Below, in pieces: positions 1 to 64,000 of a stretch of 64,000 nucleotides of DNA. Source of the stretch: Adineta ricciae. Lineage: Eukaryota > Rotifera > Eurotatoria > Adinetida > Adinetidae. Each line of letters opens with the position of its first letter. The stretch's first letter is position 1. The notes beneath the pieces were generated by a model, which did not search any database, had not been told where the DNA came from, and saw nothing but the letters and a program-made list of their open reading frames with translations. Both the position numbers and the translations under genes were made by a program. Location: assembly GCA_905250025.1 (NCBI GenBank), contig CAJNOJ010000045.1:124001-188000 (forward strand), in the 5' to 3' direction.

Positions 1-1444
<1,444 letters not shown>

Positions 1445-2117
1445 AGATCTTTGTTTCAATGTTGTTTCTATGTTTCTTCAAATTGTTTTTCTCTCTTCTT
1501 CTCATGTATAGTCTCTGTTCATTTGTTCTCTTGATTAATACCAAACGCATTCCATGTGTATAACGTCGATATAATACATATATATTATCAAGAAAAACAA
1601 CTAGTCAGGCAATGAACGGTTTGACATGAAATGATAAAAATCTTTTTGTAATTAGGGATTAGTTAGTTTGTATGTATAATGATGTAGCTCGAAAAATATG
1701 TTCCCTAAGTAGGTCACAGTGTATATTAACCGGTTAAACATGTTTGTGGTAATTGTCGCTACGAAATACTTTGTGAAAAAGTGTACGACGCGTAATCACA
1801 TAATTTCGACCGATTGGTATCAGTGTATATGAAATCGGAAAGGAAAGTTCTGTTGGAACATAACATACTATATCGAGACGTGAAAGAAATAATTGATAAA
1901 TTTCCGATTGTACACGAGATAAACATTGACATATTGCATTTCTCATAGGCATGAATCGAGAGGAGACAGTAAATAACCTTTTCAAGGTATCACATCTAAA
2001 CGAATAATGTTGCTGACAGCTGTGACGCCAATTGACAATGAAGCATGCGTGAGAACATAAGTATTTAAAAAAAGGGTTTCGTCTGTTTCATTTCACACAA
2101 AGATTCTTTTTTGCAAG
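1445..2117. other. Intergenic, CDKL1 3' end to tetraspan gene
   Basis: No convincing coding exon on either strand. It is AT-rich, with short chance ORFs only. The last 20 bases before the next gene are T-rich and end in AG directly before the ATG (2116-2117), which could be a splice acceptor. Confidence 0.5.
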
Positions 2118-2828
2118 ATGCCTTCCGAACCGGATAAAATATCATCACTCGACCAGACAGAAAGCAATGAATCATCACTGCCATCTTCAAATGACAATCA
2201 AAGAGTAAACACAACACAGAAATACCTTCTCATTATACTCTTCCTACAATGGGTGAGTTATGATACATTCGAGCATCGTAACAATCAAATAAAACATCTT
2301 GCTTCTAGTTCGTTTGTAGTGTCATTCTCGGCGCTGGAATACATTCTGTATTCTATGATGAATCAGTAAACAATACACACGATGTGCAATCGCTAATGCC
2401 AATGCTTGTTATGACCTTTTACTACACATTTGGTCTTTCGGTTGCATATACTCAATATCGAGTTGGATTGATTATTGTATGTCGATATGATCTGATTTGT
2501 GTTTAGTTTTATTTCAATTTTGTCCAAATTTAGTTTGCATCCATTGGAATTCTGATATTTGTCATCGTATCTTTTTTCTTCGGCTATATTGTTTTGGCGA
2601 TCACAGCGTTGAATATCGGGTTTGGCACTGCTAATCAAATATACGAAGTCATGATTTTTATTGTACTACTTTTTACTATAGTAGCAACCGTTGCGGTAAG
2701 AACATCAGTCGATCATATATCTAATGCACATACGCAGCGTTTACCTCTTTTTCTTTCAGATTTTAACTCTGAAGTGGTCGTTTGATTTGGCAAAATCTAT
2801 TGGCACGTATGATTATTCTGAAGTTTGA
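2118..2828 (+). CDS. Four-pass small membrane protein, function unknown
   Basis: Four exons (2118-2252, 2309-2476, 2534-2695, 2760-2828), all with phase-0 GT-AG introns of 56-64 nt, give a 177-residue protein. The first ~33 residues are polar and rich in Ser, Asn and Gln. Four hydrophobic stretches follow, at about residues 35-53, 73-92, 100-125 and 135-157, then a short polar tail ending DYSEV. NNTH in the first loop is a potential N-glycosylation site. I do not recognise the family; it lacks the CCG motif of tetraspanins. The steady reading frame across three introns and the clean membrane pattern support a real gene. A T-rich tract ending in AG lies directly before the ATG. Confidence 0.75.
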
Positions 2829-3772
2829 AACTGGACATATGGCACACAAAACTTTTTGTTGCATGTAATGCAATCATATTTTTCATACTTGTAGAATTTC
2901 TGAGTTTTCAAACAATAACGGTCTAATTGATAACAACTAGCATTTTCCGAGCACGCGAATCGCTTGTGTTTCTTTAAATTTCTTATGCATTCTATGTTAG
3001 AAATTATATAATTGTAAATGTGGGACTGGCATAAAAAAGAATATGTTCGGAAAAACAAGGTTTACGCTACCGAATGAGAAAAGCGAAAGAAACGAACATC
3101 CGCTTACATTGAATAATTGCTAGATTATTTCCACTTCCATTTCACTTTCATGTTGAAAAACTCGCCCTAAAATTGATATTCTCCGACCAATCAGGTTTTG
3201 TTCAGTACATGGTTGGCTTTAACCATTGTTCCTGCTGTTGAAGTCAAGCAATATTATATCTCGTGTATATATTCGATTGCTAGAATCCAGTTCTATACGA
3301 TAATCTTTCGAACCTTCGAATGAAAATACCTTTGAGAGAAAATTCAGCAGGCTCTAACTTGTATCAAACAAACGACAATAATGATATTCAATGATGTCAC
3401 TCCTTTACCGCACTTAATCTTTGGAGCAAGTAGCTGCTCATACTATCAAGATGTAACTCTTACTCTTGTTTTGTTCATATCTTTGTAAAGTCTATTTGTT
3501 ATTCCGCTAGCAATAAATTATATTGAGCTGAAATATTCAGAGAAAAACTAACTTACATATAGATTATACAGAATTGTAAAACGAACTTCCTTTTCTAATT
3601 GTCTGCCATACGTTATAGATAGAATTGAAACTTTCCGTCACTGTCAGCCACCTGTCATGTGAAACAAGGTAATTTAACTGGTAAAATAAGGAGTGCAACT
3701 CGGTTGGTTAATAGATGTTTTTCGTAAAGTAGGTCACATTAACTGATTTACACGTTTTACGAAAATCTGATT
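2829..3772. other. Intergenic, no gene seen
   Basis: 944 bases upstream of the first GGCT-MAPR gene. Only short ORFs without motif or splice support were seen. Promoter elements of the downstream gene presumably lie here but cannot be pinned down. Confidence 0.4.
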
Positions 3773-4789
3773 ATGGCAAATTCATCCTATCGACTCAATT
3801 CATCACTAAGCGATGCTAATTTTAAGCTCTCTTGTGAAGCTATACAATCGAAACTTGTTCATCCAGACAAGTCTCTCGTAGACCAGATTCTTGCTAGTGA
3901 TAATCCACAAGAACCAGAAATCATTCTACCCGATGAACAAAAATTCTACTGGTATCTCGCCATTGGAAGTATGATCAATCCTGTCTCGTTATATCTACGC
4001 GATATAATACCAATGATATCTTATCCAGCAACGTGCATCGACTATAAGTTGATTTTTCGAGGTTCCGGAGGTATGGCTGATATAGAGGCGTGTTCTGGAG
4101 CAAACTTCGATGGAGTCGTGCATCTGTTATCAAGTGATCATATGGCCGCTTTAGACCGTCTTGAACTTGGCTACAATCGAATTACGGTCAATTGCATTGA
4201 CTATGAAGGACGTACTCATATCGTGTATGCTTATCAAATGAAATCCAATAAAAACCCGGAAAGCTTTCCGCACGAACGTTATTTGGACATAATAACCAAG
4301 GGTTGTGAGTATTATAAAGTTAGACCTGAATATACCAATCGTCTTCGCAATGAGCAACCTGTCGTGCCACGGAAACAACCACACGAGTTTCAATCGTTTC
4401 AAGGTTTTCCTCCTGATGTCTACTATTCGGAAGAAGAGCTGAAAAAACACGATGGAAGTGATCCGTCAGTTCCATTGTGGATTTCCATCAACGGGAAGAT
4501 TCTTGAGTATGCTGGACTTCCACCATCAGATCATCCTGATCATGATTCGCATCGATTTCTCTATTCTTACATCAAAGACAATCTAAGTGGACGCGAGGTA
4601 ACCGATGCAACGGCTAAAGCACTCTATGAACCAATGTTCAAACTGCCGTTAACCAGTGATGACATATGCGATGAACATCGTGCGCAGATTGAAGATTCAT
4701 ACTATACGAGGATTGCTGCTGGAGAACAAAATAACTATTGGAAACCCGTTGGACGTCTACGCTGTACAAAGATCGAGAGTGTTTTATGA
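3773..4789 (+). CDS. GGCT-like / MAPR (cyt-b5-like) fusion protein, copy 1
   Basis: Single-exon gene, 338 residues. Residues ~57-190 read as a gamma-glutamylcyclotransferase fold: a beta strand with the modified substrate loop AIGSMINP (family YGSN), FDGVVHLL, and LDRLE, whose Glu131 matches the catalytic Glu of the family. Residues ~210-335 read as a MAPR-type cytochrome-b5-like domain: YYSEEELKKHDGSDPS, PLWISINGKILEY, GREVTDATAKALYEP, then a YWKPVGRL end like the 'YPVVGRL' end of MAPR proteins. The YGP-Y loop that supplies the heme tyrosine in PGRMC1 is not seen, so heme binding is doubtful. AATAAA lies at 4848-4853. The next gene is its tandem paralogue. Enzyme activity is inferred; both domain calls rest on motif patterns, with no database search. 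Confidence 0.75.
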   Translation: MANSSYRLNSSLSDANFKLSCEAIQSKLVHPDKSLVDQILASDNPQEPEIILPDEQKFYWYLAIGSMINPVSLYLRDIIPMISYPATCIDYKLIFRGSGGMADIEACSGANFDGVVHLLSSDHMAALDRLELGYNRITVNCIDYEGRTHIVYAYQMKSNKNPESFPHERYLDIITKGCEYYKVRPEYTNRLRNEQPVVPRKQPHEFQSFQGFPPDVYYSEEELKKHDGSDPSVPLWISINGKILEYAGLPPSDHPDHDSHRFLYSYIKDNLSGREVTDATAKALYEPMFKLPLTSDDICDEHRAQIEDSYYTRIAAGEQNNYWKPVGRLRCTKIESVL

Positions 4790-5019
4790 ACAATCGAGAA
4801 AAATAGAACTGCTTCATGTTATTTTCTATTTTTATACCCCTCAATTCAATAAATCTAGCAAATTTTCTTCGTGTTTCGTGTATTAGAGCAGATCGTAAAA
4901 TATACGTACTGCAATGTAGTGACACTCTATTCTCATCTTGGTTCGTGGTCATGATTGCTGAATTATCTATACCAATCAGTGTATGGATGTCGTCAACTTC
5001 TACAAAAGTCATTCCGCAC

Positions 5020-6012
5020 ATGGCAAATCTACTTCATCGAATAAAATCAACATCGAGTGATCTGAACTTCAAGCTATCCTGTGAAGCTATACAATCGAAA
5101 CACACTCCTCCATCAAAATCTCATATAGACTTTATTCGCATACACAATAATCCCGAACAACCTGAAATTGTTCTTCCGAATGGAGAACGCTATTGTTGGT
5201 ATTTCGCCATTGGTAGTATGATCAATCCTATCTCTCAATATCTTCGTGAAATCACACCGGTTCTATCGTATCCCGCAACATGTCAACATCACAAACTAGT
5301 CTTTCGGTGTTTCAATGGTATTGCCGACTTTGAAGCATGTCCAGGTTCGAATTTTGATGGAGTTGCTCATTTGATTCCCTACGACCAGATGATCCGGCTA
5401 GATGAAATCGAATGTTTCTACCATAGAGTTGTTATTATATGTACGGATTACGAGAATCAATCTCAAATGGCCTATGCTTATCAAATCAAAGTGAAAAATC
5501 AACCAAGCGGGATTCCGCGTGAGCGGTATTTAGATGTCATCATCAAAGGCTGTGAATATTACAAAGTTCGACCTGAATATACCAACCACCTTCGCAACGA
5601 GCAACCTGTCGTGCCACGAAAACAACCACACGAGTTTCATTCTTTTCAAGGTTTTCCTCCTGATGTCTACTATTCGGAAGAAGAGCTGAAAAAACACGAT
5701 GGAAGTGATCCGTCAGTTCCATTGTGGATTTCCATCAACGGAAAGATTCTTGAGTATGCTGGGCTACCGCCACCTGATCATGCCGATCATGATTTTCAAA
5801 AAAGTTTTCTGACATTTTTAAAGCCGAATCTCGGTGGGCGTGAGGTAACTAATGTTATTGCAAAAACACTATATGAGCCATTGTATAAACTGCCACTTAC
5901 CAACGAAGACATATGCGATGAACATCGTGCACAGATCGAAGATTTCTACTACAACACTTTATCGAACTCAGACCATCATACTTACTGGAAAGCCATCGGA
6001 CGTCTATGTTAA
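5020..6012 (+). CDS. GGCT-like / MAPR (cyt-b5-like) fusion protein, copy 2
   Basis: Tandem paralogue of the gene ending at 4789, 330 residues, no introns. The ATG at 5020 is chosen because MANLLHRIK aligns with MANSSYRLN of copy 1; the frame is open upstream to an ATG at 4816, but that stretch has no counterpart. The GGCT part carries AIGSMINP and LDEIE (catalytic Glu kept). The MAPR-like part runs from YYSEEELKKHDG to the C-terminal YWKAIGRLC. The N-terminal halves differ a good deal, but a block of about 95 bases in the b5-like domain is identical in DNA to copy 1, synonymous sites included, which suggests gene conversion. AATAAA is at 6100-6105. A role in glutathione or gamma-glutamyl turnover is possible but is inferred from fold only. 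Confidence 0.75.
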   Translation: MANLLHRIKSTSSDLNFKLSCEAIQSKHTPPSKSHIDFIRIHNNPEQPEIVLPNGERYCWYFAIGSMINPISQYLREITPVLSYPATCQHHKLVFRCFNGIADFEACPGSNFDGVAHLIPYDQMIRLDEIECFYHRVVIICTDYENQSQMAYAYQIKVKNQPSGIPRERYLDVIIKGCEYYKVRPEYTNHLRNEQPVVPRKQPHEFHSFQGFPPDVYYSEEELKKHDGSDPSVPLWISINGKILEYAGLPPPDHADHDFQKSFLTFLKPNLGGREVTNVIAKTLYEPLYKLPLTNEDICDEHRAQIEDFYYNTLSNSDHHTYWKAIGRLC

Positions 6013-6458
6013 TAGGATAATGTTCTCTTTTATAATAAAATAGTGAAGTTGATTGAATAATGTACTATGGCTATCTACTTAGGTATTCTATCGTGCTAAA
6101 ATAAAGAGAACTATTTCAACTCTTCATGATAGAGGTCACTATAATACGATAGTAATCGAATTTTTTTGTTTTTTTCATACATCGTTTCTCTCAAATACCA
6201 ATAATATCTCTTTCTGTTGTTGATTTGTCTTTGATATAAAAGACCTACCAGTATATAACCATTGGATTAAGATATCTTCGTTTTGTTATTATAAACTTAA
6301 TTTCGTTAAGAAATCAAATAAGCATCTTGCGCACCATGAGAAATTTCATTATTACTGAAAATTTCGTTCTTACGCAATTTTACCTGTATAAAGAGAGGTG
6401 TTGTTTTCATTCTAGATTTCTCCTTAATTTCAAGGGAAAGAAAAACTCAATCCTAAAC

Positions 6459-8888
<2,430 letters not shown>

Positions 8889-9424
8889 ACACCGAATAAC
8901 ACCTTCTCATTCCACTTCTTCGAACCGTCATATTTACTTTCTAATTAAGCTGATGTTCGAAAGGTACAAAGACGGCAAAATCAATTTGATTTTTCTTTTT
9001 GTTGTTGTTATTTTTATTGTTTAACAAAGATAAAAAAAAGCATGATGAGGTAACGAATCCACGTTTAACAGTGATTTGTTCGTTACCTTATTAACGAGAA
9101 GAAGATTAATAAATAAATATCAAAATCAAGTTTATCTACACTTTTCTCCTTTGATAGATGAGCACAAAGTCTCGAGATTCACGACTATTTTCCAATGTCG
9201 ATATGATCATGAGAGACATCTATTGTAGTCGTTTACGTAAAGCGAACTTCTTTCGAATATGTAATAAAATCAGGATTCAATTGATATTTAAATAAAACTT
9301 CATTTGTCTCACGCAATGCTTCTACTTATGTTTTGACGTTGTTGAATGTTCTAGATCGTCATGCATCATCTTTGATCTCTTCATGTATTCTTCGTTTACT
9401 TAAGATCATCGTTTCTCTAATCAA
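8889..9424. other. Intergenic, ABCE1 3' flank and PAM16 5' flank
   Basis: AT-rich, with AATAAA-like sequences around 9104-9120 that may serve ABCE1. No coding exon recognised. Confidence 0.5.
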
Positions 9425-9994
9425 ATGGTATGAATATGATTAGCAAAATTCGCTTCCGAACCATTTCTTTTTGTTCGCATAGGCAAAGCATCTAATTCAA
9501 ATAGCTATTCTCGGTTCCCAAGTCATCGGTCGAGCGTTTACTCGTGCTCTCCGTCAGGAACTTCAACGTAGAGACGCAAACTCGCTTTTTTTCCAAAGGA
9601 TTATCTCTATTTTTTTCGATATTTAGATGCAAAAACTGCAACACAAAGTGGAAAAACAACAACACAAACCGTTCAAGCTGACCGTGTCACTGGAATGAGT
9701 CTTCAAGTATGTTGTCCATCAGAGTATTTCGATGTCTATTAACATGTTTAGGAAGCAAAACAAATTCTCAATATCGCCGATACTGATCTGACTGATGCCG
9801 AAAAGATTCAAAAGCACTATGAACATTTGTTTAGTTTGAATGATAAAACTAAAGGTGGTTCATTCTATCTTCAGTCGAAAATCTATCGAGCCAAAGAACG
9901 ATTCGATCAGGAAATCCGGCGTTCGTCCTCCGCACCAAAGTCAAATCAATACAAGCAGAAAGAAGATCCCAGTGACGCAACAACGATGAATTAA
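9425..9994 (+). CDS. PAM16: PAM16 / Magmas, mitochondrial import motor subunit
   Basis: J-like subunit of the TIM23-associated PAM motor, which binds PAM18 and restrains its stimulation of mitochondrial Hsp70 at the inner face of the inner membrane. Four exons: 9425-9427, 9483-9567, 9627-9706, 9752-9994; 136 residues. The first coding exon is only the ATG, which is joined to GCA-AAG to give [20 protein letters not shown], the typical membrane-associated start. TRALRQEL and the degenerate J-domain follow ([36 protein letters not shown]); the HPD of true J proteins is replaced by NDK, as expected for PAM16. The usual length is 120-150 residues. AATAAA at 10060-10065. Confidence 0.93.
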
Positions 9995-12633
9995 TTTCTA
10001 GTTCTTTTGTTATGTTTTGTTGTCTTTTTCATATACCAAATAGAAACACACATAGGCAAAATAAAGTATCAAATTAGTTTCAAGGATGGAGAATGATAAA
10101 TCAAAGGTTATTTTCCATAGAGCAAATAATTTAAACGTGTAATTACTGAAACTCCTTCTTTTATCATGAAATAGTATTAATTACAAGTCGAATACATAGA
10201 AACAATATATTCATCGATATGATGTCTCTTGAAAATCATTCTGCGTTCGAGAAGACCGTGTTTCCCTGTCAGTGGAGGTATCATATATGATTTTGAGAGT
10301 ATGTCCATCGATTACGTTGCGAATATGCTATTAACTCACGCACATCAGTTACTTTCGTTTGGTAAATTGCATGTGTCGTAGTTAATTATATTTCATTTCG
10401 TTTTTGCATCGATCGAAATCTAGACGAGTTTGATTTTCTTCATGTTTTATGCGATATCGTGATATCAGATATACTCGCGCGAGAAATTCGTTGAGGAAAA
10501 GTGTTTCGTTTCGACATCAGAAGCTAATCGTTCGTGTCACCATCGATGTATTATCGAGTACAACCGCCTCCGCATACAATCAATTTGAATAAAATAATTT
10601 TCAGCGCATTGATCTCGGCTTTTTTCCCCTGTATTTCAATCGTACGTAATAATCAAGGATTATTATAGACAATCAGTTATCTGAATAAATCAATAATGAC
10701 AAGGCTCGTTCTCCCTTTCTCTCTCCCGTCTTTTTTCGCATTTTCTAGGCTTTCGATTATGACGCAGATATGAACATTCTTCTTTTCAATGACGTTTTCC
10801 AAGTATGCCTTTACAGTTTGATCGCAAGACAATGTTGTATTGTTAATAGTAAAATAACTGTCCAATTGCATTAAATCATATTAATCTCTTAGTCTTGATA
10901 CAATAGAGAGAAGATTATGATTATCGTTGTCATCATTATGTTAGCTTCGTCTTTCTTTTTGTGCATACCTGTATCAACGTGTTCGAAAGAGCGCGCACGC
11001 TGTCTCTTTTACTTGCTTTGCCTCTCACTCACTCTCTTCATCTTGCTCCCACTCAATGTCTCCCAGGAAAAAAAGACGAGTGTAATTTGATTTCGTTTAT
11101 GCGTGTGAGGCGAAGAAAACACAGCACGCACACCTGTAGGATGGGAATAAAGCAGTGTGAGAAAGAAAAGGACGGACACGATATGATATTTCTTCGTCGG
11201 GTTTTCTTTCTAATTATGTTATATTGATGATAATCTTTTGCTTTTCAAACTTGGACATATTTCTCGTCACCGAGATTTTCTATTGATCTTATCAGTAATA
11301 TATCATTTTTGTTTCTTTTAGTGAGATCTGTCAATTCAATGTTTCAAGGACAAAAAGACAAAAGCGCGAGTGTCAACATACTCCACTTCATCGACTTTTT
11401 TCTTCTGACGCACGCTTTATCACATTGCTGATGTCTGTTGAAAGGTGTCATATAATGTTCTGTTACTAGGAAGAGAGCAAAGAACAATGGGGAGCGCAAG
11501 ACGGGTGAGCGAGAGAGAGAGGTGAAGAGAGAAGCAGTTTTGGTTTCTTCTGTCGTTGTTTCATTCCATTAACGATCTATCACTACCAGCAGAACTATTC
11601 ATGTTCCTGCTGGTGTCTTTCTGATTTGTTCTTGTATGCTAACTCAAAGCTCGTATACGATCGATAAGATAGAATGATGAAAAAAGCGAGACTGAAGGTT
11701 TGCACAGTTCCGGCCGTTCGTGTCAATCTGCACGAGTGCATCGACAGCCACGTTACAGATCTTCCCTTTCTCCTCCTCCTTCTTCTTCTTCTTCTTCTCT
11801 TTTTTTCTTTTTTTCCTTCGATTGTGCTGTCCTATACACACCAGGATAGTTCTCTTCATGTGCTATTTTATGATAAAGACTTGAAGACAAAAAAAAGGAA
11901 AAGAACAGGACGAACGAAAGAACAGACGAACGAAATATTTTGAATATTACCACACTCTTTATATAATATAGAATATATATATATTCTGTATGTGATTATG
12001 AAGGGTAGACGAGCTTGTGCGATCCTTTTCCTTTCTCTCTTTATATGTATTTAGCGGGTTGCCTATGTCGGCCTATCGCTGTTGTATGTTACGACGTGCA
12101 GTACTCGAGCGGCTGGAAAAAAAGAGGGGAAGAAAAAAAAAGGCAAAAAAATTACGCGATGCGATGCGATGCGTCTATCCAATATGGGTAGAAAAAAAAA
12201 ACGAGGAGAATGATTTTGTTTTTTGTTTCTCAATAGAAAAAAAAAACGTCGGGCTAGAGAAAAATGGTGTAAGGAGACGAGAAAGAGAAGCGACGGCAAG
12301 ACGCATGCACTAATCACGTCCTTGAACGACTCGCTTGTGCGTTCTCGATGCCACTGCAGGCATTCATAGGTTCCGGCTGCGCACAAAACCCGAGAATGAA
12401 AAGGAGATGGAGAAGATGATGAAAAAACTTTTCTCCTAGATGCTTTCTGTTCCTAGTTTTTCAATCGAAATCAATTATCAGCTGTATTTTCTAGAAAACG
12501 ATCTATTCTTCATTCATTCATTCATTCATTCAGCAGCAGCAGCAGCAACATTATCATTACCATTATCGACGTCATCTCTTTCTTCTAGTCTAACAAATTT
12601 CCTTTCTAATGCAACTCGTCATATTGAACGATC
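9995..12633. other. Long intergenic region upstream of the FoxO-like gene
   Basis: 2.6 kb without a recognisable exon. It holds polypyrimidine tracts (about 11760-11820), A-rich runs, and the CATT/CAG repeat at its end. Short ORFs here are low-complexity and have no motif or splice support. A long 5' flank is common for developmental transcription factors, so regulatory sequence is likely, but no specific site can be claimed. Confidence 0.4.
12511..12546. repeat. (CATT)n followed by (CAG)n microsatellite
   Basis: Twenty bases of CATT repeat run directly into five to six CAG units, about 90 bases before the FoxO-like start codon. Probably in the 5' untranslated or promoter region. Confidence 0.9.
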
Positions 12634-14657
12634 ATGAACAACAGACGTCCTGGTACTCGATCTTCCTGTGATTTACTTCTCGATAGTACAATGGTGAAAC
12701 ACCAATCTGACCTTCATCATCACTATCATCAACATCAGAGCGATTCATCACGATCACCATCGATTTGTTCGTCCTCGCTTTCGCCGAAAACTTCGTCATC
12801 GGCGGTGATAAGTGCAAATACGAATACGTCAACGGTTGCTGCTGTGCCAGGCGAAGCAGGCTCGAACAATCTAACTGATATCGATCCACAACTAGCTCAA
12901 CATGTCGAATATGAACTCGGTCTAACGAAGAAAAACGGAAGTGGAACACGAAAAAATGCATGGGGGAATCTAAGTTATGCCGAACTAATTAGTAAAGCAA
13001 TTACGACCAGCAGTGAGCAGCGTTTGACTCTGTCAGAAATCTATGATTGGATGATCAAATATGTTCCATTCTTTCGTAATAAAGTCGATAGAGCTAGCAG
13101 TGCTGGCTGGAAGGTAAATATTTCATTGAAGAAAACTTCATTCTCAAATTTAGCACTTCTTCTTCTCCTCTCGACAGAACTCCATCCGTCATAATTTATC
13201 GTTACATAATCGATTCAAACGTATACAAAGTGAAGGCACAGGGAAATCATCCTGGTGGATAATTAATCCGGATGAAAAAAATTCGTCCTTAACTTTGTCT
13301 AATGATACATTATCATCATCCAATGAATCTAAACAACCGCGACGCCGTTTAGGTCGGACTCCTAAAGCATCGTCAGCAGCTCCTAAACGGCTTCGTACGC
13401 CTCGTACAATTCTAAAATCTGCTCGTATATTAGCCACAGCCGAACGACAACTAGAATCAACGCCACAACAGATTCCACTTTCTGATATATCATCCGTACC
13501 TCTCTACGATAATCATCAATGGTCAGCACAACTAGACTCGGATACGCCAGTTAATCATCTGTACGATCAAGATCTCTATTCAACATCCGTTCATACACCT
13601 ATTACGAGCAGTAATTCAACCGGTGGAATTCAGTCGACATATCCATTCGATGATATACCAACCAATTATGTATCTAATACATCTTCGAATCCTAATCATA
13701 CCAGTGCTTACTCGTACCAGCCACATCATTATCATCATCATCATCATCATCCGCATCATCACCATCAGTCACATACGCTCTACCAGCATCATCATGATTC
13801 AACTTATGATCCGAATCCATCGCATGACTACTATCATCAACAACCGGTGCTGAACGATCATCATCTTCTTTCAATGGATTCCTATCATACTCACAATGGG
13901 CTAACATATCCACTGCAACAACAGAGCCAACCATTAGACTCAGCTGATGATCAACATTCGTTCTTACGCGTTCATTCGACATCATCGCATTCATCTTCTT
14001 CGTCACTTTCACCACCTATTCTAACGACAAATAATAATAATTTGGCATCTTCGTCGTCATCCGCTTCATCATCATCAAGTTATTCATATCCGCATAAAAC
14101 TTCAACCTCATTAACCGGTGGTTATTTATATCCAACTTCGAATGGAACTTTAACACTTTATAGTCATCATCATCATCATCATCATTCAGATAATGAAATC
14201 TTACTTCAATTAAACGACATTGATCGGGACAATGATGATGATGACGCCGACGACAATGATCTATCTAATCTTGTTCATCATCATCATGGAATGTTCGATG
14301 AGCCTCATCAACTATGTGCACATAATGACTCGACATCATCATCATCATCCATATTGCGTACGGTATTGAAAAGACCTATCGTTGGTGAGTTTCGTATTAT
14401 CGCTTCTGAAATATCCTTAGAGTTCTTTTTCTTTTCATTTAGACATGCATAATCAACAGGTGTAATGAACCGGTTTTTATTCTCTTCTTCGTTCTCCTAT
14501 GTCCTTAATTTATCAACTATCACCGTCGATTGGTTTTTCTGTAGATATTATGCCAAGCATTCTTCAACGTAACAGTCGTTCGATTTCACCCATGGCATCA
14601 GAAGAAGAAAAAAAGGGACAAGAAAAGAATGCAGTTTCTCTTCGGATTTTTCTCTGA
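12634..14657 (+). CDS. FOXO: FoxO-like forkhead transcription factor
   Basis: Nuclear effector of insulin/PI3K signalling in animals. Exons 12634-13113, 13178-14384, 14545-14657; about 599 residues. The forkhead domain (~105-200) has the FoxO signature: [30 protein letters not shown] spliced to [13 protein letters not shown], and the [13 protein letters not shown] wing. The FoxO-type insertion and the GWK|NSIRHN split identify the subfamily. A basic stretch ([10 protein letters not shown]) follows, where FoxO proteins carry an NLS and an AKT site, but I see no strict RxRxxS/T there or at the N-terminus. The C-terminal half is rich in His, Ser, Gln and Tyr, with His runs near residues 347-370, and an acidic stretch follows. 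The third exon is the least certain part: a 17-nt alternative exon (ACATGC...CAG) could be included. Confidence 0.88.
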
Positions 14658-15657
14658 CTATTTATCATTTGCTTAATCCTTCTTTCAACTAGAATTCGAA
14701 CCGGTGAAATTTCCTTTTAAATGTCAAGCAAAAGAACAAATAGAGTGTATGGTGATTACTAGAAAAATCGTTACTAACAACTACAAAATAATCGATCTTC
14801 TCAATACACACACATTTTAATATCATTACTACTACTTATCTTCTCTATCTTTCTTTCTTTCTCTCTCTCTCTCTCTCTCTCTCCACTTTTTTATATATTT
14901 TCTTGTGTGTTTGTAAGTCTGTCATATTTTTCCTAGTTTTCACATGCACATGAGTTGTTTCGTTTGTTTTTTTTGTAAAGCTCGATGTGTATAGAAACAT
15001 GAGTGAAAGATGAAAAAAAGAAAGAAGACTACGAGCGAATTGGATCGGATTTTCGGCGCACTAAAATCTGGAACTAAAACATAGTTTGATTCAATTATAT
15101 GAAGATCTTTGTTGGTAGACACTCGATATTCATTAGAAATGATCAAAGTGACAACAAGAGACTCGTGATAGTTACTATACTAAAAGTACTAAATGCAGAC
15201 ATCTATAGATGTCGTGATGATAACATGATGAATGTTCTGAAGAAACTGTCGATTAATATCGAAAAATAATGTTCTCGAAGTGAATAGATTCGAAAAATAG
15301 ATGATTTTTTTCGTGTTTTAAAAGTCGATCATTTGTAACAAAGAGGAGAAATTTTCAGTCGTAATACAATTGTTGATTGGTCAATGCAGAATACCGAAGT
15401 TAATCGAACGAACAAATGGACCCGACAACAGAATGAGAAAGAAACAAATAAACAAGAAAAAAATCTATTTTCTTTTGATAATGTTGATTTTTCTGCTGAT
15501 TATTCTTGAAATATCGATAATAATTCTTGTGCAATAACTACATCTGACTGTTGTCTGTGTGCGTATGACTCAACTACGTCATCGTTTTTTCGTTTTAGAT
15601 GGTTATTCTCAGGCACAACTCATGATCATCAAGTTAAATCATTAGAAAATTTCGAAA
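14658..15657. other. Intergenic between FoxO-like and USP10 genes
   Basis: No exon recognised. It contains the FoxO-like 3' flank and a CT dinucleotide run. A T-rich AG at about 15596-15599 and a CAG at about 15609-15611 before the USP10 start may be splice acceptors for a 5' untranslated exon or for trans-splicing. Confidence 0.45.
14861..14883. repeat. (CT)n microsatellite
   Basis: Uninterrupted CT dinucleotides following TTTC units; intergenic, 3' of the FoxO-like gene. Confidence 0.95.
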
Positions 15658-18373
15658 ATGACTGTAAGTACGAAGATTTCGTTTGAATTGTGTAAGACAA
15701 TTGAGTTTTCTTCACAGGACTATACCTTTGGTGATTTTTCTAAACCAGAAACTGAAAAGTTCTTTGGTCATGAAGAACAAGGAGTGAAAGTAATGCAAAC
15801 CTTTGCATAATATCGATTGATCCTAATTTCTCTTCGAATTCATCTAGTTTCCATGGAGTACAGACGATTGTGCAAATACCGGCATTGAATTTGGCTTTGG
15901 TGTGTCATCAGTCATATCCCCATCGGGTGGTACCGGTGTTTCCTACTCATGTAACGGCAGTCTATCTCATCAAGAATCGACAAACTCTGCATTGACATCT
16001 CCTCCATATTCTTCAAAAAGTTCCTCGGTTGAAAATGTGAAAATAACCAAACAATCCTCACATCACCGTCACGATAGCGACAGAAAGCTGAAAAAGAAGC
16101 GACCACCGAACTATTACAAACAAGAATACCAACAAATGCTCGAACCCTCAACACTCCATCATGTGAACATTCATCATGATAAAAACGAACAAACATCTCA
16201 GACAGAACAAAACACCAATGATCCGAGATATATATCTTGTGATCAATGGGTGGATTCGATAATGAAACATCAACAGGATGATAAACAATCAACGAATGAC
16301 GATGAAATCGAATCAGATAGTTAGTAGTGCGTGTGATCTTCGATCGAAAGTTCGAATTCTTTGTTTTCATAGGTCACGACACAACAACTGATACAGATAA
16401 TGATGTTGAACATCCACAGCACATATCCATCAGTAAAGCATCCTTGAACAACAACGATTCATCTATTTATTCCACATCTGTCGCAAGTGCAGCTTCAATC
16501 GAAACGTTGAAACCAACATCAGATAATTTCTCCTCGTCAAACAAATCGAAACCATCGTCATGGGCAGATTTATTTCGTAGTAACGCACCCACATTACCAG
16601 CAGCTACATCATCCGCAACTGTATCTAATGCTCCACAACAATCAACTCCTATTCCAAAAGTTCAACCAACATCGCCACAACAGAATGGCAAAAGCAATGC
16701 CCCGAATAACTATCATCATCCAAAACAAAACTATCAAGTCTATAACAGCAATGGTGAAGACTCCAGATCATTAGAAGGTACACGAAGATCAGAATATCGT
16801 TTATTAGTGTTGATTTTTTTCGTCATTTAGATTATTTTTCTAAATGTGAAATACGTCCGTCAGCTATGGCTATTAAACCTCGTGGATTATTAAATAAAAG
16901 TAATTACTGTTATGTTAATGCTGTAAGTATCTCATATAGACATTAGTTATTTCACTGACATAGCATTTATTCTAGACTCTGCAATCCCTGCTTGCTTGTC
17001 CTGCTTTTTTCAATGTAATGAAATATATCCCACCGGATGAAGATACCGATAATCATAACGTTCCATGCATTCGAGCTCTGTAAGTCATTTTCTCAGGAAA
17101 TAGTCAGAAAACAAGTAGTAGTGTCTTTTTCCTACTAGAAATTCTTTTGTTAATCAATTTGAAAAAATGGATCGAAGTAAATCTAGTTCCAATCACAAAG
17201 ACATCGTTTGTGGCGCAGCATTTGAACCCATTGAAGTTCTTCAAGAATTATCACGTCTCCGTCATTTACCTGTTGAACTCATCAAAAGCAAACAAGAAGA
17301 CGCACATGAGTTATTGTGCCAATTACTGAGCGAAATTCACGATGAGATTTGTCAAATTTTGTATAACCCATCAACGAATAGAAATGGTAGGATGAACTTT
17401 TGAGTGAGGAGAATCAGTACGAGAGTATTTTGTGTTTCTAGAAGAATCCACATCTAGTTCAGATTTGTCGACATTAACGGCCGATTTGCAATTGAATGGT
17501 GATGAGAAATCTGAAGATTGGCTTCAAGTCGGAAAACGCAATCGTACGCATGTACTTCGCACGGTAAAATCTACCTCTCTGTTGGAAAATATTCTATGAA
17601 CATTTGTTTTTTTTTGTTAGAATGAAATTCGAAAAAGTCTTATCGCCGATATATTTGCCGGAAAGTTTCGTTCAACAGTACACAGTGCTGGAAATCAAAA
17701 GTCAGTCGTACACGAACCATTTTTTACTCTTTCACTCGATATTAAAGTAAGTCACAAAAGAATCCGACCGGATCTTATCTGATATGCTCTAGGATCCGAA
17801 AATTACGACACTCGACGATGCCCTTCTACGGTTCTCCGAACAATCGCTCCTTTCCGATTACGTCGATAGTAAAAATCGACAAAATGTAAGTTAAAGGCAA
17901 TCAGCCGACAATCTTGTAATGATATTCTTCTAGATTCACACCAATAAAACTATGTTAATTGAACAATTACCACCTATCCTTATCATTCATTTGAAATGTT
18001 TCCTTTATGACGAAAGTGACGGTATTAAAAAAATCAACAAATCTGTCAACTACAACGTCAACTTAACAGTACCGAAAAGTAGGTCAACATGAAGACCGCC
18101 CCCTCCTCCTCCAAATATCTATGTTTCGTTCTAGCTATTCTTACTGAGCAAGCTCGAAAACAATATAGCGATCGATATAAGTTATTTGCCGTCGAATATC
18201 ATCAAGGAGATCATGCCACGAAAGGACATTATATCACCGATGTGTTCCATCCCGGACTTCAAGGATGGCTAAGATGTGATGATGGAAACGTTCAAGTTGT
18301 CACCTCCAATCAAGTGGTTAATCCAACAGCTGATAAACTTACGCCTTATTTACTTTTTTATCGTCGTGATTAA
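15658..18373 (+). CDS. USP10: USP10, ubiquitin-specific protease
   Basis: Cysteine deubiquitinase that binds G3BP and acts in stress granules, ribosome rescue and p53 control in other animals. Twelve exons: 15658-15663, 15718-15789, 15848-16319, 16373-16777, 16831-16922, 16976-17079, 17139-17386, 17442-17563, 17621-17746, 17793-17885, 17934-18078, 18135-18373; 707 residues. The N-terminus carries YTFGDFS, the FGDF motif through which USP10 binds the NTF2-like domain of G3[11 protein letters not shown] matches a block I recall in vertebrate USP10. The long middle is disordered and rich in Ser, Asn and Gln, with [10 protein letters not shown]. The catalytic domain begins [17 protein letters not shown] (Cys box) and ends with KGHYITDVF (His box) and [11 protein letters not shown]. 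The order of these blocks supports orthology. Confidence 0.93.
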
Positions 18374-18449
18374 TCATTGATGTGTTTTGAACAAAACCAA
18401 AAGCAGAAAAGTCTTTTCTTTTGACTATTTTACGTGCGCGCAATAGCTT

Positions 18450-18480
<31 letters not shown>

Positions 18481-19395
18481 TTCTCATCCGAGTGTATTCT
18501 CTTGTCTGCTCAATCCAGCTGTTGGTTTGTTTTTCAATATCCGGTGTAGATCCATGAGCAAATCACTGTTATTCTTTGTTTCTTTCTTTTTCGCTCTTCT
18601 TTGGTCTTGTTGATTGTGGTGATGGTATTTGTTTTTATGCACATTTGTCATGTACATTATGCATCAAGTTACTAACTTTTTCTTAGTAACGTATGTTGTT
18701 TTGTAGTGACAATTTATTGTTTTTCTTTTCGTTTTTTTTTCATAGACAACCTTTCATGTTTCCTTGTTCGTTTTTCTTCTCTTTTTTGGCGAGTTGTTTG
18801 TGTGTGTGTTTTGTTGTCGCTCTATGTTTGTCGGCTTCGTTTTTCATCACATACAAAGCACATTATCTTACTCATTTTTCTTTTTTTTCTTTCTTCTTCA
18901 CTATACGTATGAACGTCGTACTCTTTTTTGATGATGAGCGATCAGAATAAAAAGATTTCTGACCGAATGAAAACAATTTTCATATATCGATTGAGACTAC
19001 AGGAATGGTGAACGCGTTTGTTATATGATGTACGAAGCAAACTACTACGAATATGATATTGTGATCAATGATTCAGACTACCGTCATTTCTGATTAAAAA
19101 AAAAGCCATCTTTGTTGAGCCAAGTGTATCTCGTTCTCTTTCGTTATGTTGATGGCGATATAATATGTGTTATGTATACTGGATGGGTATATCATATACT
19201 GTTATGATTGGTGTTATGTCCTTTCATCGTAGAGGACGTTCCATTCTCACTCATTTGTGTTTAAATAGTCTTTCTTTCAGCATTGTATATTTGCATTTTC
19301 GTTTTTAAAAACTGATGATTGTTTGACAAATTAGATGAATTTACTTAGTTACTAAGTTCATTCACGAAAAATCTGCATTTGTAGAGCAATAAAAC
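18374..19395. other. Intergenic, USP10 3' flank to UvrD-like gene
   Basis: T-rich, including a CT microsatellite at 18451-18474. No exon recognised. A T-rich AG acceptor (19383-19384) lies 11 bases before the next ATG. Confidence 0.5.
18451..18474. repeat. (CT)n microsatellite
   Basis: Uninterrupted CT dinucleotides about 80 bases after the USP10 stop codon. Confidence 0.95.
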
Positions 19396-22108
19396 ATGTA
19401 CCGAAAAAAGAAAACTACCATGATGTCCACTACTACGAGTGTTAAAACAACTGAAATAGACCATGACCAAATCTTACATAATCTTAATTCTCAACAAAAA
19501 CGTGCCGTTACTTGTCCAATCCATCAATCGACCCTTGTCCTCAGTGGAGCTGGTTTGTTGTTCGGGTTTTAGATAATTTCAGCTTCCATCTTTCTTCAAT
19601 GAATTTTCAGGCAGTGGCAAAACGCGTGTGCTCACATCTCGCATAGCTTATCTATTAAAGAATTGTGCCGTTAAGCCATATCAAATATTTGCTGTGACAT
19701 TTACAAATAAAGCCGCGCTTGAAATGCGTCATCGCATAAGTCAAATATTACCTGAAACGCCATTGAACGACATGTGGCTGGGTACATTTCATGGTCTTGG
19801 TAAATATTGTTTCGTACATGTACACAGTGTCTTATTTTTCTTTTCTAGCAAATCGTTTCCTTCGTATTCATTTCAAAATGGCTGGTCTGAAGAGTGATTT
19901 TCTCATCATCGATCCGGATGATCAGTTGTCGATTATTAAAAGGATTCTGAAAGAAGACGTGAAAGAGAATAATTTCTACACGGACAAACCAAAAGCCATT
20001 GTCAATTTTATTAACAAATGTAAAGACGAAGGAAAACGTTCCACTGACTTGTTGATCAATCCTGAAAATCATTTTAAACAGCTTATATATAGCAAATACG
20101 AAAAGTACCTTCAACAAGAAAACCGAGTCGATTTCGGAGAATTAATTCTATTAACCAAAGGTTTGTCATGAGCAGCTCGATTGGAATGTTCATACGAGTT
20201 TGTTTTAGAATTATTGGACAGAGAAATCGATTTACGTGTACACTATGCAAAGCAGTTTCGTTTTGTTCTCATCGATGAATTTCAAGATACTTCTACCTTA
20301 CAGATGGATTGGTTGAAATTACTAATGGACAAAGATGGATCGAATCAAACGGTGCACAATTGTTTTATGGCTGTGGTAAGTTGAGATCGGTCTTCAAATT
20401 TCTTAATAATTCTTTTTGATGGCACAGGGTGATGACGATCAAAGTATTTATGCGTTTCGGGGTGCTCAATGTGTAAACAATATCGACGAATATCTCAAGG
20501 CACTCTATTTAGAAAGAGAAAACCCGGAACATATTATCAAATTAGAACAAAATTACCGTGAGATAGATTGATGATGATGATAGGTATTATTGGACTGGCG
20601 GAGTTTTCTGTTTAGGCAGCACAAATGTAGTTTTGGAAGCAGCAAATGCAGTGATTGATCATAATCAATCTCGTCTGTAAGTCAAATTTGATCATTCAAA
20701 GTCAAATAAAACAAAAGATCAATGTTATAGTGGTAAAAACCTTTGGACGGACGTAAAGAATGGCGAACAGATCGGATTATATCAAGGAACAGACGCTACC
20801 GATGAAGCCAAACATGTTGTTGAAAGGATTCGTGATTTTACTCGTGGTCATCCGGACATCCCTCTCTCACAAGTCGCCATTCTATATCGGACAAATGCTC
20901 AGTGTAAGTTGTGTTTCTTATCCAACACGTTTAATTTCTCCTTTGCTCATCTAATTGCGTTTAGCACGTGAATTCGAACAAGCACTGATGAATGCTGGAA
21001 TCAAGTATCGTATTTACGGTGGTATTAAATTTTATCAACGGGCGGAAATCAAAAGTGCATTAGCCTACTTACGTTTAATCCAAAATGAAAACGATAATGA
21101 TGCCTTCCGCCGGATTATCAATTTGCCTGCACGTTCGATCGGCAAAGCAACTCTAGAGAAAATCGAATCAGGAGCCAAACAAAATCAATGTTCGTTGTTT
21201 TCATTTCTTCAGTCCGATCCCTCATTGAGCAAACAAAAGAAAATCGTTGATTTTGTTCGATTAATCAAACAATGCAAGCAAACACTGGAGGAACAAAATC
21301 CTAAAATGGAATTATACGAACAAGCTTTATACATCTTTGAACAATCGGGTTTGATGGAATCATACAACAAGAAGGAAGAGGTCGAACGTTTACAAAACTT
21401 GAGTGAATTATGTAATGCTATGAAACAATTCTCACATTTGTATCAAACCAACGACCTAACAGAGTATCTCAGTGTTGTGACATTAGTATGTGGAAGGAAA
21501 GTTAAAAAAAGGCGGTGCGAAGATTGAGTTTGGTCTTTTGAATAGGATACGACCAACGCTCAAGATGGCAAACTAGATACATCGGATGAAACTACACGAG
21601 TTCAGATGATGACTGTACATGGAGCGAAAGGATTAGAATTTCATTATGTATTTATTGCTGGTCTTGGTAAGTTTGAATACACAAACAAAGTTTCGTCGTT
21701 TCCATTTCGAAGATTTAGTTCAAGATCTCTTTCCATCGAACTTTTTCGGTACTTGCGACATTGAAGAAGAACGTAAGTGCTCAATATTTACTCGATTTCT
21801 TCCATTCGAATATCTTCTCTCGGACAGGTCGACTGATGTATGTTGCTATCACTCGTGCTAAACGCCTTTTACACATGTCATATTCCCAACTTCGGTCAAA
21901 TTATGGTCAACAAGAACGGTGTAAACGATCGCAATTTATCTCGGAAATTCCCACTCGACTTGTGCATGTTTATAATGAAAACGAAGAAATATATCAACCA
22001 CCGAAGAAGAAACTAAGCACTGTTCAACCAATGAACACATCTACTCAGACAGGATTCGTTACTGGCAAGAATTTATTGAATGTTGCTCAATGGAATAAAA
22101 GAAAATAG
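19396..22108 (+). CDS. UvrD/PcrA-type superfamily 1A DNA helicase, probably acquired from bacteria
   Basis: ATP-dependent 3'-5' DNA helicase of the bacterial UvrD class (mismatch and excision repair, removal of recombinase filaments). Eleven exons: 19396-19552, 19611-19799, 19849-20160, 20209-20375, 20428-20557, 20616-20676, 20731-20903, 20965-21485, 21546-21666, 21713-21772, 21828-22108; 723 residues. Motifs in order: LNSQQKRAV (Q), GAGSGKTRV (Walker A, split by an intron), FTNKAALEMRHRI, WLGTFHGLANRFLR, LIDEFQDTS, GDDDQSIYAFRGAQ, LEQNYRST, YRIYGGIKFYQR, TVHGAKGLEF, EEERRLMYVAITRAKR. The match to gammaproteobacterial UvrD is close. Instead of the bacterial C-terminal Tudor-like domain there is a tail with PPKKK, a possible nuclear signal. 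Animals normally lack this helicase class (FBH1, their nearest one, is very different). The standard spliceosomal introns rule out bacterial contamination. Confidence 0.9.
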
Positions 22109-22256
22109 TATTTTTTGTTGTTGTAAACTAGTCATTATAAATATTTTGTGTTAAAGAAAATAGGTTTCAGATTCGTTCGATTTTCGATTGTGTGGTTAAC
22201 GACGGGAATTCCAAGGGAGTTATCAGTGCTTTAAAACATACAAAGAGAAACAAATG

Positions 22257-22949
22257 TCATTTATTGCTGATGTTCATTCGCATGATGATTTCCGTTGTTG
22301 AAGTAGTTGATTCGCATACATGGTCAATAGCCGAAGTGAAAACTTTGTCCCAAGCACGTGTATAATCATCGGCCATTGCACGATTGGTCGATTGGAAACG
22401 TTCATGTAACGAATTCAGTGTACATCGCTTTAATATCTTGAGAAAGACAAGAATGTTTTGCGAATGAAGACAAATTACGACTTACCAACAGAGTTTCGTG
22501 TTCGATTGGAAAAGAATCGCGATTTATTGGGAAAAGTTGTAAATAGGTGTTCACGTGATTTTCTTTGCTAATCGCTGCCAGGAATTTTTCCATCGCGTTG
22601 TTTACTTCTACACTATAGTCGGGTAAGGCAATCTGCCAGCTAAGATCGGTTCGTAAACAGGAATCGTGTTGACTGTAGTCGTAATTATTTCCATCGACTT
22701 GTATTTTCGAGATGCAAAATTGCCGAAATGATCGACTTTCATGAGTAGTCCTTTAGAAAAACTCCAACCGTCTTTGCATATGTTCATAAATGAAGAGAAA
22801 AACGCTTACTTGATTAGGATGTTTTGAAGAAATTTATGCAGATCATGCCCTTTGATAACATTCCATGATTGTTTTAACAAGGCAATCTCATTCGAAGTGA
22901 AGAGATGCTTCGGTTCCACCGAATGTAATGTCGCTATTGAACAACCCAT
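22257..22949 (-). CDS. Divergent globin with N-terminal MGC acylation motif
   Basis: Three exons read on the minus strand (22949-22810, 22750-22486, 22427-22257); 191 residues. The start MGCS is the N-myristoylation/palmitoylation pattern of membrane-attached globins such as globin X. FTSNEIALLKQSWNVI then matches the A helix of neuroglobin/globin-X-type chains, and the C-terminal AWDKVFTSAIDHV matches the H helix. The His of KENHVNTY is the best candidate for the proximal F8 ligand. The distal E7 position is not an obvious His, and the CD/E region is poorly conserved. Heme binding is therefore inferred. It faces the DAF-36 gene tail-to-head on the same strand and converges on the UvrD-like gene, only ~150 bases from its stop. 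An upstream T-rich acceptor region exists. The family call rests on helix patterns only. Confidence 0.6.
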
Positions 22950-23426
22950 GACGCTTTCTTCGAACTTAATAGATGTTGATGAATACCAAATGACAAGTTT
23001 TTTTTTTTATTTCAGGTTTTCTGTCAAGATGCTCAATCCTCTTTTTTTGTCACACCTGTATTTTCTATAGTTATTTAGAGCGCTCACATGCTGATCCAGA
23101 AGATGGCAAAGAATAAAGCTTACTTGTAATTCTATTGAGCAGTCAGCAATTACACAAAGAGGATTATTTTCCTCTTGCAGAATATACTTTTCCCAACTGC
23201 AAGTGGAGAACAAGGCAAAGTTATCTCAGTTTAAAATTACAGTCGAATTAGAACACGCCTGTAATATTTCTTCGAGAAATTACAAGTGATACTAACGGTT
23301 TAAATAGAAATTAACGAATTCACGGTCTGCAATTTAATACGTATGTCATGACGACTGTGAATCGTATGAAGATTTATTTTTCATTCTAATTGTCAATCAA
23401 GGCGACAGAGTTCAAAGCAGAAGATT
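22950..23426. other. Intergenic between globin and DAF-36 genes
   Basis: Presumed 5' flank of the minus-strand globin gene. A minus-strand TTGCAG acceptor and TTACAA|GTAAGC donor near 23120-23190 could bound a short untranslated exon; no coding content is supported. Confidence 0.35.
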
Positions 23427-24720
23427 TCACCAATCTAATATCTCGGGAACATTTTCTTTTTGTTCTTTAGAGAGATAGAATTGATTATACCAACGACGCA
23501 TTTTCAAAATTGGACCATCGTTTTTCACAAGAAATGGTGCTCGTTTGTGAATCTAAACAATAAGATTTGTCTCTGATTTCAAAAGACGTTTTCGTTATCA
23601 CAGTACTTTATTCTCCCAAATATCAATATCTCTTTGCCATTGAGCGATCCAATTACCAATAATGTACCAATTCAATAATCGCGGAATCTTTCTCTCCACA
23701 AAAGCTAAGAATTCCACATCTAACTCAGTGTAATTCGTCGGTGTATGCGTATGAAATAAATAAATCCGACCGAAGCTTCCATCAAAACGAAATAATGTTA
23801 TTCCTCCGGGTCCATAGAATGTGATCGATGCATCCACTTTTGTCGATTCGTATCGTTTGCCGAATAGTTGAATCATTGCTGTATCATAGAAATACGCTAG
23901 ATGAGATTTCTCATCGTCGAATTTCAATGATGCTTGATGATAAACGTGCACAAACGGTACATGCGTTTCAGTCCATGGAATGAGCATTTGACCGTGTAAT
24001 GGTTGAAAATGTTGTACATCAGCGGCATTTTCAGCAAATTCTTGCAAATGCATGTGAACATTGGGATAACGATAAACACCTCGAAATTGAAAACGATCGG
24101 TTAACAAATCATCGATACAAATCGCATCGTAGTGTGGTGGTTCATTCAATGGATGATACCAAATCATCACCATTCCATGACGTTCGACGCACGGGTATGT
24201 TTGCATTTTTGCCTAAAATAAATCAACGTTTGCCATGTAGAACGGACAAAGTTCATCTCTAGGTGGTTACTTTTTCCGGAATTTTGCCATCAATGTAGGG
24301 AATCTTTGTACAGCGACCATCTTCGCCACTGAACTCCCAGAGATGAAACGGGCATTGTAAGCAATTCGTGCCTGGCATAACTCGTCCTCCAACAGCTAAA
24401 TTCGCGCCCATATGTACACAAAATGCATCTAAGACATAAACTTGACTAGGTTCATCGTCAGATCGAAAAATGACCATCTCTCGACCAAGAGCAAATGCAT
24501 GTTTGACTTGTCGTCGTTTTGATACATCACTCGAATCACATATTCGGTACCAGCCACATGGATACTCACGAGTATAGGTTAAACTTCGATCAACACCTCG
24601 CCGCGCTGGTCGAACTTTCGACTTCTCGTTGTACCATCGACGAACATACAACACGATCAAAGGAGCGACAAACAGAACCGCCCACCAAGGAGAGACAAAA
24701 TCTTCTATTAGCATAAACAT
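23427..24720 (-). CDS. DAF-36/Neverland-type cholesterol 7-desaturase (Rieske oxygenase)
   Basis: Non-heme iron oxygenase that makes 7-dehydrocholesterol, the first step toward ecdysteroids or dafachronic acids in ecdysozoans. Three exons on the minus strand: 24720-24271, 24212-23607, 23552-23427; 393 residues. An N-terminal membrane helix (WWAVLFVAPLIVLYV) is followed by a Rieske [2Fe-2S] domain with CVHMG (Cys101, His103) and CPFHLWEF (Cys123, His126), then the mononuclear iron site NAADVQHFQPLH (Asn212, Asp215, His218, His223). The C-terminus (ILKMRRWYNQFY) is typical of the family. The ATG lies 14 bases after a T-rich AG acceptor (24736-24735 on the minus strand). Substrate is inferred from family; some Rieske relatives act on other sterols. 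Confidence 0.9.
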
Positions 24721-25899
24721 TTCTGTTGATCTATCTAAAACGTAGGATTAGCACAAATCTATACATGTGTTTTCAACCAATCAGCAGTTATCTCTAGGGA
24801 TTTCAACCAGTGAAAAGTTATTCAAAATATCATCCGATGATATGATGACGGGAATGAGGTACCTTACGTCTATCACCAATAAAAAATGTTTATTTAAATA
24901 TTCTTCGCACAGAACAAGTGATAGAAACAGTGGACACGCAAAGAACGCGAGCTGATATCAGTATTTGCATATGTCACTGCTTGTTGCAGAACAGCAATGT
25001 TGTATACATTGTTGACGAGGTGTATATTATGTTTTATTTTAGGTACTTTCACTTCTTCGATAAGAATTTGTTTGTCAAACCAAGACAACAAAGTTCAAAA
25101 GTTGAATATGAGTTTTCATTTAAAATTAGACGATTGGTAACAGACATACACTGTATCACCCTCAAGTGCCAACAGGTGAAAAAGATTTTTGTTTGCTTAG
25201 CAATCGTGTATGCAATCACACTAGAAAAACCGAATACATTTCGATTTTTGTCAACCAAGTATATCATTTAATATTCATTTCGTATCTGTACAAAACAGAC
25301 GGCATTGTTTATTCTGTCTAAAATGTTTGATTTTTCTCAATGATCCGAGTTATAATTGACATTTTCCTTTTATAACGTTGATAAATATATAATCGCACGG
25401 TTTTATTTATCGTTTGGCTAATCATCGTCCTTCGATTGCGACGTGGCCAATTCGCTCCGAACTGAATCATCGTATCACTCTGATATAGTAAGAATAGAGA
25501 AAAAAAATCTGTTTCTATTCACATGATCGATGGTCGAAAAAAATAATGAAAAAAGTAATCTCTCTACTTCGTTATTCGATCAGTCTCGAAGAGCAAAATA
25601 ACTAGTTAAGCTAGTGCACCTTCTAATGTATATCCTCCCACTTATACGTTCTTTCTCTATGCATACACATAAAGGAAGAAAATTGATTCGACGACACGGG
25701 GTTAGTATTTGAAACTATATCTCTTTTCATCCATCCATTATTCTCTCTTATCGAGGTGTTCGATTATTTTCACCGTCCGCGTTCGAAGATGTCTATGTAC
25801 ATGAACTGATCATCACTTTAAATTCGATCGTTTGCATTCATTCTAGATTTTCTAGTAGAAGAAAGTAGCAGACACTCTGTTAGTCAGTTAACGAACATC
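24721..25899. other. Intergenic between divergent DAF-36 and tetraspanin genes
   Basis: 1.2 kb shared 5' region of two divergently transcribed genes. Several short ORFs lack motif or splice support. No specific promoter element is identified. Confidence 0.45.
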
Positions 25900-26697
25900 A
25901 TGCGTTTACATAAGCTTCTTTTTCTTATATTTTTGGTCGTCTATTTCATTGCCGGCCTTGTCTTACTTATTACAGGCAGTGTAGCTCACCGACAAGCATC
26001 TAAATGTAAGTCGTGCCTTTGTATACATGGAATTTTACTTGAATAATTTGTCTAGATGCTGAAATTACTGGCAGCTCGATCATCTCTGGCGCTGGCTTTG
26101 TCATCGCGATAGGTGTTTTCATTATCGTCCTATCAATTCTCGGTAAGTGTTTCTTCATGAATCCTTTTCTGCCTATTGTTCACACGTGCACTTCAAGGTC
26201 TTGTTGGTGCCATTCAAAACCGTTTACAATTGTTACAAATCTTCATTGGTTCATTATGTATCATCATCTTACTTCAATTAATCGCCGCTATCGTTGGATT
26301 TACACTTCGTGGCAAAGCTGATTCTAAATTACGTCAAAGATTAACAGAATCGATGCCCAAATATTTTCAGAATGATCATAATGTCGTCGAAGAATGGAAT
26401 CGTCTTCAACAAAAATGGAGCTGCTGTGGTATTAATGGTCCCGCTGATTGGAACATCACAACTAGTAGAGCACCACCATCATCATGCTGTTTGAACAATG
26501 TCTGTACACCCCTTCCTACAACTGGTGTCTTGCCTTATTTTGATCAAGGTTGCTATCAATATGCTAATGCTTTATTCTATCGATACTCCGCAGCATTGGG
26601 TGGCGTTTCTCTCTTCTTCTTTTTTGTTGAAATCATCGGATTAATCTTGGCTGTCGTTGTTTTACGAGACTTAAAGAATAATTACGGAAGTGTTTAA
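25900..26697 (+). CDS. Tetraspanin
   Basis: Four-pass membrane organiser protein. Exons 25900-26005, 26056-26142, 26198-26697; 230 residues. TM1 is at about residues 5-27 (LLFLIFLVVYFIAGLVLLI), TM2 at 43-64, TM3 at 76-98, and the large extracellular loop runs from about 105 to 190. The loop holds the family CCG motif (WSCCGINGPADW), a second SSCC and two further cysteines (NVC, QGC), the six-cysteine arrangement. TM4 is near 195-220 and the short tail ends NNYGSV. The subfamily (CD63/CD9-like or other) cannot be set from sequence alone. Two phase-1 introns of 50 and 55 nt. Confidence 0.9.
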
Positions 26698-26855
26698 ACC
26701 AACTCGAACAACAACAGAGCCGATTCCAATGAACTTTTGTCTTTTTTTATTTTTCATGCTACACAATCTTTCTTGTTCTTAGTTTCAAACATTTTCAATC
26801 ATTCTTCATTTTATAACATAGAGAAACCACATTTGCAAACTCTCATGTCTTCATT

Positions 26856-27011
26856 TCAATCGCTCATGGCAATCGAATCGAGATCGATTGTTGGTTCACT
26901 CGGTTGAGCAAAGCGATAATAGATTATCAAAGTTCCCGTAATCATTAGACTAAAAACAAAGACTTCGCCAAGAAGAATTGTCAGCAGAGCAATGCTTGTT
27001 TCATTCATCAT
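26856..27011 (-). CDS. Candidate 51-residue single-pass membrane protein
   Basis: Intronless minus-strand ORF starting MMNETSIAL. A continuous hydrophobic stretch of about 24 residues (to LIIYYRF) is followed by a polar acidic tail (PSEPTIDLDSIAMSD). It ends 158 bases from the convergent tetraspanin gene. The clean membrane-plus-acidic-tail layout suggests a real short protein, but at this length it could be chance. No family recognised. Confidence 0.4.
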   Translation of the reverse strand: MMNETSIALLTILLGEVFVFSLMITGTLIIYYRFAQPSEPTIDLDSIAMSD

Positions 27012-27387
27012 TTAATTACCTATGACACGCGCTTATTTTCATTCGATTAGATATGAGTCAATATTGATTAACGAATAGAACTGAGATAAATATTGATTAT
27101 GTGTTACTACTTATCTACATGAGTAATGCGATAAGAGCGAGTGGTCTATTTGTGAGATTTATAGATTAATGACCGAGCAAGTAGAATTAGAGGGACAGGT
27201 AACCCTACGGTAACTTAGTGGAAATGACAAAATGTGATTATTGCGAGTCCAATTTTATCAATATTTATTTTAAAACATTTCTACGATTTAAAATCTAAAC
27301 AGAAAAAAAATCATTGGTTTAACCTGAAAAAAAACATATCATTGACTTTCGAGAAGCGTGATTTGTAAATGTCAATCGTCGGTGACT

Positions 27388-27750
27388 TTACGCCACTGTC
27401 AACCAATTAACCACGCCATGCCAAAGTTGTTTCCAAGTGCTTCGTTTCGGTTTCGGGTATAACGAAAGAAAAACGTAATAACATATCCAACATACGATCA
27501 CGAAAATGACGAAACGAATGAGAAGAAGCTGTCTAGGCGAGATTAGAGGTTGCTGATCAAATGGTAGCTTTGATTGCTTTTTACGAAGATCAGTTCGAAT
27601 TAAATCTTGAGGGTGTTGAATTGAACTACTATTATGATTATTTCGCGGACAGTTTCGATTTATCTTATGAGAATTTTGAGAACAGTCTGATGAAATTGGT
27701 GTATCATATTGTTGATGAGCTGAACGTGATAATGACTGACGTGTATTCAT
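27388..27750 (-). CDS. Hypothetical single-pass membrane protein, 120 residues
   Basis: Intronless minus-strand ORF, MNTRQSLSRSAHQQYD to VVNWLTVA. The first 70 residues are polar and rich in Asn, Ser, Gln and basic residues. One strong membrane helix lies at about residues 75-97 (LLLIRFVIFVIVCWICYYVF), then a basic, Trp-rich tail (KPKRSTWKQLWHGVVNWL). The layout resembles a tail-anchored or type II protein. I do not recognise a family. It lies 377 bases upstream of the 51-residue ORF on the same strand. Confidence 0.55.
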   Translation of the reverse strand: MNTRQSLSRSAHQQYDTPISSDCSQNSHKINRNCPRNNHNSSSIQHPQDLIRTDLRKKQSKLPFDQQPLISPRQLLLIRFVIFVIVCWICYYVFLSLYPKPKRSTWKQLWHGVVNWLTVA

Positions 27751-29967
27751 GAAAATAGCAAAGAATCAAAATGGAACGAGAGAATATACATTTGTCTTTC
27801 CGCGCTTAGCAAAGCTTAAATCCGAGCGCGAATTTCTGTTTGCCCGAAACTTGCCGTGCAGTAAGATGAAAATTTTCTCTTAGTTATACAATAAAGCCAT
27901 AGAAATGTCGAGTAGACAAATGAGATGGTGCTCTTATTATTCTTTAGAGTGTAAACACATACAAGTCGTCTTCGTCATCGTTCATGTATTGTTTCATAGA
28001 CGAATGAGTGAAAGTTGATCTTGAATATTTGAACAGCCAGCTGAATTTCTCAGTACATTTGCAAAGCAATCAAATATGAAAGAAAAGAGAAAGGAACGAG
28101 TATAGAAGACGATAATGATGATGATGTAAATCGGCGAGTCCAAGTTACTATTACTCGGCCATCCTAGGATTTCACTTCTTCTCGATCACTCGTTTCAAAG
28201 AATAGGAAAAGAACAGGTAATATTCTCTCTCTGTCTTCACTTGCTGATGATTGTTCATGATTGCAAGCAAGTTCAATATTAATATAAACCAAACGGTACC
28301 GAGAGAAAGGAGAAGTCCGTGTGTAGATATGTAAATATATGAATGTGATTCGTTTTCATCATTCGTCACACAAAAAGACGAAGTTTGATTATATGGCGAC
28401 GAATAAAATCAAGTTTCTCTCGAGGAGAGAATATGCTAATATACCTATCTGAACAGTGATATAAGCACGTTCGACAGGTTGATAACGAGTGTTCAGACAT
28501 TGAAAGTTTTATGAGGTAGAGGAGAGGTATGATTTGTGGATTAGTCTTTTTTTCAAGGTAATGGGTAGTCTTCCGTTGACTTTTATTCTCTTTTTCGCTT
28601 GAGATGTGAAAACCACAGGCAGGAGTGTTTTTTTTCTCTCTCTCCCTCTCTCTTGTCTGTCAGTTCTTTTATATCGGCTTTATGTTTTTCTTCAGGAATG
28701 TGCTGTTGTTCTTCTTCTTTTTTTTTCTTGCTTTTCTTGTTGCATCTTACAAATACCTATATACATCTTATAATCGATCTCATCAGAAGAAGAGAGAACA
28801 AACATGCTCGAGAAGATGAAGAGAAGAAAAGACTTGAAATTTAATTCTCCGATTCGCTCTCCTTTTGTGTGTATGTATCGAGAAAAGAAAGAAAGAAAGG
28901 TAAGCGCAGAGAGAATTTCGATCCTTTGCTATTCAGACATATACGTCGAAAAATCACTCGATGTCCTCTTTGCTTCATCTCGTCTTCATATGAGAAAGTA
29001 AAGATGTCGAACTGATGGCTCGTCTGACCGTCGTGACAAAAAAAGGATTGTGTGTTTGTTTAAACCTGGAACCAGCTCGAGTAATTGATTTCACGCAATC
29101 ATGCCTTATAGATATTTCCGGTAGCGTAAGGTTTTTCTGTTATTACCTTTTCTTCTTCTCCTTCTTCTTCTTCTTTTTCTTTCTCTTCTCATTTTCGCCG
29201 TCTTATTCTCGTACTGCTAGCCAATGTTTCCGACGAAAGAACGTCAAAGAACGGATGTAGTAATTGCTTCTCAATACGTGCGTGTGCGCTAAGAAAAGCT
29301 CAAGGTCACTTTTTTCTCACCGCTCCGTCTTTTTCCTCTTCTCTCTCTCTCTGTTCAAGAACTGATTATGTAGAAATAAAGACGCGTTTGAGCTTTATGA
29401 CATTCTGCATGAAAGTAGATGAATGTTAAGTAACATACTTAAACAAGTTGGTAAGTTTTTCTATATTTTTATTAGTACGTCACTGTTTTACAAGAGGAAG
29501 AAGAAAGTGAAGTTGCATCACATGCCAAAGATGAGAATCGAATTACTTGATTAGTCTGTCCTTGATATTAAGAAGCAGAAAGAACGGTATGTGAATGAAT
29601 CAGAGAGAGAGAGAGAAAGTTGTTGAATTCACATATGCGTAAAAATCTCAGCTCGTGGCGATGCCTGTCACTTCTCAAATGAGCTTGCGAAAGAAGAAAA
29701 AAAATAAATATATTATGTCGCTTAGCTAGAAACACTTTCATCCTTGAGCAAGAAAGAGAAAAAAAAAGAAGTTTCTAATGAAATTGAAAAAGCAATTTAA
29801 CTCTTGAAAAACAGCAGGCAAGTGCAACTGTGATTTGACCATTGTGTTTACAAAACATTCCGTTGTTCCGTTCGATCTAGCTGAAGACAAACAGAACGAA
29901 GAGAACGAAAATATTTTCTACTTGAAGTTTTCACCGATTATTTAACATAATTTATTCTAGATCGTCG
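27751..29967. other. Long intergenic region upstream of the FoxJ1-like gene
   Basis: 2.2 kb, rich in simple pyrimidine and purine tracts (for example about 28628-28655 and 29150-29190). ORFs on both strands are low-complexity. A T-rich AG acceptor at 29959-29960 sits 7 bases before the next ATG. Confidence 0.45.
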
Positions 29968-31557
29968 ATGACACAGTGGCCCTTCCCACGAAATGTTTAT
30001 ACGCTGTCATCAATGAATAAGTCAAGTGAAACTACCCATATTCTCACAACCCATAACACCAATACTCCTGCTCGGAACTCGCCAACTATATTCGATGATA
30101 GTCTAACCAATCTCTCCTGGCTACATGACATCAATATTTTAAAACGAACGATTCCAACAATCAATTCAGGAACTAATTCGCTTAATAACAAACGGAAAGA
30201 TCAATGTGTGTCGACTGTACATTCGTCATCGAGTGGTGCTTTACATCCCAATGATATCGATGATAATCATCATCATTCTAACGTTGACGATGATCACTGG
30301 AAAGTCTACCGAAACAATCCTCACATGAAACCGGTTTATTCTTATTCTCAATTGATTTTGCTAGCAATGAAAAATTCAGGTCATGAAAAAATGTCATTAG
30401 ACATGATTTGTGAATGGCTTGTTGAAAATTTTCCATATATGAAAAAGATGGAAGCAACTTGGCAGGTATTTTTTTAAAATTATATCTACATAAATTATTT
30501 AATATCTTAATAGAGGAAAAGAAAATTTGAGTTTTCCTTTCTCTTTGAAAACGTCATGCAAAAATGAACAGCGCAAAAACACATGAGCTATTTTTCAGCT
30601 TTACACACGGGAAAGAGTAAATCGACGCAACTGAGGAAATGATCTCTGACAGTTTCAAAGGAAATAGAAACATAAGTTTTTCTTTCATTTGACCTTGTAA
30701 ATGTTGCCCTGAGACAGATAAAGTAGACATTTCCTAATTGACCTCTTTTTTAGAACTCCATTCGAATTAACTTATCAGATAACAAATATTTCATGAAAGT
30801 TTCGCGTAAGAAGAAGGAAAGCGGAGAGAAAGGAGCATTTTATAAACTCTCGTTGGATCAGCAACGTCAACTAGTACAAGAACAACCAACTATCAAACGT
30901 TTACGTTCATCGAAACGGTCGGCGAAACAATCCAACCATACGATTAAAAGTGAAGTTTGGATTGACTCAGTTCTTCCGTGTATTGCAAGCAAAAGTTCCA
31001 CTTCGACTAATCCACATGATCGTACTTACGTACGAATGCCAAGTAGTTTCCTTTCTCCGATATCTTCACCGGATTCCTTAACGGTCCCACCCTTTCATCA
31101 ACAGCAACAACAACAATCGAATAGCTCATCGCCATCATCACTATCATCAGCCATCTCGAAACAAAATTTCATTCCCACGAAACTCGACGACGCGGATATG
31201 CTCCTACTCGACTCAGTCACTTTCGATTGGGATGCTTATTTATGCGAAACACCGAACGATATCGATCTATCCACAAAAACTGAACAGGACCTTTTCAATG
31301 ACTTCAATGCTGCATTGACTGATTTGACATATTCAGCGGAGATAGCAGCAGCCGGTGGTGATACAAGTGCATTTGATGGTTTTGATTGCTCTTCAAAACA
31401 CTCCACGTTCTCATCTCTATTTGAAGATGACGAACAAGCTCTCAAAATCAAAGGTCGAGGCATCAAACGACCACTATGGTGGTTGACGAATGACAACATC
31501 ACCTCAAACAAACTACCATCTTTAGAAGCAGCATTTGATCTAAAATTACCGAAATAA
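29968..31557 (+). CDS. Divergent FoxJ1-like forkhead protein
   Basis: Two exons (29968-30465, 30754-31557), 433 residues, intron 288 nt. The forkhead domain (~120-210) opens NPHMKPVYSYSQLILLAM, very close to the FoxJ1 opening, then MSLDMICEWLVENFPY and a recognition helix ATWQNSIRINLSDNKYFMKV. The intron falls between ATWQ and NSIR. FoxJ1 drives motile-cilia genes. Here the nearly invariant His of NSIRHNLS is Ile, the following Leu is Asp, and the GGFW of the wing is GAFY, so DNA contact is probably altered. The C-terminal half is acidic and Ser-rich, with a poly-Gln stretch (HQQQQQQS) and basic KRLRSSKR after the domain, plausibly an NLS. The neighbour downstream is enkurin, a ciliary protein. 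Confidence 0.8.
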
Positions 31558-32641
31558 TTCAAGCAGAAATATATTCTTCTTGTATATATATATATACTCA
31601 TTTGTGTAGAGTCTTCCTTTCTTCTCTTGTTCTATGTTTGTCGAACAGTTTTCTCTTCTTTTGCTTTGCTTTTCTTCCGTCCGAGCATCATTACCTTGAA
31701 TGTTTTTATATTTGTGCGTGTTTGATGAATTTCTCTTCTATTCTTTTCAAACTATATGTGTAACACACAGACATACATACACACTATTACTTGCAATCAT
31801 ACCATTCATACAATATTATCATGACTTATCCAAACACTCTCTTGTATTTATTGCTGATTCGAACGGTTACAGTTCATCCGTCCATATGATTATCATTTTG
31901 TACGCGCGCGCGCGTGCGTGTGTGTCTGAAGTTTTTTTTTCGCTTTTAACAGATGACAAAGAAACTGTTGTTTCATTTTTATTTGAAATAAAGTTGCATA
32001 AGCATGAAAACACTGTGTTTATGGAATAAATTAAGAAAATGAAATATTTTAATATACGTTATATGTGAAGAATGACTTCAATCAACGAACGATGCAGTAT
32101 CGAGTGCAAAAGAACTGTGCATTAGTATTTTTAAAACTCTTCAAGTTATGAAATTTCATGAAAATGGTTCATATATGCCAGTGCTCGTAGCCACAATAAA
32201 ACTTTCGAAATTGAGCACCGTATCACTGTGCTGCAATGAGACTAACAGTGTGATTCATCAGACTGATGTACATGACATTTCTATCGGGATACTTAACAGC
32301 ATGAGTCTCAAACTAGGTCAATTATCGCTGAAGTGAGAGTGTGAAGAAACTTGTGAGTGCCACCCACACCTCCATGGACAAGATTTCAAAAGTTGTGCGA
32401 CAACTAGCGACATCAATGTATTTGATTTTGAAATGATTACGAATCTATCTCGAAATTGATCGTCTAAACTAAAAAATATCGTTATTCTTTGCTCGAAATC
32501 TTTTCATTAATCGATATTTTCTTTCACGTCACTGTTGCTAAGAGACAACTGTAAAATCTGTGTGTTAGTGATGATGGTTAGGAAACTTGTTTTTAATATC
32601 GTTGCTCATTCGTATTGTTTTCTAGCATAAGTCAACAGAAG
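31558..32641. other. Intergenic, FoxJ1-like 3' flank and enkurin 5' flank
   Basis: No exon recognised. It contains an alternating CG/TG stretch. A T-rich AG acceptor (32624-32625) lies 16 bases before the enkurin ATG. Confidence 0.5.
31901..31926. repeat. Alternating (CG)n/(TG)n purine-pyrimidine tract
   Basis: Alternating TACGCGCG... then GTGTGT sequence, the type that can adopt Z-form DNA. Located in the FoxJ1-like 3' flank. Confidence 0.85.
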
Positions 32642-33665
32642 ATGGTTGTCGGAAAGAATGGAGCAAATCAACAGGATGAATCCGTGTACAATTTAATCCC
32701 TCGTACACAATATCATGCGCCAAAACCACCTCGGTAAGTGACGGTAGCTTGATTTCCTTAGTGCAATCTGTATTTGGTCGACGTTTTCCTTTGATTAGTT
32801 ACGAGTCAAGATTCAAATCGACCGTTCGTGATTCATCGAAAGATCGCACATATGAACATCGAACGATGGGTTATGCCGAAGAACCACTACCTGATCCACA
32901 ACAATTTTTGAAAAAGAAACAAGGTGAAAGCAGAGCGGCAGCCGCGGCCGTCTCCATTCGTAAGTTCCGCGTTTTTCTCAGCACGAAGTCATCTGTCGTC
33001 TTGTCTAGCAAAGGATACAATAAAATGTAAAGATTGCCAACCACGTAAACCACCTATTCCAAGTATCCACGACGCACCTAAAATGGGCGTGAGAACCGAG
33101 AAAAACTTTGTTCAAACCAATGCTTTGGATACTGTTATGACAGTGCCGAAGAAACCACAAAGAAATATCGTTGATGCTCGACATGGAGATAAATATCCAA
33201 TCGATCCAAGTGGTCTAACACCAAAATATGTATTTAAAAAAGTACGTCTTCCTTTTCCTTCAATCATGATCCGTGAACCCTAGCTTTTTACTTCAAGAAT
33301 TTTGGTGAAGTACCTGTATACATAAAAAATCGTCGAAACGACATGGAAAAGGCAAAACAAGAATACCAAACATATGTTTCAGATTACTTCCGTCGTGGAG
33401 CGATGCGCGAAATGGGCGACGATGAGCGACAAACAATTATCGATGGTGAGAGGGTGGATCGAAATCATTTCTGATGTGAGTTTTTCCGTGCCTAGGTTTG
33501 AAAAAACAATGGGAAGATGTTCATCATGAATATCAAACTTTATCGGTTATTATCGACACGATTCCGAAACGACAACACAAAGAACGGCTTGAATACGAAA
33601 TGAAAATGCTTGAAAAAGACATTGATTTACTTGAAAAACATCAAGTCATTTATATTGCAGACTAA
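32642..33665 (+). CDS. ENKUR: Enkurin (ciliary microtubule inner protein)
   Basis: Axonemal protein of motile cilia and flagella, first described as a TRPC/calmodulin adaptor in sperm. Exons 32642-32733, 32799-32959, 33009-33241, 33298-33445, 33496-33665; 267 residues (vertebrate enkurin ~256). The N-terminal block SVYNLIPRTQYHAPKPPRY includes the Pro-rich segment, then FKSTVRD, TMGYAEEPLPDPQQFLKK, PKMGVRTEKNFVQTNA and PSGLTPKYVFKKNFGEVPVYI. The C-terminal enkurin domain with its IQ-like region follows: GLKKQWEDVHHEYQTLSV, IDTIPKRQHKERLE and LEKHQVIYIAD. Start at 32642 because the conserved YNLIP block lies near the N-terminus. Confidence 0.94.
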
Positions 33666-33830
33666 ATAAACTACGAACTTCTTTTTTTTCTCGTTTTCTA
33701 CGCCTTATGCTTCTCTGAATAAAAAGAAAGGAAAATAAATATCAACTGTAGAGTCTGTTTTTTAATCTGAAAACTAGTACCAAAACGTTGACTTCGGACC
33801 TATGAAAATCTCTTCAGCAACGAACAAAAC

Positions 33831-35035
33831 AAAAAATGAAGTCGTGGAGTAGCGATGGGAGGGGTTTCTAGACATTGGTTCAGATAACCCACCGCTTTCG
33901 GACCTCATTTTCTTTCTGTCAGACAAGTCATATTCATACTGAAAAATATTTCACCTTGTGCAATTACTTCTACCGGAACGCTGAGACCTTCACCGTTTGC
34001 CATGTGAGCATCAGTCGCTAATTAGAATTGCACAATATCAATCTCATTTCACTTTATCATTTTCCTCTGTTCTCATTGTGTTCGGAGACACATCAGTGCT
34101 GATATGCCTGTGATACTGTCGCTCATCAATACGGTCGACCATGAACGTCGGTACCATACACACAGCATCACTCCGAGCGTGTTTCCGTTTTTTTTTACTT
34201 TGTTTTTACACAGTTCACTGAGTAGCATTGTCAGAATCGATTGAGCTGCAAGCGATGTGATGACTGGGAGAAGAAGAACATCGGAAGTATCTACACATCA
34301 TCATACCCTATGATGAGGATGTAAAGATATGTAAGAGAATGAATAAAGAGGACGTATAATGGAGACCAGACGTGCTTCATTAGAAATAAGAGACTTTTTA
34401 TTGTGTGAAAATATATGTAACTACGTAATGGAAACTGATCGAGGTTAGCAGGAACTCTTGTATCTAGTCTCGATCGATGAAAGAAGAAGGAGAAGGAGTG
34501 TAAGATCATGGAAGAAAATCAAACACCAGAGAGATTGCAAAACGAAAGAAGTAATAATAAGAACACTAGTAAGAATGAATATGAGAATTGATAAATAAGT
34601 CGCTCCGTCATATACGTGAAAGTTGATTTAGTTATATATGTTTGCAACTGACACGCTGTATCAATTAAAAACATCATGCGAATTTCCGTTTAAATATTCA
34701 GTTGTTAGCTTTCAAATGTCTCAACTTTTAACAAAAGTCAACAAGCTTGGAGTACATATGGCCGACATTTGGCAAAAAACATAATCACTCAGTCAATGTA
34801 CGAATATTGTATAGTTGCGTCTGGCAAAAACAGAAATGAAGTCGTGGAGTAGCGATGGGAGGAGTTTCTAGGGTGATTCAGATAACCCACCGCTTTCGGA
34901 CCTCATTTCCTTTCTGCCAGACAACTTGTATTCATATTGAAATATATTTCATCTTGTGCAATTACACTGCCTCTTTATTCTTACAAACGATATCGTGTAG
35001 AGGGCTGGAAGATAATTACACAACATCCATTTCGT
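33831..35035 (+). repeat. Left arm of a long inverted repeat, with two repeat units
   Basis: Two related units start at 33836 and 34835, each beginning ATGAAGTCGTGGAGTAGCG, followed by AACCCACCGCTTTCGGACCTC and a GTGCAATTAC block. Between them, 33985-34260 matches the reverse complement of about 40600-40875 in the right arm, including CATATCAGCACTGATGTGTC and AAACACGCTCGGAGTGATG (reverse-complement reading). The order unit-spacer-unit is the same in both arms when the right arm is reversed. About 450 bases of the left spacer have no counterpart on the right. Looks like transposon-derived sequence; no transposase seen. Confidence 0.75.
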
Positions 35036-35388
35036 TTGGCTGCAAGTCTTCTGTATTCTAACCATGTATGGAAAATAGGAGAGTGATGGTCGTGGACCAA
35101 GCATGACTGTTACTCTAATACGACCAGTTTTCATGTTTATTCTCTCGGCAGAACAATGAATTAGTGAATGACATGAAGCAAAATTTGCAAGACTTGCTCA
35201 ACATTATTCAGATCTGACCAAGATAGTGGATTTAAAATGGAACACATACTCGCTTTCAATTACGTACGAAACAGTTTTTATTTGACAATATAGAGATCAA
35301 ATATGAAGTACCGATAGACATGTAAAGTAATTGCATAACATCAATATATTCACAAGCTAAATACTACATTGATAAGGAATTGGAATGG

Positions 35389-35425
35389 CGATGCGAAAGC
35401 ATTACATACTAATGCTTTCGCATCG
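35389..35425. repeat. Perfect 16-bp hairpin
   Basis: CGATGCGAAAGCATTA at 35389-35404 and its exact reverse complement at 35410-35425, separated by the five-base loop CATAC. No T-run follows in a position that clearly makes it a terminator. Confidence 0.9.
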
Positions 35426-36607
35426 TCTTTTTTGTGAAGTTAAAAGTACTTGTTTTCCGACATTTACTTCAAAAGCGAACGAAAAGTGTATCACTTCGTC
35501 TCCTCATTTGCTTAAAAATCACGCGCACGCATGATTAAATCATATGACAATGCACCGAGTTTTATACTCACCGATGACATCGAATAGATAACAGCGAGAT
35601 CTGAAGAGCATCATATGTTCTTATATTTCTAGACACACATCTTTCTCATGTGATAACAATTAGAACATATTTCAGCATGTGATTGTCAACCCGGCAATAC
35701 TAAGCACTTGCTTACATTTGTTGAGAAAATATTTACATAGACTTTAAATTCACACAACAGTATTTTCTAGCATAACCAACATGAAATAAAAAGACCGTTT
35801 CATTGTCATCGTCATTTTCAATAGAGCTAATTTTAGCCGTATATCATATTATGAAGAAACCAATTATGATGTATTTTCTATTTTTATTACCTGTCGAAAT
35901 GAGTAGAAAAGACCATACGCATGTGCGGCGATGACGTAAATGAAAATACGCATGAAAGTAAATCCTTACATATACCACATCAGATCGTATGAGTAAGACG
36001 TCATCCGTCAGGAATAGAAAATGTTATCATTGTCAATTAATCACTATGAAGTAAAGGAGAAAAACTCATGTGTCATCAAAAAGACATCTATTTGCTTCAT
36101 TCCAGCTGATCACTTCGAACCTTCGGCTAACATTCTTGAAATTCTCGCCTTCAGCGTTTCTTCTGCTTCTTCAGCAAATACTCGCAATTCGATCGATTAT
36201 TTATTGATCGAAGCTCTCCATTTATGTGTCTTTCAAAGAAACGGAACATACACATTATGACAAAAACATATTGACTTTAGAAGAAAAAAAAAGAGAAGAT
36301 TTTATGAGAATTTTTTTACTATAATGGTCATAAATGAGAAATTAGAGAAGAGAAATACAAGTGATAAAATTGTTTTTATCTCAGATAGGCATTTAGAAAA
36401 TGTATTCAGGATTTAATATCACTATCTCTTCACTTAAGTACGAACATGTGAGTAGTACGTCATTAACTACATCACGTCATAGTATTTTCATAGGTAGATT
36501 TGTCTTTTCGTTCTGTCTCATTTTTTCTTCTGCTTCTTCTTCTCATTTCCTCAGTTATGTTTCTTTTTTTTTCTCTTCTAATATTTGGTTCTGTTTTTCC
36601 TTCTCAG

Positions 36608-36630
36608 TTTATGTATGTATGTATGTATGT
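36608..36630. repeat. (TATG)n microsatellite
   Basis: About five to six TATG units in the 5' flank of the QRICH1-like gene. Confidence 0.9.
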
Positions 36631-36916
36631 AAAAACAACGACGACCTATCATCGGTTTATCGAGCACGCGAACCAAACGGTAGAGACATATATACATATA
36701 TATATACGCGATTACTATCATAGACATATATTTATACATGAAATTTGTCTCCCATCATTACGCTGTGGTCTATTTATATCATCTGGTTTATGTCGCGTAT
36801 CTATTCATTAAAGAATAAAAGTTATTTTTATATTCGTTACATATGCGCATAACTTCGCTCTATCAATGACTTTTTTCTTCTTTCTCAATCTAGATTACAT
36901 AGGAAAACATTCAACG

Positions 36917-39162
36917 ATGTACGATTTTTACACAATTGAAACTCCGCCGTCATCGTCGTCGACGAGCAAAGATTCATTAGATGAATATTTCTCGTTGTAT
37001 CAAATGAAAACACATGTGCAGTTTGTTTCGGCTAATCGTGAGCAAATCTCTCAAGACACAATGAAAATTGATCGAGTAAGTTATTTTTCGAGATCGACAT
37101 CGTTTTCTGCACCTGTTTTTGATGTTCCATTAAACAGCCTAATAAGTTTTTCTTTTCTCCATAAGATGATGACGCGCGTTGGATTAGTTTTCTTTGAATA
37201 GAATAGGCGACAACAGGCGTAAAAGGTTCGAGGCACAGAATGACGCGACTCAACTGGCGACGTATTTTTGACACTGAGGAATTCATATGTTTCCAGCCAG
37301 TACAGAAGCATCAAAGAGATTTTTCCGCTCAAATATAGCTGTTGCCTATTAACCTATGTTCGAGAATCACTGATCACTCGTAAGAGCACATCTTCTGTCG
37401 AGAACGAAAATCATTTGAGATGTCAACGAGTGAAAACGTGTTTGGTGACGACGTTTCTACTCATTGTAACATACTTTAATTATTGTTTAAACCAGATTTT
37501 TTAACTCGTGATCTGACTACATCATTTGCTATGTATAGATGTAATCTGTCATTGAGTTACCTGTAGCATGAAATGAGAGTGAATAGGTTAAATGACCGAT
37601 GTCGTCCTGCACAGCATCCAAATGATTCGTCTTGTTTCAGCAGAACATGTGCCATCCCATTTGTAATGATGTACGCAGAGAGAAGAAATTAATTACTAAT
37701 AAATATTCATCAGCAACCTCCGACATGCCGATATCCGTTGTCTCGCCCCAACAAGCTTTGAAGATCAAAATAGATCATAAATACGTATGTGTCTAGTCAG
37801 CTCCGAGACCAAACGAGCCTCTTGTTCTCACGCTCAGACGATTATTACCAAAAATACTTCATGCCTGTATCGCTTTCCATTTCAAGTTTGTCTCGAGTTT
37901 CCGTTCTGATTGAAGCGCGGGTACATGCGTAAACAACATATGTTTTCCTATTATATAAGCAAATTTTAATGAATTTTTCATCTCGCATCTCAGCTTTCCA
38001 GCGAACATTATTTACCGTATGACTTACTGTCTCAAATACGTTTCCTTCCCTCATACCGCAATTACTGTCAGTGAGACAAAGACCTACGTTGACTGATGAG
38101 TTAGATATTAAAAGTTTCACTAAAAGATTATTTGTTTGAGGAATGTCGTGTAATTTACGTTAAGAATGATGTCATTACATGTTGTCATAAGCGACGTTTA
38201 TCCTGAACATTGAGAAGATAAACATGTCGCATACATTATAAATTTTTGTAACTTTCAGTGTTGTCCTCGTGTGTATGAGGATATGGATACATCATTACGT
38301 CATAATCTGGGCAATACGAAGTTAAAAACTCGACAAGATGTGCGTCGATTTCGAAAGTTTCTAAAGCGAAATCATAATTTATCGTCAATTTCACTTGTTG
38401 ATATCGATCCAGATACAATGAGAACGTATTTAATTGATTATTTGACATCAATTCGAACACGCAAAGGTCTCAAATATGATCCAGAAACGTTACGTTCGTA
38501 TTACTTGAGCATTCAACGATATTTAAAGGATTGCAATTATCCGTATTGTCTACGGAATTCGCCTCAATTCACTCAATGTCGCGATTTGATCATCCGAATG
38601 CGTAAAGAGAAAAACCAGAACAAATCAAATGAGTTTTCCTCGTATCCGACACGATATTCGCCGACAAACGATCTATCACAACAACACTCATCAGCACAAG
38701 ATTGCTTACCGTTCGTATTTCCTCCGTTTGATTTCTTTCTCAAAACTGTTTTCCTTCCTTTTTAGTAATTTATCAAACACATGCATTGATCTTCTTCCAC
38801 TATCATCACTTCCTCCACGTAAACGTCAAAAAATGAAATATTTCTTGGAATCTAATTCATCTTGTGATATATTCATATATACACCTATTCCTCGCACGCC
38901 CTCGCCACCACTAGCGATTCTTTCATCGGATGCATATTTAATCTTAATTAAATTCATTTCTTCTAGTCAAACGTCGACTCCTCATTTCGAACAACTACTT
39001 GATCAATCGCCAGCGTGTGGCATGAAACAACGATTGATGCTAACCACGTTATGTCATCATTGGGTAGGAGATATTCGAATAATCCATGGCAATCTTCGAC
39101 CGGAACTTAGTTCGTTTCTACCGCATATACTGTTGATGAATATACTTTCAAAAAGAAGTTAA
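36917..39162 (+). CDS. QRICH1/ZMYM-type protein with Crypton-related N-terminal recombinase-like domain
   Basis: Exons 36917-37075, 38259-38725, 38766-39162; about 340 residues. Exon 1 gives MYDFYTIETPPSSSS and a Gln-poor linker. Exon 2 holds NTKLKTRQDVRRFRKFLK, IDPDTMRTYLIDYL, RKGLKYDPETLRSYYLSIQRYL and the F..CRDLIIRMRKEK block. This is the pattern of the SAM-like domain shared by QRICH1, ZMYM2/3/4 and KIAA1958, thought to descend from Crypton tyrosine recombinases. Exon 3 carries the basic PPRKRQKMK (possible NLS). No catalytic recombinase residues (R..H-R..Y) are seen. Intron 1 is 1183 nt, about twenty times the local norm; intron 2 would be only 40 nt and is the weakest splice. The gene sits between inverted repeat arms. 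Confidence 0.6.
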
Positions 39163-41982
39163 TTGCTGGCGCTATCTTTAAAAAAAAACAAAGACTTGAA
39201 AAGTCGTTCTCCTTTTGTGATTTGTATGATAGAACTTCTCCCAGTCGATTCTTTCTCAGTTGTCATTTTATGACATAACTTATTGTCATATGTATCGAGT
39301 TATCTTAATGGCCTGTATATTTGTGTGTCTCTATGTGTATATATTTTAAATTGAACTGAATTTTAATATATTGTCTTGTTTTTTTTTTGCAATATAAACT
39401 CATATAAGATTGATCAGTGGTTAACTGATCTCTAAGATTTTCAAACCTGGGATTAGGCAAACTATTTCGTCGTGTTTTAGTTCCGGATACGTGAATGAAG
39501 AAACTTATTGGTAAAAACTAGAGTGTTTATCAGTTGTTTGTCTACTTGAATATAAATGATATCGAGCATAGAAGAAGTTAGGTATCTTGTTAGTCAATCA
39601 ATTGACATATCGGCAGAGTCGATGAACTATTTGATCTTTGTTAAGATGACACAAAAGCAATTGTGTATTTTCTAATCTAAGAATGATTCCTAGTCATTTG
39701 TTAGATCAATATGAAGACATAATTTTGAATACCACATCGCAAAGTTGTGTAAAAAACACCTTTTTTCGGTATCAACAGAAAGATAAATCAGGTCAGATAG
39801 CAATAGGTTATCACTTATAGTTCATGCTGAATTCTTCTCCGTTACATCATTGGTCAAAAGTTTATAACAGCAATGATCAAAGTTTCATAGGAACGTTTTT
39901 CACACAGCTTCCATCTTGATGACATTGTTGTACTCTATGCCATGTTACATGATGGCTTTATTCTCTAGAAAACTTAATTGAATTCGGAATACACTCTGAT
40001 TACCTCTATTCTTGAATTATGCTAAACGTTGACATGAAATGTAATGCGTCAAAAGACTGACAAGTCAAGTAGGTTCGCCGTTAATTCTATAATTTTGACG
40101 CACACATTATCTAATATATTCTACTAGTAAACTAATGTCGCATAAATGAAAAAAAAAAACGAAAGAAAGTCAGAAGTCATACTAGATTAATGGCATTATT
40201 GGGATTGTAACCAAAATACTCTTAAAGTCAAATGAAGTTGATATTGCGTACTTATCTTCCAGCGGCGCACGCAGCATCGATTATAAAAACAGAGATACGT
40301 AATTACACAAACTGAAATGTATTTCAATAGAAATACAAGTTGCTTAGTAGAGAGAAAATGAGGTCCGAAAGCGGTGGGTTACCTTTCGATCAAAACGTAT
40401 TCCCCATCGCTACGCCACGACTTCATTTTTTTGTTTCCGACACACAGCTGTTCGACATCCAAGTATTGTTTGAGTGATTTTTTTTTACTAAATATCGATG
40501 AAACATACTCCAAGTTTGTTGATTTTATTGAAAAAACGAGCCGTCTCGAAACTGTTGATATTGTGTGTTCCTCCTTTGTAGTTTGCGCGCTCATTCAAGC
40601 AGTCATCACGTCGCTTGCAACTCGATCAAGTCTAACGATTCTATACTTAGTGAACTGCTCAAAAAACAAAGTAAAAAAAAGTGGAAACACGCTCGGAGTG
40701 ATGGTGTGTGTATAGTAATGGCATTCATGGCCGGCCGTGTTGATGAATGACAGTATCATAGGCATATCAGCACTGATGTGTCTCCGAATGCAATGAGAAT
40801 AGAGAAAAATGATAAAGTGAAATGAGATTGATATTGTGCAATTCTAATTAGCGAATGATGGCAAACGGTGAATGATTCAGCACCTAGGTGAGCGTACAGA
40901 GTTGGATATGTTCGGAAACAAAATGGGTGAGAGTGTATGGAAATATTTGGTATATGTTGACGGAAGAGACGCGAGAGTATGCTTCGTAGATGATCATGTG
41001 ATGATCGGGAATTTCGAATTTGATGTTGATGTGACTGAAATATATGACGAATTGGTCAAAGAAAGAGCGCAAGCGATCGTTGAGTGATGGTCATGCTAGG
41101 TTTGGAACTAATTGTGTTCATAAAGTGTCATTATCACGAATGATAAATCATCAGTTTTGCATTTCCAGTAGGTTGTTAGACCACGGAGTACTCTCGCAGT
41201 CAAATGAAGTTGGTATTGCACAATCACCTTTCAGTCACATACATAACAACGGTTATAGAAGCAGGAAGATGTGATTGCACAAGCTGAAACATATTTCAAT
41301 ATGAATACAGGTGTCTAACAGAAAGCAAACGAGGTCCGAAAGCGGTGGGTTATCCATAGATCCTACGAAAGCCCCATCGCTATTTCATGACTTCATTTTT
41401 TTTCGGAAGTATGCAGTAATTACATATTTATTACATTCTAAATGCACAGACGTCTTTTCTCCCTATAATTTCCAGCTATGAAGTCGAAGCAATTAATTTC
41501 ATTCACGTGAGCTTCTATCTTTCCTGAATTTGTCAACGAAGGAGAAATATGCATCTTTTGTTCAATTCCTTTTCAATGCGATTTGAAAAAAGCAAAACAA
41601 TCATTAATATTTATATACTATAAACAATGACAGTCACGACATGCTGGATCTCTAACTTAAAATATAATCGTCCATAGGTATCTCGATCTACTTATAATAG
41701 TTGACTGAATATGGTCTGGTTTTCCTAAAGGAATTTGTTCAAACTAAATAACAAGGATACTTCACTACTCTGCTTTGTATGCCATCTTCAACGGTGAATG
41801 ACTAATCATAGGAATGATATTTCTTTTTTCATAGTTATTTGACATCAAGTGATATACTGAAAAGTCAGAGATGAAAGGAAAAGAGAAGTATCGACGAGAA
41901 AAAATAATTAGAAGAGGCGTTGCCATCGTCACAATCATGAAAACAACATATGCTTGATAGTTCAAAAAACCGAGCTAATATT
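39163..41982. other. Non-coding, repeat-bearing region 3' of the QRICH1-like gene
   Basis: Holds the right repeat arm (40195-41403). The 71-codon ORF at 40872-41087 inside it has no counterpart in the left arm and no recognised domain. Remaining sequence is AT-rich with nothing recognised. Confidence 0.5.
40195..41403 (-). repeat. Right arm of a long inverted repeat, with two repeat units
   Basis: Two units in the opposite orientation to the left arm, with GAGGTCCGAAAGCGGTGGGTT near 40361 and 41329 and ending CGACTTCAT / TGACTTCAT at about 40418-40425 and 41388-41395. The two units also share AGTCAAATGAAGTTG(A/G)TATTGC upstream (40220s and 41190s). About 40660-40875 is the reverse complement of the left-arm spacer. 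Spacing between unit ends is ~970 bases, against ~1000 in the left arm. An extra ~400 bases (40870-41290) separate the spacer from the distal unit. Confidence 0.75.
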
Positions 41983-42993
41983 ATGTCTTTTGACGACATG
42001 CTTCGACACGCTCAGCACCGTGAAGATGCTGAAAAAGTCCGAGATCGCTTGCATAGAACAGCACCCGATCGTCAACAAGTAGTTCTCTTGGATATGGAAC
42101 GACAACGAATGAATCAAATCTATGACCGCCGACTTCAAATCGATATGACTGGCCCAGGAGGTCTACATCGGCAATACTCGTAAGCTATGATTAAACGAAA
42201 GCTAGGGAACCAGTAAAGTGAAATCACGTTTTTTTCTTCGTCTCTAATTAACAAAATTTTGTTAGAAAAGGTTAGCAGTTGAAGTGTGATATTGCTAAGA
42301 AAATACCATCTTACATGCCAAGCAATTTACGCTTCCTACACAATTGTTCGAATCAGGTCGACAAACGCGCAAAAGAAGTTAGTCATATCAGTATATATGT
42401 TAATTTATTCGAAAATAAACAGCCTGAAGTGTTTTCATTAGTATCGAAACCTTCGATAGATTGAAAATTCTTGTAAATCATTACCACAGTATACTCAACG
42501 TCAGTACATAATAAAAAATTTCTCGCTGAAAGAAGATGTTTCATTTCTGTTTCTGCATTTCAGAAAGGCATTACAACGTCTCAAAACTCACGAACAAGAT
42601 ATTAAACAAGACAAGCTCAATCAAACTAGAATGTCATTACCTTCGATCAATCAACTTTCGTTATTCTATCGAAATCAGAAACACTGTCTCCCGTCTATTA
42701 CCGAAGAATACTCATCATTACCGCAAATCGAAAGATCCCAGCCGAATCCACGACATTCGCTGACAAGCAATTCTCCTCCAAATTCTTCACGTCATACAAA
42801 ACCAGTTCAAACACGATCTTCGATGAGTAAAATCAAGTCTAATGTCAAATATTCTCATTTATTGTGGAAAAAATCGTTTCAACAAGTTATCGCACAAACT
42901 AGCGATGATCGTCCATATCTTCAAAATCATGCGCGTCTAATGAAGCAAGAGAAACGATCGGTCGAACGAAAACTAAAAGATTTTCTTCATTAA
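41983..42993 (+). CDS. Charged, helical protein of unknown function
   Basis: Two exons (41983-42179, 42564-42993) joined in phase 2 give 208 residues; an in-frame ATG at 41950 would add 11. The N-terminal part is charged and probably helical (SFDDMLRHAQHREDAEKVRDRLHR, split here only for display: MLRHAQHREDAEKVRDRL), with MTGPGGLHRQYS at the junction. A short coiled-coil-like stretch (KALQRLKTHEQDIKQDK) follows, then a Ser/Pro/Asn-rich region and a basic C-terminus (LMKQEKRSVERKLKDFLH). No family recognised. The 384-nt intron contains a stretch with coding-like character (42285-42355) that could not be spliced in without a stop. Confidence 0.6.
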
Positions 42994-43325
42994 TTGCTTT
43001 CTATATCATACCATCCGGTTGATATGAAGTCATTCTAATTATTACCGGTAACTAAACTCGATTTAAATAAAGAACTTCAGTTTGTACCTAAGATTGAAGA
43101 GAGTTCATTCTGTTTGATACTGTTGTGTATTTGTACTCCGAAAAGACACTGATTACAACTTCAATGGCAAAGATGAGTGAACGGGTTCTCCAAGTCTGCC
43201 ATTTCGAAGGAGATAAACGAACAGAGAAGTTTAAAAATACTGTTTCCCCTTATAAGATATGCACACCAATGAGAAAAATAATGATAGGAATCCGAAGAGA
43301 TCTAAATGTGAATGTCAAGAGAATG
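42994..43325. other. Short intergenic gap between convergent genes
   Basis: 3' flanks of two convergent genes. An AATAAA-like site is near 43066. Nothing else recognised. Confidence 0.5.
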
Positions 43326-46269
43326 TTAGTATGTTCGAGGATCAATTCCAGCATGTAATGGCGAAAGCGATCGTGCTCGATGATTGCCATCGGTTCGATA
43401 GGTTACTGGACTTGGACTTCGATGTCGTGGATGTGCTGAATGAGAATTTTGATGACGATGATGGTGATGATAGTTATGATCATAAAGTTGGTTCGTAGTT
43501 GTTGTTGTTGCTGTTGTTGATGAAGTTACTGGTACAACGGGTATCGCCATTGTTGGCTGAACAACCGTGAGAAGTCGTTCTAAACGAGCGGTTATTTCAT
43601 AATCAGGTATTGATAACGATTTGGCATCAAGACCGAGCATACGGGCGATCAGTGCACGGAAATCGAGTAACTAGAAAAAAACAATGAAAGCAATGTGTCA
43701 CATGTATGTAATTAAGGAAAACTTGAATTTTACTCGATGTTCTCGTGCAGTTGTTTCTTCCAATGAACTTTTAAGGTATCGTACTTCATTGGATAACGTT
43801 CGAACAGCATTATCTGATGAAAATAAGTTTTTATTTGCTTCATCATCGACGGCATGTATTTTGTCTTGTAAAGTCGAAATTTTCACTGCTTGTTTATCAC
43901 GAGTATTTTGTAATTTGTCAATATCTCCTAAAAGTCGTCGAATTTCTTTGTCTTGCTCATTGATTCGGTTCTAAATTCAGGCAAAAAAAAATGCGATTAT
44001 TCACTTGGTTGTTCGTTCTACACTTACCTTCAATGTTTGAATATCCGTTATTTGAGCTTTCAATTGAGTATTTTCATGTTTCAAATCGTGAACTTGTTGT
44101 GTTAGATGATCGACTTTGACTTTCATCTTTCTCGATAACATCACATGATCATCGATTTCTCGTTCCAAATCGGTTTTCGCGGCACGTCCTTCTTCCAATG
44201 CGATGATCTTCTTGCGTAATAAATCTAAATGCAAATCTTTGTTGTCCATTTGTTCTTTCAACTGTTTGATCTTTCTCTGTAAACTATAAATCGACGTTTT
44301 TTGATCGACGATCGAATCACGTTCCAATTTCATTAATTGTTCAGCACGTGTCAAAAGCACGTCGGGATTGAGTTCATAACCAAGCTCATTGGAAACGTTC
44401 TCGATTTTCATGATCGAGCCGAGACGTTCGAGGAACTGAAGAAATTTCGCTTTGTCTTGTTTAAGATTTTCACGATACACTTCATTCGTTGTGTAGTCAT
44501 GATCTAAACCTTTGACACGGTGTTCTAATTCGTATAAACGTGTGTCCGCTTGACGTCGTTTGTTGTCAGCGTCTTTGGCAAGATCGATCTGTTCTTGCAG
44601 CTGCTTCGATAATTGTTCTTTTTGATTTTGAAGATTAGTTATAATCTAAGAAAGAGTAGAAGTTAAGGTTGAGTCATTCTGTAATTGAAATCAACACTTA
44701 CAATTCCTCGATCTTTACTTGATTGCATTAACAAATGAATTTTTTCTTTGATTTCATCTTCTTTCGGTTCGACTTTAACATAGTTATCGGACAATAATTG
44801 TCCGACTTGCTGTTTGAATGCATCGAAACACGATTTTGCGTAGAGTAAATCGTTTTCCAGTTGTTTCAAATGTGACTCATGAGACGTGTATTTACTTTCG
44901 CGTTCATCCAGTTGACCTCGAGTGTTTTGCCAAGCTTTCTGTACAGAATCCAAACGTGCCTTCAAAGTTTCCAACTCAACTTTCACTGCTTCTTTTTCAC
45001 TCAGTGCGGTATCACGTTCAGCTTTGACTGTATCGAGTTGTAAATGATGGGCAACAGTGTTTTGCTCGTAAACATGTAATTGATTCGCCATTTGTTGAAT
45101 TGTCGCACGATTAGCTTTCAGCTCCGTGTCGAATAAACGATTTGTTTCTTCGAGCTTGACGATTGTGCCTTTCAATGTGGTACTCTCGGCAGCGATTGCA
45201 GTGATCTATCGAGTCAGAGGTGCATCGCTTGCTGACGATGGAAAAGCGTCTTACTTTAGTCATGATACCATCGAATGATCCAGGTGTTGGTTGTCCGAAA
45301 TCACCAGTTAATGTAACATTTAGTTGTGAGAATAATTCTTGTAGTTTTTTGTAGAATGATTCCGTTTTTCTTTCGCTAGCTTCGCGTTCTTCCATATGCA
45401 ATCTGAAAAAAAAATGATACGATATGGATAGCGGAGACGATTTCTACGTGAAAATGTTTACCGAACTCGCGATTGTAATTCGACGATTTGATCTTGTTTT
45501 TCTTTTGCATCTCTTTGCAACGCTGTTATCGTCAACGAGGATTTGCTCGCCACAGAATCATAAGAATTCACATTAGACTCCAATTCACATATGCGTAGAC
45601 GCAATTGATTATTCACTTGATTGAGTAATTCGTGTTCTCGTCTGACTGATTCGATTTCATGTTTTAATTCATTGATACGTTCATCTTTTGCCGATAATTT
45701 CAATGTTGTTTCTCGCAACTAAAAGAAATGCTTTCAAATCTTTCACGGAAACATAAGAGCCGTACGTCATGAGTTAATCCGTCTACTTTTGTTCGACAGT
45801 GATCGAACTCCCGTCGAAGAGCTTCCATAGCAATGCGTTCTTGTCCCATTAAAGCTTCATATTTGCTTGGTTCGAAAGCTTCGGGCTTACTTGGATCTCT
45901 AGATCAAGTGTAACAACAAAATTGTAACGTTTTGTCAACCAACCAACTTACTTAATCGATGTTAATTCTTGTATTAACGCATCTTTCCTTTCTAGATCAG
46001 CTTTCAATAACCGAATTTGTTCTTGATACTAAACAACTCGATCGTTTATCATCACTTCATATAAATGAATTACTTACATCTACTACAACTTTTTTGGTTT
46101 CTAAATTATCATCAAAACCGTGTGTGTATCCATGGTGATGATGATTTACCGATCCGTACGAACTACGATAAGTATTATTTTGGGTCAATGGTGCATTGGA
46201 ATAAACATCAATCATGGCTCGAGATGAACCAATTATTTCACGATCGAGCATATAACTTGATGATGTCAT
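43326..46269 (-). CDS. Coiled-coil protein, CCDC170-like
   Basis: Nine exons on the minus strand: 46269-46078, 46028-45952, 45898-45766, 45718-45462, 45402-45255, 45205-44702, 44645-44028, 43970-43734, 43670-43326; 836 residues. After a short His/Asn-rich N-terminus, nearly the whole protein is heptad-type coiled coil (for example LKADLERKDALIQELT, LHLDLLRKKIIALEEG). Near the C-terminus a distinct block, LLDFRALIARMLGLD...IPDYEITARLERLL, is what I recall from CCDC170, a microtubule/Golgi-associated and probably ciliary protein. A Pro/Thr/His-rich tail with HRSPSPVTYR closes it. The start Met (46269) is 13 bases after a TCCTCAG acceptor. The coiled-coil nature is certain; the family name is tentative. 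Confidence 0.75.
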
Positions 46270-46674
46270 TTTCTTTCTCAAACTGAGGATGAATTCTGAT
46301 AAAGATTGTCAGAAGAAAAGCGTTTGTGCTGTTGCTCTTAGTTTACAGACACACAACGCCATTGAGAGAACTCGGATGCTTAGCAACGACCTTCACTGAT
46401 TTTATTTTCGGTTTGATACTTTATCGAATTGAAATCGTCTCTATCCATCCGATAAACTAAATTGTCAATCGGTTTCAAAATTAATGCATTGACAAAATGC
46501 ATCGATGTGTTACAGGAGAACACATTCACCAATGAGAAATGAGTAGAGTTTGATGATATCGCAAATATGCTCATTGATATACGTAACTCAATCTTCAATG
46601 AAAAAAGAAAGCAAACTGTTCTGTTCTAGATGAAGCCACAATTCGATTAGCCAACGACTAAAACTTCAACGATA
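46270..46674. other. Intergenic between divergent CCDC170-like and TM9SF3 genes
   Basis: About 400 bases of shared 5' region with T-rich AG acceptors on each side (46284-46283 minus, 46628-46629 plus). No exon recognised. Confidence 0.5.
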
Positions 46675-49286
46675 ATGAATTTATTGCGAATAACTGCATT
46701 CTTTTTGACATCTATATCCTTCATTTACTGTGATGAGCATAATCATAAAGTAAAATTAGTAAATCCAATCTGTTTTTCGAGCAAACAATCATTTAATTTA
46801 GTATGACGATGGACAAGAGGTTGTCTTATGGATGAATACTATCGGTCCGTACCATAATCGGCAAGAGACATACAATTATTTCTCGTTGCCATTTTGTCGA
46901 GGAGATAAAAAGGAAATTTCACATTATCATGAAACGTTAGGTGAAAATATTCTTGGTGTGGAATTGGAATATAGTGGAATTGATATTAATTTTAAACGTA
47001 GGAATTGTTGAGTTGATGCTGAATTGATGAAATACACAGATTTTGTCTTATAGGTGACAAAAGTCCGACGAAATTCTGCGAAGTTGTTTTAACATCATAT
47101 AAATATGAACAGTTTTTATACGCAATTCAGAATCATTATTGGTATCAGATGTTCATTGATGATTTGCCGATTTGGGGTAAGAAAATGACTTTGATCTCTT
47201 TAACTTTCTATTGTTTTCTTGTGAATTAGGTGTTGTTGGTGAAATGGATGAATCTGGAAAAATTGTATACATTTGGACACATAAGAAGTTTGATATTGGC
47301 TATAATGGAAATCGAATTGTTGATGTGAATATAACATCCGAATCTAAAGTTCAAATCAAACCAGACTCAAAACTAGTATTTTCGTATGAAGTAGTCTGGA
47401 AACCATCACTAACTCAATTTTCGAAACGATTTGATAAATATCTGGATCCTGGCTTTTTTCAACATAAGGTAAAAGAGCTGAAAAACATTTATTTGCAGGG
47501 ATTGAGAGCAATACGTCTCTAGATCCATTGGTTTTCGATATTCAACTCATTTATGATGGTTTTATTTTTGGTTGGAATCGTGACGATGATTCTCTTGAGA
47601 ACATTGAGAAAAGACTATGCCAGATATGAAAAAGACTACGATCTTGATACTGTATGAAATACAATTGAATTCTATCTCTAGCATCGCCTTTGCTGTTTTC
47701 GTAGAAGTCAGAATTAGGTGATGATTACGGTTGGAAACAAGTTTCAGGTGATGTTTTCCGTTCTCCTCCACATCCGATATTATTCTGCTCACTAATTGGC
47801 TCCGGTTATCAAATAGCTACCGTGACTATTCTGTGCATAATTATTACTATTCTTGGTGATATTTACACCGAGTAAGAAAGAGAATATCTCATGCCTGGAT
47901 TTGACTGGAAAACGTGTTTGTTTTTAGACGTGCATTACTTTTCAGTACAGCAATATTTCTCTATGCTGCATCATCGATTGTGAATGGGTATGCAGGTGGT
48001 AGTTTATACGCAAGAATGGGCGGTAAGAAGTGAACGATTTGCTTTGGACATCGAATACAATTCGATTGATTTAGGACATCTATGGATGAAACAGCTCATT
48101 GTCGGCGCATTTCTTGTTCCATTGACAATATGTGCTGTGTCATTCCCTGTAAATTTCATTTCGATATACTACGGTTCTTCACGTTCAATTCCATTTACTG
48201 TTATGGTTAGTGGAGTTTCTTCACATCTATTGTTACATCTCATATTTCCTTTGATCTTTAGTTGAGTGTTACGGCAATCTGTTTATTTATTATTCTACCA
48301 TTGACTGCCATAGGAGCGGTACTCGGAAGAAACATCAGTGGAAAAACAGACCATCCATGTCGAACAAACGTTGTACCACGGCCTATACCACAAAAAAAAT
48401 GGCTCACCGAACCATTTGTAATCATCTTTGCCAGTGGAATATTGCCGTTTGGTTCGATATTTATCGAAATGTACGAGAAGATTCGTTTTGAAAAAGAGTG
48501 AAATAACTTTCGGATTTACTTTTAGGTATTTTATTTTCACATCATTCTGGGCGTATAAAGTAATCTGAACAAGTCCATTCGAACGATCGAAATCATACAT
48601 TTGTTCTTCTAGATTTATTATGTCTATGGATTCATGCTTTTAGTATTTCTAATCCTCGCTGTGGTTACTGTATGCGTGACAATAGTTGCTACGTATTTCC
48701 TCTTAAACGCGGAAGATTATCGATGGTAAATGACGGAGTTTCATAGTCTACTTTTATCTTTTTCACTCTAGCGAGCTTTTACAAGTAGAGACATATGAGC
48801 GTAATCTATGAAAAATGATACTTTCCAGCAAGTTCTGTTCATTGTACTCTCTAACTACGTTATATGATGAGACTAATCTAATAGACTCAAAATTGCTTAA
48901 CCCTAACGATTCCATTAGGAAGATTCACTCCGAATTTCGTCATTGCCATCAAAGGATTTGCTTAAGAACAATTAAAACTCGACAATCTTTTTCGTCATTA
49001 GGCAATGGACAAGCTTTCTCGCTGGTGCGTCATCATCGATGTATGTTTATCTATATGCAATATATTATTTTTTCTTTAAAACCAAGTAATTTACAAAGCA
49101 AATAGATTGCTCGCAATTCTATGGCAAATCTTGTTTTCGTTTAGAATGTACGGAATGTTTCAAATCGTATTCTATTTTGGTTATATGGCATTATTTTCTC
49201 TTGGGCTCGGCATTATGTGTGGCACATTCGGTTTTATTGGCACTCAAGCATTCGTCCGAAAAATCTATACAATAAAGATAGATTGA
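46675..49286 (+). CDS. TM9SF3: TM9SF3, nine-pass endomembrane protein
   Basis: Nonaspanin of the Golgi/endosome, which in other organisms helps sort glycine-rich transmembrane segments. Thirteen exons: 46675-46749, 46802-46997, 47054-47176, 47230-47468, 47523-47651, 47705-47871, 47928-48022, 48075-48205, 48262-48470, 48526-48559, 48613-48725, 49002-49085, 49145-49286; 578 residues (human ~589). Signal peptide in the first 20 residues. Lumenal domain with [47 protein letters not shown] and [20 protein letters not shown] then begins the nine membrane helices ([45 protein letters not shown]). The C-terminal KIYTIKID matches the family's sorting tail. The MYFIFTSF junction requires a GT donor inside the Met codon (after 48470). 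Intron 48726-49001 is unusually long (276 nt). Confidence 0.95.
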
Positions 49287-50715
49287 GCAATAACGAACAT
49301 CAGTGATAACTTCTCTTCTTATAGATACCGAACAAAGGTCATAGACTGTCATTGTTCTTTTTCTATATGTACTAATGTTTAATTGATCTCGTTTTTTCTT
49401 CGTCTCTCTCTTTCTCACTTCCGTTTTTCTTTTATCTTTGCTCCTATTTTTGTTTTAATTATATCAGTTTATAATCTCTCAACTGCCGACAGCAGTGAGT
49501 AAACCCATGAAGGAGTTATAGAAAATCGGTTTTGCTCTTATCTATTGTAAAACATTCATTCAAGTTTAACTACTGAAAAATTGTAAAGAATGAAGGTTTA
49601 TTGTAGATTGACGTCCTAAATTGTCTAATTCAATCAAAAGTTTATCGAGTAGTGAGCATGTATCGCTTGAACTTCATAATTGATTTTAGTATAGAGTCTA
49701 CCAATATTCTTTTGATCTTGTCCTTCCGCAGTTCAACTCCCACGTAGACCGTCTACAGTTGTAAGCATATTCGATTGTATGCTTCAGTTGACAAGCGACT
49801 TGTAGTACGAAACATTTTAGCAACTAAATGAACTTCTGAACGGAAACAATCTTAGAGTGGAGCGAAGTTTGAGAAAAGGTGACATGTGCTGTGTTGTAAT
49901 TGTCACGAGAACAAGAGCAACAGATTCTATTTTGAAAATTAATTGAAAAATGTTCTTACATTAATATGGAACTCGATTGTAATCGGATCTTCCTAAATTA
50001 CGTGCAGCTCTCGACTGCACAAAGATGGATTATTTTTTATCAGAAGATCAATTTTGCCAGCTAATCCACATGACACGATGAGCTCAATGCGATGCCAAGA
50101 AAAAACTTTCGCTTGTTGTTAATATTTTTGGTACATAGCCGAAACAAAAATACAAGTATAAGTCAAGAGACATTTCCTTTTCGAGAACAAAAAATGTGAA
50201 ATATCACAGGCTACAAGAAGACGAAAGTACTTATTTGCTCCACTCGTAGGAGTTTATGTCAAAACCTGCCAGAACATTACTGTCGTCTACTCGATTTTTT
50301 CATGCGCTAATAAAAGCAGCGGAAATTACCACTGAGCAAATTACAGTCTTATTCGTAATTTTGTCGTCTTCTTCAACGAGCACGAGAACTGATATTTAGT
50401 CGTGAGGAAGATCATTAGCTATTGCCGTGCTTTATATTTTAACCTTAAGCGAGTTGCCTTCGAGACATACCACTCGTAATTCTATACGATTAAATAAACG
50501 ATCGTTTCATATTGAACGAGAAAGGTATCGAACAAATCCAAGTATTCTATATTCGAAAATAATAAAAACAAACAAACAAACAATCGATTTGTATTCTGTC
50601 TTTGTGTGTGTATGATTTTTTGGCGTTTTCCCATGCTTGATCATATTCTTGGGTATGTTTACGATTAAATAGAAGTAAATAACGAGAAAAAGAAACTTTA
50701 ACAGAGAGTATTTCT
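49287..50715. other. Intergenic between convergent TM9SF3 and GPCR genes
   Basis: 1.4 kb, AT-rich, with no exon recognised. Contains both 3' flanks. Confidence 0.45.
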
Positions 50716-52483
50716 CTAACCTTCAGTTGAATTCGATTTATCTTGTAGTGAGAGATCTTCACGTTCGAATACGGATGACCGATGTTCCGATTGAAGTTGT
50801 ACAGTTAAACGATTACTATTTCGATGCGTTGTCGATGTTTCACTATAGCGTACATACGAAGATTTGCGTTTTTTCTTTTCGTTTCGGCCGGGCTTCTTCT
50901 GTTTGGCGATTTTGTTTCCGATATTACCATCGATGGTCGATTGACGTTTGCTGTGTTCGGCGGGCGCATTCGTTGGATGTTGACCGCTGGAATCGTTGTC
51001 ATTCGACGAATTATTGCGCATTTTGATTTGACAACATTTGAACAAATTGTATCTTAAACGACGAAATCGCGAAAAGAATGTACCGTTGTCTTCCATGAAT
51101 TCCAAATCATGCGGATTTGTTGGCTTGCCGATGATCCAGTAGAGAACTGCACGCAAGAAATTGGTCATTTCCGTGCGGAATTCTTTCGCTGTCACCGAAT
51201 AAATAACAATGTTAATTGAGTGGTTCAAATTCATCAAAATAATACAAAAAATTTTGATTAATATCAAGACAGATTGACGATAGTAATTGTTGTCGTCTTT
51301 CACGTATGCATAAACACTTAAAAATATGACAATAGGTGCTGTTAGACTAATAAAAACGAGATTGACAGTAATCAACATAACAGAAATATTACGACGACGA
51401 CGTGAACGACGAGCGGATGTGGATCCGGATCGGGTGGATGAACGTACAAGTGTTAAGATAATAATCACCGTGCAAGCGATCATGGCTTGAAAAGAAAAGG
51501 GAGAAGATGATGAAAAGGAAATCGAGTTTCATCGAATTACCTGTGAATGGTAAGAAGACGTTCATCATCAAATCGATCCAAACCCAATAGACATGAAGTG
51601 AGGCGTGTTCGGGTGAGTTTTCCAAGGAACAGTGAATGATGTTCACATCAAAGAAAGGAATAGTCTCTTGGCCAATCGTGATTAGACTATCATAGGATTG
51701 CGGTTGTTGAAGAGTTACATCTTGATGAAGCGATTGAATTGACGGTGGTGTAAAGGAGTCATAATAGGACGATGACGATGAGGAAGAAGAGGAGGAGGAG
51801 GAAGAAGATACTGATGAGCCAGATATACTGTTGATTAATGGAAACTCGTCGGCTTGTTCTTGTATGAATGTATCTGATGGAAGAAATCTTTCAAGAGCAG
51901 TTCGATTATTTTGAATAAATTGCTGTTGTATTTGTTGTTTGAGAGAGTTATTTTCGTAGAGAAAGAAGTGACTATTTAATATGCCGAGAAGTAGTCCGAG
52001 AAGTAGCGTGACTAAGACAGAGTGTCGCGGTTTGGACCATGTTTTCGCAAGACGAAGATATTTCGCTGATATAACGCGATCAATACTGACAGCGACTAGG
52101 ATCCAAGACGAGTATTGTGGAAGAAAATAGATACAAAATGCAAATAGTTTACATGCAAATGGCCCATTTTGTATATCATTATCGAAATGATATAATGATA
52201 TGAAATTAGTACAAAATGTGATGATAACTCCTAGATCAACAAGTGCAAGACATGCTAAATAACAAAATGTCGAATAACGTCTCATATTTGCACGGAGAAG
52301 AACACAGAAGGAGAGAAGATTTCCAAATGATCCCAATATACACATGAGCACCGGATAAACTTGGAGTATGATAATAATGGACGTGAATATTGGTCGAGTC
52401 GTGGGATTAGCCAATAGAAGAGATGTTTGCGGTGGGAAACCGCTTACGGAGTTGATTAGTTCATCGTTGTTCACTGTCGTCAT
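50716..52483 (-). CDS. Rhodopsin-class (class A) orphan GPCR, neuropeptide-receptor-like
   Basis: Two exons on the minus strand (52483-51541, 51485-50716), 570 residues. TM1 carries GSFGNLLSFCVLL, TM2 LACLALVDLGV (Asp2.50), TM3 starts after FACKLF (Cys3.25) and ends VSIDRVISAKY (DRV instead of DRY), TM4 VLVTLLLGLLLGI. The second extracellular loop is very long (~120 residues), with a run of about 14 serines, and contains HCSLE, probably the disulphide partner. TM5 lies around the intron (WIDLMMNVFLPFT), then a very basic third loop (SARRSRRRRN), TM6 ISVMLITVNLVFISLTAPIV and TM7 NLNHSINIVIYSV, where NPxxY is degenerate. The ~140-residue cytoplasmic tail is basic and Ser-rich. The layout resembles FMRFamide/peptide receptors of invertebrates; the ligand is unknown. 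Confidence 0.85.
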
Positions 52484-55400
52484 GTATACGCGAACAGAAA
52501 TTAGTTAAATTAAGAAACATGCTGTGTTCAATGATATCCCGATTCGTACAAACATATCTAAAAATATCAAATTCATTTGATTAAAATCATGACTGAAGCT
52601 GTGCTCGAGGAATGTTTCATTTCTGTCGAGAGACAAGACGAAGAGAAGAAGATGACGCGCACTATTGGTATATGATCCGCATCTTTCTAGAACTTCAAAA
52701 GTAAATCATCGGCGGAGAAAAGAAGAGAAAAGCTAGGATAGATTTTTAATTAGCGAACATGTTTACAAGTTTTCTGATTGTTAACTATTAAACTAGTTCA
52801 AAAGGAGAAAATATTAATGCGATTTGGCTTAGAAAGGACGTCGAAGTCAAGCATAATAATGAAGATTATCTCAGCATGCGATCCAACTCGAGTCGTACAC
52901 CTTGAAATAGATGTGCGTGCATTCATACTCTGATTTGACTTGCTATGATCTGCGAACAACTGAACTCATGTTTTTGCTATCTTTGATCTGCGCTGACGTA
53001 CGCGACGACGACGACGACGACAACAAGATTGAGAAGAAGAAAACGAGATGTCGAAAGATTAAAATAATGTTGGAAAGGAGGCTGATTCGATTGAACTACG
53101 TGATAATAATGTGTTGTTTGATGAAACAGGCCAATGTTGTTTTCCTCTTCTTTCAATATTTATTGCTGTCAAAAATTTCCTATTCTCTTTAGACATAATG
53201 TAATTTTGAATTAAAGTCTTGCTCGAGCTAAACATCTGCATTCATTCGCATACGCTTCATTGGCAATTATGAACGAGCAAAACGAATGAATTATCAAATA
53301 AACGTCAAAAAAAAGAAGGAAGAAGAAAAAAGAAGGAGAAGAAAAATTTTGCTTTCTCGAATAATGTCTCTCAACTAATCGACTCATTCATTTTTAACAC
53401 ACATCCATACATATACAAAAAGAAAAACGGAAAATGAGAAACAAAATCTAACGAGGTCTAGAAGTTTGTTGACAGACTCGTTTGAGAACGATCTGTTGAC
53501 ACAAAAAGTGCGGACAAAGACAATCTAGAATGTCTTGAATGATGCGCGCACAATATGTATAAATAGATGACAAGGCTATTCCATTAATTTTTCTTCTTCT
53601 TTTTTCGAAACTATCTTCTCTTGATGAGACACATCACACGTCTCGACTACTGAGAACGTCTTTTAAAAAAAGAATGGATCACAGTATGAAGCATCGAAAC
53701 TTGAAGGGTTTCTCTTTTCTTTTCTTTCTTTGTGCCGATCGTACGTTATTCCTGCTGATAAGTATTTCATGCGGGTCTTGTTCTCATCCGTCATGACGTT
53801 TTCTCTTAGCTCGACAACATGCCTAATCCTATTCACTGTTTTTGTTCACTGCTGATTCCTTCCCCATTCTCTTCAATAACAAAACTTCTTTCTTCTCTCA
53901 GTTTTCTTTTTGCTTCTCGGTCTTGAGCATTTATATTGAACAACAGAAAGGATTCATGCAAATCACTTTTACAAGATGATCAAAAGAAACTGATTTAACC
54001 TTGTTGTATATATCTCTGCAGAGTGAATGACGACTGACATCGCCAAGATGAAGAGAAGAAACTGAATAAATGCAAGAAAACGATCAGCAAAATAGAAGAA
54101 CTGACTGTTTTGAGAATAAGAATAAGTACTACGACAAGAAAAAGTATACTTGAAATCTTTAGAGGAGTCCAGACAAAAGCCTTTCTTTTCTTCTCTCCCT
54201 TTTTTTTCTCAAGACAAAAATGTGGATCAAACTAAACATAACAATTGCATCTAATGAACTTCTATTTAAAGTATTTGTATGATTAGAAAGAAAACAAGAC
54301 CTTACTTCCGATAGAAAATCACTTGTTCCATTCTTCTTTATCTCGCATAAAGCAACACGCATGTACGTACACTAACCGACATTCATTCTCATTTGCTTCA
54401 TTTCCATCTCGTTGTTGATTGATCTTATGAAAGCGAAGTCATAAACATACACGTCTCGTTTGTATACCGATGGAAGCTAACCAATCGAAGAAATCAAACG
54501 CGTATAGGGCATCGTATTATGTATTGTTCCCAGGGGACGCACAGATACTTATTTAATAGGCTATATTAAAGGATGACAAAGTCGTTCGGATTCTATTTGA
54601 CGAAGGAGAAAGTATGGAAGGTCAACACAGAAAATCAACTACATGCGGATCGCGATTATTTAACTGTCTATATGTCTTCTCTATCTTCGATGTCGTTCTG
54701 AGCCCTGCAGTCATTTCAGGGTAAAAAAGAATAGGAAAAGAGATATAAGGAAAAGCATAAAAAATAATTAATCTTTTCTTTTCTCGTTTTTCTTCTCATC
54801 TACAGACATAAAAACTAAAGAAATCACTTTCCCTTAGAAAAACATCGTAATAACATTCCGATTGAACTAGAGTTAATATATAATTAACCGGACCATTATG
54901 TTCCATAAGTAAAGAATTCTCTTTTTTGCTTCGCTGATTTCTCCCCCTCGCCAACTTGTGCACGATTGACGTCGATAATGAAAGTGTAGAGCGAGGTGGA
55001 AGTGGGATGACAACAAACAATTTCAGATGATCAGTGATAATCAGAAACGAGGAGGCCAACAAGAAACGATTATTGCTATTAGAAAATCGTACTCCATCAG
55101 GCTTGTTCTTCGACATGTTCTGATCGTTCAAAGAAGTCAAACGAAGAAAAAGACATTTTTAATGATATTTTCTTTAATTTACTTTTACAAGAATAGGTAA
55201 AAAGTAAGAAGTTGTTGTCAAAACGGGAAAACAAGGTCGTAGACATCATTAACAAAGGAAGATTTGAAGATAATAATGCAACTAATACTTCTTGACCTAA
55301 TGATCATAATTATCAATAGGTTTCTGAAAAAAAAAGAGATCTTATTATTCTCATCTCAGCTTGAGTGAATTCATCAGATGAGCAGGACAGATCACATTCG

Positions 55401-58242
55401 TGTGCGTCCCGCAAGTTTCAAGGCAAGTATTTGAAATTTCTAAGGAGATTAGTTCTAATTTATTTCACACTACATACACTTGTCGTAAGGATTTTTCTGT
55501 ATGATGGAACGCATAAAATGGAATAGAACGGAAGGAAACTTCTCCTTACCTGTTTTCTATCGTTCTGCTTAAGACGCAACCATGGTCGACTTCATTTTCA
55601 TATCATTCCTTTTATCTTTTCTTCACTCACGCACATTGCGTCTCTGCATCTCGTTTTTTCTTAAAGTCAATTATCCGTAATGGTATTAGAGAGGGGGGGG
55701 GGGGGGGGGGGGGAGAAAGGGAGGGTGGTGTTAAAGGANNNNNNNNNNGAGCCTCTCTGACAGTGTCGGGGGACGTGGCAGTGTCGATCGGGTGCGGCGG
55801 GGGGGGGGGGGCGCGGAGGGCGGGGGGAAAGAAGAGCAAGTGCGTGTATACGAAGAGAAAACTTCAACGAAAAGATTTTGTTTTCTATGATGATGCTATT
55901 TTGCCCTTCGTGGTATTGTCAAAGCTCAAAGGCAGAACATGTCTCTAATCTCTTATTTCAAAATCGACCATTGTGAAAGAAGGAGAAGCAGTTGATGTTT
56001 TTCTTTCTACTCGTTGTATTTAATACAAGACGAAAGGATGCAGTCCATCATCAAGCGTTAAAAGCAGACTAGGAATAGAAGAAAAATCGAACGGAAAACA
56101 ATGTTCAAAATCGTTGTCTACTCTGGTGTCGCTTTCTTCATCCTTTTATTTTCTTTTCTCTAGACTTCTAATAAGACATAAAAAACCAAAAAGAGGACTA
56201 CAGATTGCCACTTATTGAGTGCTCCAACGTTCTGATGAGAAGAAAAGTTTTCCTAGTTGTAATAACATTTCTTTCATTAAATACTCTTGCTGTTTGCTTC
56301 CAAATCAAAACCTGCCTATTTATCTACCATCTAGCTACCTTCAATTAGTCGGCACACTGACAAGTACAAATAGAATCATATGTAATGACGACTGTTTTTC
56401 TATAAATCAGCAAATATCTCTTTAAATAATGTTAACAAATCCCACGAGAAATAACGACCTTTTTAAACATTCATGACGTGACAAAAAACATTTTATTTCC
56501 ATACTGTAAACGTGTTTATGCAAATAATGTTTGATTCATTGGATCTTGTCAGTTGATTGAAGGGGAAGAGAGGAACTATTCACTATTAGATTAATAACAC
56601 CAACAAAACAAATTGTGTCTTATTCATACTCCTTTAAAACGAATGTGTCAAAGGTCCATCTGCCATCAAATACTAACGCAGTTGCATGGAAATCTGCCCA
56701 CGGAGCCTATCGAACAATGTAATCGATCGACAGTAGTCTATATCATTGGGTTCCGAATCGAAATCTAGTTGTATCGTCTCGCGACAATGTAATCGAACGG
56801 CGGAGAAGAAAAAAAAAGAAAATGTCATCTCGACAAGTGTAAAAAAAACTTACTAGCAATCATTGTTTTCAAGAGAAGTTCGCGATGTCTCTCAATAGTG
56901 TTTTCTATTCGGTCAATGAAGCATAAGAAAGAACATACTTCTATGCAGATACATACTGGCACATTAATAATGGCGGAAGCGGTTTTCTTGGGTCTAAAAT
57001 GAATTTTATGGTGACAATCGATGAGATGGAGGAGAGAATGTGCTTTTCGTATCTGGGAGTAATTGTACGACGTGTTGAAGAACGAGAAAAGAAAAACGGA
57101 GTGGAATGAAGATTTGATCAGGCATTACTGTACTATCTTAATCTTCGCAATGTTGATCTCAATGATACTTTTTTATGGACGACGACGACGATGCAGTAAC
57201 TTATCAATAATAATGTATTTAGAGATACACATATGTTTATACCGAATCGAATCGCGCAGATATATCGGAAGGATAGGACTGTGTGCTAATCGAGATATAG
57301 AGGAAGCTAGCTGATACGATGCTATTTTTAATAAATCATCAGTTTTCTAAATGAGACCAGCTATCCTAAGCACATCTTTAATAGTTAATCATAATCTTCG
57401 AGTTGTTTTCTTATTGGGAGATATGTTTAACTGTACTTGGATTGCTTGTTTAGACGACTAAAAATAAATAAATGAACACTTGTTACGCCTCTTATAGATA
57501 GTTAGTTTCTATGAGAAAAAGCAATACTTTGTCTGGAATGTTGTCAGTCAAGTACATACTTTTGATGTCGAAAAGATGAAGAAAGAAACTTTAATAAGTT
57601 CCTGTCAGTCCTCTCTCATGAATATATTCAGCTAGGAACAATTGCCAGAAATACTCTCGTTAAATATGTTGATAATCTCATCAATAAGATATGATATCAA
57701 AGTTTACCTTATTGAAACATGTGTTGATTGTTTCAGCCAAAGAAAATAACTGTAGACACCTGTAGACATGAAAAATGCAACAATTAAAAAAATACGTTTT
57801 TTTTATGATTCGTGACGGCGTAGAGTTCTTGGTCGGCAATATTGTATTATTTAGCAACTTTTAATTGCCAGTAGAAAAATAAAATGTAATATATCCATAG
57901 AATCATCAAATATTGAGTTTCTAATGAAACGCTCGAAGACAAAGTGCAAAAAAATCTTTTCTTTTATCAGATAGTGTATACAATACTTTGGTATGTTGTG
58001 AGATATTCTATTTGCGCACTCCTGCTAATAGGAAAACTTAGTTCAACGCTTCTGCAATTCTGTCTTGATATACTCGGTGCTCATACTTTGCGTGTCGTAC
58101 TGACTGAATAAAGTGTCATTTGTTTATGTTCCCATTTTAAAGTGAACTAGAACAGCAATGTAGGTTTTCGGTTTCAGTATTGAAGGACACAGTGATCTAG
58201 TGAACTATCAGGAAAAGGGCTTCGTAACAAAATACGCAACTT
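52484..58242. other. Gene-poor 5.8-kb region
   Basis: No exon with motif or splice support found on either strand. It holds many purine/pyrimidine-biased tracts, the 5' flank of the GPCR gene, and the poly-G-flanked gap at 55693-55811. Chance ORFs of 60-115 codons (for example 55140-54796 minus, 57063-57314 plus) show no conserved motif and no consistent splice sites. Regulatory or RNA genes cannot be excluded by eye. Confidence 0.4.
55693..55811. repeat. Poly-G tracts flanking a 10-N assembly gap
   Basis: A run of about 21 G (55693-55713), ten Ns at 55739-55748, and a second run of about 13 G (55799-55811). The gap is best read as an assembly or sequencing break in a G-rich stretch; gap length is probably arbitrary. 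Confidence 0.9.
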
Positions 58243-58910
58243 TTACGATTTCATGTAAAACTCGAAAGGTTTCTCTGTTAATATACGGAACTGTCCTTTA
58301 GAGACTTTTTTCGGTTTTTCTATTGCGTTCTTCAAAAATTTCAAGTGTTCAATAGCTCTCATGACATCGACATGCATTTCTTCATTCTCGTTTGATGAGC
58401 AAACGCTCATGATGACCGCAACGTACTAAAGTGGAACACATCAACAAGAAATAGTTCATCGTTCTTCCCACGCACAGAATTAAAAGGTCTTATCTAGTAA
58501 TTATAATGAATAATCATTAGGCTTATTTGCTCATTCCATTCTCGGAGAAATATGTCGACCTGAAATGAAAGATTGTGGTCGGTGTCATTGATTTTGGATA
58601 TATCAACAGACACAATTGGCAAGACGGAAACCTTGCCCTTCATATTTTCCTTGTATGAGGTCGATTCAAAGTCAACATTGATAATTATCACGAAAATAAA
58701 CGAGTTTTTGTAATTTCTACTTCCTAATTGAATCCTACACGAATCAACTTTACGCCGTCTTTCTTGAAATAGAATTTCACCTATTTTACAACGAGTATTC
58801 TTAGACACGCGTTCGAACTTTGTCCGGATTGTTCTATAGTAATATTTGATGAGCTCTATTAACTCCAAGCACAATATTTCCAACTCGTCTCCATTCTTAC
58901 GCACATCCAC
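58243..58910 (-). CDS. Unresolved minus-strand coding segment, start and splice uncertain
   Basis: Two open stretches look coding. One, 58910-58494, is continuous for about 139 codons (with NGDELEILCLELIELIKYYY, KGKVSVLPIVSVDISKIND, FLREWNEQISL) and is open further upstream without an ATG. The second, 58425-58243, follows a CACTTTAG acceptor and reads YVAVIMSVCSSNENEEMH ... FEFYMKS then stop. I found no GT donor joining them in frame; a GC donor at 58525-58524 with an AG at 58412-58411 would join them (WN-D-VCSS). It may be a pseudogene, an allele with an error, or a gene whose 5' exon I missed. No family recognised. Confidence 0.35.
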
Positions 58911-59201
58911 ACTCTCAAGACGTAGACTCGAAATGCCTTGTTCGTTTTCTTTTTTGTTTCATAGCTATGATTTATTTTTCAAAAGAAATGTGATGTAATT
59001 TCACCATCTCTATTGATGTTGACTGCTTATGAAATTACATAGGTAGTAGCGTTTCTAATTTTAGCTGATGTATACACATTCCTATCCAAGTTGGAAGATT
59101 GTAAAACTTTTTCTTCCTTTCAACTTCTCGGAAGTAACTGTCATATATAAACTGTGTGAAACTTGTCATGTTTCTCTTGGAACAAAGCAGACTAGTGTAC
59201 G

Positions 59202-59714
59202 ATGCCAGTGATTCAAAATACCAGCTACGATGTGAAAAAGTTTGGCCGGACAGTTACAATTCCGGATGCCGACATAGCAAAAATCATGTACTATATCGAT
59301 TGTGTCTGCACTGTAGTTGACTACAATGAAAACAACATTCAAAGATATCGTAATTATTCTAATTGGATGAACATGTCTGACCAAGAAGATCGGGTGATAT
59401 TCTTGTTGGCTTTAGCACTTTCACCTGATGAGCTAGAAGATAAAGTCTTCTTCAGAAATGCTACACTTTGTCAAGGATCGTCCAATCAATTCTATGAAAT
59501 CGGTCAGGTCAGAAATCAACTATTTATTGTTCAATCTGTCATTATCGGTGGACAATCACGGCAGGTGAAAAAAATCATGGCATACACAAATGAATGGATG
59601 AATAGAAACTACTATGAACCAATGAAGGCTCTTGCCTATCGATTCAGTCCACAAGGTCAAAGAGAAGAAGCAATGCGTCGAGCTATCATTTCTGAAGCAT
59701 GTGTTATTTCATAA
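59202..59714 (+). CDS. Small soluble protein with C-terminal CaaX box
   Basis: Intronless, 170 residues, starting MPVIQNTSYDVKKFGRTVT. It is soluble in composition and mixed alpha/beta, with no membrane helix. It ends SEACVIS, so its last four residues, CVIS, form a CaaX box with Ser at the end, the pattern for farnesylation; membrane attachment is therefore likely. I do not recognise the fold; blocks such as IPDADIAKIMYYIDC and FIVQSVIIGGQSRQVKK suggest a compact domain. The upstream ~280 bases separate it from the unresolved minus-strand segment (divergent). Confidence 0.7.
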   Translation: MPVIQNTSYDVKKFGRTVTIPDADIAKIMYYIDCVCTVVDYNENNIQRYRNYSNWMNMSDQEDRVIFLLALALSPDELEDKVFFRNATLCQGSSNQFYEIGQVRNQLFIVQSVIIGGQSRQVKKIMAYTNEWMNRNYYEPMKALAYRFSPQGQREEAMRRAIISEACVIS

Positions 59715-60248
59715 ACATTGAAAAACGACATTGTTTTGATGAACAAATTTCGAAATTGCGCTGTTCTAAAGAAAAATACATGAATAATTCATTCTGAAAA
59801 TATATTCATAGGAACTTTCGACTCTTCACTCACAAGAGTAGTCAGCAGTTATTAGCTTCAGATCGATGTCATATTACTAATATGACGTCGATGACTTATG
59901 AGGAAAACGTGCATGGGAGAAAAAGTCGTGTGAATATCAATGTGAATTGAAACGTCGTATTTAACAATCGTAACATTACTCATTGTTGTAACACAGATTA
60001 AGGTAAGACTGACTTTTTCAATCTTGACATTTTCGCCGTGAAATATGAATAATAGGAGAAAATCTATCGTCTGAATTGAGATGTGATCGAGATTTCCGTA
60101 TGAACTTAGAGATATCGAGGAAATTCGCGTTGGTGGTGCAATTAATCATCTGTCAGTCTCTTCTCATCAGTTTAGGTCTGAATAATAAGCATATGGTTAT
60201 TTCTCAGCATTGAATTACGTTGTTCGCTCTACATCCATTTCAAAACGA
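59715..60248. other. Intergenic and 5' region of the IP3 kinase gene
   Basis: No coding exon recognised. A T-rich CAG acceptor at 60205-60207 precedes the chosen start by 41 bases, consistent with a spliced 5' untranslated leader. Confidence 0.5.
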
Positions 60249-62015
60249 ATGATGCCGAAGTCAACCCTCAAACAAAGTTCACTAAGCAAAGCTCTCGTTC
60301 ATGCCACTGTCCAATTGACTGCTCCGTCTGTTATATCAACCAATGCGATACCTACCAGATTACACTCGTATGCAACTACCGATGAGATATCTTTCGGAAG
60401 AAAAATTAGATGCAATCTTTCGTCACTGACAATGGCATTTTCAAAATACTCTCATTTAAATAAACAAAAACGACGACGTGATGTAACTACGCAAACATCC
60501 ATCCATATAAACGAACAACAACCGAACCATTGTGATAATAACGTGAAAGAAGACATGACAGCTACGCTCTCATCTTCATCACCGAAAGATTACTTATTTC
60601 CTTTGCAACATTTTCCATATTCCCGATCATTGAGTTGCTCGTCGCCCAAACATGCACATTTAAAAACAACTAGATTAGTTGATATTTGGCAAGGATTTCA
60701 CACTGATGACCTACCATCATCGACGTCATCACTTTTTGATCCAATCTATTTTGAAGAACGTGTGAGAAGAGTAAGCCTATTCGTCTGATCTCAATCGATG
60801 ATTTTCATGTTTTTATTTCAATTTATTCAGACGGCTCCTCAATGGAAAGCTTGTGCTAAAGTCGTCACATCCCTACTTACATTTACTCGAACAAAAAAAG
60901 AACGGTACGAATGGATGCAACTCGTTGGTCATCCTGGTAATTAATTCTTGCTTCTTCATTTTGACATTATCTTCTGTTGTTCTTCTAAAGGAACATTCAA
61001 GGAAGGTACTCATGATGGCTATGTGCTAAAAGCGTTGTGCGAACATGAACGGTATTGTTGTGAATTGTTACAAAACGATGTTTTGAGCAAGTTCGTGCCA
61101 AAATACAATGGAACTATTTCCGATGACGAAGGAAATTCTTTCATTGAAATGGAAGATCTTCTGGCTTCGTTTCATGAACCGTGTATCATGGATTGTAAAA
61201 TCGGTGTGCGAACATATCTCGAAGAAGAATTGGACAAGTCTGAACGTGATCCAAAACCACGAACTGTACGAAATGATTCTTTCTGACGATCACGGCAAAT
61301 ATTTTGTTTGATTTAGGATTTATATCATAAAATGATTGCGATTGATCGATTGGCTCCAACAGAACAGGAACATGAAGACGAAAAAGTGCTCAAATCGAGA
61401 TACATGATCTGGCGAGAAAATATGAGTTCAAGTCAAGATTTAGGTTTTCGCATTGAAGCTATCAAAGTAAGAGAAAACCGAATCTTAATGAAATTATGGC
61501 TAAAACATCGTTCTCAACTAGAAATCTCGTGGTTTGATGTCGAAAGAGTTCCAACGTATTAAAGACCGTGATGATGTGAAAAAACAATTAACTGAATTCA
61601 TTGCCGAATCGCCAACACGTGCTGTAAGGCTTTGAATGAAAACCGAAAAATCTCGCTTGATGAAAGCAATCTTTCTAGAACGAATATCTTGAACGACTTC
61701 TTGATCTACGTTCAGCATGTGTTCGTTCCAATTTCTTTCAAACTCATGAGGTTTGCTCGCATTCCTATGCTTTTTCCATCGAAGTTTAGTTCTATCTCTT
61801 TAAAGTTAATTGGCTCGTCACTCCTCTTCGTTCACGATGGAAAGAAAACGTCCATTTCGATGATTGATTTTGGTAAAACCCGACCTTTGCCCAAAGACGT
61901 GTCTATCACACATAATCAACCATGGATACGTGGGTCACATGAAGATGGATATCTACTTGGTTTGGATAATCTAATATCCTTATTTCAAGACATAATTTAT
62001 GATCTACAAATTTAA
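60249..62015 (+). CDS. Inositol-trisphosphate 3-kinase
   Basis: Phosphorylates Ins(1,4,5)P3 to Ins(1,3,4,5)P4, tuning calcium signalling. Exons 60249-60770, 60831-60936, 60991-61265, 61317-61466, 61522-61623, 61679-61750, 61806-62015; 478 residues. The first ~175 residues are disordered, Ser/Lys/His-rich (regulatory N-terminus). The kinase domain shows WMQLVGHPGTFKEG, LKALCEHERYC, FVPKYNGT, the family signature EPCIMDCKIGVRTYLEEEL (PxxxDxKxG), YHKMIAIDRLAPTEQE, SRYMIWRENMSSSQDLGFRIE, LIGSSLLFVHDGKK and MIDFGKTRPLP (metal-binding Asp), ending in HEDGYLLGLDNLISL. The IP3-specific WMQLVGH and calmodulin-region-like basic helix before it favour ITPK over IPMK or IP6K. Which vertebrate paralogue (A/B/C) it matches cannot be stated. 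An upstream frame extends to 60210 without an ATG. Confidence 0.93.
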
Positions 62016-62422
62016 GTTTCTTCGTTCGTTTTCTGTACAGTCTGACACAATTTCCTCAATAAATATGAAAATTGTAAAATATCTCGACCTTGCATTGACT
62101 TTTGACATGGACTAGTATGAAAATGCATGTTAATGCAGCAATGACTAAGGTTGCTCTTTGGTCAATATGAAATATCTCTATTTAAGATAAGAACACATAT
62201 GTTTTTGTTTATTTTAAACTATCATCTATGAATATGTATCATCAATTAGATGATATACTCACCCATAAGCTCCCGATGCCAAAACAACGTTTTGCGAATG
62301 TTGAGTAATGTAAAACATGTCTTATCTATGTACTGACTGGAAAATGAAACGATTTCCATAAAAAGAGGCTCCCTTTTTATATCCTTTATGTTGTGCATTT
62401 GTTTATTACCAAATATAACAAT
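62016..62422. other. Intergenic between convergent IP3K and PPR-DYW genes
   Basis: AT-rich 3' flanks; AATAAA-like sequence at about 62059-62065. Nothing else recognised. Confidence 0.5.
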
Positions 62423-64000
62423 TCAGAAATGCTCGTCACACGAACATCGACCATCTTTTGTAAAACAATGAATTCTTAGTCGATCACGAACAATGATGTC
62501 TCGTTGCGTCAAACATGCAATCAACTTTGTCACGTGATGACAATCAACGCACATTCGTAGGTTTTTTGTCAACTGTATTGTTGTACCCGATGGTGTGGAA
62601 ATCAAGCTTAAAGCAATAGCCAACCGCTCAGAATGTCCATAAATGCTCCATTGATTGTCGTGATCTTCTTTGGTTAATACACTTTCGTTCGGTTGGTAGC
62701 CCAATTGAGTTAGCTGTTCGTGTAAAATCTCTAATTGCTCGTAGATTTCCTTTGAACGAGGATGACGAGTATCCTGAGCATAGAACTCATACATAATGCC
62801 GTTGATTTCTGTCCACGTTATACCGGCATACTTCGGTATTTTGTTTCTATACAAATTTTGTCGAAGAGCCAATGATTGATGATGATCGCCGATTGATGCA
62901 TGAACATTTGCAGTTAATACAACGATAGCTGAACGCTGATCGTCAGTTAATGGCGTATTTGAATCGATCAATTTATTGTGAATTTCTAGTGCTAACGCGG
63001 CATTTTTATGTTTGCGACAAGCAGCTAAAAGAGATATGTAGAGAACAGGCGCATGTGGATGAAGTTCTTCGAATTGACAAATTAACGAGTGTGCTTCAGA
63101 CAACTGACCAGCACGACCATAGACGTCAACCTACGAGCACAAACGTAGTGTTAATCTATTTGCAGAAAAGTTGAAATTATGTACCAGTGCATTCCATATC
63201 TTTACTGATCGTTTTTCTTGAGGAATTTCGTCAAAAATCTTCTGAGCCTCTTCCACTAAACCACCGTGCGCACAAGCAGTCAATACACTAATCAATATCG
63301 AGTGTGTATTCCCTGTTAATTGATCTTTGCTTTGATAATACAGTGTCATAGCTTCTAAGGCTTGAGAATTGATTCCGTAGATATTAACTACACAACAGAA
63401 CTCTTCATTAAAGCACGAGACAACTTTTTACATACTCATCGACGATATACTTGGTTTACTTCTCATTGGCAATCGATTGAAAATATCTCTCGCTGCATTC
63501 AAATCTCCACACTTTCCGTATGTATCCATTCTAACAACGAAGAATGACCAATGGATTGAAAAGAAGTATAAACTCAACATTCGTACCTACAGTGCGTTGA
63601 GGATTTTCTCATTTGTTTCATAGGAGATTCCACTGGCTCTTAAATCCTCATGAATGGAACGAGCACGAGATGCTAAACCCAATTTTCCAGCTGCATTCAC
63701 AGCAACTAAATAAATGACTTGGTCAGTGCCAATTTGATTGGTTTGTTTCAAATAGTCATAGATAGCTAACGCTTTCGTGGGTAAGTTCTAAAAGAAACAA
63801 TGTGATCGATTGAGAAACAAATGAGATCAAACATACATTAACAATATACGCTTTCGCAAGAGTAGTAAATGAGATAATATCTGGTTCTTTCAAATCTTGA
63901 AACGTTTCCTCCATGCGAAGGATATTTCCACATTTTCCATCCATCTGAAAGAGAACAAATAATTACCGAACGAAAGAGCAAGTTTGATTAGTTACATCAA
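62423..64000 (-). CDS. PPR protein with C-terminal DYW-type deaminase domain, 5' end outside the window
   Basis: Minus-strand exons 64000-63996 (partial), 63944-63837, 63787-63591, 63530-63436, 63387-63185, 63130-62423. Pentatricopeptide repeats come first (KCGNILRMEETFQDL, NALMDTYGKCGDLNAARDIF, SSMINIYGINSQALEAM, LVEEAQKIFDEIP, IWNAL joined to VDVYGRAGQLSEAHSLI), the PLS style of land-plant RNA-editing factors. E and PG-box-like stretches follow (GITWTEINGIMYEF, HPRSKEIYEQLE, LGYQPNE). The DYW deaminase domain has GHSERLAIA (HxE, zinc and catalytic Glu), CVDCH (CxxC) and the second zinc site HCFTKDGRCSC. The last residues are EHF where plants have DYW. In plants such proteins convert C to U in mitochondrial or plastid RNA; here organellar RNA editing is an inference. 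The spliceosomal introns show it is a eukaryotic nuclear gene. Confidence 0.93.

What the first reader, a model, noticed from the sequence alone, without database searches (positions are those of the whole stretch)
62423..64000. DYW-type PPR RNA-editing-like gene in an animal genome
A PLS-style PPR array, PG box and complete DYW cytidine-deaminase zinc motifs (HSE, CxxC, HxF...CSC) occur in a gene next to ordinary animal genes. DYW proteins are characteristic of land-plant organelle C-to-U editing; I recall reports in a few protists, fungi and rotifers, so horizontal transfer is the likely source. All metal and catalytic residues visible here are intact, so the protein may be active, which raises the question of which RNA it edits in an animal mitochondrion.
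Basis: partly seen in the sequence, partly recalled or inferred. Interest (0 to 1): 0.85.

Follow-up and report, generated by a model that had tools for sequence, protein, structure and literature searches.

The report
Plant-type RNA-editing enzyme in a rotifer
A microscopic animal, a bdelloid rotifer, carries an intact gene for a plant-style enzyme that should find a chosen RNA and change a C in it to a U, and it is one of dozens of such genes in this genome, although what they edit in an animal is unknown.

Summary
Confirmed and extended. The gene at the window's end encodes a complete, spliced, 665-residue PLS-type PPR protein with E1, E2 and DYW deaminase domains (7 exons, six GT-AG introns of 48-60 nt). 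It runs to about 64737, beyond the window. It aligns almost end to end with a synthetic PPR-DYW protein (PDB 9kfx, E 1.2e-95). HSE, CxxC and HxF..CSC are intact; the PG box reads AG, and the protein ends in DEHF, not DYW. The N-terminus looks like a mitochondrial presequence.

The host is a bdelloid rotifer: its mtDNA has the published gene order of Rotaria rotatoria. DYW proteins in rotifers are already in print. New to me is the scale: 81 DYW loci (homologous copies included), 47 of 79 examined with intact metal sites, median dN/dS 0.113, and none of 69 readable C-termini ending in W. The window gene lies outside the main expansion but shares two intron positions and phases with it, so both descend from one intron-bearing ancestor.

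I found no general need for C-to-U repair in the mtDNA (restoring C>T changes 9 of 336, no excess). The target is open; RNA reads against mtDNA would settle it.

The parts
62423..64000 (-). the part inside the window of the PLS-E-DYW PPR gene; the gene continues to about 64737 (start ATG), outside the window
   Evidence: splice model of 7 exons, 665 codons, all six introns GT-AG; the splice-aware aligner returns the same model
62423..63130 (-). exon 7: most of the last S2 motif, E1, E2, E+/AG box, DYW deaminase, stop TGA
   Evidence: Pfam DYW_deaminase 91.9 bits on this exon alone
62429..62701 (-). DYW cytidine-deaminase domain with HSE, CVDC, HCF..CSC; ends DEHF
   Evidence: PF14432, E 2.6e-25, 94.8 bits at G000:C45:186429-186701
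63185..63387 (-). exon 6: part of P2, L2, start of S2
   Evidence: introns on both sides (P2 position 8 phase 1; S2 position 7 phase 0) shared with the family
63436..63530 (-). exon 5: PPR motifs
63591..63787 (-). exon 4: PPR motifs
63837..63944 (-). exon 3: PPR motifs
63996..64000 (-). 3' end of exon 2, which runs to 64282 outside the window; exon 1 is 64338-64737 and encodes the presequence-like N-terminus
   Evidence: from locus L011

Best explanation
The gene encodes a mitochondrially imported PLS-type PPR protein. Its four P-L-S triplets bind one RNA stretch, and its C-terminal DYW zinc deaminase converts one cytidine a few bases downstream to uridine, as in land-plant editing factors. 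It is an early-diverging, single-copy member of a bdelloid family of dozens of such proteins that descend from one intron-bearing ancestor, most likely acquired horizontally. Shown here: complete spliced frame, domain order, intact metal-site residues, family size, purifying selection on DYW domains of related copies, shared introns, animal host. Inferred: mitochondrial import, catalysis, horizontal origin, and that it edits at all; the target is unknown.
For: Domain order and residues as in land-plant-type PPR-DYW. 81 DYW loci in the genome; 47 of 79 models with HSE, CxxCH, HxF..CSC and no stop or frameshift; median dN/dS 0.113 over 129 overlapping pairs. N-terminus with 5 basic and 0 acidic residues in the first 30; 10 other assignable N-termini also net basic. 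Two introns at the same position and phase as in 18 and 19 of 21 other gene models. Plant DYW proteins edit RNA in human cells, so the animal cell is no bar (PMC9508816, passages).
Against: No sign that the mtDNA needs C-to-U repair: 9 of 336 restoring C>T changes, lower than 9 of the 11 other change types; 1 of 21 deviations at conserved COX1 columns. PPR-code match in mtDNA inconclusive, and the window gene's best site would destroy a conserved serine. The C-terminal W and the PG box, usual in plants, are absent. dN/dS could not be measured for the window gene itself (no close copy). No expression data.
Confidence: 0.6

Rival explanations
1. The family consists of mitochondrial RNA-binding PPR proteins for stability, processing or translation; the DYW domain is kept as a structural or partner domain and does not edit.
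For: No editing need seen in the mtDNA; no paper found that reports editing in rotifers.
Against: Catalytic HSE glutamate and zinc ligands kept in 47 of 79 models and median dN/dS 0.113 in the DYW domain; the DYW part changes less than the PPR part (55 of 1057 versus 178 of 2167 residues).
Confidence: 0.18
2. The proteins edit RNAs that are not mitochondrial, for example nuclear, transposon or foreign RNAs, as regulation or defence.
For: Tandem clusters and large copy number; no mt target found.
Against: Presequence-like N-termini; no excess change at RNA-code positions (12 of 137 versus 178 of 2167, p 0.75), which an arms race would predict, although the three comparisons of C311 copies alone pointed that way.
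Confidence: 0.14
3. The window gene is a separate, second acquisition, independent of the expansion.
For: It falls outside the expansion in the DYW tree (expansion 100), is at most 50% identical to it in that domain, and has plant-like residues at PPR code positions.
Against: Two shared intron positions and phases. Two donors with the same introns would be needed.
Confidence: 0.05
4. Contamination or pseudogene.
For: DYW proteins are typical of land plants; 32 of 79 DYW models in this genome fail my test of integrity (incomplete, changed motif, stop or frameshift).
Against: Inside a 524-kb contig with animal genes; introns shared with the family; no relative found in prokaryote genomes, viral contigs or plasmids; open over 665 codons.
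Confidence: 0.01

Closest known systems
Land-plant PLS-class E/E+/DYW PPR editing factors (At3g63370, PDB 7o4e; DYW1, 7w86; synthetic PPR-DYW, 9kfx)
   Same: P-L-S array, E1/E2, DYW deaminase with HSE, CxxC, HxF..CSC, in the same order over residues 38-664
   Different: spliced gene with six short introns; AG for PG; C-terminal DEHF; found in an animal; no known target
Rotifer DYW-type PPR proteins (Adineta ricciae, Philodina roseola)
   Same: same kind of protein in bdelloids, already in print (PMC4202320 and PMC5295000, passages)
   Different: I could not compare sequences; the passages I saw give no family size, introns or tails for rotifers
DYW-type PPR proteins of Naegleria, Acrasis, Physarum, paradinids and Agaricales fungi
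   Same: non-plant DYW proteins, several with mitochondrial C-to-U editing (PMC4202320, PMC11946409, PMC4758236, passages)
   Different: Physarum has 16, mostly with LS-type arrays; here PLS arrays and 81 loci. No sequence comparison made here
Bacterial DYW-clade deaminase toxins
   Same: deaminase of the same clade by name (PMC3482391, passages)
   Different: no PPR array reported there; the rotifer protein has the full plant-type domain order

Membership tests
PLS-class DYW-type PPR proteins | tandem PPR array of alternating P, L and S motifs | tested here: met
   P-L-S three times plus P2-L2-S2 in the window gene; PPR 103.5 bits
PLS-class DYW-type PPR proteins | E1/E2 and E+ region between array and deaminase | tested here: met
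   E1 and E2 aligned; E+ motif only 22.5 bits against a cut-off of 24
PLS-class DYW-type PPR proteins | PG box | tested here: not met
   AG in place of PG (KYAGITWTE) in the translation; I treat the box as usual, not essential (recalled)
PLS-class DYW-type PPR proteins | DYW deaminase with HxE, CxxC and second zinc site | tested here: met
   PF14432 90.7 bits; HSE, CVDC, HCF..CSC
PLS-class DYW-type PPR proteins | C-terminal D-Y-W | tested here: not met
   ends DEHF; none of 69 readable C-termini in this genome ends in W
PLS-class DYW-type PPR proteins | organelle targeting | tested here: inconclusive
   presequence-like composition only; no trained predictor and no experiment
C-to-U RNA-editing factors | converts a specific C to U | not testable with these tools
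   needs RNA reads or an assay; indirect mtDNA tests negative or inconclusive
Restorer-of-fertility-like fast-evolving PPR families | excess change at RNA-code positions | tested here: not met
   12 of 137 versus 178 of 2167, p 0.75, eight pairs of related copies pooled; the window gene itself could not be tested

The most novel reading that the evidence does not exclude
Bdelloid rotifers run a plant-scale set of dozens of site-specific C-to-U editors in an animal mitochondrion whose protein genes show no general need of repair. The targets would be a few conserved codons, mitochondrial tRNAs or rRNAs, or RNAs from outside the organelle. Most members would read RNA with an altered code (Gly at position 5 of P motifs), the window gene keeping the plant-like code.
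Probability: 0.4. Interest if true: 0.85.

Novelty: new member of a known kind. Interest (0 to 1): 0.62.

Why it matters
C-to-U editing by DYW proteins is known from plants and some protists; I found no report of it in an animal mitochondrion in the open-licence library. A bdelloid genome with 81 DYW loci, strong selection on the deaminase domains and its mtDNA in the same assembly makes the question directly testable by aligning RNA reads to mtDNA. It also bears on how an acquired gene can expand in a mostly asexual animal.

Tried and rejected
(a) DYW relatives elsewhere: none confirmed in prokaryote genomes (36 pattern matches, none a relative), viral contigs (3 matches, none a relative) or plasmids; phages not searched. 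(b) mtDNA in need of C-to-U repair: no excess. (c) PPR-code search of mtDNA with 18 arrays: window gene p 0.01 and C170:201103 p 0.02 against 100 simulated sequences, the other 16 at 0.079 or above; the arrays are related, the code weights are recalled, and the window gene's best site (COX1 S448) is not restorative, so inconclusive. (d) Arms race at code positions: no overall; the three C311 comparisons alone gave 5 of 31, 2 of 16 and 3 of 17 changed code positions. (e) Recalled bdelloid spliced-leader 23-mer: 0 hits, so no support from it; my recall may be wrong. (f) TGTGGG arrays: 28 hits, but the reversed control is the same repeat and says nothing. (g) Single-sequence AlphaFold of exon 7: mean pLDDT 55, most of residues 97-235 (E+ and DYW) low; not used. 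(h) Mitochondrial tRNAs: by eye 2 C.A pairs among 8 mismatches in acceptor and anticodon stems of 7 tRNAs at the expected places; no clear signal.

Full report
Gene. On the minus strand at the end of the window lies a 7-exon gene, followed here 737 bases beyond the window on contig C45. Exons (window coordinates): 64737-64338, 64282-63996, 63944-63837, 63787-63591, 63530-63436, 63387-63185, 63130-62423. The six introns are 48-60 nt, all GT-AG; the spliced frame has 665 codons from ATG to TGA (a first version of exon 5 was out of frame and was corrected). Pfam finds PPR repeats (103.5 bits) and DYW_deaminase (90.7 bits, profile 1-92 of 93). phmmer against PDB aligns residues 38-664 with the synthetic PPR-DYW protein 9kfx at E 1.2e-95, and the C-terminus with the DYW domains of At3g63370 (1.4e-28) and DYW1 (6.1e-23). 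The array is P-L-S three times, then P2-L2-S2, E1, E2. HSE, CVDC and HCF..CSC are intact; the PG box is AG; the end is DEHF.

Host. The assembly has 130.5 Mb in 1033 contigs. Contig C55 ends in about 13.7 kb of mtDNA, joined to nuclear sequence; COX1 reads through with 11 TGA codons as Trp and is 64% identical to bovine COX1. The order nad2-cox1-[gap]-nad6-atp6-nad1-cob-nad4L-nad4-nad5-[gap]-cox2-cox3-nad3 on one strand, with no atp8 frame recognised, equals the table for Rotaria rotatoria, where rrnL and rrnS fill the gaps (PMC2784805, passages). PMC3426538 (passages) says that all complete bdelloid mtDNAs known then share complete synteny. Seven tRNAs found with ARAGORN's mitochondrial mode (L1, A, Q, D, F, M, K) lie where Rotaria has them. 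RdRP-like stretches number 95, which fits bdelloids as I recall. Of 10 window frames scanned (of 23 listed), hits include two forkhead pieces, two pieces of a rhodopsin-type receptor, a tetraspanin, a GGACT-like protein and a UvrD helicase C-terminus. G+C of the last 2 kb is 0.365, within the window's range of 0.338-0.412. The host is a bdelloid; the species is not established. A recalled spliced-leader motif gave no hit.

Family. PF14432 gives 127 stretches, which I grouped by hand into 81 loci. Many lie in tandem clusters (C461, C311, C322), and some contigs look like homologous copies of each other (C211/C201, C237/C288, C264/C245), so the number of distinct genes is smaller than 81. A splice-aware aligner written here returned the window gene exactly, a check on its own template only. 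It gave DYW models for 79 of 81 loci (two not fetched). 47 of 79 carry HSE, CxxCH and HxF..CSC without stop or frameshift. Two more (C201:129256, C211:149128) fail only on a frameshift that the aligner placed. Of 66 models followed directly by a stop, 66 end in F (31 DHF, 27 DYF, 8 others); C9, C15 and C131 end in FL, IL and ASSS; the other 10 could not be read to a stop. Of 22 loci with long flanks (window gene included), 20 have six or more PPR motifs before E1; one of the 20 (C170:48870) rests on implausibly long introns, and one of the two failures is cut by a contig end.

Selection. In DYW domains of related copies the median dN/dS is 0.113 (129 pairs with dS 0.1-1.2, of 363 computed; pairs overlap). 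Among the 21 disjoint pairs listed, C9/C15 (0.45) and the C611 pair (0.43) are looser. The PPR part changes more in amino acids than the DYW part (178 of 2167 versus 55 of 1057, p 0.002) at similar synonymous change (p 0.56); code positions are not faster than the rest (12 of 137, p 0.75) (eight pairs pooled). The window gene itself has no copy close enough for this test: its best other matches in the genome are 43% identical over about 200 residues, with up to 58% over one 40-residue piece (in which only the best candidates were scored).

Place of the window gene. In the DYW tree the expansion is a clade (100) that leaves out the window gene, the C9/C15 pair and the two plant-type sequences (one of them synthetic); only those two outside sequences were at hand. 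Its closest relative there is 50% identical. Two of its introns (P2 position 8 phase 1; S2 position 7 phase 0) stand at the position and phase seen in 18 and 19 of the 21 other models (for the second, 17 with introns of 110 nt or less). They are its only two introns from P2 to the C-terminus, where the family has five common positions; by my arithmetic, chance agreement of both is about 2 in 100,000 if sites are equally likely. So window gene and expansion share an intron-bearing ancestor, whether that lived in a rotifer or in the donor. The P motifs of the window gene carry N, N, T and S at position 5, as in plants; 40 of 70 P motifs in the other 21 models carry G. What a Gly at position 5 reads is not established here.

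Location. The first 30 residues of the window protein hold 5 basic and 0 acidic residues, with a helical hydrophobic moment of 0.6. Of the other 21 models, 11 gave a Met-initiated extension; one (C170:201103) was dropped as internal, and the other 10 are all net basic, by +1 to +6 (one, C155:206330, belongs to a model without PPR motifs). Mitochondrial import is an inference from composition.

Target. (1) Over five mt genes, 9 of 336 nonsynonymous C>T changes would restore the homologue's residue; 9 of the 11 other change types restore more often, for example T>C 67 of 1039, G>A 26 of 652, G>C 46 of 727. (2) In COX1, 194 columns are at least 97% conserved over 80 bacterial sequences (nearly all alphaproteobacterial, the best 80 of 580 found) and bovine; 21 deviate, and one (L to F, CTT to TTT in VVAHLHY) is a C>T case (its L377 is L384). 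(3) PPR-code matching with recalled weights was inconclusive. Single sites worth a look are COX1 L384 and A387, CYTB S273, COX2 H197, and C.A pairs in trnA and trnM. There is no evidence that they are edited.

Literature. PMC4202320 (passages) analyses DYW proteins of Adineta ricciae and Philodina roseola, groups the rotifers with Naegleria (0.93) and proposes transfer from early land plants. PMC5295000 (passages) repeats that rotifers have DYW proteins. PMC11946409 (passages) and PMC4758236 (passages) cover paradinids, fungi and Physarum. PMC9508816 (passages) shows plant DYW factors editing in human cells. Searches for DYW with rotifer, with Adineta, with Metazoa and PPR; pentatricopeptide with bdelloid; RNA editing with bdelloid; and two wider ones (listings seen, several capped) showed me no report of the family's size, introns, tails or editing in rotifers. 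The library holds open-licence papers only, and the 2013 survey cited as first naming rotifers is not held.

Judgement. DYW proteins in rotifers are known, so the gene is a new member of a known kind; the genome-wide family, its variant tail and the missing target deserve attention.

Noticed in passing
G000 contig C55:464500-478188 (L086, L087): A nearly complete bdelloid mitochondrial genome is joined to the end of a 478-kb contig, next to a multicopper-oxidase-like nuclear frame: an assembly join or a recent nuclear copy.
   Followed up: partly
window 20955-21524 (+): A UvrD-type helicase C-terminal domain (PF13361, 86 bits), unusual beside animal genes; perhaps another acquired or mobile gene.
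   Followed up: no
G000: about 95 stretches, for example C71:30962-32839: Many RNA-dependent RNA polymerase (PF05183) stretches in this animal genome, best E 6.4e-126.
   Followed up: no
other DYW genes, for example L012, L017, L025: Introns recur at the same spot of successive P motifs (position 10, phase 1; 31 cases), as if the P-L-S unit had been multiplied together with its intron. Most of these P motifs have Gly at the base-reading position 5.
   Followed up: partly
L071, L072 (C9:558809, C15:31425) and L083 (C131:200007): Three divergent DYW loci outside the main expansion with ends FL, IL and ASSS; the C9/C15 pair has relaxed dN/dS of 0.45 (C131 was not in the tree).
   Followed up: partly
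window 60948-62015 (+): The neighbouring gene looks like an inositol-polyphosphate kinase (IDFGKTRPLP motif read by eye; not searched).
   Followed up: no
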